Shown here piece by piece: positions 1 to 64,000 of a stretch of DNA of 64,000 nucleotides. The translations under genes and the position numbers were made by a program. The first letter of the stretch is position 1. Each line of letters begins with the position of its first letter. The notes below the pieces were generated by a model. That model made no database searches and was not told the DNA's origin. It saw only the letters and a list, made by a program, of their open reading frames with translations. Where the stretch lies: the NCBI RefSeq assembly GCF_007570865.1, contig NZ_VLPS01000007.1, positions 124,001 to 188,000 on the forward strand, written 5' to 3'. The DNA comes from Atlantibacter subterraneus. GTDB lineage: Bacteria; Pseudomonadota; Gammaproteobacteria; Enterobacterales; Enterobacteriaceae.

Positions 1-1017
1 GCCAGCCATCAGCATGCGCTTAAAGTGCTTTTCGCGAAGCTCGATGAGCAACAGCTGCTGACCACCATCAGCGCCATTGGGCACCGCGTGGCGCACGGCG
101 GCAGCGATTTTAAACGTTCGGTACGGGTTACCGATGACGTGATTGAAAAAATCCGCGCGCTGTCAGCGCTGGCCCCGCTGCATAACCCTGCCAACCTGAT
201 TGGCATCGAAGCGGCGCGCGCACTGCTGCCCGCGCTGCCGCAGATTGCGGTATTCGATACCGCGTTCCACCAGACCCTGTCTCCGGCGGCTTACACTTAT
301 GCGATCCCGCTGGAATATCAGCAGGATTATCAGGTGCGTCGCTACGGCTTTCACGGGACGTCTCATCGCTATATCGCCGCTGAGGCGCTGGCATCACTGG
401 ATCTCGACCCGGCGGATCACGGTATCGTGATTGCCCATTTGGGCAATGGTTCATCGCTGTGCGCGGTGCAAAACGGTGTGAGTGTCGACACCTCAATGGG
501 CATGACGCCATTGGAAGGGCTGGTGATGGGCACCCGTTGCGGCGATCTTGATTTCGGGGCCGCTGCATACCTGGCAAAATGCACCGGTCAAACGCTCGAC
601 GCGCTGTACAAAATGGTCAATAACCAGTCCGGCCTGATGGGGATTTCCGGCTTATCCAGCGACTGTCGCACCCTTCAACAGGCGCGGGATGAGGGCCATG
701 AGCGGGCAGCGTTAGCCATCGACGTGATGGTGCATCGCCTCGCGCGGCATATCGGCGGCCACGTCACCTCGCTTAAACGCTTCGACGCGCTGATCTTCAC
801 CGGCGGCATTGGCGAAAACTCGGCGCTGATCCGCGAACTCACCGTGCAACGCCTGCAGGCGCTGGGACTGGTGCTGGATCAAGAACGCAACCAGCAGATG
901 TTCGGCGGGCGCAGCGGCGTCATTTCTAAAGCGGGCAGCACGAAGATTGCCGTCATTCCCACCAATGAAGAAAAAATGATTGCCATGGACGCAATGGCGA
1001 TCGCCGGTACGAATTAG
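1..1017 (+). CDS. Acetate kinase, 5' end cut by the window edge
   Basis: Interconverts acyl phosphate plus ADP and acid plus ATP. In a microcompartment locus it would recover ATP from propionyl or acetyl phosphate made from the aldehyde dehydrogenase product. The reading frame is open from base 1 and 338 residues are visible. Family members have about 400, so roughly 60 N-terminal residues lie outside the window. Family signatures seen include RRYGFHGTSHRY, AHLGNGSSLCAV, the segment DTSMGMTPLEGLVMGTR and the C-terminal FTGGIGENS. It precedes the BMC shell genes on the same strand after a 278 bp gap. Its place beside BMC genes suggests a PduW/TdcD-like pathway enzyme rather than housekeeping ackA, which normally sits next to pta. 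The precise paralogue is inferred. Confidence 0.93.
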   Translation, partial: ASHQHALKVLFAKLDEQQLLTTISAIGHRVAHGGSDFKRSVRVTDDVIEKIRALSALAPLHNPANLIGIEAARALLPALPQIAVFDTAFHQTLSPAAYTYAIPLEYQQDYQVRRYGFHGTSHRYIAAEALASLDLDPADHGIVIAHLGNGSSLCAVQNGVSVDTSMGMTPLEGLVMGTRCGDLDFGAAAYLAKCTGQTLDALYKMVNNQSGLMGISGLSSDCRTLQQARDEGHERAALAIDVMVHRLARHIGGHVTSLKRFDALIFTGGIGENSALIRELTVQRLQALGLVLDQERNQQMFGGRSGVISKAGSTKIAVIPTNEEKMIAMDAMAIAGTN

Positions 1018-1100
1018 CAAAAATGCGATCGCTTTAACGGTATTTATTATTGCTATTTGGCTCAGGAATATTTTGCGCAAGGCACACCAACAGCAGGACT

Positions 1101-1135
1101 TTTATTGCCGATCTCAGGTGGATTTTATTGTCGAT
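1101..1135 (+). promoter_or_regulatory. Direct repeat, candidate activator site upstream of the BMC operon
   Basis: Two near-identical 12-mers, TTTATTGCCGAT (1101-1112) and TTTATTGTCGAT (1124-1135), lie head to tail 23 bp apart. That is about two helical turns, the arrangement typical of AraC-family binding sites. They lie between the acetate kinase gene and the first shell gene. The locus encodes a response regulator with an AraC-type output domain, which is the obvious candidate ligand. The repeat is seen directly; the function is inferred. Confidence 0.4.
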
Positions 1136-1147
1136 TAGGCCGATGCA

Positions 1148-1162
1148 AAAACAAGATAGTCC
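1148..1162 (+). promoter_or_regulatory. Promoter-region motif shared with the metK-paralogue promoter
   Basis: The 15-mer AAAACAAGATAGTCC matches 14 of 15 bases of AAAACAAAATAGTCC on the minus strand at 11489-11503, upstream of the MetK paralogue. A second short match (CGCAA) follows at the same distance in both. The motif may be a common regulator site or a shared -10 region (GATAGT). It lies 134 bp before the first shell gene. Confidence 0.35.
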
Positions 1163-1295
1163 CGCTGGCGCGCAAAACATTTTGTCTGAATAACCTTAGC
1201 ATCATGATGAGTCAATAATTAACGCACATGGGTAAATCCGTGGATTGCTATTCCTCTGTGCACGTTTTCTTTCTATCGGAAATATCGAGGTTGTT

Positions 1296-1577
1296 ATGCA
1301 ACAAGAAGCATTAGGAATGGTTGAAACGAAAGGCCTGGTTTCTGCAATTGAAGCCGCAGACACCATGGTGAAATCTGCCAACGTAACCCTGGTGGGTTAT
1401 GAAAAAATCGGTTCTGGCCTGGTGACCGTAATGGTTCGTGGCGACGTGGGCGCAGTAAAAGCCGCCACCGACGCGGGCTCCGCCGCTGCGGGTAAAGTGG
1501 GCGAGCTGGTCTCCGTACACGTTATTCCGCGTCCGCACATTGAGGTGGAAAAAATTCTGCCGAAGGCCGTCGGTTAA
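1296..1577 (+). CDS. BMC-H shell protein, PduA/PduJ-like
   Basis: A single-domain BMC protein of 93 residues that forms cyclic hexamers, the main facets of the microcompartment shell with a central pore for diol entry. It is very similar to PduA throughout: [13 protein letters not shown] at the N terminus, the helix [34 protein letters not shown] and the C-terminal [17 protein letters not shown] chose the ATG at 1296, preceded by the ribosome-binding sequence CGAGG, over a longer upstream reading because PduA homologues start with MQQEA. It is the first shell gene after the candidate regulatory repeats, and 21 bp precede the PduB-like gene. The pore loop (KIGSG) is of the type usual for small diol metabolites. 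Confidence 0.95.
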
Positions 1578-1598
1578 TAACAATAAAGGATACTGATC

Positions 1599-2384
1599 AT
1601 GAGAGATAATCTTGTTGAGCAGATTATATCTGACGTAATGAATAAACAAACCGGCGCACAACCGAAAGCCAGTAACGCGGCAAATTTTGCCGGTTGTGGT
1701 ATTACGGAATTTGTCGGCACTGCGTTGGGTCACACTATCGGCCTGGTGATTGCCAATGTCGATAATCAATTACATGAAGTTATGAATATCGACAAGAAAT
1801 ATCGCTCTATCGGTATTCTGGGCGCACGTACCGGCGCTGGCCCGCAAATTTTTGCGGCTGACGAAGCAATCAAAGCAACTAACAGCGAAATTATTTCTAT
1901 CGAGCTGGCCCGCGACACCGAAGGCGGTGGCGGACACGGTTGCTTAATTATTTTCGGCGCGTCTGATGTTTCCGACGTCAGACGTGCGGTTGAAGTGGCG
2001 CTGTCTGAAATTGAACGCACCATGGGCGACGTTTACGGCTCGCCAGCGGGTCACCTTGAATTTCAATACACCGCTCGTGCCAGCTATGCGCTGAACAAAG
2101 CGCTGGGCGCGCCGGTTGGCAAATCCTTCGGGATGACCTGCGCCTCGCCAGCGGCGATTGGCCTGGTGATTGCCGACGCAGCGGCGAAATCTGCCGTGAT
2201 CGATCCGGTGGGTTATGCCAGCCCGTCGAAAGGCACCAGCTTCAGCAACGAAGTGATTTTTACCTTCTCCGGTGATTCCGGTGCGGTACGCCAGGCGGTG
2301 ATTGCCGCGCGTGAAGTCGGCCTACAACTGCTCTCCACGTTAGATCCGGCGGAAATCAAATCCACCACGACGCCGTATATCTAA
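1599..2384 (+). CDS. BMC-T shell protein, PduB-like trimer
   Basis: A tandem-BMC-domain shell protein of 261 residues that assembles as pseudohexameric trimers. It is recognised by strong similarity to PduB: N-terminal LVEQIISDVMNK, then TEFVGTALGHTIGLVIANVD, YRSIGILGARTGAGPQI, the glycine-rich DTEGGGGHGCLIIFG, and SPSKGTSFSNE with FSGDSGAVRQAV in the second domain. The N-terminal 30 or so residues before the first BMC domain resemble the PduB segment that links shell to cargo. The Gly-rich stretch is expected at the substrate channel. The gene follows the PduA-like gene closely and is separated by 60 bp from the aldehyde dehydrogenase gene, so all three are probably one transcript. Confidence 0.94.
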   Translation: MRDNLVEQIISDVMNKQTGAQPKASNAANFAGCGITEFVGTALGHTIGLVIANVDNQLHEVMNIDKKYRSIGILGARTGAGPQIFAADEAIKATNSEIISIELARDTEGGGGHGCLIIFGASDVSDVRRAVEVALSEIERTMGDVYGSPAGHLEFQYTARASYALNKALGAPVGKSFGMTCASPAAIGLVIADAAAKSAVIDPVGYASPSKGTSFSNEVIFTFSGDSGAVRQAVIAAREVGLQLLSTLDPAEIKSTTTPYI

Positions 2385-2444
2385 GCATCGGGTGACGACG
2401 CGCGCGACGCGGTCGGCAGAGGAAGAGTAGTAAGGAATTTAAAG

Positions 2445-3965
2445 ATGAATGATATTGAAATCGCTCAGGCTGTCTCGACCATTCTGAGCAAATTCACCAA
2501 AGCAACACCGGATGCGGTTCCGGCAGCGGCTCCCGCCACGTCAGAAACGGCGCGAGTCGAAGGCCTGGATGAAATCGTCGCTAAGGCGCTGGCGCAGCAG
2601 TCCTCCGGGCGCGCCGCCTGTGCAACACCTCAGGTAGCGAACGCCGGAACAGGCGCGTTCGAGACCATGGATGAGGCGATCTCCGCCGCGGTCCTGGCGC
2701 AGGTGCAGTATCGCCACTGTTCTATGCAAGACCGTGCTTCGTTTATCAATGGCATTCGTGACGTTTTCCTGCAGGAAGATGTGCTGAGCGCTATTTCCCG
2801 TATGGCGGTGGAAGAGACCGGCATGGGGAACTACGAGGACAAGCTGATCAAAAACCGCGTCGCAGCGCTGAAAACGCCAGGTCTTGAAGATCTGGCCACC
2901 AGTGCGGTTACCGGAGACGGTGGTTTAACGTTGATCGAGTACTCCGCGTTCGGGGTGATTGGTTCGATTACGCCAACCACTAACCCGACCGAAACCATTA
3001 TCAACAACAGCATCGGCATGCTGGCAGCAGGCAACACCGTGGTGTTCAGTCCGCATCCGCGCTCGCGCAAAGTATCGCTGTATGCGGTGGAGCTGATTAA
3101 CAACAGGCTCGCTCAGTTGGGTGCTCCGGCGAATATGGTCGTCACGGTGACCAAACCGTCTATCGACAACACCAACGCCCTGATCAACGACCCGCGTATC
3201 AACATGCTGGTCGCGACCGGTGGCCCGGCTATCGTGAAAACTGTGATGTCATCCGGTAAGAAAGCGATTGGCGCAGGTGCAGGCAACCCGCCAGCGGTAG
3301 TGGACGAAACGGCGGATATCGAAAAAGCGGCCCGCGACATTATTAAAGGCTGTAGCTTTGATAACAACCTGCCGTGTGTGGCGGAAAAAGAAGTGATTGT
3401 GGTGAACCAGGTGGCGGATTATCTGATTCATTGCATGAAGAAAAGCGGTGCCTATCTGCTGTGCGATAAGAAGCTGATTCAGCAACTGCAATCGCTGGTG
3501 CTTAACGAAAAAGGCACCGGTCCGAATACCGCCTTTGTCGGTAAAGATGCGCGTTACATTCTGCAACAGCTGGGGATCACGGTTGGCGACGATATTAAAG
3601 TCATCTTGATTGAGACGGAGAAAACCCATCCGTTCGTGGTGCACGAGCTGATGATGCCGGTCCTGCCGGTGGTGCGCGTCGATAACGTTGATGAAGCCAT
3701 CGAGCTGGCGGTGAAAGTGGAGCACGGCAATCGCCATACCGCGATTATGCACTCTACCAACGTCGAAAAACTGACCAAAATGGCGCGCCTGATCCAGACC
3801 ACCATCTTTGTTAAAAATGGCCCCTCTTATGCGGGGCTGGGGGTGGGTGGCGAAGGGCATGCCACCTTTACGATTGCCGGGCCGACCGGCGAAGGGCTTA
3901 CGTCAGCACGCGCGTTTGCACGCCACCGTCGCTGCGTAATGGTTGAAGCGCTGAATATTCGCTAA
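2445..3965 (+). CDS. CoA-acylating aldehyde dehydrogenase, PduP/EutE-like, with encapsulation peptide
   Basis: Oxidises the toxic aldehyde (propanal expected here) with NAD+ and CoA to acyl-CoA inside the shell. At 506 residues it is longer than PduP (about 460). The first 17 or so residues, MNDIEIAQAVSTILSKF, form an amphipathic helix like known encapsulation peptides. An Ala/Pro-rich linker follows to about residue 60, then the dehydrogenase fold. The catalytic cysteine is Cys311 in FDNNLPCVAEKE, and GPTGEGLTSARAFARHRRC marks the C terminus. Good spacing to a Shine-Dalgarno AAGGAAT supports the start. It sits between shell genes, as pduP and eutE often do. Preference for propanal over acetaldehyde is inferred from context. 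Confidence 0.95.
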   Translation: MNDIEIAQAVSTILSKFTKATPDAVPAAAPATSETARVEGLDEIVAKALAQQSSGRAACATPQVANAGTGAFETMDEAISAAVLAQVQYRHCSMQDRASFINGIRDVFLQEDVLSAISRMAVEETGMGNYEDKLIKNRVAALKTPGLEDLATSAVTGDGGLTLIEYSAFGVIGSITPTTNPTETIINNSIGMLAAGNTVVFSPHPRSRKVSLYAVELINNRLAQLGAPANMVVTVTKPSIDNTNALINDPRINMLVATGGPAIVKTVMSSGKKAIGAGAGNPPAVVDETADIEKAARDIIKGCSFDNNLPCVAEKEVIVVNQVADYLIHCMKKSGAYLLCDKKLIQQLQSLVLNEKGTGPNTAFVGKDARYILQQLGITVGDDIKVILIETEKTHPFVVHELMMPVLPVVRVDNVDEAIELAVKVEHGNRHTAIMHSTNVEKLTKMARLIQTTIFVKNGPSYAGLGVGGEGHATFTIAGPTGEGLTSARAFARHRRCVMVEALNIR

Positions 3966-3986
3966 CCATCGCGAAGGGTATCAAAG

Positions 3987-4286
3987 ATGAAAAAACGAAT
4001 CATAAACGCGCCAACTCCGGATATTTTGGCCATGTTGAAACGGCGTATGCCCGGGGAGTTTCGTTCGCGTCTGGATTTGATTCGTATCGACGCCATTGGT
4101 TTGTTAATGCTGCCGGTTCCGGATCTCTATTTTTATGCCGACGTAGCCAGCAAAAGCGCCAATGTGGTGGTATCGGAAATCTTTGGTAGTTGCCCTCAGC
4201 ATATCACCACCCTGGCCATTTTTGGCGAAGTCGCGGCGGTGCATGAAGCCATGCGAATAATTGAGGAAGACGACAACCAGTTTTAA
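3987..4286 (+). CDS. grpU: GrpU-type BMC shell protein with iron-sulphur motif
   Basis: A 99-residue divergent BMC-domain protein. BMC features are visible in DAIGLLMLPVPDLYFYADVA, KSANVVV and the closing segment LAIFGEVAAVHEAMRIIEED. It carries GSCPQH (residues 67-72, Cys69, His72). This fits the G-x-C-P-x-H motif that I recall as the Fe-S cluster site of GrpU, a shell protein confined to glycyl-radical propanediol microcompartments. Three Cys69 side chains or more around the pore could hold a cluster and pass electrons to the interior. The gene lies 21 bp after the aldehyde dehydrogenase gene and before the DJ-1 gene. PduU/EutS, the other divergent class, lacks this motif. Cluster binding here is inferred from the motif. 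Confidence 0.82.
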   Translation: MKKRIINAPTPDILAMLKRRMPGEFRSRLDLIRIDAIGLLMLPVPDLYFYADVASKSANVVVSEIFGSCPQHITTLAIFGEVAAVHEAMRIIEEDDNQF

Positions 4287-4296
4287 GAGTTCGCTT

Positions 4297-4872
4297 ATGA
4301 AGAAGATATTACTTATCGCAGGCGATTTCTCTGAAGACTATGAAGTCATGGTGCCATGGCAGGCATTAAGCATGTTAGGTTTCAGAGTGGATGTAGTGTG
4401 TCCGGGAAAACGAACCGGCGAGTTTATTAAAACCGCGATTCATGATTTTGAAGGTGATCAGACGTATACCGAAAAACCCGGACACCTTTTTAGATTAACC
4501 GCATCATTTGATGAAATAAGGTTACAGGAATATTGCGGCATTTATATTTCAGGCGGGCGTTCATCGGAATACCTGCGATTAAATAAATCGGTTCTGAATA
4601 TTGTGCATTATGCGATGAACTTTTCATTACCTGTTGCTGCAATTTGTCATGGTCCACAAATTCTGGCCGCTGCGGGGGTATTAAAAGGCAGGAAACTGAC
4701 AGGATATTTTACGGTGAAGCCCGAAGTAGAGATGGCAGGCGGTCTATGGGTGACTGCCGCAGATGATGAAGCCGTCGTCGATGGTAATTTAATTACTGCC
4801 ACCACCTGGATGGGGCATCCGGAAATATTACGTCACTTTATTACTCAGACAGGTACCAGCATTATTCATTAA
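4297..4872 (+). CDS. DJ-1/PfpI family protein of the BMC locus
   Basis: A cytosolic protein of 191 residues with the class-I glutamine amidotransferase-like fold. The nucleophile-elbow cysteine is Cys117 in AAICHGPQILAAAG, and SGGRSSEYLR and the GDFSEDYE loop are typical of PfpI/YhbO proteins. The start at 4297 follows AAGAG and 10 bp after the grpU stop; a longer in-frame start would overlap grpU. DJ-1 relatives act on glyoxals or on damaged proteins, so a role in aldehyde protection of a microcompartment that makes propanal is reasonable but inferred. Base composition is visibly richer in A+T than in the neighbouring shell genes. The family occurs in other glycyl-radical BMC loci. Confidence 0.85.
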   Translation: MKKILLIAGDFSEDYEVMVPWQALSMLGFRVDVVCPGKRTGEFIKTAIHDFEGDQTYTEKPGHLFRLTASFDEIRLQEYCGIYISGGRSSEYLRLNKSVLNIVHYAMNFSLPVAAICHGPQILAAAGVLKGRKLTGYFTVKPEVEMAGGLWVTAADDEAVVDGNLITATTWMGHPEILRHFITQTGTSIIH

Positions 4873-4920
4873 TACCCCGGCATCGCCGCAAGGTTAACAA
4901 AATATATTCGGGAGTTTTAT

Positions 4921-7473
4921 ATGTTAGAGAAAGGCTTTTCTAATCCGACTGACCGTGTTGTAAGACTGAAAAATATGATCCTGACGGCGAAGCCGTATGT
5001 GGAATCAGAGCGTGCAGTACTGGCAACCGAAGCATATAAAGAAACAGAACAGCTGCCGGCGATTATGCGCCGTGCAAAAGTCGTTGAAAAAATCTTTAAT
5101 CAATTACCGGTGACAATTCGCCCGGACGAATTAATCGTTGGCGCGGTAACCGTCAATCCTCGCTCGACCGAAATCTGCCCTGAATTCTCTTATGACTGGG
5201 TGGAAAAAGAGTTTGAGACCATGGAGCACCGTGTCGCCGACCCGTTCATCATCCCGAAAAAGACCGCCCAGGATCTGCATGAAGCGTTCAAATACTGGCC
5301 GGGTAAAACCACCAGCTCGCTAGCCGCGTCTTATATGTCCGAAGGCACCAAAGAGAGTATGGCGAGCGGCGTATTTACCGTTGGCAACTACTTCTTCGGC
5401 GGCGTCGGCCACGTCAGTGTTGACTACGGTAAAGTGTTGAAAATCGGTTTCCGCGGCATCATCAATGAAGTCAGCCGCGCGCTGGAAGGGTTAGATCGCA
5501 GCGAGCCGGGCTATATCAAGAAAGAGCAGTTCTATAACTCGGTATTAATCAGTTACAACGCGGCGATCCGTTTTGCCCATCGCTATGCGGAAGAAGCCTC
5601 CCGTCTGGCGCAGCAGGAAACTAACCCGACCCGTAAACGCGAACTGGAGCAAATCGCTCAGAACTGTACGCGCGTACCGGAATACGGCGCGACCACGTTC
5701 TGGGAAGCGTGCCAGACCTTCTGGTTTATCCAGAGCATGCTGCAAATCGAATCCAGCGGTCACTCTATCTCCCCGGGCCGTTTCGACCAGTATATGTATC
5801 CGTACCTGGCGGCGGACAAATCCATTTCGCGCGAATTTGCGCAGGAGCTGGTGGACTGCTGCTGGATCAAGCTTAACGACATCAACAAAACCCGTGACGA
5901 AGTCTCTGCCCAGGCGTTTGCTGGTTATGCGGTGTTCCAGAACCTGTGCTGCGGTGGCCAGACTGAAGACGGTCGCGATGCCACTAACGATCTGAGCTAC
6001 ATGTGTATGGAAGCGACTGCGCACGTGCGTCTGCCGCAGCCGTCCTTCTCTATCCGCGTATGGCAGGGCACCCCGGATGCGTTCCTGTATCGCGCTTGCG
6101 AACTGGTGCGTATGGGGCTGGGCGTTCCAGCGATGTACAACGATGAAGTGATTATTCCGGCGCTGCAAAACCGTGGCGTTTCGCTGCGCGATGCGCGTGA
6201 CTACTGCATTATCGGCTGCGTAGAGCCGCAGGCACCGCACCGCACCGAGGGCTGGCATGACGCCGCGTTCTTTAACGTCGCGAAAGTGCTGGAAATTACC
6301 CTGAACAACGGTCGCGTCGGCAACAAACAGCTGGGCCCGGTCACTGGCGAACTGACTCAGTACACCAGCATGGACGACTTCTACACCGCGTTCCAGAAAC
6401 AGATGGCGCACTTCGTTCATCAGCTGGTTGAAGCCTGTAACAGCGTGGATATTGCCCACGGCGAACGTTGCCCGCTGCCGTTCCTGTCTGCACTGGTCGA
6501 CGACTGTATCGGTCGCGGTAAATCCCTCCAGGAAGGCGGGGCGATTTACAACTTTACCGGGCCGCAGGCGTTCGGCGTGGCTGATACCGGCGACTCCGTT
6601 TATGCCATCCAGAAACAGGTATTCGAAGATCGCAAACTGTCTCTCAGTGAGCTGAAAAGCGCGCTGGACGCTAACTTCGGTTATCCGGTGGGTGCCAACC
6701 CGCACACCCCAGCGGCGAAATCCTCGCTCAACGAGCAGGATATCTATGATGTGGTGAAACGCATCATTGAACAACACGGCGCGCTGGATCCGGCGGCGAT
6801 TAAAAACGAAGTGTACCGCCAGCTGACTTCCGGCAGTGCGGCACCGGTGCAATCCGGCACGATGTCCCGTCACGAAGAGATCCGCCGTATTCTGGAGAAC
6901 ACGCCGTGCTTTGGTAACGACATCGATGACGTGGATTTAGTGGCGCGTAAATGTGCGCTGATTTACTGCCAGGAAGTCGAGAAATACACCAACCCGCGCG
7001 GCGGCCAGTTCCAGGCCGGTATCTATCCGGTGTCTGCGAACGTGCTGTTTGGTAAAGACGTTGCCGCACTGCCGGATGGCCGTCTGGCGAAAGAGCCGCT
7101 TGCGGATGGCGTATCTCCACGTCAGGGTAAAGACACCCTGGGCCCAACCGCCGCAGCCAACTCGGTGGCCAAACTGGACCACTTTATTGCCTCCAACGGT
7201 ACGCTCTATAACCAGAAATTCCTGCCGTCTTCTTTGGCTGGCGAGAACGGTCTGCGTAACTTTAGCGGCCTGGTGCGCAACTATTTTGATAAGAAAGGGA
7301 TGCACGTCCAGTTCAACGTTATCGACCGCAACACCCTGATCGAAGCCCAGAAACATCCTGAGCAACATCAGGATCTGGTAGTACGCGTCGCGGGCTATAG
7401 CGCCCAGTGGGTAGTTCTGGCGAAAGAAGTTCAGGACGACATCATCAGCCGTACTGAGCAACAACTGTCGTAA
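4921..7473 (+). CDS. B12-independent glycyl radical diol dehydratase (1,2-propanediol/glycerol type)
   Basis: A glycyl radical enzyme of 850 residues expected to dehydrate 1,2-propanediol to propanal. The glycyl radical is Gly825 in RVAGYSAQWV, and the thiyl cysteine is Cys433 in IIGCVEPQ with Glu435. Asn156, His164, His281-Ser282 and Asp447 (GWHDAAFFN) fall at exactly the residue numbers that I recall for the active site of Clostridium butyricum glycerol dehydratase. Choline lyase CutC differs at the position equivalent to His446. At 850 residues it is longer than that enzyme because of extra sequence between Cys433 and the radical loop. No N-terminal targeting extension is seen. It is the signature enzyme of the locus and lies upstream of its activase. 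Propanediol is favoured over glycerol by the PduP/PduB/PocR-like neighbours. Confidence 0.93.
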   Translation: MLEKGFSNPTDRVVRLKNMILTAKPYVESERAVLATEAYKETEQLPAIMRRAKVVEKIFNQLPVTIRPDELIVGAVTVNPRSTEICPEFSYDWVEKEFETMEHRVADPFIIPKKTAQDLHEAFKYWPGKTTSSLAASYMSEGTKESMASGVFTVGNYFFGGVGHVSVDYGKVLKIGFRGIINEVSRALEGLDRSEPGYIKKEQFYNSVLISYNAAIRFAHRYAEEASRLAQQETNPTRKRELEQIAQNCTRVPEYGATTFWEACQTFWFIQSMLQIESSGHSISPGRFDQYMYPYLAADKSISREFAQELVDCCWIKLNDINKTRDEVSAQAFAGYAVFQNLCCGGQTEDGRDATNDLSYMCMEATAHVRLPQPSFSIRVWQGTPDAFLYRACELVRMGLGVPAMYNDEVIIPALQNRGVSLRDARDYCIIGCVEPQAPHRTEGWHDAAFFNVAKVLEITLNNGRVGNKQLGPVTGELTQYTSMDDFYTAFQKQMAHFVHQLVEACNSVDIAHGERCPLPFLSALVDDCIGRGKSLQEGGAIYNFTGPQAFGVADTGDSVYAIQKQVFEDRKLSLSELKSALDANFGYPVGANPHTPAAKSSLNEQDIYDVVKRIIEQHGALDPAAIKNEVYRQLTSGSAAPVQSGTMSRHEEIRRILENTPCFGNDIDDVDLVARKCALIYCQEVEKYTNPRGGQFQAGIYPVSANVLFGKDVAALPDGRLAKEPLADGVSPRQGKDTLGPTAAANSVAKLDHFIASNGTLYNQKFLPSSLAGENGLRNFSGLVRNYFDKKGMHVQFNVIDRNTLIEAQKHPEQHQDLVVRVAGYSAQWVVLAKEVQDDIISRTEQQLS

Positions 7474-7479
7474 ATACCA

Positions 7480-7509
7480 AACGGGCTATATAGCAATATA
7501 TAGCCCGTT
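7480..7509 (+). other. Perfect 13 bp hairpin between dehydratase and activase genes
   Basis: Arms AACGGGCTATATA (7480-7492) and TATATAGCCCGTT (7497-7509) close a GCAA (GNRA-class) tetraloop. No T-run follows, so it is not a standard intrinsic terminator. It sits 7 bp after the dehydratase stop and 72 bp before the activase start, a position suited to mRNA 3'-end protection, processing or partial attenuation. Confidence 0.8.
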
Positions 7510-7581
7510 ACTCTCTCCACGGCTCCTGGTTTTTATTTTTACCTGAAAAGGTAATTCATCTGGCAAATATAGAGTGATGTT

Positions 7582-8499
7582 ATGAATAAAGTTGAGTACG
7601 AAACCGAAGGCGTCATATTTAATATTCAACGCTATTCTTTGCATGATGGTCCAGGCATACGCACCATTCCTTTTTTTAAAGGCTGCCCACTGTCCTGCAA
7701 ATGGTGTAGTAATCCTGAATCACAACGTCCACAGCCAGAGTTATTATTTAAAAAGAATGATTGTATCCGCTGTGGAAAATGTATTGAGGCTTGTCCGCAA
7801 CAGGCGCTTTCCACCACTAATGCCTGGTTTATCGATCGCGACCGCTGTATTCAGTGTGGTAAATGTACCGAAGTTTGCCCAACCCGTGCGCTGGAAATGA
7901 AGGGCAAGCGCATGTCGGTAACCGCAGTGATGCGCGAACTGGAAAAAGAAGAGAATTTATACCGTCGCTCAGGCGGCGGGATTACCCTGTCCGGCGGTGA
8001 ACCGCTGGCGCAGCCGGAATTTGCCCGTGAGCTGCTTAAAGCCTGTAAAGCCAAAGGCTGGCACACCGCCATTGAAACCACCGGCTTTACCACTAAAGCG
8101 GTGATTGATGAGGTATTTCCCTATGTCGATCTGGCGTTAACCGATATCAAAGCCATCGATCCGGAAATCCATGAGCGTAACACCGGCGTTAATAACAGCG
8201 TGATTCTGGAGAATTTGTTGCGCATCTCCTTTTTAACCAAAGTGGTGGTACGTATTCCGGTCATCCCCGGGGTGAATGATAATCCGCAGGAAATCCACAA
8301 TATCGCGGAGTTCGCCCGCCTGATGCAAAACGTTGATACCATTCATTTATTGCCTTATCACAGCTTCGGTGAAAATAAATATAATTTACTGGGCCGCCAG
8401 TATCCGATGGGTGATGCAAAAAGTATTGAAGAAGCAAAAATGGCAACCTTAAAAGCAACGGTTGAATCCTTAGGATTTAGTTGCCATATCGGCGGTTAA
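7582..8499 (+). CDS. Glycyl radical enzyme activase (radical SAM)
   Basis: Abstracts a hydrogen from Gly825 of the dehydratase using S-adenosylmethionine and a [4Fe-4S] cluster. It has 305 residues. The radical-SAM site is Cys35-x3-Cys39-x2-Cys42 in FKGCPLSCKWCSNP, preceded by HDGPGIRT. Two ferredoxin-like clusters follow at Cys61/64/67/71 (CIRCGKCIEAC) and Cys89/92/95/99 (CIQCGKCTEVC), as in the activases of diol, choline and benzylsuccinate enzymes. LSGGEPLAQPEF matches the family SAM-binding GGE motif. It lies directly after the dehydratase gene and ends in an intrinsic terminator at 8516-8544, so the left operon probably ends here. Electron donor is unknown; GrpU is one speculative candidate. 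Confidence 0.95.
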   Translation: MNKVEYETEGVIFNIQRYSLHDGPGIRTIPFFKGCPLSCKWCSNPESQRPQPELLFKKNDCIRCGKCIEACPQQALSTTNAWFIDRDRCIQCGKCTEVCPTRALEMKGKRMSVTAVMRELEKEENLYRRSGGGITLSGGEPLAQPEFARELLKACKAKGWHTAIETTGFTTKAVIDEVFPYVDLALTDIKAIDPEIHERNTGVNNSVILENLLRISFLTKVVVRIPVIPGVNDNPQEIHNIAEFARLMQNVDTIHLLPYHSFGENKYNLLGRQYPMGDAKSIEEAKMATLKATVESLGFSCHIGG

Positions 8500-8515
8500 T
8501 TAATGATGCAATAAG

Positions 8516-8544
8516 AGCGCAGCAGGACAATGCTGCGCTTTTTT
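8516..8544 (+). terminator. Intrinsic terminator after the activase gene
   Basis: Stem AGCGCAGCA (8516-8524) with TGCTGCGCT (8531-8539), loop GGACAA, followed by a run of T. It closes the shell/dehydratase/activase operon and implies that the membrane-protein gene at 8644 has its own promoter in the AT-rich 8545-8640 segment. Confidence 0.88.
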
Positions 8545-8643
8545 GTTTCTCAAGCAAGAATATTATTTTAATTATAAAAACCTGGAGCCAGTCTGCATTT
8601 TTATCTTGTCATTTAATTTAATCCAATTACAGAGGTAAGCTAG

Positions 8644-9549
8644 ATGAATAGCTTAGATATTTTAGTTGCCTTCGGCGGCGGCATATTTGGCGCAGCTGTT
8701 GGCGCGCTGGCGGCATTTGAATTCGTTGGGCTTCTGGTTATCGCCATGGCGGTAGTGCAAATTATTACCGGCGCACCATCGGACTTTATTACTTTTCCGT
8801 TTGGGCTGTTTGGACCGCATACCGGCGGCTTTGCCGCTGGGGTTGCGGCGACGGCGTATGCAGCGAAGAAAGGTAAGCTGGGTTCCGGGCGTGATATCAC
8901 CGCCGGGTTGAGTGGTCTGGCGGCTTACGATGTGCTGCTGGTAGGTGGGGTTTTCGGGGCGGGCGGTTACATCATCGCCTGGGGGTTAAACCAGATCCCG
9001 GCCTTCCCGTCCGGCAATGCCTGGACCGATACTGTAGCGCTAACCGTGGTGATTTCTGGCGTGGTCTCGCGTCTGGTTTTCGGCAAAACTGGCCTGTTTG
9101 GCAAACCGGAACAGGGAATTCGTCACTGCTATCCGCCGCAGGATAAGTGCTGGATGCCTTACCATAGCCGCATTCCGCAGCTTTCCGTGCTGGGCCTGGG
9201 TATTGGACTGATGGCAGGCTTTTTAGGCCTGAAGTTTGGCGGCAACGGCGCGCTGCTGGCGTTTGGTATTTCCGCGTTCTCGCTGATTTTCCTGCATTTC
9301 AACACTCAGGTACCGGTGTCGCATCATATTGCGCTGCCTGCTGCGCTGGTGGCGGTACTATCGGGTAGCCTGATTTGGGCCGCAATCGTTGGAATTATTT
9401 GCGCGCTGTTGGGTGAACTGATGTCGCGTATTTTCCTGATCCACGGCGATACCCATATTGACCCGCCGGCGATGGCCATCGCCATTATGACCACGATGAT
9501 TAATCTGCTGGCGACCATTGGATTATTTACCCTGGTTCCCCTGTTTTAA
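8644..9549 (+). CDS. Polytopic inner-membrane protein of the BMC locus, unrecognised family
   Basis: 301 residues, very rich in Gly, Ala, Leu and Ile, with about eight predicted membrane-spanning stretches. Examples are residues 5-40, 85-115, 130-150, 180-215 and 225-300. The loops are short, except for one hydrophilic segment near residues 155-175 with CYPPQDKCWMPYHSRIP. I do not recognise the family. Location in a diol-degradation cluster suggests uptake or efflux of the diol, aldehyde or acid, but no transporter motif is evident. It follows the activase terminator by about 100 bp, starts after an AGAGGT-like ribosome site, and ends before a strong hairpin, so it is probably a single-gene transcript on the same strand. 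The two cysteines in the loop could be conserved and deserve an alignment. Confidence 0.8.
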   Translation: MNSLDILVAFGGGIFGAAVGALAAFEFVGLLVIAMAVVQIITGAPSDFITFPFGLFGPHTGGFAAGVAATAYAAKKGKLGSGRDITAGLSGLAAYDVLLVGGVFGAGGYIIAWGLNQIPAFPSGNAWTDTVALTVVISGVVSRLVFGKTGLFGKPEQGIRHCYPPQDKCWMPYHSRIPQLSVLGLGIGLMAGFLGLKFGGNGALLAFGISAFSLIFLHFNTQVPVSHHIALPAALVAVLSGSLIWAAIVGIICALLGELMSRIFLIHGDTHIDPPAMAIAIMTTMINLLATIGLFTLVPLF

Positions 9550-9560
9550 TCCCACACGCA

Positions 9561-9593
9561 AAAAAGCCAGCAGGGTCTGCCTGCTGGCTTTTT
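9561..9593. terminator. Bidirectional intrinsic terminator
   Basis: A 14 bp perfect stem, AAAAAGCCAGCAGG (9561-9574) with CCTGCTGGCTTTTT (9580-9593), and a GTCTG loop. It has A and T tracts on both sides, between the membrane-protein gene (+) and the tailed shell gene (-). Confidence 0.9.
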
Positions 9594-9616
9594 GTTTTAT
9601 CTGCTAAGCAAAGAAA

Positions 9617-9646
9617 TGCCGCGATAAAGAAATCGTTATCGCGGCA
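9617..9646 (-). terminator. Second hairpin 3' of the tailed BMC gene
   Basis: 11 bp stem TGCCGCGATAA (9617-9627) / TTATCGCGGCA (9636-9646), read on the minus strand 17 bp after the stop codon and followed by TTTCTTT. Probable terminator or 3' stabiliser for the minus-strand transcript. Confidence 0.6.
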
Positions 9647-9663
9647 GCGTCATAGCGGTTTAT

Positions 9664-10209
9664 TTATTTTTTCTTGCCGCCGGGACGGGGACCTTTCTTT
9701 GCTGCTTCCTGCGGTACATCAGATTTTGTGGGTTCAGTGTTTTCTGTTGCGGGTTTAACCGGTTGCTGCTGTTCCACGGACTTCAGCGTTTCATCAGTGA
9801 CATCCATACAGGATGCGCTGTCTGACGTATCAAGGTTCACCACCGGGATTGTCTGTGAAGGCGAGTCTTCAGCTTGCGGTGCAAGTTGCGCAGCAGGCGC
9901 TTCAGGTTCAGGCTGCGCCACGCCGACGGTCTCTTTAGAGTGAATAATATGCTCGATATGCTGCGCGGTGCGGGCGATCACCTTATGGGCATACACCTCG
10001 CCAACCCGGCTTGCCGCGCTGATGGCTGCTGCTACCGCCGCGTTAATCGCGCCCACTTCACCTTCCAGCTTCACGGTCACCATCCCGCCGCCTTTCGTCA
10101 ATTCATAGCCTACCAGACTAACGTTAGCGGATTTCATGGCTGCATCGGCGGCTTCTACCGCCGCAGCCATCCCGACGGTTTCGATTAAGCCTAAACTTTG
10201 CCCGGACAT
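9664..10209 (-). CDS. BMC-H shell protein with long disordered C-terminal tail
   Basis: A 181-residue protein. Residues 1-90 are one BMC hexamer domain (MSGQSLGLIETVG, AADAAMKSANVSLVGYE, EVGAINAAVAAAISAA). Residues 95-181 are a low-complexity tail rich in Pro, Glu, Gln, Ala and Ser, with one Cys (SASCMDV) and a basic end, GPRPGGKKK. The start at 10209 follows AGGAGAAG; a longer open frame upstream would overlap the metK paralogue. It is co-oriented with that gene and 44 bp downstream of it, so the two look like an operon. PduK and EutK also carry C-terminal extensions, but this tail is not recognisably either. A role in tethering cargo or ordering shell assembly is inferred. Confidence 0.88.
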   Translation of the reverse strand: MSGQSLGLIETVGMAAAVEAADAAMKSANVSLVGYELTKGGGMVTVKLEGEVGAINAAVAAAISAASRVGEVYAHKVIARTAQHIEHIIHSKETVGVAQPEPEAPAAQLAPQAEDSPSQTIPVVNLDTSDSASCMDVTDETLKSVEQQQPVKPATENTEPTKSDVPQEAAKKGPRPGGKKK

Positions 10210-10253
10210 AAACTTCTCCTGTAATAAATTCAACTGTGCTGCGCGTCGTCGGC

Positions 10254-11405
10254 TTAACGTCCAACGTCTTCGCGTAATAGCGCCGCTTTGTCCGTGACTT
10301 CCCACGGAAAGCTGTCGCGACCAAAGTGGCCATAGCAGGCCGTTTTACGATAGCGGGGGACCAGCAGGTCGAGCATAGTAATGATGCCGAACACGCTAAG
10401 GTCGAAATGGCGGTTAACAGCTCGCTGCAACGCCTCAGATGACACGGTTTGCGTACCGAAAGTGTTGATCCTGACGGAAACAGGGCGGGGCAGGCCAATG
10501 GCCCATCCCAACTGAACTTCACAGCGTGAGGCAAGCCCAGCGGCGACGATGTTTTTCGCCACGTAGCGAGCGGCGTAGGCGGCGGAACGATCGACTTTCG
10601 ACGGGTCTTTACCGGAAAACGCACCGCCGCCATGACAGGCCGCGCCGCCATAGGTATCAACAATAATTTTACGGCCCGTTAGCCCGCAATCACCCACCGG
10701 CCCGCCAATCACAAAACTGCCTGCCGGATTCACCAGAAAGCGGGTTTGTGGCGTAAGCCAGCGCGACGGCATCACCGGTTTAACGATCTCTTCGATGACC
10801 GTTTCCCGTAACACCTCCAGTGAAACGTCCGGGCTGTGTTGGGTAGACACCACGACGGTATCTACCGAATGAACGCGGTTATCCTGATAGCGCAGGGTGA
10901 CCTGGCTTTTGGCATCGGGGAGTAAAAACGGTAGCCGTTGGGATTTACGCAGCTGCGCCTGGCGCTCCATCAGACGATGGGCGTAAACCAGCGTGGCGGG
11001 CATCAGTTCCGGGGTTTCGTCACAGGCGTAACCGAAGGTGATACCCTGATCGCCCGCACCCAGTTCTTCCATTGAGTGGCCGCGAATGCCGTCAGCAATA
11101 TTGGCGGACTGTTTGCCGAGGATGTTCAATACGCCGCAGGTGTTGCCATCAAACCCCAATCGCGAATGGTCATAGCCAATCTCTTTGATGGTGTTGCGGA
11201 CAATCTGCTCGATATCCACGGCAGCATGGGTAGTGATTTCTCCTGCGACAATAGCAACGCCGGTTTTCACCAGGCATTCGCAGGCAACCTTGCCCCACGG
11301 GTCCTGCAGGAGAACAGCATCCAGAATGGCGTCGGATATCTGGTCCGCCATTTTATCGGGATGCCCTTCGGCAACGGATTCGGAGGTAAACAGGTAATCG
11401 TTCAA
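10254..11405 (-). CDS. S-adenosylmethionine synthetase, BMC-associated MetK paralogue
   Basis: Makes SAM from ATP and methionine. It has 383 residues, like E. coli MetK (384). Family signatures are intact: [59 protein letters not shown] and [19 protein letters not shown], covering the catalytic His, Asp, Lys and Arg positions known from E. coli MetK. The start is a rare TTG at 11405. It is inside the BMC locus between a shell gene and the two-component system. It is probably a second copy, since housekeeping metK lies elsewhere in enterobacteria, next to galP/speA. A plausible job is feeding SAM to the radical activase, perhaps within the shell. No targeting extension is visible. Confidence 0.93.
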
Positions 11406-11412
11406 AGCGAGG

Positions 11413-11463
11413 CCACTTGTCTGGAAGGTTTATTCCTATCTTAGGGGGCAACCAGACAAGTGG
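11413..11463 (-). promoter_or_regulatory. 12 bp inverted repeat in the leader of the metK paralogue
   Basis: CCACTTGTCTGG (11413-11424) and CCAGACAAGTGG (11452-11463) are perfectly complementary across a 27 nt loop. The start-proximal arm ends 7 nt before the TTG start and contains the only Shine-Dalgarno-like bases (AAGTGG), so an RNA hairpin would mask the ribosome site. No T-run follows. It could alternatively be a DNA operator. Confidence 0.7.
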
Positions 11464-11488
11464 GCGTAAACTATATTGCGGGTGTGTT

Positions 11489-11503
11489 GGACTATTTTGT
11501 TTT
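11489..11503 (-). promoter_or_regulatory. Promoter-region motif shared with the BMC operon leader
   Basis: On the minus strand AAAACAAAATAGTCC matches the element at 1148-1162 in 14 of 15 positions. It lies about 84 nt upstream of the metK-paralogue start, between the response-regulator stop and the inverted repeat. This position suits a promoter or activator site for the metK/shell transcript. Confidence 0.35.
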
Positions 11504-11524
11504 CATTACCGGGCCAGCGCAAAA

Positions 11525-12589
11525 TCACGCCATCGCCGGGTAATCCCCCGGGCTCACGACTTTCCGATAATCGGAGGGGGCCATGCCGGTCTCTTTTTTG
11601 AAGATGCGGCAAAAATAGTTTGAGTCCTGGTATGCCAGTTCCAGCGCAATGGTATTCACTTTTAAATCGCTGAACTGTAACAACGATTTGGCGATAGTAA
11701 TTTTGCGCGTGGCAATATAGTTCGAAAACCCGATGCCGGTTATTTTCTTAAAGGCGCGGCTCAGGTAGCAGGAGCTGACAAATGATTTTGCCGCCACGTC
11801 ATCAAGCGTCAGGTTTCTGAGAATATTTTTCTCAATATGGAATTTCGCCCGTTCGATAAAATCGATATTACCGGTATAGCTTTTGAAGGCGTAATCAAAG
11901 AGTTCTTCGCTGATGGTCAGCAGGCTGATCATGATACGGAAATAGCGGCTTTCCATCACGCCATACTGATTGATGTCTTTGATCAGCGCGGCGACTTTAC
12001 GGTTGGTCGGGGCTAATTTTTCCCCTTTCTCAGTCATATACTGGCTAACGATTTCCAGAAAATCAGTCACGTCTTTGCGCTTATCTTCTTCCATCATATC
12101 CACCGGACATGCGCCGTTGATGGTGTCAAAAATAAAGCTGTGCCACTGGGCGTAATCGCAGTTGTCTATCATGGCGAACACTTTCTGCTTCAGGGCGCGG
12201 GATTTTTCATTGTCCCCTTCGTCGAACGCCAGGGTTCTTTTGATGGTGTCGGTCAGGATGCTTTTTTTCACCGGCTTGAGCAGGTAATCATCCACTTTCA
12301 GGTTGTACATGCTGCGCACGATATCAAAGTCGTCATTGGCCGTGGTGACGATAACTTTGGTATCGCTGTTCTTTTTCTTCAGGTATTCAATCACCTGGTT
12401 GCCATTCGGCAACGGAATATTAATGTCCACGAAGATCATGTCGATCTGGCTCAACTGGTCGATCAACTGAATCGCTTTTTTACCGGTCGAGGCTTCATGA
12501 ATTACGGCATTTTCCACGCACTGGGAAATAATCCGCCGCAGGGCTTCTAATTCGATGGGCTCATCTTCAACGATAACAATGTTAAACAT
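11525..12589 (-). CDS. Response regulator with AraC-type DNA-binding domain
   Basis: 354 residues. The N-terminal receiver domain (about 1-120) has acidic residues Glu8/Asp9, phospho-acceptor Asp55 in FVDINIPLPNG, a Thr in VTTAND and Lys in DYLLKPVKK. The C-terminal domain (about 250-350) is an AraC double helix-turn-helix: LDDVAAKSFVSSCYLSRAFK, then ALELAYQDSNYFCRIFKKET, ending in SDYRK. The architecture is that of YesN-type regulators that pair with LytS-like kinases. The kinase gene ends 17 bp upstream on the same strand, so they are an operon. The likely targets are the BMC operon and the metK/shell operon, whose leaders carry a shared motif. Direct targets are inferred from position. Confidence 0.93.
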   Translation of the reverse strand: MFNIVIVEDEPIELEALRRIISQCVENAVIHEASTGKKAIQLIDQLSQIDMIFVDINIPLPNGNQVIEYLKKKNSDTKVIVTTANDDFDIVRSMYNLKVDDYLLKPVKKSILTDTIKRTLAFDEGDNEKSRALKQKVFAMIDNCDYAQWHSFIFDTINGACPVDMMEEDKRKDVTDFLEIVSQYMTEKGEKLAPTNRKVAALIKDINQYGVMESRYFRIMISLLTISEELFDYAFKSYTGNIDFIERAKFHIEKNILRNLTLDDVAAKSFVSSCYLSRAFKKITGIGFSNYIATRKITIAKSLLQFSDLKVNTIALELAYQDSNYFCRIFKKETGMAPSDYRKVVSPGDYPAMA

Positions 12590-12606
12590 ATGTCCTCTTC
12601 CTGATA

Positions 12607-13851
12607 TCAGGCTTCCAGCATCGGGAACCGAAGTTTAATGGTTGTACCCATCCTGGGCTTGTTAGGGCTCATGATGTCCAGGCCATAGCGCTCGCCAAAT
12701 AACAGCTTCAATCTGTTTTTTATGTTGTTGATACCAATACTGCCTTTCTGCAAATTCTGGTCCCCTGACAAAATATGGCTGATGGCTTCCGGCGCAATAC
12801 CATCGCCGTTGTCAGTGACTTCGATAATGACGTCTTGCCCGTCATCCGTGGCGCGGATCAGCAAGTGACTACTGCTGTCGCGCGGTTCCACCACATAGTT
12901 AAAGAAGTTTTCCACCAGCGGCTGCAGGATCAAAAACGGGCAAACCACCTCCAGATACTTTTCCGGGATATCGCACAGGTAATCGAAGCGGTCACTCATG
13001 CGTACTTTCTGTATCGACATATAGCTGTTGACGTAATTCATCTCGTTACGCAGCGTAATCAGGCCATGATTATTTTTGCGTAACAGGTAGCGCATCATGT
13101 CAGAAAAATCGTGCACCATGGTTTCGGTGCGCTGCGCATCTTCCAGAAAAGCTAACCGGCCAATAGTATTTAATACGTTAAATAAAAAGTGTGGATTTAT
13201 CTGATAAGAGAGCGCTTTGAACTCAGCTTCATGTAATGAGCGCTCAATCTCTACGCGTTTTCTTAATTCATTAGTGAGTTCGAGATCTTTTTTACGTAAT
13301 TCGCGTTGAATATTATTGGCGTGGGCCTGTTCAACAAGGTAAGAGGATACATGTAATAACGTCGACGCGGTGGATTCAAAGCGCTCGTAAGGCATACGAC
13401 GTGTATTCTGGTGCAAATTAATTAACCACGGATTTTCTTCCCAGACTTCATTGTTATTCAGAATATAGGGAATACTCTGCTCTTTCTCTTCTTCAACTTT
13501 CACCTGTCCGGAAATAAATGCGCCGAGATAATGGTCGTTGATCATGATCGGTACAGCAAACTCGACAAAACCGCAGTAGCAGCGATAGACCACCGGTTCA
13601 CGAGCATGCATTGCGGCGCGGCCACCGGCGTTGTCGCTTTCATAACAGTGGTGCGCCAGCGTCGGGTTGAGCCGCGAGCGCGCGCAGAAGTCTGAAAAAC
13701 CGCTGGGTTTCGTTACCGGGACGCCGTTCTCATCGACAACCACCAGCGCGATCATCATCGATTTTGAAAAGTTATCCTGCAGGGTCTGAAGGCGTTTTAC
13801 ATCCAAAAACTCATGTAATTTGTATTTATTCATCATACTTTCAGCCCGCAT
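12607..13851 (-). CDS. LytS-type histidine kinase with N-terminal PocR sensor domain
   Basis: 414 residues, no membrane segment, so a cytosolic sensor. Residues about 15-175 match the PocR ligand-binding domain: [34 protein letters not shown] and [11 protein letters not shown] short coiled coil follows (about 180-212). The kinase core has [14 protein letters not shown] with His221, then an ATPase domain with [15 protein letters not shown] and [11 protein letters not shown]. In Salmonella PocR binds 1,2-propanediol to activate pdu genes, so this kinase likely senses the same diol or a close analogue. The start at 13851 is uncertain: two tandem ATGs at 13836 and 13833 (MMNKYK) are alternatives. 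It is co-transcribed with the response regulator. Confidence 0.92.
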
Positions 13852-14214
13852 CTTTACAGCATTATCGCATATTTAAAAATAAACGATCTGGCTCAAAAAA
13901 ATATTGAAATGGGTCACGGCAAGAAAAATAGCCTTAAAAAACCATGTTAATGGAGTATCTTTGATGTTATTTGAATGTAACGAAAAAAGGTATTTATTTG
14001 TCTATTGGATTAATCTTAATAACATATGCAAGGTTTAGGTTAGGGATTATTATAATGCGAACCACTAATATAAAGTGATTGAGGATTGCCAATTTTCTAT
14101 GGGCAATGAATATTAAAATAATCCGGTCATGAGATATATTATCGGGGCAGCGATAAAGCGCAATCTCTTATTAAGGGATAAACAGGAATCTGGCTCGCAA
14201 TATTGGCATAAAGG
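13852..14214. other. AT-rich intergenic region upstream of the sensor kinase
   Basis: About 360 bp without a credible gene, noticeably richer in A+T than its surroundings. It should hold the promoter of the kinase/regulator operon on the minus strand. I found neither the 15-mer shared by the two BMC promoters nor an obvious direct repeat here. Confidence 0.5.
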
Positions 14215-14239
14215 CAATAAAAAAGGCGCTTCTCGCGCC
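14215..14239 (-). terminator. Intrinsic terminator of the small-ORF pair
   Basis: On the minus strand GGCGC-GAGAA-GCGCC is followed by TTTTTTATT. It lies 14 bp downstream of the stop at 14254 and supports a real minus-strand transcript through 14770-14254. Confidence 0.85.
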
Positions 14240-14253
14240 CTGCTAACATGTCT

Positions 14254-14466
14254 TTAGCTTCTCTGGACTACTCGGGTACGTCTGCGCTGCGGTAGTACAG
14301 CGCGACGTGGTCCGCCGGGCCAGAATTTCCAGGGCGGCAGCGACGCCCTGGCGGCATGCAGCCCCGCCAGCAAACGAACCGTTCCCGATGAGGTTCGGGC
14401 ATGAGAGCTGGCGGCGTTAATTAACACCACTGTGCCGATAATCAGTGCAAGTCCCTGAGATTTCAT
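14254..14466 (-). CDS. Small secreted or membrane protein, function unknown
   Basis: 70 residues. Residues 1-23 (MKSQGLALIIGTVVLINAAS then SHA) look like a Sec signal peptide or single membrane anchor with an A-x-A-like cleavage site. The rest is basic and Arg-rich (GGPRRAVLPQRRR). The ATG at 14466 is 4 bp from the stop of the upstream small ORF, so translational coupling is likely, and a terminator follows. I do not recognise the sequence. Coding status rests on coupling, signal-like start and terminator. Nearest neighbours on the other side are an AraC regulator and a siderophore receptor, which hints at an envelope or iron-related role, but nothing in the protein shows it. Confidence 0.5.
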   Translation of the reverse strand: MKSQGLALIIGTVVLINAASSHARTSSGTVRLLAGLHAARASLPPWKFWPGGPRRAVLPQRRRTRVVQRS

Positions 14467-14470
14467 GGCA

Positions 14471-14770
14471 TTACTCGTCGTTGCGCAATGCCGTCAGGAT
14501 CTGACGAACAAAGCGGGCGAAGGCGTATATTACGGCCATCAGCAGCGCGGAGAATATCAGCGCGCCCAGCGCGGTTTCCGGAAAATCACTGGCAGAAAGC
14601 GCAGACTGAATAAGTCGATTATTTTCAGGAATAGTAAAGACAATATATAAAAGTAATAACGCACCCACCATGAGCGGATGGCGTGCGATGGCAGTCAGTA
14701 TCACACTGATGCGTTTACCCAGCACACGCGAAATCAAAGCAGGTTTGCCGCTTTGTTTAGGATGAAACAT
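14471..14770 (-). CDS. Small inner-membrane protein, function unknown
   Basis: 99 residues from the ATG at 14770, chosen because GAGAGGTTCC lies directly upstream; the longer reading to 14902 has no ribosome site. Two hydrophobic helices are clear, near residues 31-50 (PLMVGALLLLYIVF) and 70-90 (LGALIFSALLMAVIYAF), separated by a short polar loop with NNRLIQSALSASDF. The N-terminal 30 residues are basic, so they should face the cytoplasm. It is the first gene of a two-gene minus-strand operon ending at a terminator at 14215-14239. Its leader faces the AraC gene at 15110, with a candidate Fur box between. No family is recognised. Confidence 0.62.
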   Translation of the reverse strand: MFHPKQSGKPALISRVLGKRISVILTAIARHPLMVGALLLLYIVFTIPENNRLIQSALSASDFPETALGALIFSALLMAVIYAFARFVRQILTALRNDE

Positions 14771-15028
14771 GGAACCTCTCCAAAACTTCTTAACGCTGCG
14801 GATAAATCCACAGTAAAAATAGTACTTAATGGCAGCAACTCTGGGCTGCCCAACGCCAATAAAATACGCGGAATCTGGAAATATTCGAGCAAATACTACC
14901 AAAGAATAAACAGCAGATAAAAGGAGTAGTGCGGTATTCAGGTCCAGGAAATAATTTTCCCTTATATAAAAAAGTCATGATTGCTTTCAATAAATCGTCG
15001 CCTGCATTGGCTTCTTACAAGAGTGTTA
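14771..15028. other. Divergent intergenic region between small-ORF pair and AraC gene
   Basis: No gene is supported from 14771 to 15109 apart from short chance frames. The region carries the leader of the minus-strand pair and the promoter of the AraC gene with its candidate Fur site at 15029-15047. Confidence 0.4.
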
Positions 15029-15047
15029 CTGAGAATTATTATCACTT
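15029..15047 (+). promoter_or_regulatory. Candidate Fur box upstream of the AraC regulator
   Basis: The sequence ACTGAGAATTATTATCACT resembles the Fur consensus GATAATGATAATCATTATC, especially GAGAATTATTATCA. It lies about 65 bp upstream of the regulator start, as expected for iron control of a siderophore-receptor regulator. Pattern match by eye only. Confidence 0.55.
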
Positions 15048-15109
15048 AAATTGCCGAGCAATGCCGGGGATGATAATGTTCGTCTTCCACTGTTACGGTA
15101 GATGCAGGC

Positions 15110-16099
15110 ATGAATGACGCAACGCTAACCAGGCAATATCCTCCCCAGCCCCCGCAAAAAAAAGTCTTTTTTGTCCGCGACTTTCAGGGATTTGGTGAAC
15201 GTTACGGCATTGATTACCGCTTCCCGCTGTTGGCTTCCCCTCATCAGGCCGATGCGCCAGTTTTACAGGGCGATGTTGAAGAGATCGCGCTTGCGCCAGG
15301 CATTTCTGTTACCCATTCTGACGTGCAAGTGCTTCAACCGTATGAAACGTTTTCACGCTACAGCAGCCCGCTGTATACCCTGGTGGTGCTGGAAGGCTGC
15401 GTTGTTTTAACCCTTAACGGTCAGGAATATGTTGTCCGCGCCGGAATGGCGTTCAGCTCCAGCCTTTATGAGCATCAGACCATGAATGCGCGGCATACGG
15501 CGGAGTGTAAGCTGAAAACCCTGTCGCTGGGCGTTTATCCAGGCGATGCCTGGCGCAACGGGATGCTCGATTCGCTGCTGCGGGAGTGGGAAATGCACGG
15601 GCCGTCGACGTTTGTCTGGCAGGTTCCGGGCTTTTTGCTTTCCGGGCTGGCGCACGTTCGCCAGAGCAAAGCCCACGGAGTCGCGCGGCAATTAATGCTA
15701 GAGGGCCTGATGCTCCAGTTGCTGGGGCAGGGGTTGAGCGCGCGTCAGGAAAACGCTCAGCGCAGCGGCGTGCCGGTTCGTTGTGAACAGCACCGTCTGG
15801 AGCGGGTGCGAGAACTGCTGGAAAGCGCACCGGAGCGCGATTATTCGCTGGCTGAGCTGGCGGCGCAGGCAGCGATGAGCCCCAGTAGTTTGCGCAGCAA
15901 GTTCCGCCAGGCCTATGGCTGCACGGTGTTTGATTATTTACGCGATTGCCGGCTGGCACTGGCGCGGCGCTATTTACTGGAAGGCCATAGCGTCCAGCAC
16001 GCCGCCTGGATCTCGGGCTATCAGCACGCGACTAATTTTTCCACCGCTTTTCGCCGCCGTTATGGCGTCTCGCCCGGCAATATTCGCCCCGGCGGCTAA
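15110..16099 (+). CDS. AraC-family regulator adjoining a siderophore receptor (PchR/FoxR-like)
   Basis: 329 residues. The N-terminal half (to about 220) is a variable cupin-like effector domain with LTLNGQEYVVRAGMAFS. The C terminus is an AraC helix-turn-helix pair: LAELAAQAAMSPSSLRSKFR and AAWISGYQHATNFSTAFRRR, ending YGVSPGNIR. Regulators of this layout commonly neighbour and activate TonB-dependent siderophore receptors in response to the ferric siderophore and iron limitation. The receptor gene begins 140 bp downstream on the same strand, with its own candidate Fur box. The ligand is unknown; ferrioxamine is a guess from the FoxA-like receptor. A candidate Fur box also precedes this gene, which suggests a Fur-over-AraC cascade. 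Confidence 0.88.
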   Translation: MNDATLTRQYPPQPPQKKVFFVRDFQGFGERYGIDYRFPLLASPHQADAPVLQGDVEEIALAPGISVTHSDVQVLQPYETFSRYSSPLYTLVVLEGCVVLTLNGQEYVVRAGMAFSSSLYEHQTMNARHTAECKLKTLSLGVYPGDAWRNGMLDSLLREWEMHGPSTFVWQVPGFLLSGLAHVRQSKAHGVARQLMLEGLMLQLLGQGLSARQENAQRSGVPVRCEQHRLERVRELLESAPERDYSLAELAAQAAMSPSSLRSKFRQAYGCTVFDYLRDCRLALARRYLLEGHSVQHAAWISGYQHATNFSTAFRRRYGVSPGNIRPGG

Positions 16100-16193
16100 C
16101 CCATTTTTCCTGTCTTTGCGAATCACACCACAACGGTTTGGCAGCGCGCATATGCAATCTGGCGGCGCGCATAGCCGTTTGCAGATCAAAAAA

Positions 16194-16213
16194 GGTAATA
16201 ATTCTTATTAACA
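16194..16213 (+). promoter_or_regulatory. Candidate Fur box upstream of the siderophore receptor
   Basis: GGTAATAATTCTTATTAACA is a near-palindrome (TAATAA...TTATTA) resembling a Fur site and lies about 27 bp upstream of the receptor start. Recognised by eye. Confidence 0.45.
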
Positions 16214-16239
16214 ATTAGAAATGCTTTCTGGAGATGTAC

Positions 16240-18330
16240 ATGTTCGCTAAATCGCGGCTGGCGCTGTTGGTGGGATGGGTTACCGGCAGTCTCACTTTTC
16301 CCTTAATGGCGCAGGATACGCAAAAAACCGATACCGTTGTGGTGACGTCACAGCTGCTGAGCGGTGCGACTAAAGTGGCAACGCCGGATATTGAAACACC
16401 GCAGTCGGTATCCATCGTCACGCGCGGGCAGTTTGAAGAGCAGGGCGCAACCAGCGTGCGCCAGGCGGTGAGTTATACGCCGGGCGTTTACAGTAACCAG
16501 ATCGGCGCGTCGAATCGCTTTGACTACATCGTGCTGCGCGGTTTCTCGGACGGGAGTCTCGACAACGTCTATCTCGACGGCCTGAAGATGATGGGCGATA
16601 CCAACTCCCACAGTTCGCTGGTGGTCGACCCGTGGTTCCTGGAAAATATTGAAGTGGTGCGCGGCCCGGCTTCTGTGCTGTACGGACGCTCATCGCCCGG
16701 CGGCATTGTGGCGCTGACCTCGCGTAAACCGTCGTTCGATCCGGGCGGGGAGATCAAACTTTTCGCCGGAAATAATGAGCAGCGCGGGGCGATGTTTGAC
16801 GTCACCGGCCCGCTGGACGATAACGATCGCGTGGCGGTGCGCCTGAGCGGCATGACCCGTTACGCCGATTCCCAGTTCGATCCGCTAAAAGAAGAGCGTT
16901 ATGCGCTGATGCCAAGCCTGACCTGGCGCATTACCGATAATACGCGCCTCGATGTGATGGCCTATCTGCACCGCGATCCGGAGGGCGGCAGCCATTCTGG
17001 TTTGCCCTATGACGGTACGGTGGTCCCGCATTACGGCAAACAAATTTCCAACACTTTCTTTGAAGGTGAGGACGATTACGACAAATATGACCGCCGCGAG
17101 AATATGGTTGGCTACAACATCGAGCATATGTTTGATAGCGGTTGGTCGGTACGCCAGAAGCTGCGTTATCTGCATACCAAAGTGGAGTTGAACCAGGTGT
17201 ATGCGGCGGACTGGCTGAATGAAACCGAGCTGAATCGCGGCTATTCCGGTTCTGATGAGAAGATGAACGCCATTACTCTGGATAACCAGATCGATGGCAG
17301 TTTCGATACCGGGGCAATTAACCATCGCGTATTGATTGGCATGGATTATCAGGATCGCAGCAATCACACCACCGGTTACTATGGCGCGTTCCCGCCGATT
17401 AACGCATTCCATCCGGTGTACGGCGCACAGCCTGATTACATCACTATGTACAGCAAAGAGAAACACAAGCTGCGCCAGACCGGATATTACCTTCAGGATC
17501 AGATGTCGCTTGACCGCTGGCGTCTGACGCTCGGCGGCCGCTACGACCAGGTAAGCGTGTCGAATATCGATAATTTCAATAACACCCGCAGCGATCTGGA
17601 TAAGAACAATTTCAGCAGCCGCGCGGCGCTGTTGTATCTGTTTGACAGCGGGGTTGCGCCGTACGTGAGTTACTCCACCGCCTTTACGCCAACCAGCTTT
17701 GCCGATGAGAACGGCAATATTCTGGAGCCGATGAAAGGCAAACAGTGGGAAGCTGGCGTGAAGTACGAGCCGGAAGGGTGGAACAGCCAGTTCAGCGCCT
17801 CGGTGTTCCGTATCAATCAGGAAAATATCGCCACCAAAGAGGAGCCAACCGACCCGTATCGCTCCATCGGGGAAATTGAATCCGAGGGCGTGGAGCTGGA
17901 AGCGGTAGGGCAGTTGACCGACAGCCTGCGGATGCAGGCGGCGTATACCTATACCGATATCCGTTACAAGAAGAGCAGCCCGGAAGAGCAGGGAAAACGT
18001 GCCGTTTACGCGCCGCGCAATATGGCCAGCGCCTGGCTGAGCTATGACGTGAAAACCGGTCCGCTGGACGGATTAACCGTCGGCTCCGGGGTACGGTATG
18101 TTAACGGCGTAACCAGCGATCGCCAGAATACCCATACGCTGCCGTCGTATACCCTGGTGGATATGATGGTGGGTTACGACCTGTCAAAACTGGGCGTCAA
18201 GGGTTTGAGCGCGCAGCTTAACGTCAATAACCTGACGGATGAGAGCTACGTGGCGGCCTGTAACTCGCTTTCATACTGCTACTTTGGCGCTGAACGCAGC
18301 ATCGTGGGCAGCGTTTCGTGGAAGTTCTGA
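16240..18330 (+). CDS. foxA: TonB-dependent siderophore receptor, FoxA/FhuA family
   Basis: Outer-membrane ferric-siderophore transporter of 696 residues, close to FoxA (about 700). A signal peptide ends near LMAQ (about residue 24). A TonB box DTVVVTS follows, then the plug domain with SVSIVTRGQFEEQG, YTPGVYSNQ, YIVLRGFSDGSLDNVYLDG and VRGPASVLYGRSSPGGIV. The 22-strand barrel ends in an aromatic residue (VSWKF). The ATG at 16240 is preferred over 16234 because GGAG lies 6 bp upstream. The neighbouring AraC gene and Fur boxes indicate iron control; energy comes from TonB-ExbB-ExbD, whose exbBD genes are at 60.9-62.1 kb. Similarity to FoxA suggests hydroxamate (ferrioxamine) uptake, but substrate is not proved by sequence. 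Confidence 0.85.
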   Translation: MFAKSRLALLVGWVTGSLTFPLMAQDTQKTDTVVVTSQLLSGATKVATPDIETPQSVSIVTRGQFEEQGATSVRQAVSYTPGVYSNQIGASNRFDYIVLRGFSDGSLDNVYLDGLKMMGDTNSHSSLVVDPWFLENIEVVRGPASVLYGRSSPGGIVALTSRKPSFDPGGEIKLFAGNNEQRGAMFDVTGPLDDNDRVAVRLSGMTRYADSQFDPLKEERYALMPSLTWRITDNTRLDVMAYLHRDPEGGSHSGLPYDGTVVPHYGKQISNTFFEGEDDYDKYDRRENMVGYNIEHMFDSGWSVRQKLRYLHTKVELNQVYAADWLNETELNRGYSGSDEKMNAITLDNQIDGSFDTGAINHRVLIGMDYQDRSNHTTGYYGAFPPINAFHPVYGAQPDYITMYSKEKHKLRQTGYYLQDQMSLDRWRLTLGGRYDQVSVSNIDNFNNTRSDLDKNNFSSRAALLYLFDSGVAPYVSYSTAFTPTSFADENGNILEPMKGKQWEAGVKYEPEGWNSQFSASVFRINQENIATKEEPTDPYRSIGEIESEGVELEAVGQLTDSLRMQAAYTYTDIRYKKSSPEEQGKRAVYAPRNMASAWLSYDVKTGPLDGLTVGSGVRYVNGVTSDRQNTHTLPSYTLVDMMVGYDLSKLGVKGLSAQLNVNNLTDESYVAACNSLSYCYFGAERSIVGSVSWKF

Positions 18331-18399
18331 TGTGGGTCTGGCACCGGGTTAATGCATCAGGCGATGAATCCGGGCGCAGTGAAGGCTAACGAGCATAAG

Positions 18400-18430
18400 G
18401 GGCCAGATGAGAAATTATCTGGCCCTCTTA
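18400..18430 (+). terminator. Terminator after the siderophore receptor
   Basis: Stem GGGCCAGAT (18400-18408) with ATCTGGCCC (18417-18425), followed by TCTTATTTG. It lies 70 bp after the receptor stop. Confidence 0.75.
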
Positions 18431-18622
18431 TTTGTTAACCCGGAAATGCTGAAGCCACATCTCAATTCCGACGGTGAGCGGTGGGTTTGCGCGCGGTGGA
18501 TTTGTTATGGTGAAAGAGGCGTGAGCTTATGGCCAATCAAAGGCGCTTCCTTTGATTTTGCCGTTTATTTTGGTTCCTGTTAAAGGCTCATTTATTACGT
18601 GGTTAATTTTAAGGATAAGACT

Positions 18623-18946
18623 ATGCCAGCAGTAATTGATAAAGCATTGGACTTCATTAACGGTATGAATACATCAGCGTCAGTGCCGCATCCCATGGAT
18701 GAAAGCACAACCAAAGGGTTGCTTAAGTATTTAAAAGAGCTGGGCGTACCGGCGAGCGCGGCTGACGTGACGGCACGAGGCAACAGGGAGGGGTGGAATG
18801 CCGGATTCACGCAAAAAGTGGCGGGTTGGGCTGATAAAATCGCAGCTGGCGACCGTGTGATCGTTAAAAACCCTGAGTATTTTACTGCGTATATGCGGGA
18901 ACAACTCCGGGCGCAGGTATGCGTTGACGAGTCGCAAACGAGCTAA
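18623..18946 (+). CDS. yoaC: YoaC-like protein (DUF1889 family)
   Basis: 107 residues from the ATG at 18623, which follows AAGGATAAG at proper distance; an upstream GTG frame has no ribosome site. It closely resembles E. coli YoaC as I recall it: MPAVIDKALDFINGMNTSAS, PHPMDESTTKGLLKYLKELG, WNAGFTQKVAGWADK and VIVKNPEYFTAYMREQL. The family is small, soluble and without an assigned function. In E. coli yoaC is far from ileX/mug, so this location between the siderophore receptor and the tRNA gene is unusual and the gene may be part of the accessory insert or a second copy. It ends upstream of a strong hairpin at 18997-19025. Confidence 0.8.
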   Translation: MPAVIDKALDFINGMNTSASVPHPMDESTTKGLLKYLKELGVPASAADVTARGNREGWNAGFTQKVAGWADKIAAGDRVIVKNPEYFTAYMREQLRAQVCVDESQTS

Positions 18947-18996
18947 GCGATACCTGATGAGTAACACCGCTAACAGCGGCACTGGTGGAAATAACA

Positions 18997-19030
18997 AAGG
19001 GCTTACGTTGTTAACGTAAGCCCTTGTTTT
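18997..19030. terminator. Bidirectional terminator between yoaC and tRNA-Ile2
   Basis: Perfect 13 bp stem AAGGGCTTACGTT (18997-19009) / AACGTAAGCCCTT (19013-19025) with loop GTT and T-rich flanks on both strands. It can stop yoaC (+) and, 8 bp after the tRNA 3' end, the tRNA transcript (-). Confidence 0.9.
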
Positions 19031-19033
19031 ATC

Positions 19034-19109
19034 TGGTGGCCCCTGTTGGGTTTGAACCAACGACCAAGCGATTATGAGTCGCCTGCTCTAACCACTGAGC
19101 TAAGGGGCC
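19034..19109 (-). tRNA. ileX: tRNA-Ile2 (anticodon CAU, lysidine-modified)
   Basis: 76 nt including encoded CCA. Acceptor strand GGCCCCT pairs with AGGGGCC; the D-arm contains AGCTCAGTGGTTAGAGC and the T-loop GGTTCAAACC. Anticodon CAT is at 19076-19074. It differs at very few positions from E. coli ileX, and mug follows as in E. coli, so the CAU anticodon is read as Ile (AUA) after TilS lysidine modification rather than as Met. The 3' end points toward the accessory genes at lower coordinates, the usual geometry for tRNA-targeted integration. Confidence 0.95.
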
Positions 19110-19234
19110 GTGGCGCTGGATTATAATGGATGTGCTGCCCTCAATCCAGCCATTACCGCGCGGCTGCTGCTTTTATCGGCAATTTAAGCGCGGTCTTTTA
19201 TACTTTAAGAATCCGTAAGTTATCGGGAGTTATT

Positions 19235-19741
19235 ATGATTAGCGACATTTTAGCGCCAGGGTTAAGAGTGGTGTTTTGCGGGATTAACCCAGGGAAGTCT
19301 TCCGCCCATACCGGATTCCATTTCGCTCATCCAGGCAATCGCTTCTGGAAGGTGATTCATCAGGCCGGGTTTACCGACAAGCAACTCCTCCCCGAAGAGG
19401 AACAGCAACTGCTGGATACCCGCTGCGGTATCACCATGTTGGTGGAACGCCCTACGGTGCAGGCCAGTGAAGTCGGTTTGCATGAACTGCGGACCGGCGG
19501 GCGCGAGCTCATTGGTAAAATTAATGATTACCAGCCTGCTGCGCTGGCGGTATTAGGCAAAAAGGCGTTTGAGCAGGCATTCAGCCAGCGGGGCGTGAAA
19601 TGGGGTAAGCAGGCGTTAACCATTGGTGAGACGGAGGTGTGGGTGCTGCCCAATCCCAGCGGGTTGAATCGCGCATCACTGGATAAACTGGTGGAAGCGT
19701 ACCGGGAACTGGATGAGGCGCTGATTTTTCGTGGGCTATAA
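19235..19741 (+). CDS. mug: G/U mismatch-specific DNA glycosylase
   Basis: Removes uracil and ethenocytosine from G mismatches during base-excision repair. It has 168 residues, the same as E. coli Mug. Typical motifs are [25 protein letters not shown] near the N terminus (the catalytic Asn of the GINPG loop) and [11 protein letters not shown] near the C terminus. The start at 19235 follows CGGGAG; the longer frame from 19130 overlaps the tRNA promoter area. It is a single gene between ileX and rpoD, convergent with rpoD, and separated from it by a bidirectional terminator. This is the E. coli arrangement. Confidence 0.97.
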
Positions 19742-19750
19742 GCAGATATA

Positions 19751-19777
19751 AAAAAACCCTCGCGAAGAGGGTTTTTT
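19751..19777. terminator. Bidirectional terminator between mug and rpoD
   Basis: CCCTC (19757-19761) pairs with GAGGG (19767-19771), flanked by A6 and T6 tracts, so it works in both directions for the convergent genes. Confidence 0.9.
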
Positions 19778-19793
19778 AACGTGACGGGCGAGA

Positions 19794-21638
19794 TTAATCG
19801 TCCAGGAAGCTACGCAGCACTTCAGAACGGCTCGGGTGACGCAGTTTACGCAGCGCCTTGGCTTCGATCTGACGGATACGTTCGCGGGTGACGTCAAACT
19901 GTTTACCCACTTCTTCCAGCGTGTGGTCGGTGTTCATATCGATACCGAAACGCATACGCAGCACTTTCGCTTCACGGGCCGTCAGGCCAGCCAGCACATC
20001 GTGCGTAGCGGCACGCAGGCTCTCAGTGGTGGCAGAATCCAGCGGCAGCTCGAGGGTGGTATCCTCGATGAAATCCCCTAAATGCGAATCTTCATCGTCG
20101 CCAATCGGCGTTTCCATGGAGATTGGCTCTTTAGCGATTTTCAGCACTTTACGGATTTTGTCTTCCGGCATCAGCATGCGCTCAGCCAGCTCTTCCGGCG
20201 TCGGCTCACGGCCCATTTCCTGCAGCATCTGGCGGGAGATACGGTTGAGTTTGTTGATGGTCTCAATCATATGCACCGGAATACGAATGGTGCGCGCCTG
20301 ATCCGCGATAGAGCGGGTGATCGCCTGACGGATCCACCAGGTGGCGTAGGTGGAGAACTTATAACCACGACGGTATTCAAACTTATCTACCGCTTTCATC
20401 AGGCCGATGTTGCCTTCCTGAATCAGATCCAGGAACTGCAGACCACGGTTGGTGTACTTCTTGGCGATAGAAATTACCAGACGCAGGTTCGCTTCAACCA
20501 TCTCTTTCTTGGCGCGGCGAGCTTTTGCTTCACCGATAGACATACGACGGTTGATATCTTTAACCTGCTCGATGGTCAGGCCGGTTTCTTCTTCAATCTG
20601 CTGCAGTTTTTGCAGGCTGCGATGCACATCTTCAGCCACGTCTTTCAGCTTCTCAGACCATGGTTTATTCATGGCCAGCGCAGCGTTGAACCAGGTCTCG
20701 CTGGTTTCATTGCCGGTAAACAGCGTGATGAAGTTTTTCTTCGGCATTTTGCACTGTTCAACGCACATCTTCATGATGATACGTTCCTGGGTACGCACGC
20801 GGTCCATCATGACACGCATGCTGTTAACCAGGTAATCGAACTGCTTCGGCACCAGACGGAACTGTTTGAAGACTTCAGACAGCTTCAGGATCTCTTCCTG
20901 AGCGGCTTTATCGCTGCGGCCTTTCGCTTTGATAACAACGCGCGCGGCTTCGTACTGGGTGCGAAGTTCGCCGAACTTTTCACGGGCCAGTTCCGGGTCG
21001 ATGGTGTTGTCATCATCGCTGCTGTCGTCGTCTTCATCTTCGTCTTCGTCTTCGTCATCATCCAGCTCTTCGCTGGACAACTCTGAGCCCACGTGGGTCG
21101 CGGTCGGCGCGAGATCTTCTTCCGCGTTCGGGTCGACAAAGCCGGTGATCAGGTCGGACAGACGCGCTTCGCCCGCTTCAACGCGATCGTACTGCTCCAG
21201 CAGATAGGTGATGGCTTCCGGGTATTCGGCAACTGAGCACTGAACCTGGTTGATCCCGTCTTCAATGCGTTTAGCGATGTCGATTTCGCCTTCGCGGGTC
21301 AACAGTTCAACGGTACCCATTTCACGCATGTACATACGAACCGGGTCGGTGGTGCGCCCGATTTCAGACTCAACGCTGGACAGCACCTGAGCAGCAGCTT
21401 CTTCTGCGTCTTCATCAGTGTTGTTTGAGTTTTCAGCAAGCAACAGATCATCGGCGTCCGGTGCTTCTTCCATCACCTGGATGCCCATGTCATTAATCAT
21501 TTGGATGATGTCTTCGATCTGATCGGAGTCGACGATATCTTCCGGCAGATGGTCATTGACCTCGGCATAGGTCAGATAGCCTTGCTCCTTACCACGAGTG
21601 ACGAGAAGCTTCAGCTGTGACTGCGGGTTTTGCTCCAT
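19794..21638 (-). CDS. rpoD: RNA polymerase primary sigma factor sigma-70
   Basis: 614 residues (613 in E. coli). Region 1.1 is at the N terminus ([20 protein letters not shown]), region 1.2 contains [11 protein letters not shown], and the non-conserved region has a long acidic run near residues 190-212. Region 2 contains [20 protein letters not shown] and [10 protein letters not shown], region 3 [11 protein letters not shown], and region 4 [20 protein letters not shown]. It directs RNA polymerase to housekeeping promoters. It is the last gene of the macromolecular-synthesis operon rpsU-dnaG-rpoD, 153 bp after dnaG, and ends at the terminator shared with mug. Internal heat-shock promoters of this operon are known in E. 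coli but were not located here. Confidence 0.99.
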
Positions 21639-21791
21639 AAGACGGTATCCACACTTATTTCATGAGGGTTGTGTCGGCAGGCGTGACCGCCAACAATAAC
21701 GAGCGAGGGCTGATTTATTTTCATGCCGCAGCGCCTCTTTGCGGCCTTCGGGGGTTCACCCGAACGATAATCGGCAGTTAAGCCGCGGAAT

Positions 21792-23534
21792 TCATTTTTT
21801 TGCCAGTTCCTGGTTCAGTCTCCAGAGCTCCCGGCGTTCTTCGCTGCTTAAACCGTGCGTGCGCTCGCGAGCTATCAGCTCTTCCTGGCGCTGTTCAAGC
21901 ATCGAATCAAACATATGGTTGAGTGAGTCGGTGAACGTTTTTTCTGCGATGTCTTTATCTGCTATATCGTCCCACATCGACAGTTTTTCAAGGGTGGCGG
22001 CCTCTTTTGTACCGCGATATTGCTCTAAAAGCTGGCCGGTGGTCAGACCTGGCTGTGACAAACAAGTGTTGACCAGTTCCGCAAATAAGCCAAGTCCAGG
22101 CAGTTTATCCTTATCCAGCGCGTCCAGCGGCGGCACCTGCGGCGCCAGTTCAGGGTTCTGCAGCAGCAGTCCTATCAGTATACGCATGGTTGTGCGTTTT
22201 AGCGTTGGCGCGGTACGTACCGTAGCGTCGGCCTGCTTCGGCATCAGGCGCTCCAGCGCGCTGTCATCGAGGATACCGAGCTTTTTTCCTAATTCCTGGC
22301 GCAGATAGATTCGTAGCGTCTCGCCGGGCACCTGAGTGATCAGCGGCAACGCCAGCGTGCTTAGCTGCGCACGACCATCTGGCGTACTCAAATCCACCTG
22401 CGGCATCAGGCTGTTAAACAAGAAGGTCGAGAGCGGCTGAGCCTGCTCCATACGCGCTTCAAACGCGTCTTTACCCTCTTTGCGCACCAGCGTATCCGGG
22501 TCTTCACCGTCCGGCAGAAACATAAAGCGCAACTGCCGTCCGTCGGTCATATAAGGCAGCGCCGTTTCCAGCGCGCGCCATGCCGCGTCCCGTCCGGCCC
22601 GGTCGCCGTCATAACAGCAAATCACGTTGTTGGTCACCCGAAACAACAGCTGAATATGGTCAGCTGTGGTCGAGGTGCCTAACGACGCGACCGCATAGTT
22701 GATGTCGTATTGCGCCAGCGCAACCACATCCATATAGCCTTCGACCACCAGCAGGCGCGCCGGTTCAGGGCTGCTCTGCTGCGCTTCATAAAGGCCATAT
22801 AGCTGGCGGCCCTTGTGGAAAATGTCGGTTTCCGGCGAGTTTAAATATTTAGGCTGGCCGTCGCCCAGTACCCGACCGCCAAAGCCTATTACCCGGCCTC
22901 GTTTATCGCGGATCGGGAACATCACCCGCTCGCGGAAACGGTCATAACTGCGCCCGCGATCGTTGGTCACCAGCATGCCGGCATCAATCAGCGACTGGCG
23001 GTTTTCCTCATTGCCGCCGAAGCGCTTGAGGACGTTATCCCAACCCGCAGGCGCATAACCGATAGCGAAGCGCGAAATGACATCGGCGCTTAAACCGCGT
23101 CGGGAAAGATATTCACGCGCGTCACTGGCATTCGGTTGCGTCAGGGATTGTTGATAAAACGCACTCAGGCCATCCAGCAGTTGATACAAGTTCTGCCGCT
23201 GGTGGCGTTCTATCTGGCTCGGCCCGGTTCCCGCCTCGTAAGGCACGTCCAGGTTATGCATGGCCGCCAGTTCTTCAACGGTTTCGACGAATTCGAGCTT
23301 GTCGTAATTCATCAAAAAGTCGATGGCGTTACCATGCGCGCCACAGCCAAAGCAATGGTAGAACTGCTTTTCGCCGTTTACGGTAAATGAAGGCGTTTTC
23401 TCATTATGGAATGGACAGCACGCGTGATAATTTTTGCCCTGTTTCTTGAGCTTTACCCGCGCGTCAACGAGGTCGACGATATCGGTACGAGCCAGCAGGT
23501 CATTAATAAAGACACGTGGGATTCGTCCAGCCAT
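21792..23534 (-). CDS. dnaG: DNA primase
   Basis: Synthesises RNA primers for replication with the DnaB helicase. It has 580 residues from the ATG at 23534 (MAGRIPRVFIND), the conserved start; an upstream in-frame start adds three residues without support. The zinc finger comprises CCPFHNEKTPSF and YHCFGCGAHG (about residues 38-65). The TOPRIM core has VVEGYMDVVAL and CYDGDRAGRDAAWRA. The C-terminal DnaB-interacting helical domain occupies about the last 150 residues. The middle gene of rpsU-dnaG-rpoD, it is preceded by a hairpin that matches the position of the E. coli T1 attenuator, which keeps primase levels far below ribosomal protein S21. Confidence 0.98.
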   Translation of the reverse strand: MAGRIPRVFINDLLARTDIVDLVDARVKLKKQGKNYHACCPFHNEKTPSFTVNGEKQFYHCFGCGAHGNAIDFLMNYDKLEFVETVEELAAMHNLDVPYEAGTGPSQIERHQRQNLYQLLDGLSAFYQQSLTQPNASDAREYLSRRGLSADVISRFAIGYAPAGWDNVLKRFGGNEENRQSLIDAGMLVTNDRGRSYDRFRERVMFPIRDKRGRVIGFGGRVLGDGQPKYLNSPETDIFHKGRQLYGLYEAQQSSPEPARLLVVEGYMDVVALAQYDINYAVASLGTSTTADHIQLLFRVTNNVICCYDGDRAGRDAAWRALETALPYMTDGRQLRFMFLPDGEDPDTLVRKEGKDAFEARMEQAQPLSTFLFNSLMPQVDLSTPDGRAQLSTLALPLITQVPGETLRIYLRQELGKKLGILDDSALERLMPKQADATVRTAPTLKRTTMRILIGLLLQNPELAPQVPPLDALDKDKLPGLGLFAELVNTCLSQPGLTTGQLLEQYRGTKEAATLEKLSMWDDIADKDIAEKTFTDSLNHMFDSMLEQRQEELIARERTHGLSSEERRELWRLNQELAKK

Positions 23535-23630
23535 AAGCCCCATTTACCCGTTAACTTTCTGCTAACCATAAACGCGATCGCACGACGGCGATGCGGGGGC
23601 AAAAAGCGTAGGGATGTCAGTTCATAAACG

Positions 23631-23664
23631 AAAATAAGCCGCGCATTCCTTTCGGAAGCACGGC
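23631..23664 (-). terminator. rpsU-dnaG intercistronic attenuator (T1-like)
   Basis: On the minus strand GCCGTGCTTCC-GAAA-GGAATGCGCGGC folds into an imperfect stem followed by TTATTTT. It corresponds in position to the known partial terminator between rpsU and dnaG in E. coli. Confidence 0.75.
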
Positions 23665-23712
23665 CTTTACAACTACAACTCGGTCTGAAAGGAGGGGAGT
23701 TCCCTCCAGAGA

Positions 23713-23967
<255 letters not shown>

Positions 23968-24173
23968 TCAACGCCAGCTTAATTCAAAATGGTGCGGAAT
24001 TTTACTGCAACTGCTGATGCTTTGTAAAGCAACAGGAGGAACAAAAACCGCTTTTCGGTGGCATTCTTACAGGGGCGGGGATTATACACTATCCCGCAGG
24101 CCGATGAGCAATGTTTTACAATGGCGACCTCTGCGCATACACTGCGGCGCAGGCAAAAGAGGTAAAAATAAGC

Positions 24174-25187
24174 ATGCGTGTATTGGGTATTGAAACATCC
24201 TGTGATGAGACCGGCATCGCCATTTATGACGATGAAAAGGGGCTGTTGGCTAACGAGCTGTATAGCCAGGTAAAACTGCACGCGGATTACGGCGGCGTGG
24301 TGCCAGAACTGGCGTCCCGCGACCATGTGCGTAAAACCGTGCCCCTGATTCAGGAAGCGATGAAAAACGCCGGGCTTAACGCCAGCGATATCGACGCGGT
24401 GGCCTATACCGCAGGCCCTGGCCTGGTCGGCGCGCTGCTGGTTGGCGCAACCGTCGGGCGCGCGCTGGCCTTTGCCTGGAACGTGCCTGCAGTGCCGGTG
24501 CATCATATGGAAGGGCATCTGTTGGCCCCGATGCTGGAAGAGAATCCGCCTGAATTCCCGTTCGTTGCGCTGCTGGTCTCCGGCGGTCATACCCAGCTGA
24601 TTTCCGTTACCGGCATCGGTGAATATCAACTGCTGGGCGAGTCCATTGACGACGCCGCTGGCGAAGCCTTTGATAAAACAGCCAAACTGTTGGGCCTGGA
24701 TTACCCAGGCGGCCCGATGCTGTCGAAGCTGGCCGCCAATGGCAATCCCGGCCGCTTTACTTTCCCGCGTCCAATGACCGATCGTCCTGGCCTGGACTTC
24801 AGCTTTTCAGGTCTTAAAACCTTTGCCGCCAACACTATTCGCGACAATGCGCCGGATCCGCAAACCCACGCGGACATCGCCCGCGCGTTTGAAGATGCCG
24901 TGGTGGATACGCTGATGATCAAATGCCGCCGCGCGCTGGAGCAAACCGGCTTTAAACGCCTGGTGATGGCGGGCGGCGTCAGCGCCAACCGCACGCTGCG
25001 CGCGAAACTGGCTGAGATGATGAAAAAACGCGGTGGCGAAGTGTTCTACGCGCGCCCAGAGTTTTGTACTGATAACGGCGCGATGATCGCTTACGCGGGC
25101 ATGGTGCGTTTAAAAGCGGGCGGCGAAACCGATTTAAGCGTCTCGGTGCGGCCACGCTGGCCGCTGGCGGAACTGCCTGCCGCGTAA
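24174..25187 (+). CDS. tsaD: tRNA N6-adenosine threonylcarbamoyltransferase
   Basis: With TsaB and TsaE, transfers threonylcarbamoyl to A37 of ANN-decoding tRNAs. It has 337 residues from the ATG at 24174 ([20 protein letters not shown]), as in E. coli; an upstream frame to 24111 is not supported. Metal-binding HxxxH is HHMEGH in [18 protein letters not shown]-fold motifs include [10 protein letters not shown] and [13 protein letters not shown], and the C-terminal [12 protein letters not shown] is typical. It is divergent from rpsU and convergent with plsY, with a terminator at 25195-25222 overlapping the plsY 3' end. Confidence 0.98.
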
Positions 25188-25194
25188 TCAATGG

Positions 25195-25222
25195 AGAAGA
25201 GCCTAGCGCTCTTCTTTTTTTT
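25195..25222. terminator. Terminator of tsaD overlapping plsY 3' end
   Basis: AGAAGAGC (25195-25202) / GCTCTTCT (25208-25215) followed by T8. It stops tsaD; the last plsY codons lie in it. Confidence 0.85.
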
Positions 25223-25820
25223 GCTTTCTTTTCAGCTTGTGCCAGATTTTGGTTTCCTGTCCGCGCCATAAGCGCTGAATATTGTCGTGATGACGCAGCA
25301 AAATCAGGCAGGAGAGCATCGAAACCGGGAAGGTAAACTGGGGTTTAAACCACCAGACGTAAAACGGGGCGATTAACGCGCTGACAATAGCGCCGACCGA
25401 GGAGTAGCCGCTAAGCAACACGCTCAGCAGCCAGGTGCCTGCCATTACGCCGGTGAGATCCCAGCCGATAGGGGCAATCGCACCAAACGCCGTTGCGACG
25501 CCTTTGCCGCCGCGAAAGCCAAAGAACACCGGCCAGATATGGCCGAGGCAGGCGGCAATGGCGACTAAGCCTAACCAGAACGGAGAGAGACCGAGCGCGT
25601 AGGCACCCCAGACGGGCAGCATGCCTTTCAGCACGTCGAAAATCAGTACCGCTACGGCTGCTCCCTTGCCACCTATGCGTAAGACGTTGGTCGCCCCGGG
25701 GTTGCCGGAACCGCTATCACGCGGGTCGGGTAAACCTGCGATACGGCAGACCAAAATGGCGCTGGAAATTGAGCCGCAAAGGTACGCAAGGAGGATCATT
25801 CCAGGCGCGATTGCACTCAT
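25203..25820 (-). CDS. plsY: Acyl-phosphate glycerol-3-phosphate acyltransferase
   Basis: First acylation of phospholipid synthesis from acyl phosphate. It has 205 residues from the ATG at 25820 ([17 protein letters not shown]), the E. coli length; the frame open to 25967 has no good start. Several membrane helices are visible. Conserved active-site loops are [28 protein letters not shown], the glycine-rich [14 protein letters not shown] and the C-terminal RHHDNIQRL. The C terminus is a basic tail ([11 protein letters not shown]). It is divergent from folB, with only about 100 bp between the starts. Confidence 0.97.
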
Positions 25821-25926
25821 AACGCTGTTCCGTTTTGAAAATGTCGTTTTATTCTCTGCATCTGTGGATAATACGCATAATTTGCCGGAAGTGGTATCCG
25901 GGTGCGCTAAAAACAGGCAGGTGATG

Positions 25927-26295
25927 ATGGATATAGTATTTATAGAGCAACTTTCGATAATCACCACTATCGGTGTTTACGACTGGGAGCAAACCATCGA
26001 ACAGAAGTTAATGTTCGATATCGAAATGGCCTGGGACAACCGTCCGGCGGGAAAAAGCGACGATGTGGCGGATTGCCTGAGCTATGCCGACGTCAGCGAG
26101 GCCATCATCAGCCACGTTCAGGGCGGCAAATTTGCGCTGGTGGAGCGTGTGGCGGAAGAGGTAGCTGAGCTATTGCTCACCCGTTTCAATACGCCGTGGG
26201 TAAAAATTAAACTCAGCAAGCCTGGCGCGGTGGCGCAGGCGGCCAGCGTGGGCGTAATCATTCAGCGTGGCCATAATCCTAATCAAATCATTTAA
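25927..26295 (+). CDS. folB: Dihydroneopterin aldolase
   Basis: Cleaves 7,8-dihydroneopterin to hydroxymethyl-dihydropterin and glycolaldehyde in folate synthesis. It has 122 residues from the third of three tandem start-like codons (GTG ATG ATG at 25921-25927), giving the conserved N terminus [22 protein letters not shown] in its first 20 or so residues. [10 protein letters not shown] and [16 protein letters not shown] are family signatures (the Tyr and Glu of the active site), and [11 protein letters not shown] ends the fold. It is upstream of uppP, with an intrinsic terminator between them. Confidence 0.96.
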
Positions 26296-26349
26296 GTTAA
26301 TAATTTTTAAACCTAACGCAGCGATATCTGTCTTATAGCTCGGGCTTTT

Positions 26350-26382
26350 ACGGCAAGCGCGTTGCGCCCGCCGTTTTTTTTT
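26350..26382 (+). terminator. Terminator between folB and uppP
   Basis: GC-rich hairpin beginning ACGGCAAGCGCG and closing GCCCGCCGT, followed by T9. Alternative pairings (GCAA/TTGC inside) give the same overall structure. It lies just upstream of the uppP ribosome site. Confidence 0.7.
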
Positions 26383-26410
26383 GATTTTTTTTGGGGTACG
26401 AGGACATTTC

Positions 26411-27229
26411 ATGGGCGATTTGCATTCGCTGGTCATTGCGGCGATTCTCGGCGTAGTTGAAGGTTTAACCGAGTTTCTGCCGGTTTCCAGCACCGGGCAT
26501 ATGATTATCGTGGGCCATCTTCTGGGCTTTGAAGGGGAAACGGCCAAGACGTTTGAAGTGGTCATTCAGTTGGGGTCGATCCTGGCGGTGGTGGTGATGT
26601 TCTGGCGTCGCTTGTTCAGTCTCATCGGCATTCATTTTGGTCGACCCTCTCATGAGGGAATGGGGCGGGGTCGCCTGTCATTGATCCATATCTTGCTGGG
26701 GATGATCCCTGCCGTAGTGTTGGGACTGGTACTTCACGATCTGATTAAATCGCTGTTTAACCCGATCAACGTGATGTACGCGCTGGTCGTGGGCGGGGTG
26801 TTGCTGATTGCGGCGGAACTCTTTAAGCCTAAAGAGCCGCGTGCGCCCGGCCTGGATGATATGACGTACCGCCAGGCCTTCGCTATCGGCTGCTTCCAGT
26901 GCCTGGCGCTGTGGCCGGGCTTTTCGCGTTCCGGCGCAACGATATCCGGCGGGATGCTGGTGGGCGTCAGCCGTTACGCAGCATCGGAATTCTCGTTCTT
27001 ACTGGCGGTGCCGATGATGATGGGCGCGACGGCGCTCGATCTGTATAAGAGCTACCACTTCCTGACGGCAGCCGATATTCCTATGTTCGCCGTAGGTTTT
27101 GTCACTGCGTTTCTGGTGGCGCTGGTGGCTATCAAAACCTTCCTGCAAATCATCAAGCGGATTTCGTTTATTCCGTTCGCCATCTACCGCTTTATCGTCG
27201 CGGCGGCAGTTTACGTGGTCTTTATGTGA
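26411..27229 (+). CDS. uppP: Undecaprenyl-diphosphatase
   Basis: Dephosphorylates undecaprenyl diphosphate to recycle the lipid carrier of peptidoglycan and O-antigen; overexpression gives bacitracin resistance (old name bacA). It has 272 residues from the ATG at 26411, which follows GAGGAC. About eight membrane helices. The two catalytic motifs are seen: [19 protein letters not shown] (E-rich, with the SSTGH loop) and [15 protein letters not shown]. It is convergent with cca, 16 bp apart, as in E. coli. Confidence 0.97.
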
Positions 27230-27245
27230 TGTCACGCCCCCGGCT

Positions 27246-28481
27246 TCAGGGCTGGGGGCAGCGCTCAGCTTTCCATTGCGCGACCGCTCTGATGCGCCGT
27301 TTGGTTAGCTCTTCGCGCACCTCGATGCCTTTAAACCCGTCTGCGACGACCTCTTTCGGCGACACCGCTTTCGCCACTTCCCAGGCTTCGCGCAACAACC
27401 GGCCTTGCGGATAATCACAGCCTTCAAAGCCCTGGCGTCCGCGCACATCCGCCTCGCTGGTTAAGGCAATTTGTTCCACGCGCTGGGGTTTGCGCCAGGC
27501 GTCGATAGAATCAAACAGCTTCACGATAGTTTTTGGCTGCAAAATCGGCAGGGTATGGATCAGATCGTGGAATTCCGCCACCAGTTTGGCGAGATCGCGG
27601 ATCTCGTTCGGCACCCGCAGCCGCTGGCAGATATTCTCAACCAGCGGAACGCCTGCCGGGCCATGTCCGTGATGGCGCGGCCAGAGGCGCGGCGGCGTCA
27701 GGCCTTTTCCCACATCATGCGTCAGCGTGGCGAAACGCACGTCTACATCCGGGCTGAGCATCGCCGCCATAGAGAGCGTCATCAGCACGTGCACGCCGGT
27801 GTCGATTTCCGGGTGCCACTTTTCCGGCGCGGGCACGCCAAACAGCGCATCCAGTTCCGGGAATAACACTTTCAGCGCCCCACAGTCGCGCAGCACTTTG
27901 AAAAAGATATGGGGATTATGGGAGCGCAGTGCGTTTTCAGTCTCTTTCCAGACCCGCTCCGGGGTGAGGTGAGCCAGTTCGCCGGCCTCGGTCATGTCCC
28001 GCATCAGCGCCTGGGTTTCTTCGGCGATAGTAAAATTGAGGTGGGCGAAGCGGGCGGCGAAACGCGCCACGCGCAGTACGCGCAGCGGGTCTTCATTGAA
28101 CGCGCCGGAAACGTGGCGCAGCAGTCGCTTTTCGATATCCGCACGCCCGTTATACGGGTCGACAAATTCGCCGTTTTCGTCCAGCGCGATGGCGTTAATC
28201 GTTAAATCGCGGCGCAGTAAATCCTGCTCAAGGGTGACGTCGGGCGCGGCATAGCAAACAAACCCGGTATAGCCGTAGCCGTTTTTCCGCTCGGTACGGG
28301 CGAGGGCGTACTCTTCACGCGTTTGCGGGTGCAAAAACACCGGGAAATCGCGCCCAACCTGTTGATAGCCCAGCTCAAGCATTTGGGCAGGCGTTGCGCC
28401 TACCACAACCCAGTCTCTGTCTTTAACCGGTAGCCCTAACAATCCATCACGTACTGCACCACCGACCAAATAGCTCTTCAC
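27246..28481 (-). CDS. cca: CCA-adding enzyme / phosphohydrolase
   Basis: Adds and repairs the CCA end of tRNAs and has 2'3'-cyclic phosphodiesterase activity. It has 411 residues from a GTG at 28481. GTG at 28487 is in frame, but the AGAGAGG ribosome site fits 28481 better. The nucleotidyltransferase head is [21 protein letters not shown] with [12 protein letters not shown] (catalytic Asp pair), then [11 protein letters not shown]. The C-terminal HD phosphohydrolase domain includes [14 protein letters not shown] and AEFHDLIH. It is very similar to E. coli Cca along its length. It is convergent with uppP and downstream of ygiM on the same strand. Confidence 0.97.
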
Positions 28482-28577
28482 CCACACCTCTCTTGTTCAC
28501 ATTAGCGTTGAGATAATACGTAAGTGTAGAGGAGAAGGCCAAGTAAAAGGGCAACCTGTATGGTTGCCCTTTGGGGA

Positions 28578-29198
28578 TTAATTCATCCAGCGGTCTTTCT
28601 TCTTGCGACGCGGGATCATATGCGGAAGCAGCAGGCCCAGCAGCAGACCAACGCCTAACACGCCGCCGCCGTACATAAACCACTGCATAATAATGGTGCG
28701 CTGCTTGTCGTCGAGTTGCAGATTCGCGGCGTTCACTTTCTTGCTCGCCACAATCAGCTCATTTTTCAGCTTTTGATTTTCATCTTTCAGGCCGTTAATA
28801 ATGCTGTCGCTGGCAGAAACCTTCTTCTGCATATCTGACGTGCGCTCATTCCAGGTCGCATCAATATTATTCAGCTTATCGGTCAGTGTTTTAACCTGAT
28901 TTTCCAGTTCCGGCACGCGGGTACGCAGGCTCGGTTCGGTATTCAGTTCTTTCAGCGGGATCCATGCGGTACGCCCGTTGCTGTCACGCACCTGGCCATA
29001 ATTCGTTGACTCATTGGTCTGCAATAACGTGACGGCTTCACCCGCGTTAAGTGAGCCCACAAGGCGATAATTATCGCCAGGGCCGCTGCGAACCCAGGTG
29101 GTCAGTTCATCGGAAACGTAGCGTTTCTCTTCGCTATGGGCCACAGTAGAAACGCTAAGCGCGAATAAAGTCAGGCAAATCAGGCGTAATTTAGGCAT
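28578..29198 (-). CDS. ygiM: SH3-domain membrane protein YgiM
   Basis: 206 residues from the ATG at 29198 (MPKLRLICLTLFALSVSTVA), as in E. coli; the longer frame is not supported. A Sec signal peptide (cleavage near AHS) is followed by a bacterial SH3 domain (about 25-95, WVRSGPGDNYRLVGSLNAGE). Next is a coiled coil of about 80 residues (LENQVKTLTDKLNN to VNAANLQLDDKQ). One C-terminal transmembrane helix (MYGGGVLGVGLLLGLLLP) and a basic tail (RRKKKDRW) follow. The domain order suggests a periplasmic sensor or scaffold anchored in the inner membrane. Its function is not established. It lies upstream of cca and divergent from ygiF. Confidence 0.92.
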   Translation of the reverse strand: MPKLRLICLTLFALSVSTVAHSEEKRYVSDELTTWVRSGPGDNYRLVGSLNAGEAVTLLQTNESTNYGQVRDSNGRTAWIPLKELNTEPSLRTRVPELENQVKTLTDKLNNIDATWNERTSDMQKKVSASDSIINGLKDENQKLKNELIVASKKVNAANLQLDDKQRTIIMQWFMYGGGVLGVGLLLGLLLPHMIPRRKKKDRWMN

Positions 29199-29442
29199 CA
29201 GGTCTTCATTAATCGTTTTTCGTGGGATGATAGTAGTGCAACAGTTTGACGATGCGAAGCGCAAACCTGAATGAGAATCATCCTGGTACATCAGTGACTG
29301 GCGCACAGCCAAAGGGTTTGTTGCTCGTCTAAAACGCCTTCGGCGTGGCATTTTAGCGGAAAATACTATCTACTGACAAAAAACAGGCCCGTAAGTTCGC
29401 CGGACATTCGCACCGGTGTGACGCAACCGTAAGTAAAAGGCT

Positions 29443-30744
29443 ATGGCACAAGAAATCGAACTCAAATTTATCGTACAACCCGAGGTCCTTGAGGCCGTGC
29501 GCAACGTCCTTAATGGGCTTTCCGGCGAACATCACGCTCCCCGTCAGTTACACAACGTTTACTACGAAACGCCTGATAACCAGTTACGGAATCATGGCAC
29601 TGGATTGCGGGTGCGTGGGGACAATGGCCGCTACGAAATGACCGTGAAAACTGCGGGACGTGTCGTTGGAGGCGTTCATCAGCATCCGGAATACAATGTC
29701 GCGCTGGACAGCGCCGAGCTGGATTTAGCACGTTTCCCGGCGGACATCTGGCCGGATGGGCTGACGGCTGATACCCTGCAAAGCCAGGTTCGCCCGCTGT
29801 TCAGCACTGATTTTCAGCGCGAGAAGTGGGTGGTTACTCACGGTGAAAGCCGCATTGAGTTGGCGCTCGATCGTGGCGAGGTGAAAGCGGGAGAGCACAG
29901 CGAGCCGCTGTGCGAGCTGGAAATGGAACTGCTGGAAGGCCAGTTAGCGGATATTTTAAAACTGGCGCGCCAGCTGGTGGCGGTCCCCGGCCTGCGCCAG
30001 GGCAGCCTGAGCAAGGCCGCACGTGGTTATCATCTGGCCCAGGGCAACGCCCTGCGGGCAATCCAGCCGCTGACGGTGATCGCTATGCAGCCGAAAGCGA
30101 CCGTTGAGCAGGGGCTGCAAACGGCGCTGGAAGCCGCGCTATCCCACTGGCAGTACCATGAAGAGTTGTGGGTGCGCGGAAATACCCTGGCGAAATCGCA
30201 GGTCCAGCAGGCCATCGGCCTGGTTCGCCATATTCTGGCGCTGTTCGGCGGCGTTGTTCCAAGGAAAGCGAGCGCTCGCTTACGTGATTTACTGACCCAG
30301 TGCGAAGTGTCGCTGGTCTCGGACGCCTCGGCGGAAACCCTCGCATTCGGCAGTGAAATCAGCACCGCGAAACTGGCGTTGACCGAATGGCTGTTGACCC
30401 AGGGCTGGCAGCCGTTTATCGATGAAAAAGACCGCCGCAAGCTCGATGATTCCTTTAAGCGCTACGCCGATATCCATCTGTCGCGCCACGCCGCTGAGCT
30501 TAAACAGGCGTTTTTACAATCCTGCGGCGAACGCTACCGCGATCAATTACCGCGTTTATACCGCGAGCTGGACGCTATCCGCACCCTGGCGGGCGTTTAC
30601 CCTGGCGAGGCGGCGCTTGACTGGATCGATACCTGGGACGCCCTGCGTCACGCTATCGAAAACGGCTTACGCAGTGATATCGAATCTCTGCGTCATGAAG
30701 CGATCGCACAATCGCCGTTCTGGCTGCACAGCGGAAAAAAATAA
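29443..30744 (+). CDS. ygiF: Inorganic triphosphatase YgiF (CYTH-CHAD)
   Basis: Hydrolyses inorganic tripolyphosphate. It has 433 residues, equal to E. coli YgiF. The N-terminal CYTH domain (about 1-200) starts with the EIELKF metal-binding motif; residues LRVRGDNGRYEMTVKT and CELEMELLEG supply other tunnel residues. The C-terminal CHAD domain (about 220-430) is rich in His and Arg and contains RRKLDDSFKRYADIHLSRHA. It is followed by glnE after 12 bp, so ygiF-glnE is a conserved operon. Physiological role is unclear, but adjacency to the nitrogen-regulation enzyme GlnE is conserved in enterobacteria. Confidence 0.95.
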   Translation: MAQEIELKFIVQPEVLEAVRNVLNGLSGEHHAPRQLHNVYYETPDNQLRNHGTGLRVRGDNGRYEMTVKTAGRVVGGVHQHPEYNVALDSAELDLARFPADIWPDGLTADTLQSQVRPLFSTDFQREKWVVTHGESRIELALDRGEVKAGEHSEPLCELEMELLEGQLADILKLARQLVAVPGLRQGSLSKAARGYHLAQGNALRAIQPLTVIAMQPKATVEQGLQTALEAALSHWQYHEELWVRGNTLAKSQVQQAIGLVRHILALFGGVVPRKASARLRDLLTQCEVSLVSDASAETLAFGSEISTAKLALTEWLLTQGWQPFIDEKDRRKLDDSFKRYADIHLSRHAAELKQAFLQSCGERYRDQLPRLYRELDAIRTLAGVYPGEAALDWIDTWDALRHAIENGLRSDIESLRHEAIAQSPFWLHSGKK

Positions 30745-30756
30745 AAGGACGCCACC

Positions 30757-33597
30757 ATGATGCCGCTCTCACCTTTACTGCAGCAACACGCTGAAAACGT
30801 GCTGGCTAACCTGCCTGAGCCGTTATCGGGCCTTGCGCTGGACCAGGACGCGCAGGCGATGCTGGCATTCAGCGATTTCGTGCGCGACGGGCTGGCCGCG
30901 CATCCCGAATGGCTGGACGAGCTGCGCGGCAGGCCGCCGGAAGCCGACGAAGAACGCCATTACGCGCTCTGGCTTCAGGAGGCATTGCAGGAGGTGAGCG
31001 ATGAGGCGCAACTGATGCGTACGCTGCGCCAGTTCCGGCGGCGGATCATGGTGCGTATCGCCTGGGCGCAAACCCTGAATCTGGTTGCCACCCAGGGCAC
31101 GCTGGCGCAGCTCAGCGTGCTGGCCGAAACGCTGATTGTCGCCGCGCGCGACTGGCTGTGGGCATCCTGCTGTCGCGAGTGGGGCACGCCGTGCAATGCG
31201 CAGGGCGAGCCGCAGCCGCTGATGATCCTCGGCATGGGCAAACTCGGCGGCGGTGAACTCAATTTTTCTTCTGATATTGACCTGATCTTCGCCTGGCCGG
31301 AAAACGGCGTTACCCAGGGCGGGCGGCGCGAGCTGGATAACGCGCAGTTCTTTACCCGCATGGGCCAGCGGCTGATCAAAGTGCTCGATCAGCCGACCCA
31401 GGATGGCTTCGTTTACCGGGTGGATATGCGCCTGCGCCCGTTCGGCGACAGCGGCCCGCTGGTGCTGAGCTTTGCGGCGCTGGAGGATTATTACCAGGAG
31501 CAGGGGCGCGACTGGGAACGCTACGCCATGGTAAAAGCGCGCATTATGGGCGACAAAGACGATCGCTGGAGCCAGGAGCTGCGCGCCATGCTGCGTCCGT
31601 TTGTCTTCCGCCGCTATATCGATTTCAGCGTGATCCAGTCGCTGCGTAATATGAAAGGGATGATCGCTCGCGAAGTGCGGCGGCGCGGCCTGACCGACAA
31701 TATTAAGCTGGGTGCGGGTGGCATCCGTGAAACCGAGTTTATCGTCCAGGTGTTCCAGTTGATTCGCGGTGGACGCGAGCCGTCGCTGCAATCACGCTCG
31801 CTACTGCCGACGCTGGAGGCCATCGACGCGCTCCATCTGCTGCCAGCGGGCGATGCACAACAGTTACGCGGCGCTTATCTGTTTCTGCGCCGCCTCGAAA
31901 ACCTGCTGCAAAGCATTAATGACGAGCAGACCCAGACGCTGCCGGGCGATGAACTGAATCGCGCGCGCCTGGCCTGGGCGATGGGCGAGCCCGACTGGGC
32001 GGCGCTCCAGGCAACGTTAGCCAGCCATATGACGGCGGTGCGGCACATATTTAACGAACTGATTGGCGATGACGAGCCCGACGCCGGCGAAGATAAACTG
32101 GCCGAAGGCTGGCGCGAACTGTGGCAGGACGCGCACGATGCGGATGTTACGAGCCCGGTGTTAAGCCATCTTGATAGCGACAGCCAGCGTCAGGTCATCG
32201 CGTTGGCGGCGGATTTCCGCAAAGAGGTGGACAAACGCACCATCGGCCCGCGTGGACGCCACGTGCTGGATCTGCTGATGCCGCGCCTGCTAAGCGAAGT
32301 GTGCGCCATGCCGATGCCCGCGGTCCCGCTGGGGCGCATCACGCCGCTGCTGTTGGGCATCGTGACCCGCACCACGTATCTGGAACTGCTTACCGAATTC
32401 CCCGGTGCGCTGAAGCATCTTATCCGGCTGTGCGCCGCCTCGCCGATGATCGCCGGGCAGCTGGCGCGTTATCCGCTGCTGCTCGATGAGCTGCTCGATC
32501 CAAATACCCTTTATCAGCCGACGGCCACCAATGCTTATCGCGATGAGCTGCGCCAGTATTTGCTGCGCGTTCCGGAAGACGACGAAGAGCAGCAGCTTGA
32601 AGCGATGCGCCAGTTTAAACAGGCCCAGTTGCTGCGCGTGGCGGCGGCGGATATCGCCGGAACTCTGCCGGTGATGAAAGTGAGCGATCACTTAACGTGG
32701 CTGGCGGAAGCGATGATCGACGCGGTGGTACAGCAGGCGTGGACCCTGATGGTGGCGCGTTACGGCACGCCGACGCATCTTCAGGGCCGGGAAGGGCGCG
32801 GTTTCGCCGTGGTGGGCTATGGCAAACTGGGCGGCTGGGAGCTGGGATACAGCTCCGATCTCGACCTGGTGTTCCTGCACGATTGCCCGGCAGACGTGAT
32901 GACCGACGGCGAGCGCGAGATCGATGGCCGCCAGTTCTATCTGCGGCTTGCCCAGCGCATCATGCACCTGTTCAGCACCCGCACCTCGTCCGGCATCTTG
33001 TATGAAGTGGACGCCCGGCTGCGTCCGTCCGGCGCGGCGGGAATGCTGGTGACTACCGTGGAGTCCTTCGCGGATTATCAGCAAAACGAGGCCTGGACCT
33101 GGGAGCATCAGGCGCTGGTGCGCGCCCGCGTGGTCTACGGCGATCCGCAGCTGTGCCGGGATTTTGACGCCATCCGCCGCCAGATTTTGTGTAAACCGCG
33201 TGACGGCGACGCGTTACAAACCGAAGTGCGCGAAATGCGTGAGAAAATGCGCGCCCACCTTGGCAATAAGCATAAAGACCGCTTTGATATTAAAGCCGAT
33301 GAGGGCGGAATTACCGATATTGAGTTTATTACCCAGTATCTGGTGCTGCGCTATTCTCACGATGCGCCGAAGCTGACCCGCTGGTCTGATAACGTGCGCA
33401 TCCTCGAGTTGCTGGCACAGAATGACATCATGCCGGAGCAGGAAGCGCGCGCGCTGACCCACGCTTACGTCACGCTGCGCGATGAGCTACACCATCTGGC
33501 GCTTCAGGAGCTACCCGGCCACGTAGAGCCCGGCGCGTTTCAGGCGGAGCGCCAGCAGGTTATCCAAAGCTGGGCGGCATGGCTGGGCAAGGCATAA
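30757..33597 (+). CDS. glnE: Glutamine synthetase adenylyltransferase/adenylyl-removing enzyme
   Basis: Switches glutamine synthetase activity by adenylylating or deadenylylating it in response to PII and glutamine. It has 946 residues, the same as in E. coli. Two nucleotidyltransferase domains are clear: the N-terminal adenylyl-removing site [20 protein letters not shown] and the C-terminal adenylylation site [20 protein letters not shown], each followed by the helical linker domains. [16 protein letters not shown] and [15 protein letters not shown] are paired motifs after each domain. It is translated after ygiF (12 bp) and is followed by hldE with 66 bp between. Confidence 0.97.
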
Positions 33598-33663
33598 AAA
33601 TGTGTACGCAGGGAATTGTGCTATTATCCCGCGCAAATTTGGTATCTCTCAGGAGAGTCTGGA

Positions 33664-35097
33664 ATGAAAGTAACGCTGCCCGAGTTTGAACGCGCAGGCG
33701 TCATGGTGGTGGGCGATGTCATGCTCGATCGCTACTGGTATGGCCCCACCAGCCGTATCTCCCCGGAAGCCCCGGTCCCGGTGGTCAAAGTCGATAATAT
33801 CGAAGAACGCCCCGGCGGTGCGGCGAACGTGGCGATGAACATCGCTTCGCTGGGCGCGCACTCCCGTCTGGTTGGCCTGACCGGCATCGACGATGCGGCG
33901 CGGGCGCTGAGCCAGGCGCTGGCTAACGTTAACGTGAAATGTGATTTTGTGTCGGTGCCGACTCACCCGACCATTACCAAACTGCGGGTACTGTCCCGTA
34001 ACCAACAGCTGATCCGCCTGGATTTCGAAGAAGGATTTGAAGGCGTTGATCCGGAGCCGCTGCACGAGCGCATCAACCAGGCGTTGGGCAATATCGGCGC
34101 GCTGGTGCTGTCTGACTACGCCAAAGGCGCGCTGGCCAGCGTCCAGCAGATGATCCAACTGGCGCGCAAAGCAGGCGTCCCGGTGCTGATCGACCCGAAA
34201 GGCACCGATTTTGAACGCTACCGCGGCGCGACGCTGCTGACGCCGAACCTGTCTGAATTTGAAGCCGTAGTCGGGAAATGCAAAACCGACGCGGAAATCG
34301 TTGAGCGCGGCATGAAGCTGGTGGCGGATTATGACCTCAGCGCGCTACTGATCACCCGTTCAGAGCAGGGCATGAGCCTACTGCAACCGGGTAAAGATCC
34401 GCTGCACCTGCCGACCCAGGCGCAGGAAGTGTATGACGTGACCGGCGCGGGCGATACCGTGATCGGCGTGCTGGCGGCCACCCTTGCGGCGGGTAACTCG
34501 CTGGAAGAAGCCTGCTTCTTCGCTAACGCGGCGGCGGGTGTGGTGGTGGGTAAACTCGGTACTTCTACCGTGTCGCCCATCGAGCTGGAAAACGCGGTAC
34601 GAGGTCGTGCCGATTCCGGTTTTGGCGTGATGGACGAAGAGGCGCTGAAACTGGCTGTCGCCGCGGCGCGCAAACGCGGCGAGAAAGTCGTGATGACCAA
34701 CGGCGTGTTCGACATTCTCCACGCCGGGCACGTGTCCTATCTGGCTAACGCCCGCAAGCTGGGCGACCGTTTGATTGTCGCGGTCAACAGCGACGCCTCC
34801 ACCAAACGCCTGAAAGGCGAAACCCGCCCGGTGAACCCGCTGGAACAGCGGATGATCGTGCTGGGCGCGCTGGAAGCCGTGGACTGGGTGGTGTCGTTTG
34901 AGGAAGATACGCCGCAGCGCCTGATCGCCGGGATCCTGCCTGACCTGCTGGTCAAAGGCGGCGACTACAAACCGGAACAGATCGCGGGCAGTGAAGAGGT
35001 CTGGGCCAACGGCGGCGAGGTGATGGTACTGAACTTCGAAGACGGCTGTTCAACCACTAACATCATTAAAAAGATCCAGAAAGACAGCGCTAAATAA
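33664..35097 (+). CDS. hldE: Bifunctional heptose-7-phosphate kinase/heptose-1-phosphate adenylyltransferase
   Basis: Two steps of ADP-heptose synthesis for the LPS inner core. It has 477 residues from the ATG at 33664, which follows CAGGAGA. The N-terminal PfkB kinase domain (about 1-320) has [29 protein letters not shown] and the catalytic [15 protein letters not shown]. The C-terminal cytidylyltransferase-like domain (about 340-477) has [17 protein letters not shown], with the HxGH nucleotide site, and ends [14 protein letters not shown]. It ends at a strong terminator shared with ubiK. Loss would give deep-rough LPS. Confidence 0.97.
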
Positions 35098-35101
35098 AAC
35101 C

Positions 35102-35132
35102 AATCGGGCCTTCATAGAAGGCCCGATTTTTT
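35102..35132. terminator. Bidirectional terminator between hldE and ubiK
   Basis: 12 bp stem AATCGGGCCTTC (35102-35113) / GAAGGCCCGATT (35117-35128), loop ATA, T-run following. It overlaps the ubiK stop by two bases. Confidence 0.9.
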
Positions 35133-35475
35133 ACTGCGGTTTTTCGTCATCAATCGGCGGAACCGCTGGCGCAGGCTGGATCACGTCCACCGGCGGGATA
35201 GCCGGCGCTGGCGCAGCAGATTGTTCCACTGGCGTATTGCGGCTTTCCAGCGCGCTGATACGCTGTTCCAGCGCCGCCAGCTTCTCGCGGGTGCGCAGCA
35301 GCACCTGAGTCTGTACATCAAATTCTTCACGGCTGACAAGGTCGAGACGCGTCAACTGCGACTGTAAAACCTGGCGGATTTTCTTTTCAACATCATCCCC
35401 GAATTCACGAATGCCTTTTGGCATGGATTCATGAACCTGGCGGGCAATCTGCTCAATTTTCTTCGGGTCAATCAT
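35131..35475 (-). CDS. ubiK: Ubiquinone biosynthesis accessory factor UbiK
   Basis: Small cytosolic protein of 114 residues that helps assemble the aerobic ubiquinone-synthesis complex with UbiJ. The N-terminal 80 residues ([52 protein letters not shown]) match the membrane-fusogenic coiled-coil family formerly called YqiC. The remaining tail is Pro/Ala-rich ([11 protein letters not shown]) and likely disordered. It is convergent with hldE; the promoter side faces the FMN riboswitch region, with about 160 bp between the start and the riboswitch. Confidence 0.93.
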
Positions 35476-35636
35476 GGCGGTTTCCCAGTGCGTGAGTTAC
35501 ATAACCTCTTATTGTAATGCCTGTTTCCGGGAGGAGAAACCGGAAATGTATGAATCTAAGTAATAGCACAAACCGATTTATTTAGGCTGCTGAATACATT
35601 GCCGACAATAGTCATTGGCGTTATAGTAATCCCGCT

Positions 35637-35783
35637 TATTCTCAGGGCGGGGCGAAATTCCCCACCGGCGGTAAATCAGCTTAGGCTGAAAGCCCGCGAG
35701 CGCTTCAGGAGCAATCCTGAAGGTCAGCAGATCCGGTGTAATTCCGGGGCCGACGGTTAAAGTCCGGATGGGAGAGAGTAACG
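35637..35783 (+). ncRNA. FMN riboswitch (RFN element) of ribB
   Basis: The conserved RFN core is evident: TCTCAGGGCGGGGCGAAATT, CCCCACCGGCGGTAAATC, the AGCCCGCGAGCG segment, a variable hairpin GCTTCAGGAGCAATCCTGAAGG, then GATCCGGTGTAATTCCGGGG, CCGACGGTTAAAGTCCGGAT and GGGAGAG. It lies about 110 bp upstream of ribB. The intervening sequence (CGGGCATACGGCCC, then a T-run near 35814) can form the expression-platform hairpin. FMN binding should repress riboflavin synthesis; in E. coli the leader is also the sRNA SroG. Confidence 0.96.
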
Positions 35784-35892
35784 ATCAAGTCGGGCATACG
35801 GCCCACTCACGTTATTTTTTTGCCGTTTTACGACGGCACTCCTAAGACCGCCCTGATTCTGGTAACCATAATTTTAATGAGGTTTTTTTACC

Positions 35893-36546
35893 ATGAATCA
35901 GACGCTTCTTTCCTCTTTCGGTACCGCATTTGAACGCGTAGAACACGCTCTGACCGCTTTGCGCGAAGGCCGTGGCGTGATGGTGCTCGATGATGAAGAC
36001 CGTGAAAACGAAGGCGATATGATTTTCGCCGCCGAAACCATGACCGTTGAACAAATGGCGCTGACTATTCGCCACGGCAGCGGCATTGTGTGCCTGTGCA
36101 TTACCGAAGATCGCCGTCAGCAGCTCGACCTGCCGATGATGGTTGAAAACAACACCAGCGCGTACGGCACCGGTTTTACCGTGACCATCGAAGCCGCGCA
36201 CGGCGTGAGCACCGGCGTTTCCGCCGCGGACCGCGTTACCACCATCCGCGCTGCTATCGCTGATGACGCGAAACCTTCCGATCTGAACCGTCCGGGCCAC
36301 GTGTTCCCGCTGCGCGCGCAGAGCGGCGGTGTATTGACCCGCGGCGGCCATACCGAAGCCACTATCGATCTGGTGACGCTGGCAGGTTTCAAACCGGCTG
36401 GCGTACTGTGCGAACTGACCAACGATGACGGCTCTATGGCGCGCGCGCCGGAGTGCATCGACTTCGCCGTGAAGCACCAGATGGCGGTCGTGACCATTGA
36501 AGATCTGGTGGCTTACCGCCAGCAGCACGAGCGTAAAGCCAGCTAA
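35893..36546 (+). CDS. ribB: 3,4-dihydroxy-2-butanone 4-phosphate synthase
   Basis: Converts ribulose 5-phosphate to the four-carbon precursor of riboflavin. It has 217 residues as in E. coli, single domain without the GTP cyclohydrolase II fusion found elsewhere. Signature motifs include [18 protein letters not shown] (acidic metal-binding loop), [25 protein letters not shown] and [12 protein letters not shown]. It is regulated by the upstream FMN riboswitch and terminated by a hairpin shared with the convergent zupT. Confidence 0.98.
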
Positions 36547-36563
36547 TTCTTCAGGCAGATAAT

Positions 36564-36594
36564 AAAAAACCCGGTTACATCAACCGGGTTTTTT
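36564..36594. terminator. Bidirectional terminator between ribB and zupT
   Basis: AACCCGGTT (36568-36576) / AACCGGGTT (36582-36590), with A6 before and T6 after. Confidence 0.9.
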
Positions 36595-36607
36595 ACGTCC
36601 AGAGCAA

Positions 36608-37381
36608 TCAGCCAATCCCGCTGGTTTGCAGCAGCGTCAGGCTTAGCCCCATCACCGACATCCCGCACAGCACGCCGTAACTGGGGTTATTATTCGGGTC
36701 GATCTCTTTCGCCAGCGGCATCAGCTCGTCTACAGAAAGCGCCACCATAATCCCCGCCACCGCCGCCATAATTGAGGCCATCAGCACCGGCGATACCAGC
36801 GATCCGAGGATCAGCCACGCCAACACACCGCCGAGAATTTCCGCCATTCCGGAGATACCCGCCCAGAACACCGCTTTATATTTAGAACCCGTGGCGGCAT
36901 ACACCGGCCCGGCTACCGCCAGTCCTTCAGGAATATTGTGCAAGGCGACAGCTAAAGCGATGCCAAATCCTAATTCCAGATTGTTGCTGGCCGTCACGAA
37001 GGTGGCGACGCCTTCCGGGAAGTTATGCAGGCTGATACCGAGCGTCAGCAACAGCGCGGTGCGCTTGAGATTGCGCGGCGCGCGCTGCAGATCTTTATCC
37101 AGCAGATCCTGGGCATGGGCATGGGGTAGAATTCGATCCAGGGCGTAGTAACCCAGCAGGCCGACAATAAACATGCCGTAGCCCAGCATCGGCGACATCC
37201 CTTCTTCGCGCAGCGCGGCGGGCAGCATTTCCATCAAAGAAATCAGTAGCATAATGCCAGCGGCAAAACCCAGCGAAAACGCCAGCAGCCGGTTTGACGG
37301 TTTTTGGCCGATCACGCCCAGCAGCGCGCCGATAAACGTGGCTCCGCCAGCCAGTAAAGTCAATATAAGAGGGACCGACAT
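36608..37381 (-). CDS. zupT: Zinc transporter ZupT
   Basis: ZIP-family importer for zinc and other divalent metals, inner membrane. It has 257 residues from the ATG at 37381 with AGGAG 6 bp upstream; TTG at 37384 is an alternative. About eight helices. Metal-site motifs are [14 protein letters not shown] and [16 protein letters not shown] in helices IV and V, and the cytosolic loop has HAHAQD. It is divergent from ygiD, with about 195 bp between starts, and convergent with ribB. Confidence 0.97.
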
Positions 37382-37577
37382 CAACAGCTCCTTGTGTTCT
37401 GGATTCTCAAAGCTTAAAGAACCCGCCGATTAAAATCGACGCGTGGTCAGCGGATTTACACCAGCCTTACATTCAAATTTCCTGATGATCTCCATCATGG
37501 TTATCTGAGTTCTTCTTTTCCCGAATCAGCGTAAGGTTTATCCATCAACATTACCCCGAAGAGCAAAGGATAACACC

Positions 37578-38366
37578 ATGAACGTTTCGCGTATGCCTAC
37601 ACTGTTTCTCGGCCACGGTAGCCCGATGAACGTGCTGGAAGACAATCAGTATACTCAGGCCTGGCGGCAGTTGGGCGCAACCCTGCCACGTCCAAAAGCG
37701 ATTGTCGTGGTGTCTGCCCACTGGTTCACCCGGGGTACCGGCGTCACGGCCATGGAACAGCCCAAAACCATCCATGATTTTGGCGGATTCCCGCAGGCGC
37801 TGTATGACACCCATTACCCGGCTCCAGGCTCGCCGGAACTGGCGCAGCGGCTGGTCGATCTGCTCGCGCCGGTGCCCGTTGCGCTCGACAGAGAAGCCTG
37901 GGGGTTTGATCACGGCTCATGGGGCGTACTGATCAAGATGTACCCGGATGCCGACATCCCGATGGTGCAATTGAGTATAGACAGCACGAAGCCTGCCGCC
38001 TGGCATTTTGAAATGGGCCGTAAACTGGCGGCGCTGCGTGATGAAGGCATTATGCTGATCGCCAGCGGCAACGTGGTGCACAACCTGCGTACCGCCCGCT
38101 GGCACGGTGAAAATACGCCGTATCCGTGGGCGACGGCGTTTAACGATATGGTGAAAGCCAATCTCACCTGGCAAGGGCCGGTCGAGCAGCATCCGCTGGT
38201 GAATTATCTCCAGCAGGAAGGGGGCAGCTTGTCTAACCCGACCCCGGAACACTTTTTACCTTTGCTGTACGTGCTGGGCGCGTGGGACGGCAGCGAGCCG
38301 GTTTCGGTGCCGGTGGACGGTATCGAGATGGGATCGTTGAGTATGCTGTCGGTGCAGGTGGGCTAA
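37578..38366 (+). CDS. ygiD: 4,5-DOPA dioxygenase extradiol, YgiD
   Basis: LigB-type extradiol ring-cleavage dioxygenase of 262 residues; E. coli YgiD opens L-DOPA. Metal-binding histidines are in LFLGHGSPMN, VSAHWFT, and further His in FDHGSWGVL and SGNVVHNLR. The sequence matches E. coli YgiD over its whole length. The natural substrate is not certain. It starts after AAAGGATAAC, is divergent from zupT, and is convergent with ygiC across a GC-rich hairpin. Confidence 0.94.
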   Translation: MNVSRMPTLFLGHGSPMNVLEDNQYTQAWRQLGATLPRPKAIVVVSAHWFTRGTGVTAMEQPKTIHDFGGFPQALYDTHYPAPGSPELAQRLVDLLAPVPVALDREAWGFDHGSWGVLIKMYPDADIPMVQLSIDSTKPAAWHFEMGRKLAALRDEGIMLIASGNVVHNLRTARWHGENTPYPWATAFNDMVKANLTWQGPVEQHPLVNYLQQEGGSLSNPTPEHFLPLLYVLGAWDGSEPVSVPVDGIEMGSLSMLSVQVG

Positions 38367-38371
38367 CAAAA

Positions 38372-38393
38372 GGGCGCGATATCATTCGCGCCC
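38372..38393. terminator. GC-rich hairpin between ygiD and ygiC
   Basis: Stem GGGCGCGA / TCGCGCCC with loop TATCAT. No clean T-run, so terminator strength is doubtful, but it separates convergent genes. Confidence 0.5.
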
Positions 38394-38399
38394 GGTCTA

Positions 38400-39560
38400 T
38401 TACTCGATAAAGATATGCGGATAAAAACGTGACAGATCCTGGGTGATTAACGCCCGATCTTCACGGATGCCGATCCCGGCAGGCTGATCGTTGATAAGCC
38501 AGCTGCCGATCAGCGTATAGCTGTCGCCAAACTTCGGTAGCGGATAGAACTGCTGCACGATCATGCCTTCCTCGCCATACGGCCCCTCGACGTGCTCCAG
38601 TGTTTGCCCGTTTTCAATGATGGAAATATTGGCGCCTTCGCGGGAAAAAATTGGCTTCACGACGTATTTATCCATCGTCGGGTGCTGGTCTTCAGCAAAA
38701 TAAGCGGGTAGCAGGTTAGGGTGGTTCGGGAACATCTCCCACAGCATCGGCAGCAGGGCTTTGTTGGAAATGATGCTTTTCCAGGCCGGTTCCAGCCAGC
38801 GCACGCCTGCGTCTTCCAGCTTGGTGGAGAAGATCTCGCGCAGCATGTATTCCCACGGGTAGAGCTTAAACAGGTTGGCGATCACCTGATCCTGCGGATC
38901 GGTAAACTGGCCTTTCTCGCCCAGGCCGATGTCGTCGATATACAAGAATTCGCTCGCTACGCCTGCCTCAGCGGCGCAATCCTGCAAATACTGCACGGTT
39001 CCGCGATCTTCCACCGTGTCGCGGCAGCAGGCGAAATGCACCAGATTAAAACCGTGTTGTTCTTTCAGCTCGGCGAAGCGCGCGATCACCTTCTCTTGCA
39101 GGCTGTTGAACTGATCGCTGTTGGCCGGGAGCTTGCCCGCGTTGATCTGATCTTCCAGCCAGATCCACTGGAAAAATGCCGCTTCATACAGCGAGGTAGG
39201 CGTATCGGCGTTGTTCTCTAACAGCTTCGGATCGCCGACGCCATCCCAGGCCAGATCGAGACGTGAGTAGAGCGACGGCTGCTGGCTGCGCCAGGACTGG
39301 CGCACAAACTCCCAGGTGTGTTTCGGAATGCGGAATTTGGTCAGCAGCGCATCGCTGGCGACGACCTTCTCCACCACCTGCAAACACATCTGATGAAGTT
39401 CGGCGGTGACGGTTTCCAGGCGTTCCACCTGGTCGAGCGTTAACTGGTAATAGGCTTCCTCACACCAGTACGGCTCGCCGTACATGGTGTGGAAGTTGAA
39501 ACCGTATTCGGTAGCTTTTTCGCGCCAGTCCGGGCGCTCGCTAATGGCAATCCGTTCCAT
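38400..39560 (-). CDS. ygiC: ATP-grasp, glutathionylspermidine synthase-like protein YgiC
   Basis: 386 residues, similar to the synthetase domain of glutathionylspermidine synthase (Gsp). ATP-grasp features are [22 protein letters not shown] (N-terminal), [11 protein letters not shown] (the ATP-binding Lys loop) and the C-terminal [16 protein letters not shown]. No amidase domain is present. A peptide or polyamine ligase activity is expected; the substrate is unknown. It follows ygiB by 3 bp in the tolC-ygiB-ygiC operon, conserved in E. coli, where the operon responds to MarA/SoxS/Rob and other envelope regulators. Confidence 0.93.
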
Positions 39561-39563
39561 CGA

Positions 39564-40235
39564 TCAACCACCCATCGAACGGTTGGAGGTGCCGGTTGCC
39601 GAGCTACGCTGCATGGCGGACTGCTTCGCCACCGATTCGCCAAAGCCGCCGCGGGTTACGGTCGTGGTGGTGGCTGGTTTCGGGGCCATGGCGGTTTTCG
39701 GCACCGTCATGGTGCGGCCCGGCTGCGCTGCGCCATAGCTCTTGCCGCTGGCGTCGTTGTACTGGCCGTAGGCCGGGCTGGCAGGATTGCGCGAGGTGAA
39801 CAGCGGCTGCTGCGCGAAGCCCGCGCCGCCGCCCATCATACGGCCCATCATGTAGCCCGCCATTAACGGCATCCAGAAGCTGCCACCGCTGTGGGCCTGA
39901 GCCTGGTTTTCACCCGCCATGCCCGCCTGTGCGGGTGCCTGCTGGCACTGGTTTTCGCCAAATTCCGCCACGCAGTCTTCGCGGGTGGCGTATTTCGGCG
40001 CGGTGCGCTCGGCTTCTTTCAGGGCGTTGTTATAGGCGGTGGTACATTCGGCGCTTTTGCCCGGGTTAGCCGTCGAACAGTCGTCGGCATTCTGATAAAG
40101 CGAGACAGTCTCATCGCTCTTTTCACAACCCGCAAGCATAAACACGGCGGAAACCGCCAGTGCAACCGGAGTTAAGTGGCGCGCGCTAAAGCTTTTGCGA
40201 AACGTCGCATGATTGATGGATTTTGTCCGTTTCAT
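39564..40235 (-). CDS. ygiB: DUF1190 lipoprotein-like protein YgiB
   Basis: 223 residues from the ATG at 40235, chosen for the AGGAAG ribosome site and equal to the E. coli length. The N-terminal basic stretch and hydrophobic segment [17 protein letters not shown] contain a lipobox-like LAGC, so a lipid anchor is probable. The middle is Ala/Gln/Gly-rich ([14 protein letters not shown]), and the C terminus is low-complexity ([13 protein letters not shown]). It lies between tolC and ygiC, is co-transcribed with both, and is of unknown molecular role. Confidence 0.92.
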
Positions 40236-40355
40236 TTTATCTTCCTGAACCCAGTGATAATGCAAAGAATTAACTTCAAAGGATAGAGGATGAACGGTCG
40301 AAATTAAAGCGGCAGGCGCGCCGGGCGCGGATCTTTACGTTGCCTTACGAAGTTT

Positions 40356-40378
40356 CGGGGGGTGATTCACACCCCCCG
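40356..40378 (-). terminator. Intercistronic hairpin after tolC
   Basis: CGGGGGGTG / CACCCCCCG stem of 9 bp with loop ATTCA, 8 bp past the tolC stop. No T-run follows on the minus strand, so it more likely shapes mRNA stability or partial readthrough to ygiB. Confidence 0.5.
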
Positions 40379-40386
40379 TCGCAGGC

Positions 40387-41880
40387 TTAATTGCGGAACG
40401 GATTTTTACCGTTGCTCTGCGTAGCGGCTGCGGGTTGCACCGCGCTCGCCGGCTGAGCGGCTGGCTGGGTCTGCGCACCATTGGTGGCGGCGTAGCCATC
40501 GGCGGCGGCATCCTGCTGGGCATTTTCCGGTGCCACGATTTCAGGCGTGGTGGAAACCGGTTTGCCCAGGTTGCTGTTGAGGATTTGCAGATCCTGCTCA
40601 TTCAACGTGCCCAGCGCGGATTTAATATTCAGCTGGTTAATCAGGTAGTTATAACGGGCGCTGGAGAGCTGCTGCTTCGCGTTGTACAGGGTAGTGGTGG
40701 CATCCAGCACATCAACGATGGTACGGGTACCCACTTCGTAGCCAGCTTCTGTCGCATCTAATGAACTCTGGGCAGAAACCACTGCCTGTTTGTAGGCGTT
40801 GATGCTGCTGATAGAGGCATTGATGTTATTGAAGGAGGAGCGCACGGTTTGCACGACGTTGCGGTGCGCGCTTTCAAGCTGCTCGCTGGCACCGACGAAG
40901 TTGTACTGCGCCTGTTTAACCTGGGAATTTACCGCGCCGCCGCTGTAAATCGGCAGGGAGAAGTTAATGCCGACTTTATTCTGGCCGACGTTGCTGTCGT
41001 TATACTGAGCGGTATTGGTCGCGGAGCCGCTGTAAGAGCTGTCGGAAATGCCAGTTGAGGCGGTCAAACCTACCGTCGGCATATGGCCGGTTTCAGCCAG
41101 GCGAATCTGCTCGCGGGCCAAATCCTGGCTGAGGCGCGCCTGCAACAGCGCCAGGTTGCGGTTTTCCGCTTCTTTCAGCAGATTGTTCACCGAATCCGGT
41201 TTCGCGGTTTTGAACGCGTCAACGTTCAGCGACGCCAGCTGCGGATAGTAATTGCCGGTCACCTGACGCAGCTGTTCCAGCGCGTTATCCAGGTTGTTAC
41301 GGGCGGTCACTTCGTTCGCCAGCACGTTATCGTACTGGGAGCGGGCGTTCTGTACGTCGGTGATCGCCACCAGACCCACGTTAAAACGCTGGGTAGTCTG
41401 GTCTAACTGGCGGTAGATCGCCTGTTTCTGCGCTTCGGTATAGGAAAGCGCATCGATAGCGCTCAGCACGTTAAAATAGGCGGTCGCGGTGTTCAGGATC
41501 AGGGTTTGCTGATCGGTCTGGAAGGTGACGTCCTGAATACCGGCGCTTTTTTCCTGAAGCGTTAACTGACGCCATTTCGACATATCGAAAATGGTCTGGG
41601 TCAACGACAGCGACGCGCTGGTAGTGTTGGAGTTAATGCCGTTCGCGTCGCGGTAACCGTTGCTGTAAGAGTAGTCTGCGCCAAGGCCGAGCTGCGGTAA
41701 TAAAGGACTGCGAGCTTCGTTGATTTTTTCGAATGCGGCATCACGATCGGCAGCGGATCTACGCAGGTCCGGGTTGCTCAAACGTGCTTGCTGATAAACC
41801 TGTAACAGGTTTTCTGCCTGGCTCATGGCGCTGAATCCGGTAAGGCTCAGGCCGATAAGAATGGGGAGCAGTTTCTTCAT
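40387..41880 (-). CDS. tolC: Outer-membrane efflux channel TolC
   Basis: Trimeric outer-membrane/periplasmic exit duct for AcrAB and other tripartite pumps. It has 497 residues from the ATG at 41880; an ATG two codons upstream is disfavoured because AAGGA sits 6 bp before 41880. Signal peptide MKKLLPILIGLSLTGFSAMS ends before AENL. Two internally repeated OEP domains are visible (VYQQARLSNPDLRRSAADRD and LLKEAENRNLALLQARLSQD), with NARSQYDNVLANEVTARNNL helices. The C-terminal Ala/Gln-rich region ends NGKNPFRN. First gene of tolC-ygiB-ygiC, divergent from nudF. Confidence 0.98.
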   Translation of the reverse strand: MKKLLPILIGLSLTGFSAMSQAENLLQVYQQARLSNPDLRRSAADRDAAFEKINEARSPLLPQLGLGADYSYSNGYRDANGINSNTTSASLSLTQTIFDMSKWRQLTLQEKSAGIQDVTFQTDQQTLILNTATAYFNVLSAIDALSYTEAQKQAIYRQLDQTTQRFNVGLVAITDVQNARSQYDNVLANEVTARNNLDNALEQLRQVTGNYYPQLASLNVDAFKTAKPDSVNNLLKEAENRNLALLQARLSQDLAREQIRLAETGHMPTVGLTASTGISDSSYSGSATNTAQYNDSNVGQNKVGINFSLPIYSGGAVNSQVKQAQYNFVGASEQLESAHRNVVQTVRSSFNNINASISSINAYKQAVVSAQSSLDATEAGYEVGTRTIVDVLDATTTLYNAKQQLSSARYNYLINQLNIKSALGTLNEQDLQILNSNLGKPVSTTPEIVAPENAQQDAAADGYAATNGAQTQPAAQPASAVQPAAATQSNGKNPFRN

Positions 41881-42093
41881 TTGCATTCCTTGTTGTGAAG
41901 CAGAATTTGTTTATTAGCGCTGACAGAAGTCGAAAATTGTCGCCGATTTTAGCAGAATCCGCGATATCTGAAGATTGGCCTTCTGTGCCTTATGCCATTA
42001 AATTTCATCAATCTACCATATTGGCGTTATAACGACAGGTAAACTGGAGTTGAATACGTTCACCACAATCCTCATTTATAACAGGCTTTGATC

Positions 42094-42726
42094 ATGAGCA
42101 AACCAGACGATCGCGCAGTGACTTTCACAAAAAACGATGTAGAAATTATTGCACGGGAAAAATTGTACCGCGGCTTTTTTTCGTTAGATCTGTATCGTTT
42201 TCGACACCGCCTTTTCAATGGTGAAATGAGCGGTGAAGTGCGACGTGAAATTTTTGAGCGCGGTCATGCTTCAGTCCTGCTACCCTTTGACCCTGTGCGC
42301 GATGAAGTGGTGCTGATCGAACAGATCCGCATTGCCGCGTATGACACCAGCGACACCCCGTGGTTGCTGGAGCTGGTCGCCGGCATGATTGAGCCCGGCG
42401 AAAGCGTAGAAGAGGTGGCGCGCCGCGAAGCCATGGAAGAAGCAGGATTGCTGGTAGGACGCACGAAGCCGGTATTGAACTATCTCGCAAGCCCAGGCGG
42501 CACCAGCGAGCGGTTATCGATTCTGGTGGGTGAAGTGGATGCCACCCAGGCCGAAGGTATACACGGCCTGGTGGAAGAAAACGAAGATATTCGTGTTCAT
42601 GTGGTAAGCCGGGAACAGGCATACCAGTGGGTAAACGAGGGGAAAATCGATAACGCAGCCTCAGTCATCGCACTGCTCTGGCTGCAACTGCACTATCAAG
42701 AAATACGTCAAGAGTGGAACACCTGA
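42094..42726 (+). CDS. nudF: ADP-ribose pyrophosphatase
   Basis: Nudix hydrolase of 210 residues that splits ADP-ribose to AMP and ribose 5-phosphate. The Nudix box is [24 protein letters not shown], intact in its Glu and Arg residues. The N-terminal [19 protein letters not shown] is shared with E. coli NudF. The ATG at 42094 is chosen; a TTG at 42088 is possible. First gene of the nudF-yqiB-cpdA-yqiA-parE cluster; 2 bp to yqiB. Confidence 0.97.
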
Positions 42727-42728
42727 AT

Positions 42729-43151
42729 ATGAAGCGCTACACCCCCGACTTTCCAGAAATGATGCGCCTTTGCGAAACCAATTTTGCAATTTTGCGCCGC
42801 TTGCTGCCGCGAACTGACGCAGTGGGCGAAACCGTGAGCTATCAAGTCGGCAGCGCGCAATACCGATTAACGATCCTCGAATCCACCCGCTACACTACGC
42901 TGGTGGAAATCAAACAGACCGTGCCCGCAATTAGCTACTGGAGCCTGCCATCAATGTCGGTGCGGCTCTATCATGACGCGATGGTGGCGGAAGTGTGTTC
43001 AAGCCAGCAGATCTTTCGCTTCAAAGCACGTTATGATTACCCGAACAAAAAGTTGCATCAACGCGATGAAAAGCATCAAATTAACCAGTTTCTTGCGGAT
43101 TGGTTGCGCTACTGCCTGGCGCATGGAGCGATGGCGGTTCCGGTTTGTTAG
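42729..43151 (+). CDS. yqiB: DUF1249 protein YqiB
   Basis: 140 residues from the ATG at 42729, two bases after nudF; the same length as E. coli YqiB. It begins [19 protein letters not shown] and contains [28 protein letters not shown], then an ending of the type [13 protein letters not shown]. No catalytic motif is recognised and no membrane segment is present. The fixed position between nudF and cpdA suggests co-expression with nucleotide-metabolising enzymes. Function unknown. Confidence 0.95.
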
Positions 43152-43175
43152 CGTCGTGAAACCTAAGGACACCCT

Positions 43176-44003
43176 TTGGAAAGTTTGTTGAATCTTCCTG
43201 TTGCGGATGGGGCGAGCGTCAGGATTTTACAAATTACCGATACCCACCTGTTCGCGCAAAAAAGCGAAACGCTGTTGGGCGTCAATACCTGGAGTAGTTA
43301 TCAGGCTGTGCTGGAAGCAATCACCGCACAGCAGCGTCCGTGCGACCTGATTGTCGCGACCGGTGATTTAGCGCAGGATCATACGCCTGAGGCCTACCAG
43401 CATTTCGCACAGGGCATTGCCGCATTTTCTGCGCCCTGCGTCTGGCTGCCGGGCAATCACGATTTCCAGCCTGCTATGTTCAGCGCGCTCCAGGATGCGG
43501 GCATCTCCCCGGCGAAGCAGGTGCTGTGCGGTGAAAAGTGGCAGATTTTGCTGCTGGACAGCCAGGTGTTCGGCGTGCCGCACGGCGAGTTAAGCGAATA
43601 TCAGCTGGAGTGGCTGGAAGCAAAGCTGGCGGAGAACGCCGATCGGTTCACCTTATTATTGCTTCACCATCATCCGCTGCCAGCGGGATGTAGCTGGCTG
43701 GATCAACACAGCCTGCGTAATGCGGGCGAGCTGGACGCGGTGCTGGGCCGTTTTCCGAATGTGCGCCACCTGCTGTGTGGACATATCCATCAGGAGCAGG
43801 ATCTCGACTGGAATGGCCGCCGTCTGCTGGCGACGCCGTCGACCTGCGTTCAGTTCAAACCCCACTGCGCGAATTTTACCCTTGATACCATCGCCCCTGG
43901 CTGGCGCTGGCTGGAACTGCATGCCGACGGCACATTGACCACCCAGGTCGAACGCCTGGAGGGGACGCAGTTCAATCCTGACACCGCGTCCGAAGGCTAC
44001 TGA
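43176..44003 (+). CDS. cpdA: 3',5'-cyclic AMP phosphodiesterase
   Basis: Hydrolyses cAMP and tunes CRP signalling. It has 275 residues from a TTG start (TTG GAA AGT), as in E. coli cpdA, with AAGGACACCC before it. The calcineurin-like metallophosphoesterase ligands are all present: [33 protein letters not shown] and CGHIHQE. It is preceded by yqiB and overlaps yqiA by one base (TGATG), a sign of translational coupling. Confidence 0.97.
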
Positions 44004-44578
44004 TGTCCACACTTCTCTACCTGCACGGGTTCAACAGCTCGCCGCTCTCCGCGAAGGCGACGCTGTTTAAAGCCTGGCTGGAACAGCATCATCCGGCGAT
44101 TAACATGATCGTGCCTCAGCTGCCGCCGTTTCCCTCCGATGCGGCGGAACTGCTGGAGTCGCTGGTGCTGGAGCACGGCGGCGAAGAGCTGGCGGTGGTG
44201 GGCTCGTCTCTCGGCGGGTATTACGCCACCTGGCTCTCCCAGTGCTTTATGTTACCGGCGGTGGTGGTAAACCCGGCGGTGCGCCCGTTTGAACTGCTGG
44301 TCGACTATTTAGGCCAAAACGAGAACCCCTACACCGGGCAGCAATATGTGCTAGAGTCACGCCATATTTACGATCTTAAAGTCATGCAAATCGACCCGCT
44401 GGAAGCGCCGGATTTGATTTGGCTGCTGCAGCAGACCGGGGACGAGGTGCTTGATTATCGCCAGGCGGTGGCGTACTACGCTTCCTGCCGGCAGACCGTG
44501 ATTGACGGGGGTAATCACGCCTTTGTGGGCTTTGAAGATTATTTCTCACAGATTGTCGATTTCCTGGGGCTTGAGTAA
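44003..44578 (+). CDS. yqiA: Alpha/beta-hydrolase esterase YqiA
   Basis: 191 residues. YLHGFNSSP near the N terminus and the nucleophile elbow [13 protein letters not shown] place it in the UPF0227/YqiA esterase family, with the catalytic Ser in GSSLGG and a C-terminal His in [10 protein letters not shown]. coli YqiA hydrolyses short-chain acyl esters in vitro. The start overlaps the cpdA stop. It is followed by parE after 43 bp. The physiological substrate is unknown. Confidence 0.95.
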
Positions 44579-44618
44579 TTCCGCCCCGAGTCGATGCCGT
44601 TTCTCTCTGAACGAATAA

Positions 44619-46514
<1,896 letters not shown>

Positions 46515-46530
46515 CCGGCGCGATGACGTA

Positions 46531-46560
46531 AAAAAGGCGATGAATCTTCATCGCCTTTTT
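46531..46560. terminator. Bidirectional terminator between parE and ygiN
   Basis: AAAAAGGCGATGAA (46531-46544) mirrored by TTCATCGCCTTTTT (46547-46560): a perfect 14 bp dyad with T5 beyond. Confidence 0.92.
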
Positions 46561-46577
46561 TGATCCTGAATGCGCGC

Positions 46578-46892
46578 TTAAACGCCCTGTTCCAGAATAC
46601 GGATATGGGTTTCCAGCACGTCGCCTTTCACCGCCTCGCTCCAGGCTTTCATATGCGGCGTCTGAAGGTGCGCTTCAAGATGCGGCACGCTTTCCCACTG
46701 CTCCAGCATCACGATGGAGTCCGGCGCGGTGGACTGGAAGCTCACCTGAGCGTTAACGTCTACCAGCGGCGCATAGCCGTGGCAGCCTTCCTCCGCCAGC
46801 ACAGTGGGAATAATTTTGGCGAACTGATCCAGCACCGCCTGGCGATGATGTGCGCCCGGACGCGTGCGGATCTCTGCAATAACTGTCAGCAT
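46578..46892 (-). CDS. ygiN: Quinol monooxygenase YgiN
   Basis: 104 residues from the ATG at 46892, as in E. coli. Antibiotic-biosynthesis-monooxygenase (ABM) fold: MLTVIAEIRTRPGAHHRQAV, PDSIVMLEQWESVPHLEAHLQTPHM. E. coli YgiN oxidises menadiol to menadione and is proposed to cycle quinones with MdaB, whose gene is directly upstream with a 90 bp gap. The longer frame to 46940 lacks a ribosome site; AAGGAG precedes 46892. Confidence 0.95.
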   Translation of the reverse strand: MLTVIAEIRTRPGAHHRQAVLDQFAKIIPTVLAEEGCHGYAPLVDVNAQVSFQSTAPDSIVMLEQWESVPHLEAHLQTPHMKAWSEAVKGDVLETHIRILEQGV

Positions 46893-46981
46893 CAAAAACT
46901 CCTTGTGATAAATCCGTAGAACAGCAGCCGCAGGCGGCAAGCCGCGGCTCTCTTAATCAGGATAGAGTAACAGGCATTCAG

Positions 46982-47563
46982 TTAAGCAAAAATCGCCGCC
47001 AGATGCTCGCGATATTCTTGAATATAACGCGGCACGTCCGGCATTTTGATCACGTCATTGGTGATAAAGGTCGGCAGCGCGTCCATGCCCAGGAACTGAT
47101 TGGCCTTATGGAACGGCAGATACACGCCGTCGACGCCCACGCCGTGGAAGAACTGATCTTCTTCGGTGAACGCATCAAGCGGCGCGTTCCAGGTCAGGGA
47201 GAGCATATATTTGGTGCCCTGAATCAGGCCGCCGGAGCCGTATTTTTTGCTGGCGTCGGAGCGGGTACGCCCATCGCTGGCGTACAGGGTGCCGTGGCCT
47301 TCAGTGAACACGTCATCGATGTATTTTTTCACGGTCCATGGCGCGCCCATCCACCAGCCCGGCATCTGGTAAATCACCACGTCGGCCCAGACGTATTTCT
47401 GCACTTCGGCCTGAATATCGTAATCGCTGTCAGCGCGGGTTACCTGAACATCGTGTCCGAGGTCGCGCAGAAAGCTGTGTGCGACGTCGGTCAGGGTGTC
47501 GTTAAGCTGGCCTTTAGAGTGCGCGAATTGTTTCGCGCCGTTGATGATAAGCACGTTGCTCAT
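46982..47563 (-). CDS. mdaB: NADPH:quinone oxidoreductase MdaB
   Basis: FAD-dependent two-electron quinone reductase, flavodoxin-like fold, 193 residues like E. coli. MSNVLIINGAKQFAHSKGQL, VIYQMPGWWMGAPWTVKKYID and YMLSLTWNAPLDAF are family motifs (FAD and quinone site). It protects against quinone redox cycling and pairs with YgiN. In E. coli qseC-ygiZ lie upstream; here parC follows directly, with about 250 bp of intergenic DNA. Confidence 0.96.
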   Translation of the reverse strand: MSNVLIINGAKQFAHSKGQLNDTLTDVAHSFLRDLGHDVQVTRADSDYDIQAEVQKYVWADVVIYQMPGWWMGAPWTVKKYIDDVFTEGHGTLYASDGRTRSDASKKYGSGGLIQGTKYMLSLTWNAPLDAFTEEDQFFHGVGVDGVYLPFHKANQFLGMDALPTFITNDVIKMPDVPRYIQEYREHLAAIFA

Positions 47564-47812
47564 TATTTATCCTCGAATAATTGCATTTGGCATGAATGAT
47601 AGCGGATCGGGCGGGGCGGTAAAATTAGCAAAAAGTGCAAAGACTTTTGCCAGATGCGCAATAATCAACGTCTGGAGCGGTTATCTGATTACTGGTGTTA
47701 AATACAGGAAAGATCCCATCCCACGCTGGGACTCGCTCCTCAGATAAGGTACTATCTGCGGCAATATTGCCGCTACTTCACCCTGCGGCCCCTGTTCGAG
47801 GTATAACGATTA

Positions 47813-50083
47813 ATGAGTGACATAACTCAGGATGGTGCAGAGCGTCTTGCGCTGCATGAGTTCACGGAAAACGCCTATCTGAACTACTCCATGTACGTCA
47901 TCATGGACAGGGCGTTACCCTTTATCGGCGACGGTTTAAAACCGGTACAGCGCCGCATCGTGTATGCGATGTCGGAACTAGGCCTCAGCGCCAGCGCCAA
48001 GTTTAAAAAATCGGCCCGTACCGTGGGCGACGTGTTGGGTAAATACCATCCACACGGCGACAGCGCCTGTTATGAGGCGATGGTGCTTATGGCCCAGCCG
48101 TTCTCCTATCGTTATCCGCTGGTGGATGGTCAGGGGAACTGGGGTGCGCCGGACGATCCGAAATCCTTCGCGGCGATGCGTTATACCGAATCGCGCCTGT
48201 CGAAATATGCCGAACTGCTGCTCAGCGAGCTGGGCCAGGGCACGGTGGATTTTGTGCCTAACTTTGACGGCACCTTAGACGAGCCGAAAATGCTGCCGGC
48301 GCGAGTGCCGAATATTCTGTTAAACGGCACCACCGGCATCGCGGTGGGCATGGCGACGGATATCCCGCCGCACAACCTGCGCGAAGTGGCGAAAGCCACA
48401 ATTAGCCTGATCGATAACCCGAAAACCACCCTGGACGATGTGCTGGATATCGTGCAGGGCCCGGATTACCCGACTGAAGCGGAAATCATTACTCCGCGCG
48501 CCGAGATCCGCAAAATCTACCAGAGCGGCCGCGGTTCGGTACGTATGCGCGCGGTGTGGAAGAAAGAGGACGGCGCGGTGGTGATCACGGCGCTGCCGCA
48601 TCAGGTTTCCGGCGCGCGCGTGCTGGAGCAAATCGCCGCCCAGATGCGCAATAAAAAGCTGCCGATGGTGGATGATTTACGCGACGAGTCGGACCATGAG
48701 AACCCGACGCGTCTGGTGATCGTGCCGCGCTCCAACCGCGTGGATATGGAGCAGGTGATGAACCACCTGTTCGCCACCACCGATCTGGAAAAGAGCTATC
48801 GCGTTAACCTGAATATGATCGGCCTGGATAACCGCCCGGCAGTGAAAAACCTGCTGGAGATCCTGACCGAATGGCTGGCGTACCGTCGCGATACCGTGCG
48901 CCGCCGCCTGAACTATCGTCTGGAAAAAGTACTCAAGCGCCTGCATATTCTGCAAGGCTTGCTGGTGGCGTTCCTGAATATCGACGAAGTGATTCACATC
49001 ATCCGTAGCGAAGATGAGCCGAAGCCGGTGCTGATGTCCCGTTTTGAACTGAGCGAAACCCAGGCTGAAGCCATCCTTGAGCTGAAATTGCGCCACCTGG
49101 CGAAGCTCGAAGAGATGAAAATTCGCGGCGAGCAGGACGCGCTGGAAAAAGAACGCGATCAGATCCAGGCGATTCTGGCTTCCGAGCGCAAAATGAATAC
49201 CCTGCTGAAGAAAGAGCTTCAGGCCGACGCCGACGCCTATGGCGACGACCGCCGCTCGCCGCTGCACGAGCGCAGCGAAGCCAAAGCCATGAGCGAGCAC
49301 GACATGCTGCCGTCGGAGCCGATCACCATCGTGCTGTCGCAGATGGGCTGGGTGCGCAGCGCCAAAGGCCACGACATCGACGCGCAGGGTCTGAGCTACA
49401 AAGCGGGCGACAGCTGGTTGGCCTCCGCGAAAGGGAAGAGCAACCAGCCGGTGGTGTTTATCGACTCCACCGGCCGCAGCTACGCCATCGACCCGATTAC
49501 GCTGCCATCGGCGCGCGGGCAGGGCGAGCCGATTACCGGTAAGCTGACGCTGCCGCCGGGCGCGGTGGTTGAGCAGATGCTGATGGGCAATGAAGAGCAG
49601 AAGCTGCTGATGGCCTCGGATTCCGGCTATGGCTTCGTCTGCACCTTCAACGATTTGATTGCCCGCAACCGGGCAGGCAAAGCGATGATCTCCCTGCCGG
49701 AAAACGCCCATGTGCTGCCGCCGATTGAAATCGTCAATGAACAGGACATGCTGCTCGCCATCACCGCTGCAGGCCGCATGCTGATGTTCCCGGTGTCTGA
49801 CTTGCCGCAGCTGTCGAAAGGCAAGGGGAACAAAATCATCTCGATTCCGTCGGCAGAAGCGGCGAAGGGCGACGATAAGCTGGCGCACCTGCTGCTGCTG
49901 CCGCCGCAAAGCACGCTGACCTTCCACGTCGGCAAACGCAAAATCAAAATGCGCCCGGAAGAGCTGCAAAAAGTGCACGGAGAACGCGGGCGTCGCGGCA
50001 CCCTGATGCGCGGCCTGCAACGCATCGACCGTATCGACGTGGATTCGCCGCTGCGTCCTGACGCGGGAAATAGCGAAGAGTAA
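47813..50083 (+). CDS. parC: DNA topoisomerase IV subunit A
   Basis: Breakage-reunion subunit of topoisomerase IV, 756 residues (752 in E. coli; four extra residues lie within the first ten, [14 protein letters not shown]). The active-site Tyr is in [15 protein letters not shown]. The quinolone-resistance region [16 protein letters not shown] keeps the Ser and Glu (E. coli Ser80 and Glu84), so no classical quinolone-resistance change is seen. C-terminal beta-pinwheel boxes follow. It is separated from parE by ygiN and mdaB, is divergent from mdaB, and is followed by plsC. Confidence 0.98.
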
Positions 50084-50307
50084 TCAAGCGCCGGTCATCG
50101 CGGCAGCGGGAGTTTCTCTCGCTGCCGTTATCCCGCAGTACGTCAGCGTAACTTTTTTATAACTCAGCCATTGTGTGTTGATGCGTCGCGCATAAGAATA
50201 CGCGTTTGGGAAATTAGCCGTATTGTGCCGCGGTCATCCTCGACCGGAGCGGTGTTTTTGCGACAAAGCCAGTATACTTGTCTGCGACAAGGGCTTCAGA
50301 GGTAGTT

Positions 50308-51045
50308 ATGTTACTTATTCTTCGTATTATTTTTGTCGTGATTTACTGTATTTTGGTTTGCATCCTGGGTTGTATCTGGTGCTTGTTCAGCCCCCGCAAT
50401 CCGCGCCACGTCGCTACCTTTGGCCATATGTTTGGCCGCCTCTCTACCGTTTTTGGATTAAAAGTCGAAAAGCGCTACCCGCAAGGGGTTGAGCAGTTCG
50501 GCAACGCCATTTTCATCGCCAACCATCAGAACAACTACGATATGGTGACGGCGGCGAACGTTGTGATCCCGCCGACTGTTACGGTGGGTAAAAAAAGCCT
50601 GTTGTGGATCCCGTTCTTCGGGCAGCTCTACTGGCTAACCGGTAACTTGCTGATCGACCGCGACAACCGCGCCAAAGCGCACGGCACCATCGCTCAGGTG
50701 GTGAACCAGTTTAAAAAGCGCCGCATCTCTATCTGGATGTTCCCGGAGGGCACCCGCAGCCGCGGTCGTGGCCTGATGCCATTTAAGACCGGCGCGTTCC
50801 ATGCGGCGCTGGCGGCAGGCGTACCGATCATTCCGGTTTGCGTCTCCAACACCCACGGTAAAATCAATCTCAACCGCTGGAAAAACGGCCTGGTGATTGT
50901 TGAGGTGATGCCGCCTATCGATACTTCCGCCTGGCAGAAGGATCAGGTGCGTGCGCTGGCGACCCATTGCCGTGAAGTAATGGAAGCCAAAATCAAAGAG
51001 CTGGATCAGGAAGTGGCCGAGCGCGAAGCATCAGGCAATATCTAA
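50308..51045 (+). CDS. plsC: 1-acylglycerol-3-phosphate O-acyltransferase
   Basis: Second acylation of phosphatidic-acid synthesis, inner membrane. It has 245 residues from the ATG at 50308 (MLLILRIIFVVIYCILVCI), as in E. coli. Catalytic HX4D is NHQNNYD and the substrate site is FPEGTRSRGRGLMPFKTGA. The N-terminal hydrophobic helix is clear. It is followed at 57 bp by ftsP, an arrangement conserved with E. coli parC-plsC-ftsP. Confidence 0.98.
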   Translation: MLLILRIIFVVIYCILVCILGCIWCLFSPRNPRHVATFGHMFGRLSTVFGLKVEKRYPQGVEQFGNAIFIANHQNNYDMVTAANVVIPPTVTVGKKSLLWIPFFGQLYWLTGNLLIDRDNRAKAHGTIAQVVNQFKKRRISIWMFPEGTRSRGRGLMPFKTGAFHAALAAGVPIIPVCVSNTHGKINLNRWKNGLVIVEVMPPIDTSAWQKDQVRALATHCREVMEAKIKELDQEVAEREASGNI

Positions 51046-51102
51046 GTTTTACCTCGCGAGGGGCCCTTCCTCGCGATGTTGACAGTTTACACGGAGCAAA
51101 GT

Positions 51103-52515
51103 ATGTCATTCAGTCGGCGTCAGTTTATTCAGGCATCGGGATTGGTTCTCTGTGCAGGCGCAGCGCCACTGACGGCACATGCGGCAGGGCAGCAGCAACC
51201 GCTGCCGATCCCGCCGCTCCTCGAATCACGGCGCGGCCAGCCGCTATTTCTTACCCTGCAACGCACCCACTGGTCGTTTACGCCTGGCACCCGGGCGCAG
51301 GTGTGGGGCGTCAATGGCCGCTATCTTGGGCCGACGATCCGCGTCTGGAACGGCGATGACGTCAAACTGATTTACAGTAACCGCCTGGCTGAAAACGTGG
51401 CGATGACGGTGAGCGGTTTACAGGTTCCTGGCCCGCTGATTGGCGGCGCGTCGCGCATGATGTCAGCCAGCGCCGACTGGGCACCGGTGCTGCCGATCCG
51501 CCAGCCGGCGGCGACGCTCTGGTATCACGCCAATACCCCCAATCGCAGCGCCCAGCAGGTTTACAACGGCCTGGCGGGAATGTGGCTGGTAGAAGACGAG
51601 GTCAGCAAAGCGCTGCCGATCCCCAACCACTACGGCGTGGACGATTTTCCGGTCATCATTCAGGACAAGCGGCTGGATAACTTCGGTACGCCGGAATACA
51701 GCGAGCCGGGCAGCGGCGGTTTTGTCGGCGATACGCTGCTGGTCAACGGCGCGCAAAGCCCGTATGTGGACGTGTCCCGCGGCTGGGTGCGTTTGCGCCT
51801 GCTGAACGCCTCTAACGCCCGCCGTTATCTGTTGCAGATGAGCGATGGCCGCCCGCTACACGTGATTTCCAGCGATCAGGGCTTTCTGCCCGCGCCGGTT
51901 TCCGTCAAGCAGCTTTCCCTCGCGCCGGGCGAACGCCGGGAAATCCTGGTGGACATGACCAACGGCGATGAAGTTTCGGTTACCTGCGGTGAAGCGGCGA
52001 GCATCATGGATCGCCTGCGCGGCTTCTTTGAGCCTTCGAGCATTTTGATCTCCACGCTGGTGCTGACGCTGCGTCCGACCGGCTTGCTGCCGCTGGTAAC
52101 CGATACGCTGCCGATGCGATTGCTGCCGAACAACATTCTGGACGGCAGCCCGGTGCGCAGCCGCGATATCACGCTGGGTGACGATCCGGGTATTAACGGC
52201 CAGCTGTGGGATATCAAGCGTCTGGATATCACCACCCAACAGGGCTCCTGGGAGCGTTGGACGGTGCGTTCCGATTCGCCGCAGTCGTTCCACATTGAGG
52301 GCGTCCAGTTCCTGGTCCGCCATGTCAACGGTGCCGCGCCGTTCCCGGAAGATCGCGGCTGGAAAGACACGGTGTGGGTTGACGGCCAGGTGGAACTGCT
52401 GGTTTATTTCTCGCAGCCGTCCTGGGAGCACTTCCCGTTCCTGTACGGCAGCCAAACCCTGGAGATGGCAGATCGCGGTTCAATCGGCCAGATTCTGGTG
52501 AACCCGGCACCGTAA
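51103..52515 (+). CDS. ftsP: Cell-division protein FtsP (SufI)
   Basis: Periplasmic multicopper-oxidase-fold protein of 470 residues that stabilises the divisome under stress. Twin-arginine signal [16 protein letters not shown] at the start (ATG 51103), then APLTAHA as cleavage region. Three cupredoxin domains, but the usual copper-binding His clusters are degenerate, as in SufI, so it should be redox-inactive. A model Tat substrate in E. coli. It lies between plsC and ygiQ. Confidence 0.97.
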
Positions 52516-52642
52516 ACTTTTCGTTCCCTTTTCCCACGGGGAAAAGGGGCGTAAACGTTTTGTTATTACCTCTTCTTTTCTGGCGGCGATACAACGTATA
52601 ATCGCCGCCCTTTGTCTATTTTTTTACCACCCCGGAAGCATT

Positions 52643-54814
52643 ATGAGCGCTATAAGTCTGATCCAACCCGATCGCGACCTTTTCTCCTGGCCCCAGTATT
52701 GGGCCGCCTGTTTCGGCCCGGCGCCGTTCTTGCCGATGTCCCGTGAGGAAATGGATCAACTTGGCTGGGATAGCTGCGACATCATTCTGGTTACCGGGGA
52801 TGCCTACGTTGACCACCCGAGTTTTGGGATGGCGATTTGCGGACGCATGCTGGAAGCCCAGGGCTTTCGCGTCGGCATCATCGCCCAGCCGGACTGGAAC
52901 ACCAAAGACGATTTTATGCGTCTGGGCAAACCGAACCTGTTCTTCGGGGTGACGGCGGGCAATATGGACTCAATGATCAACCGCTACACCGCCGACCGTA
53001 AGCTGCGCCATGACGACGCCTATACGCCGGATAACGTGGCGGGTAAACGTCCCGACCGCGCAACGCTTGTCTACACCCAACGCTGTAAAGAAGCGTGGAA
53101 AGACGTGCCGGTGATCCTTGGCGGCATTGAAGCCAGCCTGCGCCGTACCGCGCATTATGATTACTGGTCTGATACCGTGCGCCGCTCGGTGCTGGTGGAC
53201 TCCAAAGCCGACATGCTGATTTTCGGCAACGGCGAGCGTCCGCTGGTGGAAGTGGCGCACCGTCTGGCCCAGGGTGAGCCGGTGGGGCAGATCCGCGATG
53301 TGCGCAATACCGCGATCATGGTGAAAGAGGCGCTGCCGGGCTGGAGCGGGGTGGATTCGCGCATCATTGATATGCCGGGCAAGATCGACCCAATCCCGCA
53401 TCCTTACGGCGAAGATTTGCCGTGTGCGGATAACAAGCCGGTCGAGCCGAAAAAAGCTGAAGCGAAAGCCGTTGTCGTACAGCCGCCGCGTCCGAAGCCG
53501 TGGGAAAAGACTTACGTTCTGCTGCCGTCGTTTGAAAAAGTCAAAGGCGACAAAGTGCTTTACGCCCACGCGTCGCGCATTCTGCACCATGAAACCAATC
53601 CGGGCTGTGCGCGTGCATTGATGCAAAAACACGGCGAGCGTTATATCTGGATTAACCCGCCCGCGATCCCCCTGTCTACCGAAGAGATGGACAGTGTGTT
53701 CGCTCTGCCGTACCAGCGCGTGCCGCACCCGGCATACGGTACCAGCCGCATTCCGGCGTATGAGATGATCCGCTTCTCGATCAATATTATGCGCGGCTGC
53801 TTCGGTGGCTGTTCGTTCTGTTCGATCACCGAGCATGAAGGCCGCATCATCCAGAGCCGCTCAGAAGACTCGATCATCAACGAAATCGAAGCTATTCGCG
53901 ACACGGTTCCTGGCTTTACCGGCGTGATCTCCGATTTAGGCGGGCCAACCGCCAATATGTACATGCTGCGCTGTAAATCGCCGCGCGCGGAACAAACCTG
54001 CCGTCGTCTGTCGTGCGTCTACCCGGACATTTGCCAGCATATGGACACCAACCACGAACCGACGATCAATCTTTATCGTCGGGCGCGCGATCTGAAAGGC
54101 ATCAAGAAGATCCTGATCGCGTCCGGCGTGCGTTACGACATTGCCGTGGAAGATCCGCGTTATATCAAAGAGCTGGCGACGCACCACGTAGGTGGTTATC
54201 TGAAGATTGCGCCGGAGCACACCGAAGAAGGCCCGCTGTCAAAAATGATGAAGCCGGGTATGGGCAGCTACGATCGCTTTAAAGAGCTGTTCGATACCTA
54301 CTCTAAACAGGCCGGTAAAGAGCAGTACCTGATCCCGTACTTTATCTCCGCGCACCCCGGTACGCGCGATGAAGACATGGTGAACCTGGCGCTGTGGCTG
54401 AAACAGCGCCGCTTCCGTCTGGATCAGGTGCAGAACTTCTATCCGTCACCGCTCGCCAACTCCACCACCATGTATTACACCGGCAAGAACCCGCTGAGTA
54501 AGATTGGTTACAAGAGTGAAGATGTAGTGGTGCCGAAAGGGGATAAACAGCGTCGTCTGCATAAAGCGCTGCTGCGTTATCACGACCCAGCCAACTGGCC
54601 GCTGATCCGTCAGGCGCTGGAGGCGATGGGTAAAAAGCACCTGATTGGCTCGCGTCGCGATTGCCTGGTACCTGCGCCGACCATTGAAGAAATGCGCGAA
54701 GCGCGCCGCCAGAATCGCCATACCCGTCCGGCGCTGACCAAACATACGCCGGTGGAGCATCAGCGGCAGACGCCAGCAGCCGGGAAAAAAAGAAGTAAGG
54801 TGGCCGGACGGTAG
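52643..54814 (+). CDS. ygiQ: Radical SAM protein YgiQ
   Basis: 723 residues, slightly shorter than E. coli YgiQ (about 739). The radical-SAM site is [18 protein letters not shown] (Cys-x3-Cys-x2-Cys). An N-terminal B12-binding-like domain has [15 protein letters not shown] and [12 protein letters not shown]. The C-terminal DUF3362 tail is basic ([11 protein letters not shown]). The reaction is unknown. Starts after GAAGCATT; independent of ftsP by 127 bp. Downstream lies a lipoprotein gene instead of the E. coli yqhG/yqhH pair. Confidence 0.95.
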
Positions 54815-54856
54815 GATATTCCATAGACCGCTCTATTCATGCTAAGGAGAACAGGG

Positions 54857-55327
54857 ATGTTCAGACGATTTATTCCAATGATGATAGTGGGCGCATTTCT
54901 ACAAAGTGGGTGCGTTGCACATACTCAGTCCCAACCGAGGGTTGAAGGCCGACTGTTTGATAACCAGGGACATGCGGTACCGGATGCGAATATCATCCTG
55001 CAAAGCAACGGCCCGGCTGTAAGCACGGTCTCGGATCAGGACGGTTTTTTTTCTTTTCCCGCTGACTATGAATGGTCGTTTTTTTTGCCAATCGGGCCGA
55101 TTGATAAAATGAATCGTACGGAGTTGCTCATTCAGGTTTTGGGCCAGCAGTACGCTATCCTGCTGGCCTCTGTTATGAGCGGACCTTTTGGATCGGGACC
55201 TGCTGAAATAGGGGTAGTCTGTACACTACCCGCAACGTTACCAACGCCGAAGCAGGCGAATGACGAAAGCGATATCTGCCAACAAATGTCATTGAATGCG
55301 GTGAAAGCGTTCCGACCATTTCCCTGA
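54857..55327 (+). CDS. Putative lipoprotein with carboxypeptidase-regulatory-like domain
   Basis: 156 residues from the ATG at 54857, which follows AAGGAGAACAGGG. Residues 1-19 form a lipoprotein signal ending LQSGC (Cys19). Residues about 30-75 (EGRLFDNQGHAVPDANIIL, STVSDQDGFFSFPAD) look like a beta-sandwich carboxypeptidase-regulatory-like or Cna-B-type repeat. The rest has Cys in VCTLPATLP and DICQQM, possibly a disulphide. The name and function are unknown to me. It occupies the place of yqhG/yqhH of E. coli, between ygiQ and dkgA. It is probably an envelope protein; its base composition is lower in G+C than its neighbours. Confidence 0.78.
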   Translation: MFRRFIPMMIVGAFLQSGCVAHTQSQPRVEGRLFDNQGHAVPDANIILQSNGPAVSTVSDQDGFFSFPADYEWSFFLPIGPIDKMNRTELLIQVLGQQYAILLASVMSGPFGSGPAEIGVVCTLPATLPTPKQANDESDICQQMSLNAVKAFRPFP

Positions 55328-55442
55328 GTTAATTGGGTATCAGCCCGGCAGCAATGCCGGCGTAACCAGCGCCGAACAAAACCGGGCCGCAGGCATGGCT
55401 ATAACGGCTCGGGAAGGCGTCGCACCCACGATGATTAAAAAA

Positions 55443-55475
55443 TTCTAAAAAAAACCCGGCGCTGGGCACCGGGTT
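55443..55475 (-). terminator. Terminator of dkgA
   Basis: On the minus strand AACCCGG (55475-55469) pairs with CCGGGTT (55459-55453), and T8 follows. Confidence 0.85.
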
Positions 55476-55483
55476 GATAAGGA

Positions 55484-56311
55484 TTAACCACCGAACTGAT
55501 CCGGGTCCGGCCCCAGCCGTTTGCCCTGATCGAGTTTGGCGATATCGCCGAGTTCGTCTTTATCCAGACGGAAATCCCAGACGTCAAAGTTTTCCACGAT
55601 ACGGGAAGGCGTGACCGATTTCGGGATCACCACCAGCCCGCAATCCAGATGCCAGCGGATCACGATCTGCGCCGGGGCTTTGCCGTATTTGTCCGCCAGT
55701 TCGCGGATCACTTTCTGGTCAAACACCCCTTCGCCACCCTGGGCCAGCGGGCTCCAGGATTCCGTCTGGATCTTGTGCGTGGCGTTCCAGGCGTGAAGCT
55801 GGCGCTGTTGCATCAGCGGGTGCAGTTCGATCTGGTTGATCACCGGCGTGACGCCCGTTTCATCAATCAGGCGCTGCAAATGGTTAATCTGGAAGTTACA
55901 CACCCCGATACTTTTGGCGAGCCCTTGCTTTTGCAGCTCGATAATCCCTTTCCAGGCGTCGACATAGCGATCGATTGCCGGAACCGGCCAGTGCATCAGG
56001 TAGAGATCGACATGATCGAGCTTAAGCTTCTCAAGACTCTCTTCCAGCGCCTGTTGAGGACGCTGCTGATCGTCATTCCACAGTTTGGTGGTGATAAACA
56101 GTTCTTCACGCGGAATGCCCGCGCTGTGAATGGCTTGCCCCACGCCCTGTTCGTTTTTGTATGCCGCAGCGGTATCAATGGAGCGATACCCCACCTCGAG
56201 CGCTTTATGAATGGCGGGGATGACTTCGTCATTTCCTGCCTTCCACACGCCAAGGCCGAGCTGTGGCATAACATTACCGTCCTGAAGCTTAATTACGGTC
56301 GGATTTGCCAT
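55484..56311 (-). CDS. dkgA: 2,5-diketo-D-gluconate reductase A / methylglyoxal reductase
   Basis: NADPH-dependent aldo-keto reductase of 275 residues (E. coli 275). Catalytic residues are in SIDTAAAYKNEQG (Asp and Tyr) and LMHWPVPA (His), and the Lys loop is ITTKLW. The coenzyme pocket is IPKSVTPSRIVENFD. Reduces methylglyoxal and 2,5-diketo-gluconate. It follows yqhD by 102 bp on the same strand; both are activated by YqhC in response to aldehydes in E. coli. Its presence here complements the aldehyde-forming BMC pathway but it is core, not accessory. Confidence 0.97.
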   Translation of the reverse strand: MANPTVIKLQDGNVMPQLGLGVWKAGNDEVIPAIHKALEVGYRSIDTAAAYKNEQGVGQAIHSAGIPREELFITTKLWNDDQQRPQQALEESLEKLKLDHVDLYLMHWPVPAIDRYVDAWKGIIELQKQGLAKSIGVCNFQINHLQRLIDETGVTPVINQIELHPLMQQRQLHAWNATHKIQTESWSPLAQGGEGVFDQKVIRELADKYGKAPAQIVIRWHLDCGLVVIPKSVTPSRIVENFDVWDFRLDKDELGDIAKLDQGKRLGPDPDQFGG

Positions 56312-56413
56312 AAATTCCTCCTTTTGGAATACCCCGCAAGGTGCTGCGGGGTAAGTCGAGTGACTTAATTCTGGACGAAAAAGCCGAAAACGAAAGGTCG
56401 GTCGATAAAAAGC

Positions 56414-57577
56414 TTAGCGCGCGGCTTCGTAAATTTTACGGCTCACATCAAGGGTAATGTCTTTGTGTTCACCGAGTTTGGTCATGCCGTGCTCTTCCAG
56501 CTTCGCCAGCAAACCGGGGATAGAACTACCGTCGAGACCGTAGCCGGACAGGGTCGTCGGCACGCCCATCTGCTCGAAGAAATCACGGGTGGCGGCAATG
56601 GCGGCATCAATACGCGCGTCTTCGCTGCCTTCGGTAATATTCCAGACGCGCTCCGCGTACTGCAGCATCTTGGCACGTTTTTCGTTGCGCTTGATGTTGA
56701 GCAGCGACGGCAGCACCACCGCCAGGGTCTGCGCATGGTCGAGACCGTGCATCGCGGTGAGTTCGTGGCCCAGCATATGGGTTGCCCAGTCCTGCGGCAC
56801 GCCCGCGCCGATCAGGCCGTTCAGCGCCATGGTTGCCGCCCACATTACGTTGGCGCGCACGTCATAGTTTTCCGGCTCAGACAGCGCTTTCGGGCCATCT
56901 TCCACCAGCGTCAGCAAAATGCCTTCCGCGAAGCGGTCCTGCACTTTGGCGTTCACCGGGTAAGTGATGTACTGCTCAACGGTGTGTACGAAAGCATCCA
57001 CCACGCCGTTCGCGACCTGGCGCGGTGGCAGGGTGTAGGTATAAACCGGATCGAGAACCGCGAAGACCGGCTGGACGAACGGAGAATGAAACGCCTGTTT
57101 GTCGCCGGTGGCGCGACGGGAGATCACCGCGCCTTTGTTGGATTCAGAGCCGGTGGCGGGCAGGGTGAGTACCGACCCCATCGGGATGGCGCTGGTGATT
57201 TTGCTGCCGGAAGTCTGGAGAATTTCCCACGGGTCGACGCCGTCCGGATAGTGCGCGGCGGCGGCGATAAATTTAGTGCCGTCCAGTACCGAACCGCCGC
57301 CGACGGCCAGCAGGAAGGTCACATTCTCTTTGCGGGCCACGTCAACCGCTTTCATCAGCGTTTCGTAAGAGGGGTTCGGTTCGATGCCGCCGAATTCCAG
57401 CACGTCCAGGCCTTTCAGCGCGTCGTACACCTGGTCCAGCACGCCGGTTTTCTTGACGCTGCCGCCGCCGTAGGTAATCAGCACGCGGCTGCCTTCCGGG
57501 ATTTGCGCCCGCAGCTGAGCGATGGAGTTTTTACCAAACAGGATTCGGGTTGGGGTATGCAGATCGAAATTATTCAT
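56414..57577 (-). CDS. yqhD: NADPH-dependent alcohol/aldehyde reductase YqhD
   Basis: Iron/zinc-dependent alcohol dehydrogenase of the group III family, 387 residues like E. coli. GGGSVKKTG and GGGSVLDGTKF bind the dinucleotide. NGVVDAFVHTVEQY holds the metal Asp and His, further His lie in WATHMLGHELTAMHGLDHAQTL. It detoxifies short aldehydes (acrolein, malondialdehyde, butanal) using NADPH. Divergent from its activator gene yqhC with 187 bp between starts. Confidence 0.98.
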   Translation of the reverse strand: MNNFDLHTPTRILFGKNSIAQLRAQIPEGSRVLITYGGGSVKKTGVLDQVYDALKGLDVLEFGGIEPNPSYETLMKAVDVARKENVTFLLAVGGGSVLDGTKFIAAAAHYPDGVDPWEILQTSGSKITSAIPMGSVLTLPATGSESNKGAVISRRATGDKQAFHSPFVQPVFAVLDPVYTYTLPPRQVANGVVDAFVHTVEQYITYPVNAKVQDRFAEGILLTLVEDGPKALSEPENYDVRANVMWAATMALNGLIGAGVPQDWATHMLGHELTAMHGLDHAQTLAVVLPSLLNIKRNEKRAKMLQYAERVWNITEGSEDARIDAAIAATRDFFEQMGVPTTLSGYGLDGSSIPGLLAKLEEHGMTKLGEHKDITLDVSRKIYEAAR

Positions 57578-57764
57578 GGGAACTCCCGTTAAGTGGGTGA
57601 ACAGAGAGCCACAGCGTGGCGATGGGATATATTGTGGGCGCGGCTACCGGGATGCTCAATGCTCATTTCTGCCGGTGTCTTGCCTGTTTCTCCAGGACGC
57701 TGGAGGATCTGCAATTTTTTGCGCACAATGTGAAGCGTGAATAGTAGCCACGGCGTAGCGAATC

Positions 57765-58661
57765 ATGAACCGTCAGCAAATCTGCCAGCATCTGGCAAAC
57801 AAAGTTAACCTTCTGAAAAGTAATGAAGAAGAAATCAGCGCTCTACTGCCGGAGATCCGCCTGCTATACGGCACCCAGCCGCACCCGCGCACCCCGGTGA
57901 TGTACCAGCCAGGCATCATATTTCTCTTTTCCGGCAATAAGACCGGTTATCTCAACGATCGGGTGTTTCGCTACGATGCCAACGAATACCTGCTATTGAC
58001 GGTGCCGCTGCCGTTTGAGTGTGAAACCTTCGCCACGCCAGAAACGCCGCTGGCGGGCATTTGTATCAATGTTGATGTTCAGCAGCTGCAAACCCTGCTG
58101 ATGGATATCGGTGAAGACGACGCGTTTCACCCGGCGCAGTGCGCCAGCGGGATTAATTCCGCCGTACTTTCCGATGAAATCCTCTGCGCCATTGAGCGGT
58201 TAATTGACGTGCTGGATAAGCCGCTGGATGCGCGGATCCTCGGGAAATCGATTATTCGTGAAATCCTCTACCACGTGCTGATGGGGCCGCGGGGCGGGGC
58301 GCTGCTGGCGCTGGTCAGCCGCCAGACCCATTTCAGCCTGATCAGCCGCGTGCTGAAGCGCATCGAAAACCAGTACACCGAAAACCTGACCGTGGACCAA
58401 CTGGCGCTGGACGCCAATATGAGCGTCTCGGCGTTTCACCATAACTTCAAGTCGGTGACCAGCACCTCGCCGTTGCAGTACATCAAAACCTTCCGTTTGC
58501 ATAAGGCCAGGATGCTGATCGTTCACGACGGGATGAAAGCCAGCGCGGCGGCAATGCGCGTGGGTTATGAGAGCGCATCGCAGTTCAGTCGGGAATTTAA
58601 ACGCTATTTCGGCGTGACGCCGGGAGAGGACGCGGCGCGGATGCGCACCTTGCAGGGATAG
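57765..58661 (+). CDS. yqhC: AraC-family aldehyde-responsive regulator YqhC
   Basis: 298 residues, AraC N-type. The N-terminal sensor region has a short Cys-containing segment ([18 protein letters not shown]) that could sense aldehydes. The C-terminal helix-turn-helix pair is [20 protein letters not shown] and [22 protein letters not shown]. In E. coli YqhC activates yqhD-dkgA upon electrophile stress and shares the same divergent position. E. coli YqhC is about 318 residues, so this start may be slightly downstream of the true one, but no better upstream start is seen. Confidence 0.93.
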
Positions 58662-58692
58662 CTATCACCCCGCCTGGCGGCGAGGTGACTTG

Positions 58693-59346
58693 TCAGGCGA
58701 ATTTTTTCTTCAACACCACCGTCAGCGCGCCGATAAAGCCCGCTACCAGCAGCACAATGGGCAGCACCATCAGGAAGGTCATCACCTGATCTTCATGGCG
58801 CTTAACGAAGGGGATCATGCTGAGCGCATAGCCGAAGCTGGTCACCACGCCGACCCACAGAAACGCGCTCAGCCAGTTAAAGAACTGGAAGCGGCGGTTG
58901 GACAGGCCGGAAATGCCCGCCATGGTCGGCAGCAGGGTGCGGATAAACGCCAGGAAACGCCCCGCCAGCAGTGCAAGAAGGCCGTGCTGATCGAACATGC
59001 AGGTGGCGCGCTGATGATATTTTGCCGGCAATTGCTTCAGCCAGCCTTTTACCGTTCGGGTATTGCCCAGCCAGCGGCCCTGCACGTAGCTTAGCCAGCA
59101 GCCGAGGCTGGCGGCAGACGTCAGGATCAGCATGGTTGGCACGAAATCCATCACGCCTTTCGCTACCAGCGCGCCTGCCAGCAGCAATAAACTATCGCCG
59201 GGTAAAAATGAGGCGGGTAACAGCCCATTTTCCAGAAACAGCGTGGCAAACATCACGCCGTAAACAATGCCGACAACATGCGGGTCCGCCAGCGCAGCGA
59301 AATCATGCTGCCAGAGCGCGGAAACAATATTCTGAATAACAACCAT
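58693..59346 (-). CDS. yghB: DedA-family membrane protein YghB
   Basis: 217 residues (about 219 in E. coli), several hydrophobic helices. DedA/VTT signature: [20 protein letters not shown], then [19 protein letters not shown] with conserved Arg. Redundant with YqjA in E. coli for cell division, Tat export and drug tolerance; recent work on the superfamily links DedA proteins to lipid-carrier flipping. Convergent with yqhC (about 30 bp), divergent from nothing nearby, followed on the minus strand by nothing but the yqhC region. Membrane topology is clear; direct substrate is not. Confidence 0.96.
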
Positions 59347-59468
59347 GGGTAATCCTGACGAACAGCGTGTATAGGGTTATTGTAATCGCAAAATGCCCGG
59401 AGCGGTTTGATCCGGGGCCCAATAAATACGGACTATTCCGTCCTTTTAGCTGTCCAGCACTGGCAACT

Positions 59469-60656
59469 TCAGGCTATGCGCCCGAAACCAGCCTCCAGAT
59501 CGGCAATGAGATCTTCGACGTTCTCAAGGCCGATGTGAACGCGAACCAACGTGCCGTCGAAATCGACGCGGCTGTCCGGACGGATGGCGGCGATCTCTTC
59601 AGGTTGGTTGGCAAGAATAAGCGATTCGAAGCCGCCCCAGGAATAGGCCATGCCGAAATAATTGAAATTATCGAGATACGCCGCAAACTCGGTCTCGGTG
59701 AGGCGTTTTTTCAGGATAAAAGAGAATAAACCGCTGCTGCCGAGGAAATCGCGTTTCCAGAATTCGTGGCCTTTACTGCCGGGCAGCGCCGGATGATTCA
59801 CGCGCGCCACTTGCGGATGCGCCGCCAGCCATTCAGCGACCTTCAGGCTGCTTTCATGATGCTGACGCAACCGCACCGCCAGCGTGCGTAAACCGCGGCT
59901 GGTCATATAGGCGGTATCGGCATCCAGCATCTGGCCCATCAGATAGGCGTTTTCCCGCAGTTGCGCCCAGGTGCGCGCATTGGCGACCGCGGTGCCCACC
60001 ATGCCGTCGGAATGGCCGATCAGGTATTTGGTGCCCGCCTGAATCGAAATATCAATCCCGAAATCCAGCGCCTTAAACAGCACGCCCGCCGCCCAGGTGT
60101 TATCGATCATGATAATCGCCTCAGGCGCGACGCGGCGTACGGCGGCGACAATCGCCGGGACATCGTGCACTTCCATGGTGATGGAGCCGGGCGATTCCAG
60201 AAACACGATTCGGGTGTTCGGCTGGATCAGGTCCGCAATCCCCGCGCCGATCAGCGGGTCGAACCAGCTGGTGGTTACGCCGAGTTTGCCAAGGATTTTC
60301 GTGCAGAAGTCCTGTGTCGGCTCATAAGCGGTGTTAGTCACCAGTACGTGATCGCCCTGTTCGACAAATGCCAGAATGGTATTCGCCACCGCCGCCGCGC
60401 CGCAGGGGAACAGCGCGCAGCCCGCACCGCCTTCCAGCTCGCACATCGCTTCCTGAAGCGAGAAGTGGGTCAGGGTGCCACGCCGCCCGTAAAACAGTTC
60501 GCCGGACGCCCGCCCTGCGGTAGCGGCTTTTTTGGCGGCCACGCTGTCAAACACCAGTGACGACGCGCGTTGGATCACGCTATTCACTGAGCCCTGGGTA
60601 TAACGTTTGCTGCGGCCGGCATTGACCAGCGCGGTTTCGATGTGCGGTTTTGTCAT
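59469..60656 (-). CDS. metC: Cystathionine beta-lyase
   Basis: PLP enzyme that splits cystathionine to homocysteine, pyruvate and ammonia in methionine synthesis. It has 395 residues, as in E. coli, from the ATG at 60656; the frame open to 60692 is rejected because MetJ boxes overlap it. The PLP Lys lies in [16 protein letters not shown], and the substrate-site [13 protein letters not shown] and [18 protein letters not shown] are typical. Divergent from exbB with about 240 bp between starts. Three tandem MetJ boxes upstream imply repression by MetJ-SAM. Confidence 0.98.
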
Positions 60657-60674
60657 CTGAGCGGGATCCTGTTT

Positions 60675-60698
60675 ATACGTCTGGATGTCCATACGTTA
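60675..60698 (-). promoter_or_regulatory. Three tandem MetJ boxes upstream of metC
   Basis: Reading the minus strand, adjoining 8-mers TAACGTAT, GGACATCC and AGACGTAT match the MetJ consensus AGACGTCT in 5, 5 and 7 of 8 positions. They lie just upstream of the metC start and help fix it at 60656. Confidence 0.75.
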
Positions 60699-60818
60699 TC
60701 ACGGTTAGCGGTCAGGGTTTCTTCAACAAACAGTAAAAAGTTAAAAAATATTCTGCTGATTCGATTTACTGCGTAAGCGCAAGGAAAATCGCGCCTTTTT
60801 CCGACACTATGCAAATAC

Positions 60819-60838
60819 TAATGAGAACTACTATCAAT
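60819..60838 (+). promoter_or_regulatory. Candidate Fur box upstream of exbB
   Basis: TAATGAGAACTACTATCAAT resembles a Fur site on both strands (AATGAGAA...TATCAAT). It lies about 60-80 bp upstream of the exbB GTG, where iron control is known in E. coli. By eye only. Confidence 0.5.
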
Positions 60839-60897
60839 TCGATGATGTTTTGATATTATTAGCAGCAGTTTTGTGATTTTTGTCCTGGAGATACAGA

Positions 60898-61629
60898 GTG
60901 GGTAATGAGTTGATGCAGACGGATCTCTCCGTCTGGGGTATGTATCAGCACGCTGATATCGTGGTGAAAATGGTGATGATTGGCCTGATCCTGGCCTCCG
61001 TCGTGACCTGGGCGATCTTCTTTAGCAAAAGCGCTGAACTGATTAGCCAGAAACGCCGCCTTAAGCGCGAGCAGCAGCTGTTAGCGAAAGCCCGTTCCCT
61101 GAACGACGCCAGCGAAATTTCCGCCTCCTTCCACGGCAAAAGTCTCAGCACCACGTTGATTAACGAAGCCCAGGATGAGCTTGAGCTCTCCGAAGGCAGC
61201 GAAGACAACGAAGGGATTAAAGAGCGTACCGGTTTCCGCCTTGAGCGCCGCGTTGCGGCAATTGGCCGTCATATGGGCCGCGGCAACGGTTACCTCGCCA
61301 CCATCGGCGCGATTTCCCCGTTCGTGGGTCTGTTCGGCACCGTCTGGGGCATCATGAACAGCTTTATCGGTATTGCCCAGACGCAAACCACTAACCTCGC
61401 GGTTGTGGCGCCAGGCATCGCGGAAGCGCTGCTGGCGACGGCGATCGGTCTGGTGGCCGCTATCCCGGCGGTGGTGATTTACAACATCTTCGCGCGTATG
61501 ATCGGCAGCTACAAAGCTACGCTGGGCGATGTCGCCGCGCAGGTCCTGCTGCTGCAAAGCCGCGATCTGGATCTGAATGCTTCTTCTGCGCGCCCGGTGC
61601 GTACCGCTCAGAAATTACGTGTAGGTTAA
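60898..61629 (+). CDS. exbB: TonB-system energy transducer ExbB
   Basis: Inner-membrane proton-channel pentamer that, with ExbD, powers TonB. It has 243 residues (E. coli 244) from a GTG at 60898, after CTGGAG, giving MGNELMQTDLSVWGMYQ. Three transmembrane helices: IVVKMVMIGLILASVVTWAI, TIGAISPFVGLFGTVWGI and EALLATAIGLVAAIPAVVIY. Six bases upstream of exbD; together they energise the FoxA-like receptor at 16.2 kb and other TonB-dependent transporters. Confidence 0.98.
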   Translation: MGNELMQTDLSVWGMYQHADIVVKMVMIGLILASVVTWAIFFSKSAELISQKRRLKREQQLLAKARSLNDASEISASFHGKSLSTTLINEAQDELELSEGSEDNEGIKERTGFRLERRVAAIGRHMGRGNGYLATIGAISPFVGLFGTVWGIMNSFIGIAQTQTTNLAVVAPGIAEALLATAIGLVAAIPAVVIYNIFARMIGSYKATLGDVAAQVLLLQSRDLDLNASSARPVRTAQKLRVG

Positions 61630-61635
61630 TGCCCT

Positions 61636-62061
61636 ATGGCAATGCGTCTTAACGAAAACCTCGACGACAACGGCGAAATGCATGAAATCAACGTCACGCC
61701 GTTTATCGACGTGATGTTGGTCCTGCTGATTATCTTTATGGTGGCCGCGCCGCTGGCGACGGTTGACGTCAAAGTGAACCTGCCGGCCTCCACCAGCCAG
61801 CCGCAGCCGCGCCCGGAAAAACCGATTTACGTGTCGGTGAAAGCGGATAAATCGATGTTCCTTGGCAATGAGCCGATTACCGAGGAGACTATGATCGCGC
61901 AGCTCGACGCGCTGACGGAAGGCAAGAAAGACACCACGGTGTTTTTCCGCGCGGATAAAACCGTTGATTACGAAACCATGATGAAAGTAATGGATACCCT
62001 GCACCAGGCGGGATACCTGAAAATTGGTTTAGTCGGCCAGGAAACCGCGAAAGCGAAGTGA
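61636..62061 (+). CDS. exbD: TonB-system energy transducer ExbD
   Basis: 141 residues, single N-terminal membrane helix (NVTPFIDVMLVLLIIFMVAA) bearing the conserved Asp required for proton-driven TonB energisation (IDVMLV). The periplasmic domain follows (about 45-141, KPIYVSVKADKSMFLGNE). It is co-transcribed with exbB (6 bp gap) and ends at an intrinsic terminator convergent with yghA. Confidence 0.98.
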   Translation: MAMRLNENLDDNGEMHEINVTPFIDVMLVLLIIFMVAAPLATVDVKVNLPASTSQPQPRPEKPIYVSVKADKSMFLGNEPITEETMIAQLDALTEGKKDTTVFFRADKTVDYETMMKVMDTLHQAGYLKIGLVGQETAKAK

Positions 62062-62073
62062 TTTCCGGGCGTT

Positions 62074-62104
62074 AAAAAAGGCGTGGCGAAGACCACGCCT
62101 TTTT
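62074..62104. terminator. Bidirectional terminator between exbD and yghA
   Basis: AGGCGTGG (62079-62086) / CCACGCCT (62093-62100) flanked by A5 and T6 tracts. Confidence 0.9.
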
Positions 62105-62116
62105 GTTGCCTGCGGC

Positions 62117-63013
62117 TTAGCCTAAATGCTCGCCGCCGGTCACGCCGTGGACTTCCGCCGTCACGTAGCTGGATTCCTGGCTGGCCAGATAAACATAAAT
62201 CGGTGCCAGCTCGGCGGGTTGGCCCGCACGTTTCATCGGCGTCTGCTTACCGAATTCCGGCAGTTTCTCCTGCGGCTGCCCGCCGCAAATTTGTAGCGCG
62301 GTCCAGATGGGGCCTGGCGCGACACAGTTGACGCGAATACCTTTCTCGGCGATCTGCTTCGCCAGCCCGCGCGTGAAGTTAAGGATCGCGGCTTTGGTGG
62401 ACGCATAATCCAGCAGGTGTGGGCTTGGCTGATACGCCTGAATCGAGGACGTGGTGATAATGCTCGCGCCGGGTTTCAGGTGCGGCAGCGCCTGTTGGGT
62501 TATCCAGAAGAGTGCGAACACGTTGACCGCATAGGTTTTGGTGAACTGCTCGCTGGTGATTTCCGCGATATCCTGCACGGCGACCTGTTTACCGGCCACC
62601 AGCGCCAGAATGTCCAGCCCGCCCAGCGCTTTCACCGCCTGGTCCACCAGGCTGCGGGCAAACGTCTCATCGCTCAAATCGCCGGGGATCAGCACCGCTT
62701 TACGCCCGGCCTCTTCAATCAGCTTTTTCACCGCTTCGGCGTCTTCCTGCTCGTCGGGCAGATAGTTCAGCACTACATCAGCGCCTTCACGCGCGTAAGC
62801 GATGGCCGCCGCGCGCCCGATGCCCGAGTCGCCGCCGGTAACCAGCGCTTTACGATCCTTAAGGCGGCCCGAACCAACATAGCTTTTCTCGCCGCAGTCG
62901 GGGACCGGATCCATCTTCGCCTGGATGCCCGGAACAGGCTGGCGCTGCTTCGGGTATTCGCCGGTGTAATACTGGGTGGTGGGGTCCTGAATGTGGGTTT
63001 GATCGTTAGCCAT
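62117..63013 (-). CDS. yghA: Short-chain dehydrogenase YghA
   Basis: 298 residues (about 294 in E. coli). Rossmann motif [21 protein letters not shown] and catalytic Ser-Tyr-Lys in [10 protein letters not shown] and [14 protein letters not shown] identify a classical SDR of the YghA/glucose-dehydrogenase-like group; GVTGGEHLG ends the protein. E. coli YghA reduces isatin-like and other aldehydes/ketones with NADPH or NADH. It starts after GGAGATCCC. Natural substrate unknown. It is the last core gene of the window. Confidence 0.95.
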
Positions 63014-63099
63014 AAGGGATCTCCATCAGTAGAAAATTCCCTTTAAGGATAGTGCCCGGCCATAAGTTTTCAGGCGGATTCGGGATATTCCTGAATATA

Positions 63100-63549
63100 T
63101 CAGTGATTAGTGGGTGGAGCAGGCGGAACGGCTGCGTCGGGCCCGGCAGGCGATATTTCCTCTGGCGGAAGGGTCGGGACGGTATGGGTTTTATACTGTT
63201 TTTCAGCAAGCTGGCGGCTCATCATAAGTGTGGCGGCTTCGTCGGTTTTGCATTGCTGATAGCGCGCTTCAATCTGCGCTTCCAGCTCGTTTTTCAGCGT
63301 GGGATTTTTTTTCATGATGGCGCAAAGCACGGCACCGTAGATCTCTTCTTTGACCCTGAGCGCGTAAATTTCCCGGCGGTTTTGCCACTTCAACTGCACC
63401 AGCGCGGCAGGGATGGCGACTTCCTGGGTATAGTACGCAATGTCATTATTACGAATATCAATCAGCGCCTGTCTGTTTTGACTTAATATAAATTTTTGTT
63501 CTTCTTGCTTATCCAAAGTAAAATATTTTTCGGTTTCCTGTTTTTCCAT
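63100..63549 (-). CDS. Protein of unknown function, distal gene of a coupled pair
   Basis: 149 residues. Begins MEKQETEKYFTLDKQEEQKF and is rich in Glu, Gln, Lys and Ala helices (about 25-115). It ends with a Pro/Ala-rich tail (PPEEISPAGPDAAVPP). No membrane segment, no motif I recognise. Its ATG is three bases from the stop of the upstream gene, so the two are translationally coupled. The region is distinctly richer in A+T than yghA and shows no match to E. coli at this place, so it is accessory. I can say nothing about function beyond a soluble helical protein; operon continues toward the window edge. Confidence 0.7.
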   Translation of the reverse strand: MEKQETEKYFTLDKQEEQKFILSQNRQALIDIRNNDIAYYTQEVAIPAALVQLKWQNRREIYALRVKEEIYGAVLCAIMKKNPTLKNELEAQIEARYQQCKTDEAATLMMSRQLAEKQYKTHTVPTLPPEEISPAGPDAAVPPAPPTNH

Positions 63550-63552
63550 TGT

Positions 63553-63957
63553 TTATTTATCCCCTAATTGATAAAAAACAGGCTCCGTTGATTCGCGAGT
63601 AATAAGATTAAGCCAAATTTTCTTACCCTGATCGTTTATCAACGTCGTTTGCTCATGAATTAATTGGCTGATCTCTTCCGGGCTTATTTTCTGTTGTTCG
63701 AGAAGAGTATTAAGCACTTGCGCAAAGCTATCAATTTTAGCCGCACAGAACAGGCGCTCTTTAATGTGGCGGTCGCGCTCCTCAAGTAACGCATGACTCC
63801 GTTGCCCCGCCAATGAAGTCCGGCTTAAAATATCTTTCTCGTGCTCTCTGATATCAGGTATTCCTTGAGTGAAATTTTCATCTGCGCTGTCGGGCTGCGG
63901 CGGGGTAGCAGGCGTAGAAATAACGTAACGCGCCGCCACGAGATAATCGGGCAACAT
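63553..63957 (-). CDS. Protein of unknown function, proximal gene of a coupled pair
   Basis: 134 residues from the ATG at 63957, which follows AAGGAAATTATATC. N terminus MLPDYLVAARYVISTPATPP is followed by a polar low-complexity segment, then helical heptads (HALLEERDRHIKERLFCAAK, FAQVLNTLLEQQKISPEEIS). It ends IWLNLITRESTEPVFYQLGD. Soluble; no known family is recognised. The gene precedes its coupled partner at 63549. Upstream genes lie outside the window, so whether this belongs to a larger accessory operon cannot be judged. Confidence 0.7.
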   Translation of the reverse strand: MLPDYLVAARYVISTPATPPQPDSADENFTQGIPDIREHEKDILSRTSLAGQRSHALLEERDRHIKERLFCAAKIDSFAQVLNTLLEQQKISPEEISQLIHEQTTLINDQGKKIWLNLITRESTEPVFYQLGDK

Positions 63958-64000
63958 GATATAATTTCCTTATACTTCAGTTTGTTACGGTTGTGGCTTT

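Follow-up and report, generated by a model that had tools for sequence, protein, structure and literature searches.

Glycyl radical microcompartments of the GRM3 type are already known to carry their own SAM synthetase. Axen et al. (2014) list a SAM synthetase and a two-component pair among the accessory genes of GRM3 loci, and give as the reason for the synthetase that the glycyl radical enzyme needs SAM (PMC4207490). In C. beijerinckii, the GRM3 metK appears in a rhamnose transcriptome table (PMC6384099), and in a synthetic glycyl radical compartment MetK was co-expressed and unencapsulated (PMC11346464). The grp cluster of CFT073 is described as having 21 genes, all in the same direction, and more than 10% of ECOR strains as fermenting propanediol by the grp route (PMC13210347, citing Lundin et al. 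2020).

In RefSeq E. coli annotation, grpR is named propanediol utilization system methionine adenosyltransferase and grpS shell hexameric protein. Lundin et al. in 2020 reportedly deleted 19 of 19 grp genes one by one and found 8 to be needed; the needed shell genes are said to have been named as grpE, grpH and grpI, and induction to be mediated by GrpP/GrpQ.

Shell hexamers with long extensions are also on record. A 2021 catalogue records BMC-H extensions as long as 200 residues (PMC8217296), cells from which PduK or EutK has been deleted have their organelles mainly at the poles (PMC9132943, PMC12487888), and the PduK extension is suggested to face outside, into the cytosol (PMC9132943). 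A dedicated SAM supply for GRM3 has been in print since 2014, and the points added here are an apparent double recruitment of metK, a missing SAM riboswitch and a constant tail. In the parts of the 2014 taxonomy, the C. beijerinckii paper and a 2024 review drawn on here, we found no discussion of metK recruitment or riboswitch loss.

A GRM3-type propanediol locus

The window, by which we mean the whole stretch of 64,000 nucleotides analysed here (G000:C13:124001-188000, part of a 4.6-Mb genome), contains a GRM3-type, B12-independent propanediol microcompartment locus (Table 1). Its glycyl radical diol dehydratase, whose E. coli counterpart is GrpM, is accompanied by an activase and has, at about residues 590-660, the inserted segment that in enzymes of the GRM3 type is the predicted encapsulation peptide. 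The genome is close to Citrobacter freundii M-21 (dehydratase 98% identical) and Silvania (97%); dehydratase identity to the enzymes of loci L008, L009 and L010 is 98, 97 and 90%. A shell hexamer, a shell trimer and an aldehyde dehydrogenase are present, as are, by eye, a vertex protein and a kinase, with named E. coli counterparts. The GRM3b subtype (Ferlez 2019) is marked by a GrpU-like protein together with the absence of PduS and PduT; here a GrpU-like BMC-H is present, and no PduS or PduT was noticed among the open reading frames read by eye. Outside the window, upstream of the plus-strand unit, we read by eye apparent genes for alcohol dehydrogenase, PduL and EutJ-like, flavoprotein-like, vertex and heme-binding-like proteins, and an apparent kinase gene spans the left edge of the window. 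All five BMC-domain matches in the genome (5/5) fall in this locus.

On the minus strand, the order of transcription is PocR-domain kinase, AraC-type regulator, metK and BMC-H gene, a grpP-grpQ-grpR-grpS block that is convergent with the plus-strand unit running from the PduA-like hexamer through the membrane protein. grpR lies upstream of grpS on the same strand, 44 bp away, and the two face a terminator-like hairpin; they look like one transcription unit. This agrees with the apparent two-gene operon of the original prediction, which also placed the pair at the right coordinates. When 9664-11405 was compared by megablast with 5,426 complete E. coli genomes, matches were found in 536, of which 535 cover at least 80% of the query; 533 lie at 90-95% identity and 3 at 80-90%. 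In one E. coli record, SCZE5, grpR and grpS sit within grpD-grpS. The two genes are ordinary components of a locus that is already known and named.

Table 1. Features of the GRM3-type locus, in coordinates of the window
Feature	Coordinates	Strand	Basis
Candidate GrpQ operator, second and weaker site, identical in form, before the grpH (PduA-like) unit	1151..1184	plus	
PduA-like hexamer, PduB trimer, aldehyde dehydrogenase, GrpU-like BMC-H, PfpI-like protein	1290..4872	plus	
GrpU-like BMC-H with GSCP	3987-4286		ORF list, Pfam
grpM, glycyl radical diol dehydratase	4921..7473	plus	profile matches, E. coli counterpart
grpN, radical-SAM activase, SAM consumer	7582..8499	plus	profile matches, E. coli counterpart
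Membrane protein, counterpart of RefSeq permease GrpO	8644..9549	plus	E. coli counterpart; no Pfam/NCBIfam match
Convergent terminator-like hairpin, GCCAGCAGG/CCTGCTGGC, between permease gene and grpS	9566..9588		sequence read directly
Tailed BMC-H shell gene (grpS in RefSeq E. coli)	9664..10209	minus	profile search, structure model, E. coli counterpart
Disordered C-terminal tail of GrpS, about 95 aa	9667..9951	minus	tail comparison, structure model
metK paralogue (grpR in RefSeq E. coli)	10254..11405	minus	TIGR01034, Pfam, end comparison, E. coli counterpart
12-bp inverted repeat, CCACTTGTCTGG...CCAGACAAGTGG, flanking -10-like TAAGAT (11438-11443), just before metK	11413..11463		
Candidate GrpQ operator, two GCAARATAGTYYA copies at 21-bp spacing, upstream of metK-grpS	11467..11500	minus	
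grpQ, response regulator, receiver + AraC HTH	11525..12589	minus	profile matches, E. coli counterpart
grpP, histidine kinase with PocR sensory domain	12607..13851	minus	profile matches, E. coli counterpart

A full-length MetK paralogue

GrpR has 383 residues and a TTG start. It scores 593.6 bits against TIGR01034 (curated cut-off 309.4), aligned over model positions 1-375 of 377, and contains three SAM-synthetase Pfam domains. At all 19 of the 19 positions checked, from a list that we take to be the MetK active-site residues, it is the same as the housekeeping copy; the active-site alignment dropped L036, L159, L160, L162 and L176 by its trimming rule and cut short L020, L023 and L026. The expectation of a full-length paralogue with intact catalytic motifs was thus borne out by family score, domains and active-site positions alike. 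The housekeeping metK lies on another contig of the same genome, and its product is 63% identical to GrpR. For grpR, dN/dS is 0.047 to L008 and 0.062 to L009, against 0.007-0.023 in four comparisons of housekeeping metK; constraint on GrpR is looser than on the housekeeping gene. GrpR is probably a methionine adenosyltransferase dedicated to the GRM3 locus.

The original prediction also raised the possibility that MetK is encapsulated. When its ends were compared with those of the housekeeping copy, the window MetK was found to have no encapsulation peptide or terminal extension, which argues against this. The only long candidate targeting extension among 20 GRM MetKs is that of Oscillibacter (L036, 17828-19222), which adds some 80 residues, one stretch of them helix-like, at the C-terminus. 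Several of the 20 have 10-15 extra residues and so, together with this extension, leave room for an encapsulated MetK in some lineages.

One GRM MetK, that of Mixta tenebrionis (L037, 15462-16580), is changed at 7 of 17 checked positions, including the equivalents of D118, D238, K269 and D271, and is for that reason unlikely to make SAM. With the exception of the PfpI-like one, the other genes searched for were all found in that locus. Its sequence reads as that of a decaying or repurposed copy.

Distribution, gene order and origin of the second metK

The family survey covered 392 genomes. The dehydratase was found, with at least 83% identity, in 23 of them, and these are also the genomes that have the tailed hexamer (E up to 1e-30). 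Two further dehydratase matches, at 58-59% (G304, G364), lie in genomes with one metK. At least two metK matches were found in 23 of the 23 genomes with the GRM3 dehydratase versus 5 of the 369 without it, or 5 of 305 when only those with any metK match are counted (64 of the 369 have none); the genomes are related, and the p-value of a Fisher test on this co-occurrence is not to be read literally. The five exceptions comprise genomes with metK in pieces (G028, G051), with another paralogue (G019, G317) and with a single copy by protein search (G230). By protein search, the second metK is on the dehydratase's contig and within 8 kb of it in 22 of 23 genomes; the copy in G318 is split and that in G298 reaches only 61%. 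In G064 the second metK lies beside grpS on another contig. The 48 loci whose dehydratase is below 60% identity have no metK in the stretches covered.

In a Clostridium genome (G404; L030 / L183), the only metK found is the GRM3-locus copy: either the draft lacks the housekeeping metK or the whole cell is supplied by the GRM copy. Another kind of extra metK, present twice in G374, occurs in one genus of the family (L178-L181; G374, G019, G317) and shares about 80% identity with the housekeeping copy. In L178, L180 and L181 it stands, by eye, directly after a cyclopropane fatty acid synthase-like gene. Such a synthase also consumes SAM, so that here again a local metK has a SAM-using enzyme as its neighbour.

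For gene order we compared the 33 loci, the window's among them, whose dehydratase reaches 60% identity; in 23 of them metK lies in the stretch covered. The order kinase-regulator-metK is found in 16 of these 23. In four, metK comes directly after the activase (alphaproteobacteria L020 and L023, Firmicutes L033 and L045), and in three it stands behind a paralogous aldehyde dehydrogenase gene. Both metK and the tailed hexamer are present in 20 loci; they are neighbours in nine of these, all from Enterobacterales. In the family set the two genes adjoin, by coordinates, in 21 of 23 (the exceptions, G046 and G180, are of one genus), and of 21 fetched loci the two lie side by side in 19, with gaps of 12-69 bp.

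In a 58-row tree, from which L017 and L037 (of 11 proteobacterial GRM MetKs) and L030 (of 12 others) were left out, the proteobacterial GRM MetKs (9 rows) and the Firmicutes and alphaproteobacterial ones (11 rows) are separate, each with support of 100/99, and the proteobacterial group is placed among gammaproteobacterial housekeeping copies. Uniting all GRM MetKs in one joint clade costs 35.7 log-likelihood units (p-AU 0.0207), a result that is support rather than proof because the grouping was chosen after the first tree had been seen. In this tree, metK has apparently been recruited twice into GRM3 loci.

Regulatory sequences

A SAM riboswitch lies upstream of 8 of 10 Firmicutes housekeeping metK genes (2 of 10 are without) and was found in none of 10 Firmicutes GRM stretches and neither of the two alphaproteobacterial ones. 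In the eight genomes with both kinds of metK, it accompanies 6 of 8 housekeeping copies versus 0 of 8 GRM copies. An Rfam scan revealed no SAM riboswitch near metK in the window. The single Rfam family matched there, a weak Thr_leader (29.7 against a gathering score of 55), is taken as chance. For MetJ boxes, the best match before housekeeping copies, 10-12 of 16, is close to the random 95% level of 11, which gives no indication either way of an escape from MetJ in Enterobacteria.

A 21-bp-spaced repeat that precedes both transcription units is a candidate GrpQ site. The metK-side repeat is present in 9 of 9 other loci scanned and the grpH-side repeat in L008, L009 and E. coli. The metK sites themselves supplied the consensus, and one of five 30-kb shuffles scored as high as the weaker, grpH-side site (21), whose weight therefore comes from its conserved place.

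The inverted repeat closer to metK is mostly kept in L008, L009 and E. coli (10-bp arms) and was not found in the more distant relatives aligned. The fold of the metK leader is better than 200 of 200 shuffles in E. coli and unremarkable in the window (z -1.67). As the window fold is not unusual and the conserved -10-like element lies within the repeat, an RNA hairpin leader is doubtful. A multi-copy operator was also considered for this repeat and rejected: its two exact copies are the arms of one repeat, and the seven sites found when two mismatches are allowed are no more than chance would give, as 10 of 100 shuffles yield at least that number.

A constant tailed hexamer

The start of grpS is the ATG at 10209, and the ORF limit at 10305 is not the start. 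GrpS has the tailed BMC-H form, with one PF00936 domain (residues 5-80) and a long C-terminal extension. From about residue 80 onwards its structure model shows no secondary structure, and pLDDT, in means of ten, is 47-61. The disorder foreseen for the tail is therefore upheld, whereas its length has to be corrected from 85 to about 95 residues because the model is disordered from that point on. The tail consists of an acidic, proline-rich body, a TIPVVNLD..SCMD block (~9802-9852) and a basic end, KKGPRPGGKKK. It has neither the cysteine motif of PduK nor the nucleic-acid-binding domain of EutK (there is a single Cys and no further Pfam domain), and GrpS is accordingly not filed as either.

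All 25 of the 25 GRM3-type loci with at least two hexamers have a tailed one, including six without metK in the stretch covered. In five of those six (L024, L029, L031, L034, L077) only one metK in the genome exceeds the cut-off, and trees place it with the housekeeping type; as these loci do without one, a dedicated metK is not essential to the pathway. The sixth is Raoultella L014, whose GRM metK lies elsewhere, beside phage-like genes. Among loci with a dehydratase below 60% and at least two hexamers, a tail was found in 3 of 29, two of them with a PduK-like cysteine motif; cysteine-motif tails occur in L039 and L079.

The body is negative in 38 of 38 distinct tails, and the last 15 residues carry +3 or more in 36 of 38. 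Compared with shuffles within the same tail, the basic end is significant at p<0.05 in 39 of 43 rows (L022, L025, L027 and L077 fail). Dropped from this test were the frameshifted L017 and L127, the cysteine tails of L039 and L079, and L061; no tail was obtained beside metK in L137 and L138. Outside gammaproteobacteria, the tails are alike in composition, not sequence. In the loci surveyed, the GRM3 shell consistently includes a tailed hexamer, in most cases acidic in the body and basic at the end, whether metK is present or not.

Within most gammaproteobacterial GrpS tails, an IPVVN-like block, often followed by Cys, is kept, and the rest changes fast. In Raoultella sp. BIGb0138, the N-terminus of the tailed hexamer is altered (L014, 14667-15257), and kinase, regulator and metK lie on another contig (L182, 1035-5459) beside genes that by eye are phage-tail-like, as if the unit had been split by insertion or rearrangement.

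Discussion

We read the pair as grpR-grpS of a known GRM3 locus, with GrpR a cytosolic, dedicated SAM synthetase and GrpS a tailed minor hexamer of the PduK/EutK/CmcE kind, and give this reading a probability of about 0.72. Propanediol would be sensed by GrpP/GrpQ, and GrpR made together with dehydratase and activase. GrpR, most likely soluble and cytosolic, would then raise SAM while many dehydratase copies each need a glycyl radical from the SAM-consuming activase; because it has a gene of its own, it can evade the feedback control that keeps housekeeping metK low. GrpS would be a minor shell hexamer in which the BMC domain is followed by a disordered tail, acidic but with a basic end; this tail probably points into the cytosol and serves to anchor or space the organelle. 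Anchoring or spacing is our best guess by analogy, because PduK and EutK keep organelles off the poles; the acidic body and basic end of most tails would fit this kind of hexamer. That grpR and grpS share one transcript in Enterobacterales would reflect local gene order and not a tail that holds MetK.

The idea of a private SAM supply for the activase of the locus is the part of the original prediction that fares best. Judged by gene content and phylogeny, it is well supported, with co-occurrence, activase-metK adjacency, two apparent recruitments and the lack of a SAM riboswitch in the GRM loci scanned all pointing to it. A competing explanation on this point is that GrpR is a gene-dosage copy that offsets a general SAM drain in anaerobic propanediol fermentation, its tie to the locus being one of regulation and not of the activase. 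Such a copy might well sit, as metK mostly does, beside the two-component system and not the activase (16 of 23), and might have the TTG or GTG starts seen in the nine enterobacterial loci aligned. However, metK directly adjoins the activase in alphaproteobacteria and Firmicutes, and it is missing from the stretches of the 48 loci with a more distant dehydratase, so we regard a dosage role as distinctly improbable.

The other alternatives concern the tail. That it tethers MetK to the shell, or helps to pack it inside, and so keeps a private SAM pool near the activase is very unlikely: tails are present without any dedicated metK, adjacency among the 20 loci with both genes is confined to Enterobacterales, the window MetK is without an extension, non-gammaproteobacterial tails share composition and not sequence, and extensions of this kind are believed to lie on the cytosolic side (PMC9132943). 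These facts outweigh the adjoining of the genes, by coordinates, in 21 of the family's 23 genomes with GRM3, the survival amid fast change of an IPVVN-like block that is a plausible short binding motif, and the view that the activase itself rides in on the dehydratase. For docking by the tail, the relatives offer no support. What had been proposed as a new, shell-tethered module for cofactor regeneration becomes a named accessory pair of a known locus. Unlikely, too, is that the tail is a core-shell linker that recruits the dehydratase or other cargo and does not position the organelle. PduB's N-terminus, PduM and EutQ do the linking elsewhere (PMC9132943, PMC12487888), we noticed no PduM or EutQ among the genes read by eye, and the basic end could bind acidic cargo; yet the nearest kind with data, PduK and EutK, affects position and not cargo loading (PMC9132943, PMC12487888), and the tail presumably faces outward.

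A broader version of our preferred reading, the dedicated cytosolic supply, is more tentative, and we hold it at somewhat below even odds. GRM3 loci would have taken in metK at least twice and freed it from SAM feedback, a convergent, insulated supply of the cofactor needed to activate the glycyl radical enzyme, and the gammaproteobacterial IPVVN-like block might dock a soluble partner, MetK included, on the outside. If this is true, propanediol, and not the SAM level of the cell, is the cue on which SAM is made. Any such dock might be private to gammaproteobacteria. For those who rebuild glycyl radical compartments, these genomes give no reason to encapsulate MetK.

Set beside the systems already described, the window pair is closest to E. 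coli grp, with the same genes, 44-bp gap and TTG start, the same 383 + 181 residues and, among the matches listed, 92.3% DNA identity; the grp genes of SCZE5 are shown all in one direction, whereas the window grpP-Q-R-S block opposes the main operon. The GRM3 loci of Axen et al. likewise have a SAM synthetase and a two-component pair as accessories, but the accessory-gene passage for GRM3 makes no mention of tailed hexamers (PMC4207490). GrpS shares with PduK, EutK and CmcE a BMC-H domain and a long, largely unstructured tail, and differs from PduK and EutK in having an acidic body and a short basic end instead of a cysteine motif or nucleic-acid-binding domain. GrpR, finally, belongs to the same family (TIGR01034) as housekeeping MetK and has the same active site, but is a paralogue at 63% identity whose gene lies inside a microcompartment locus.
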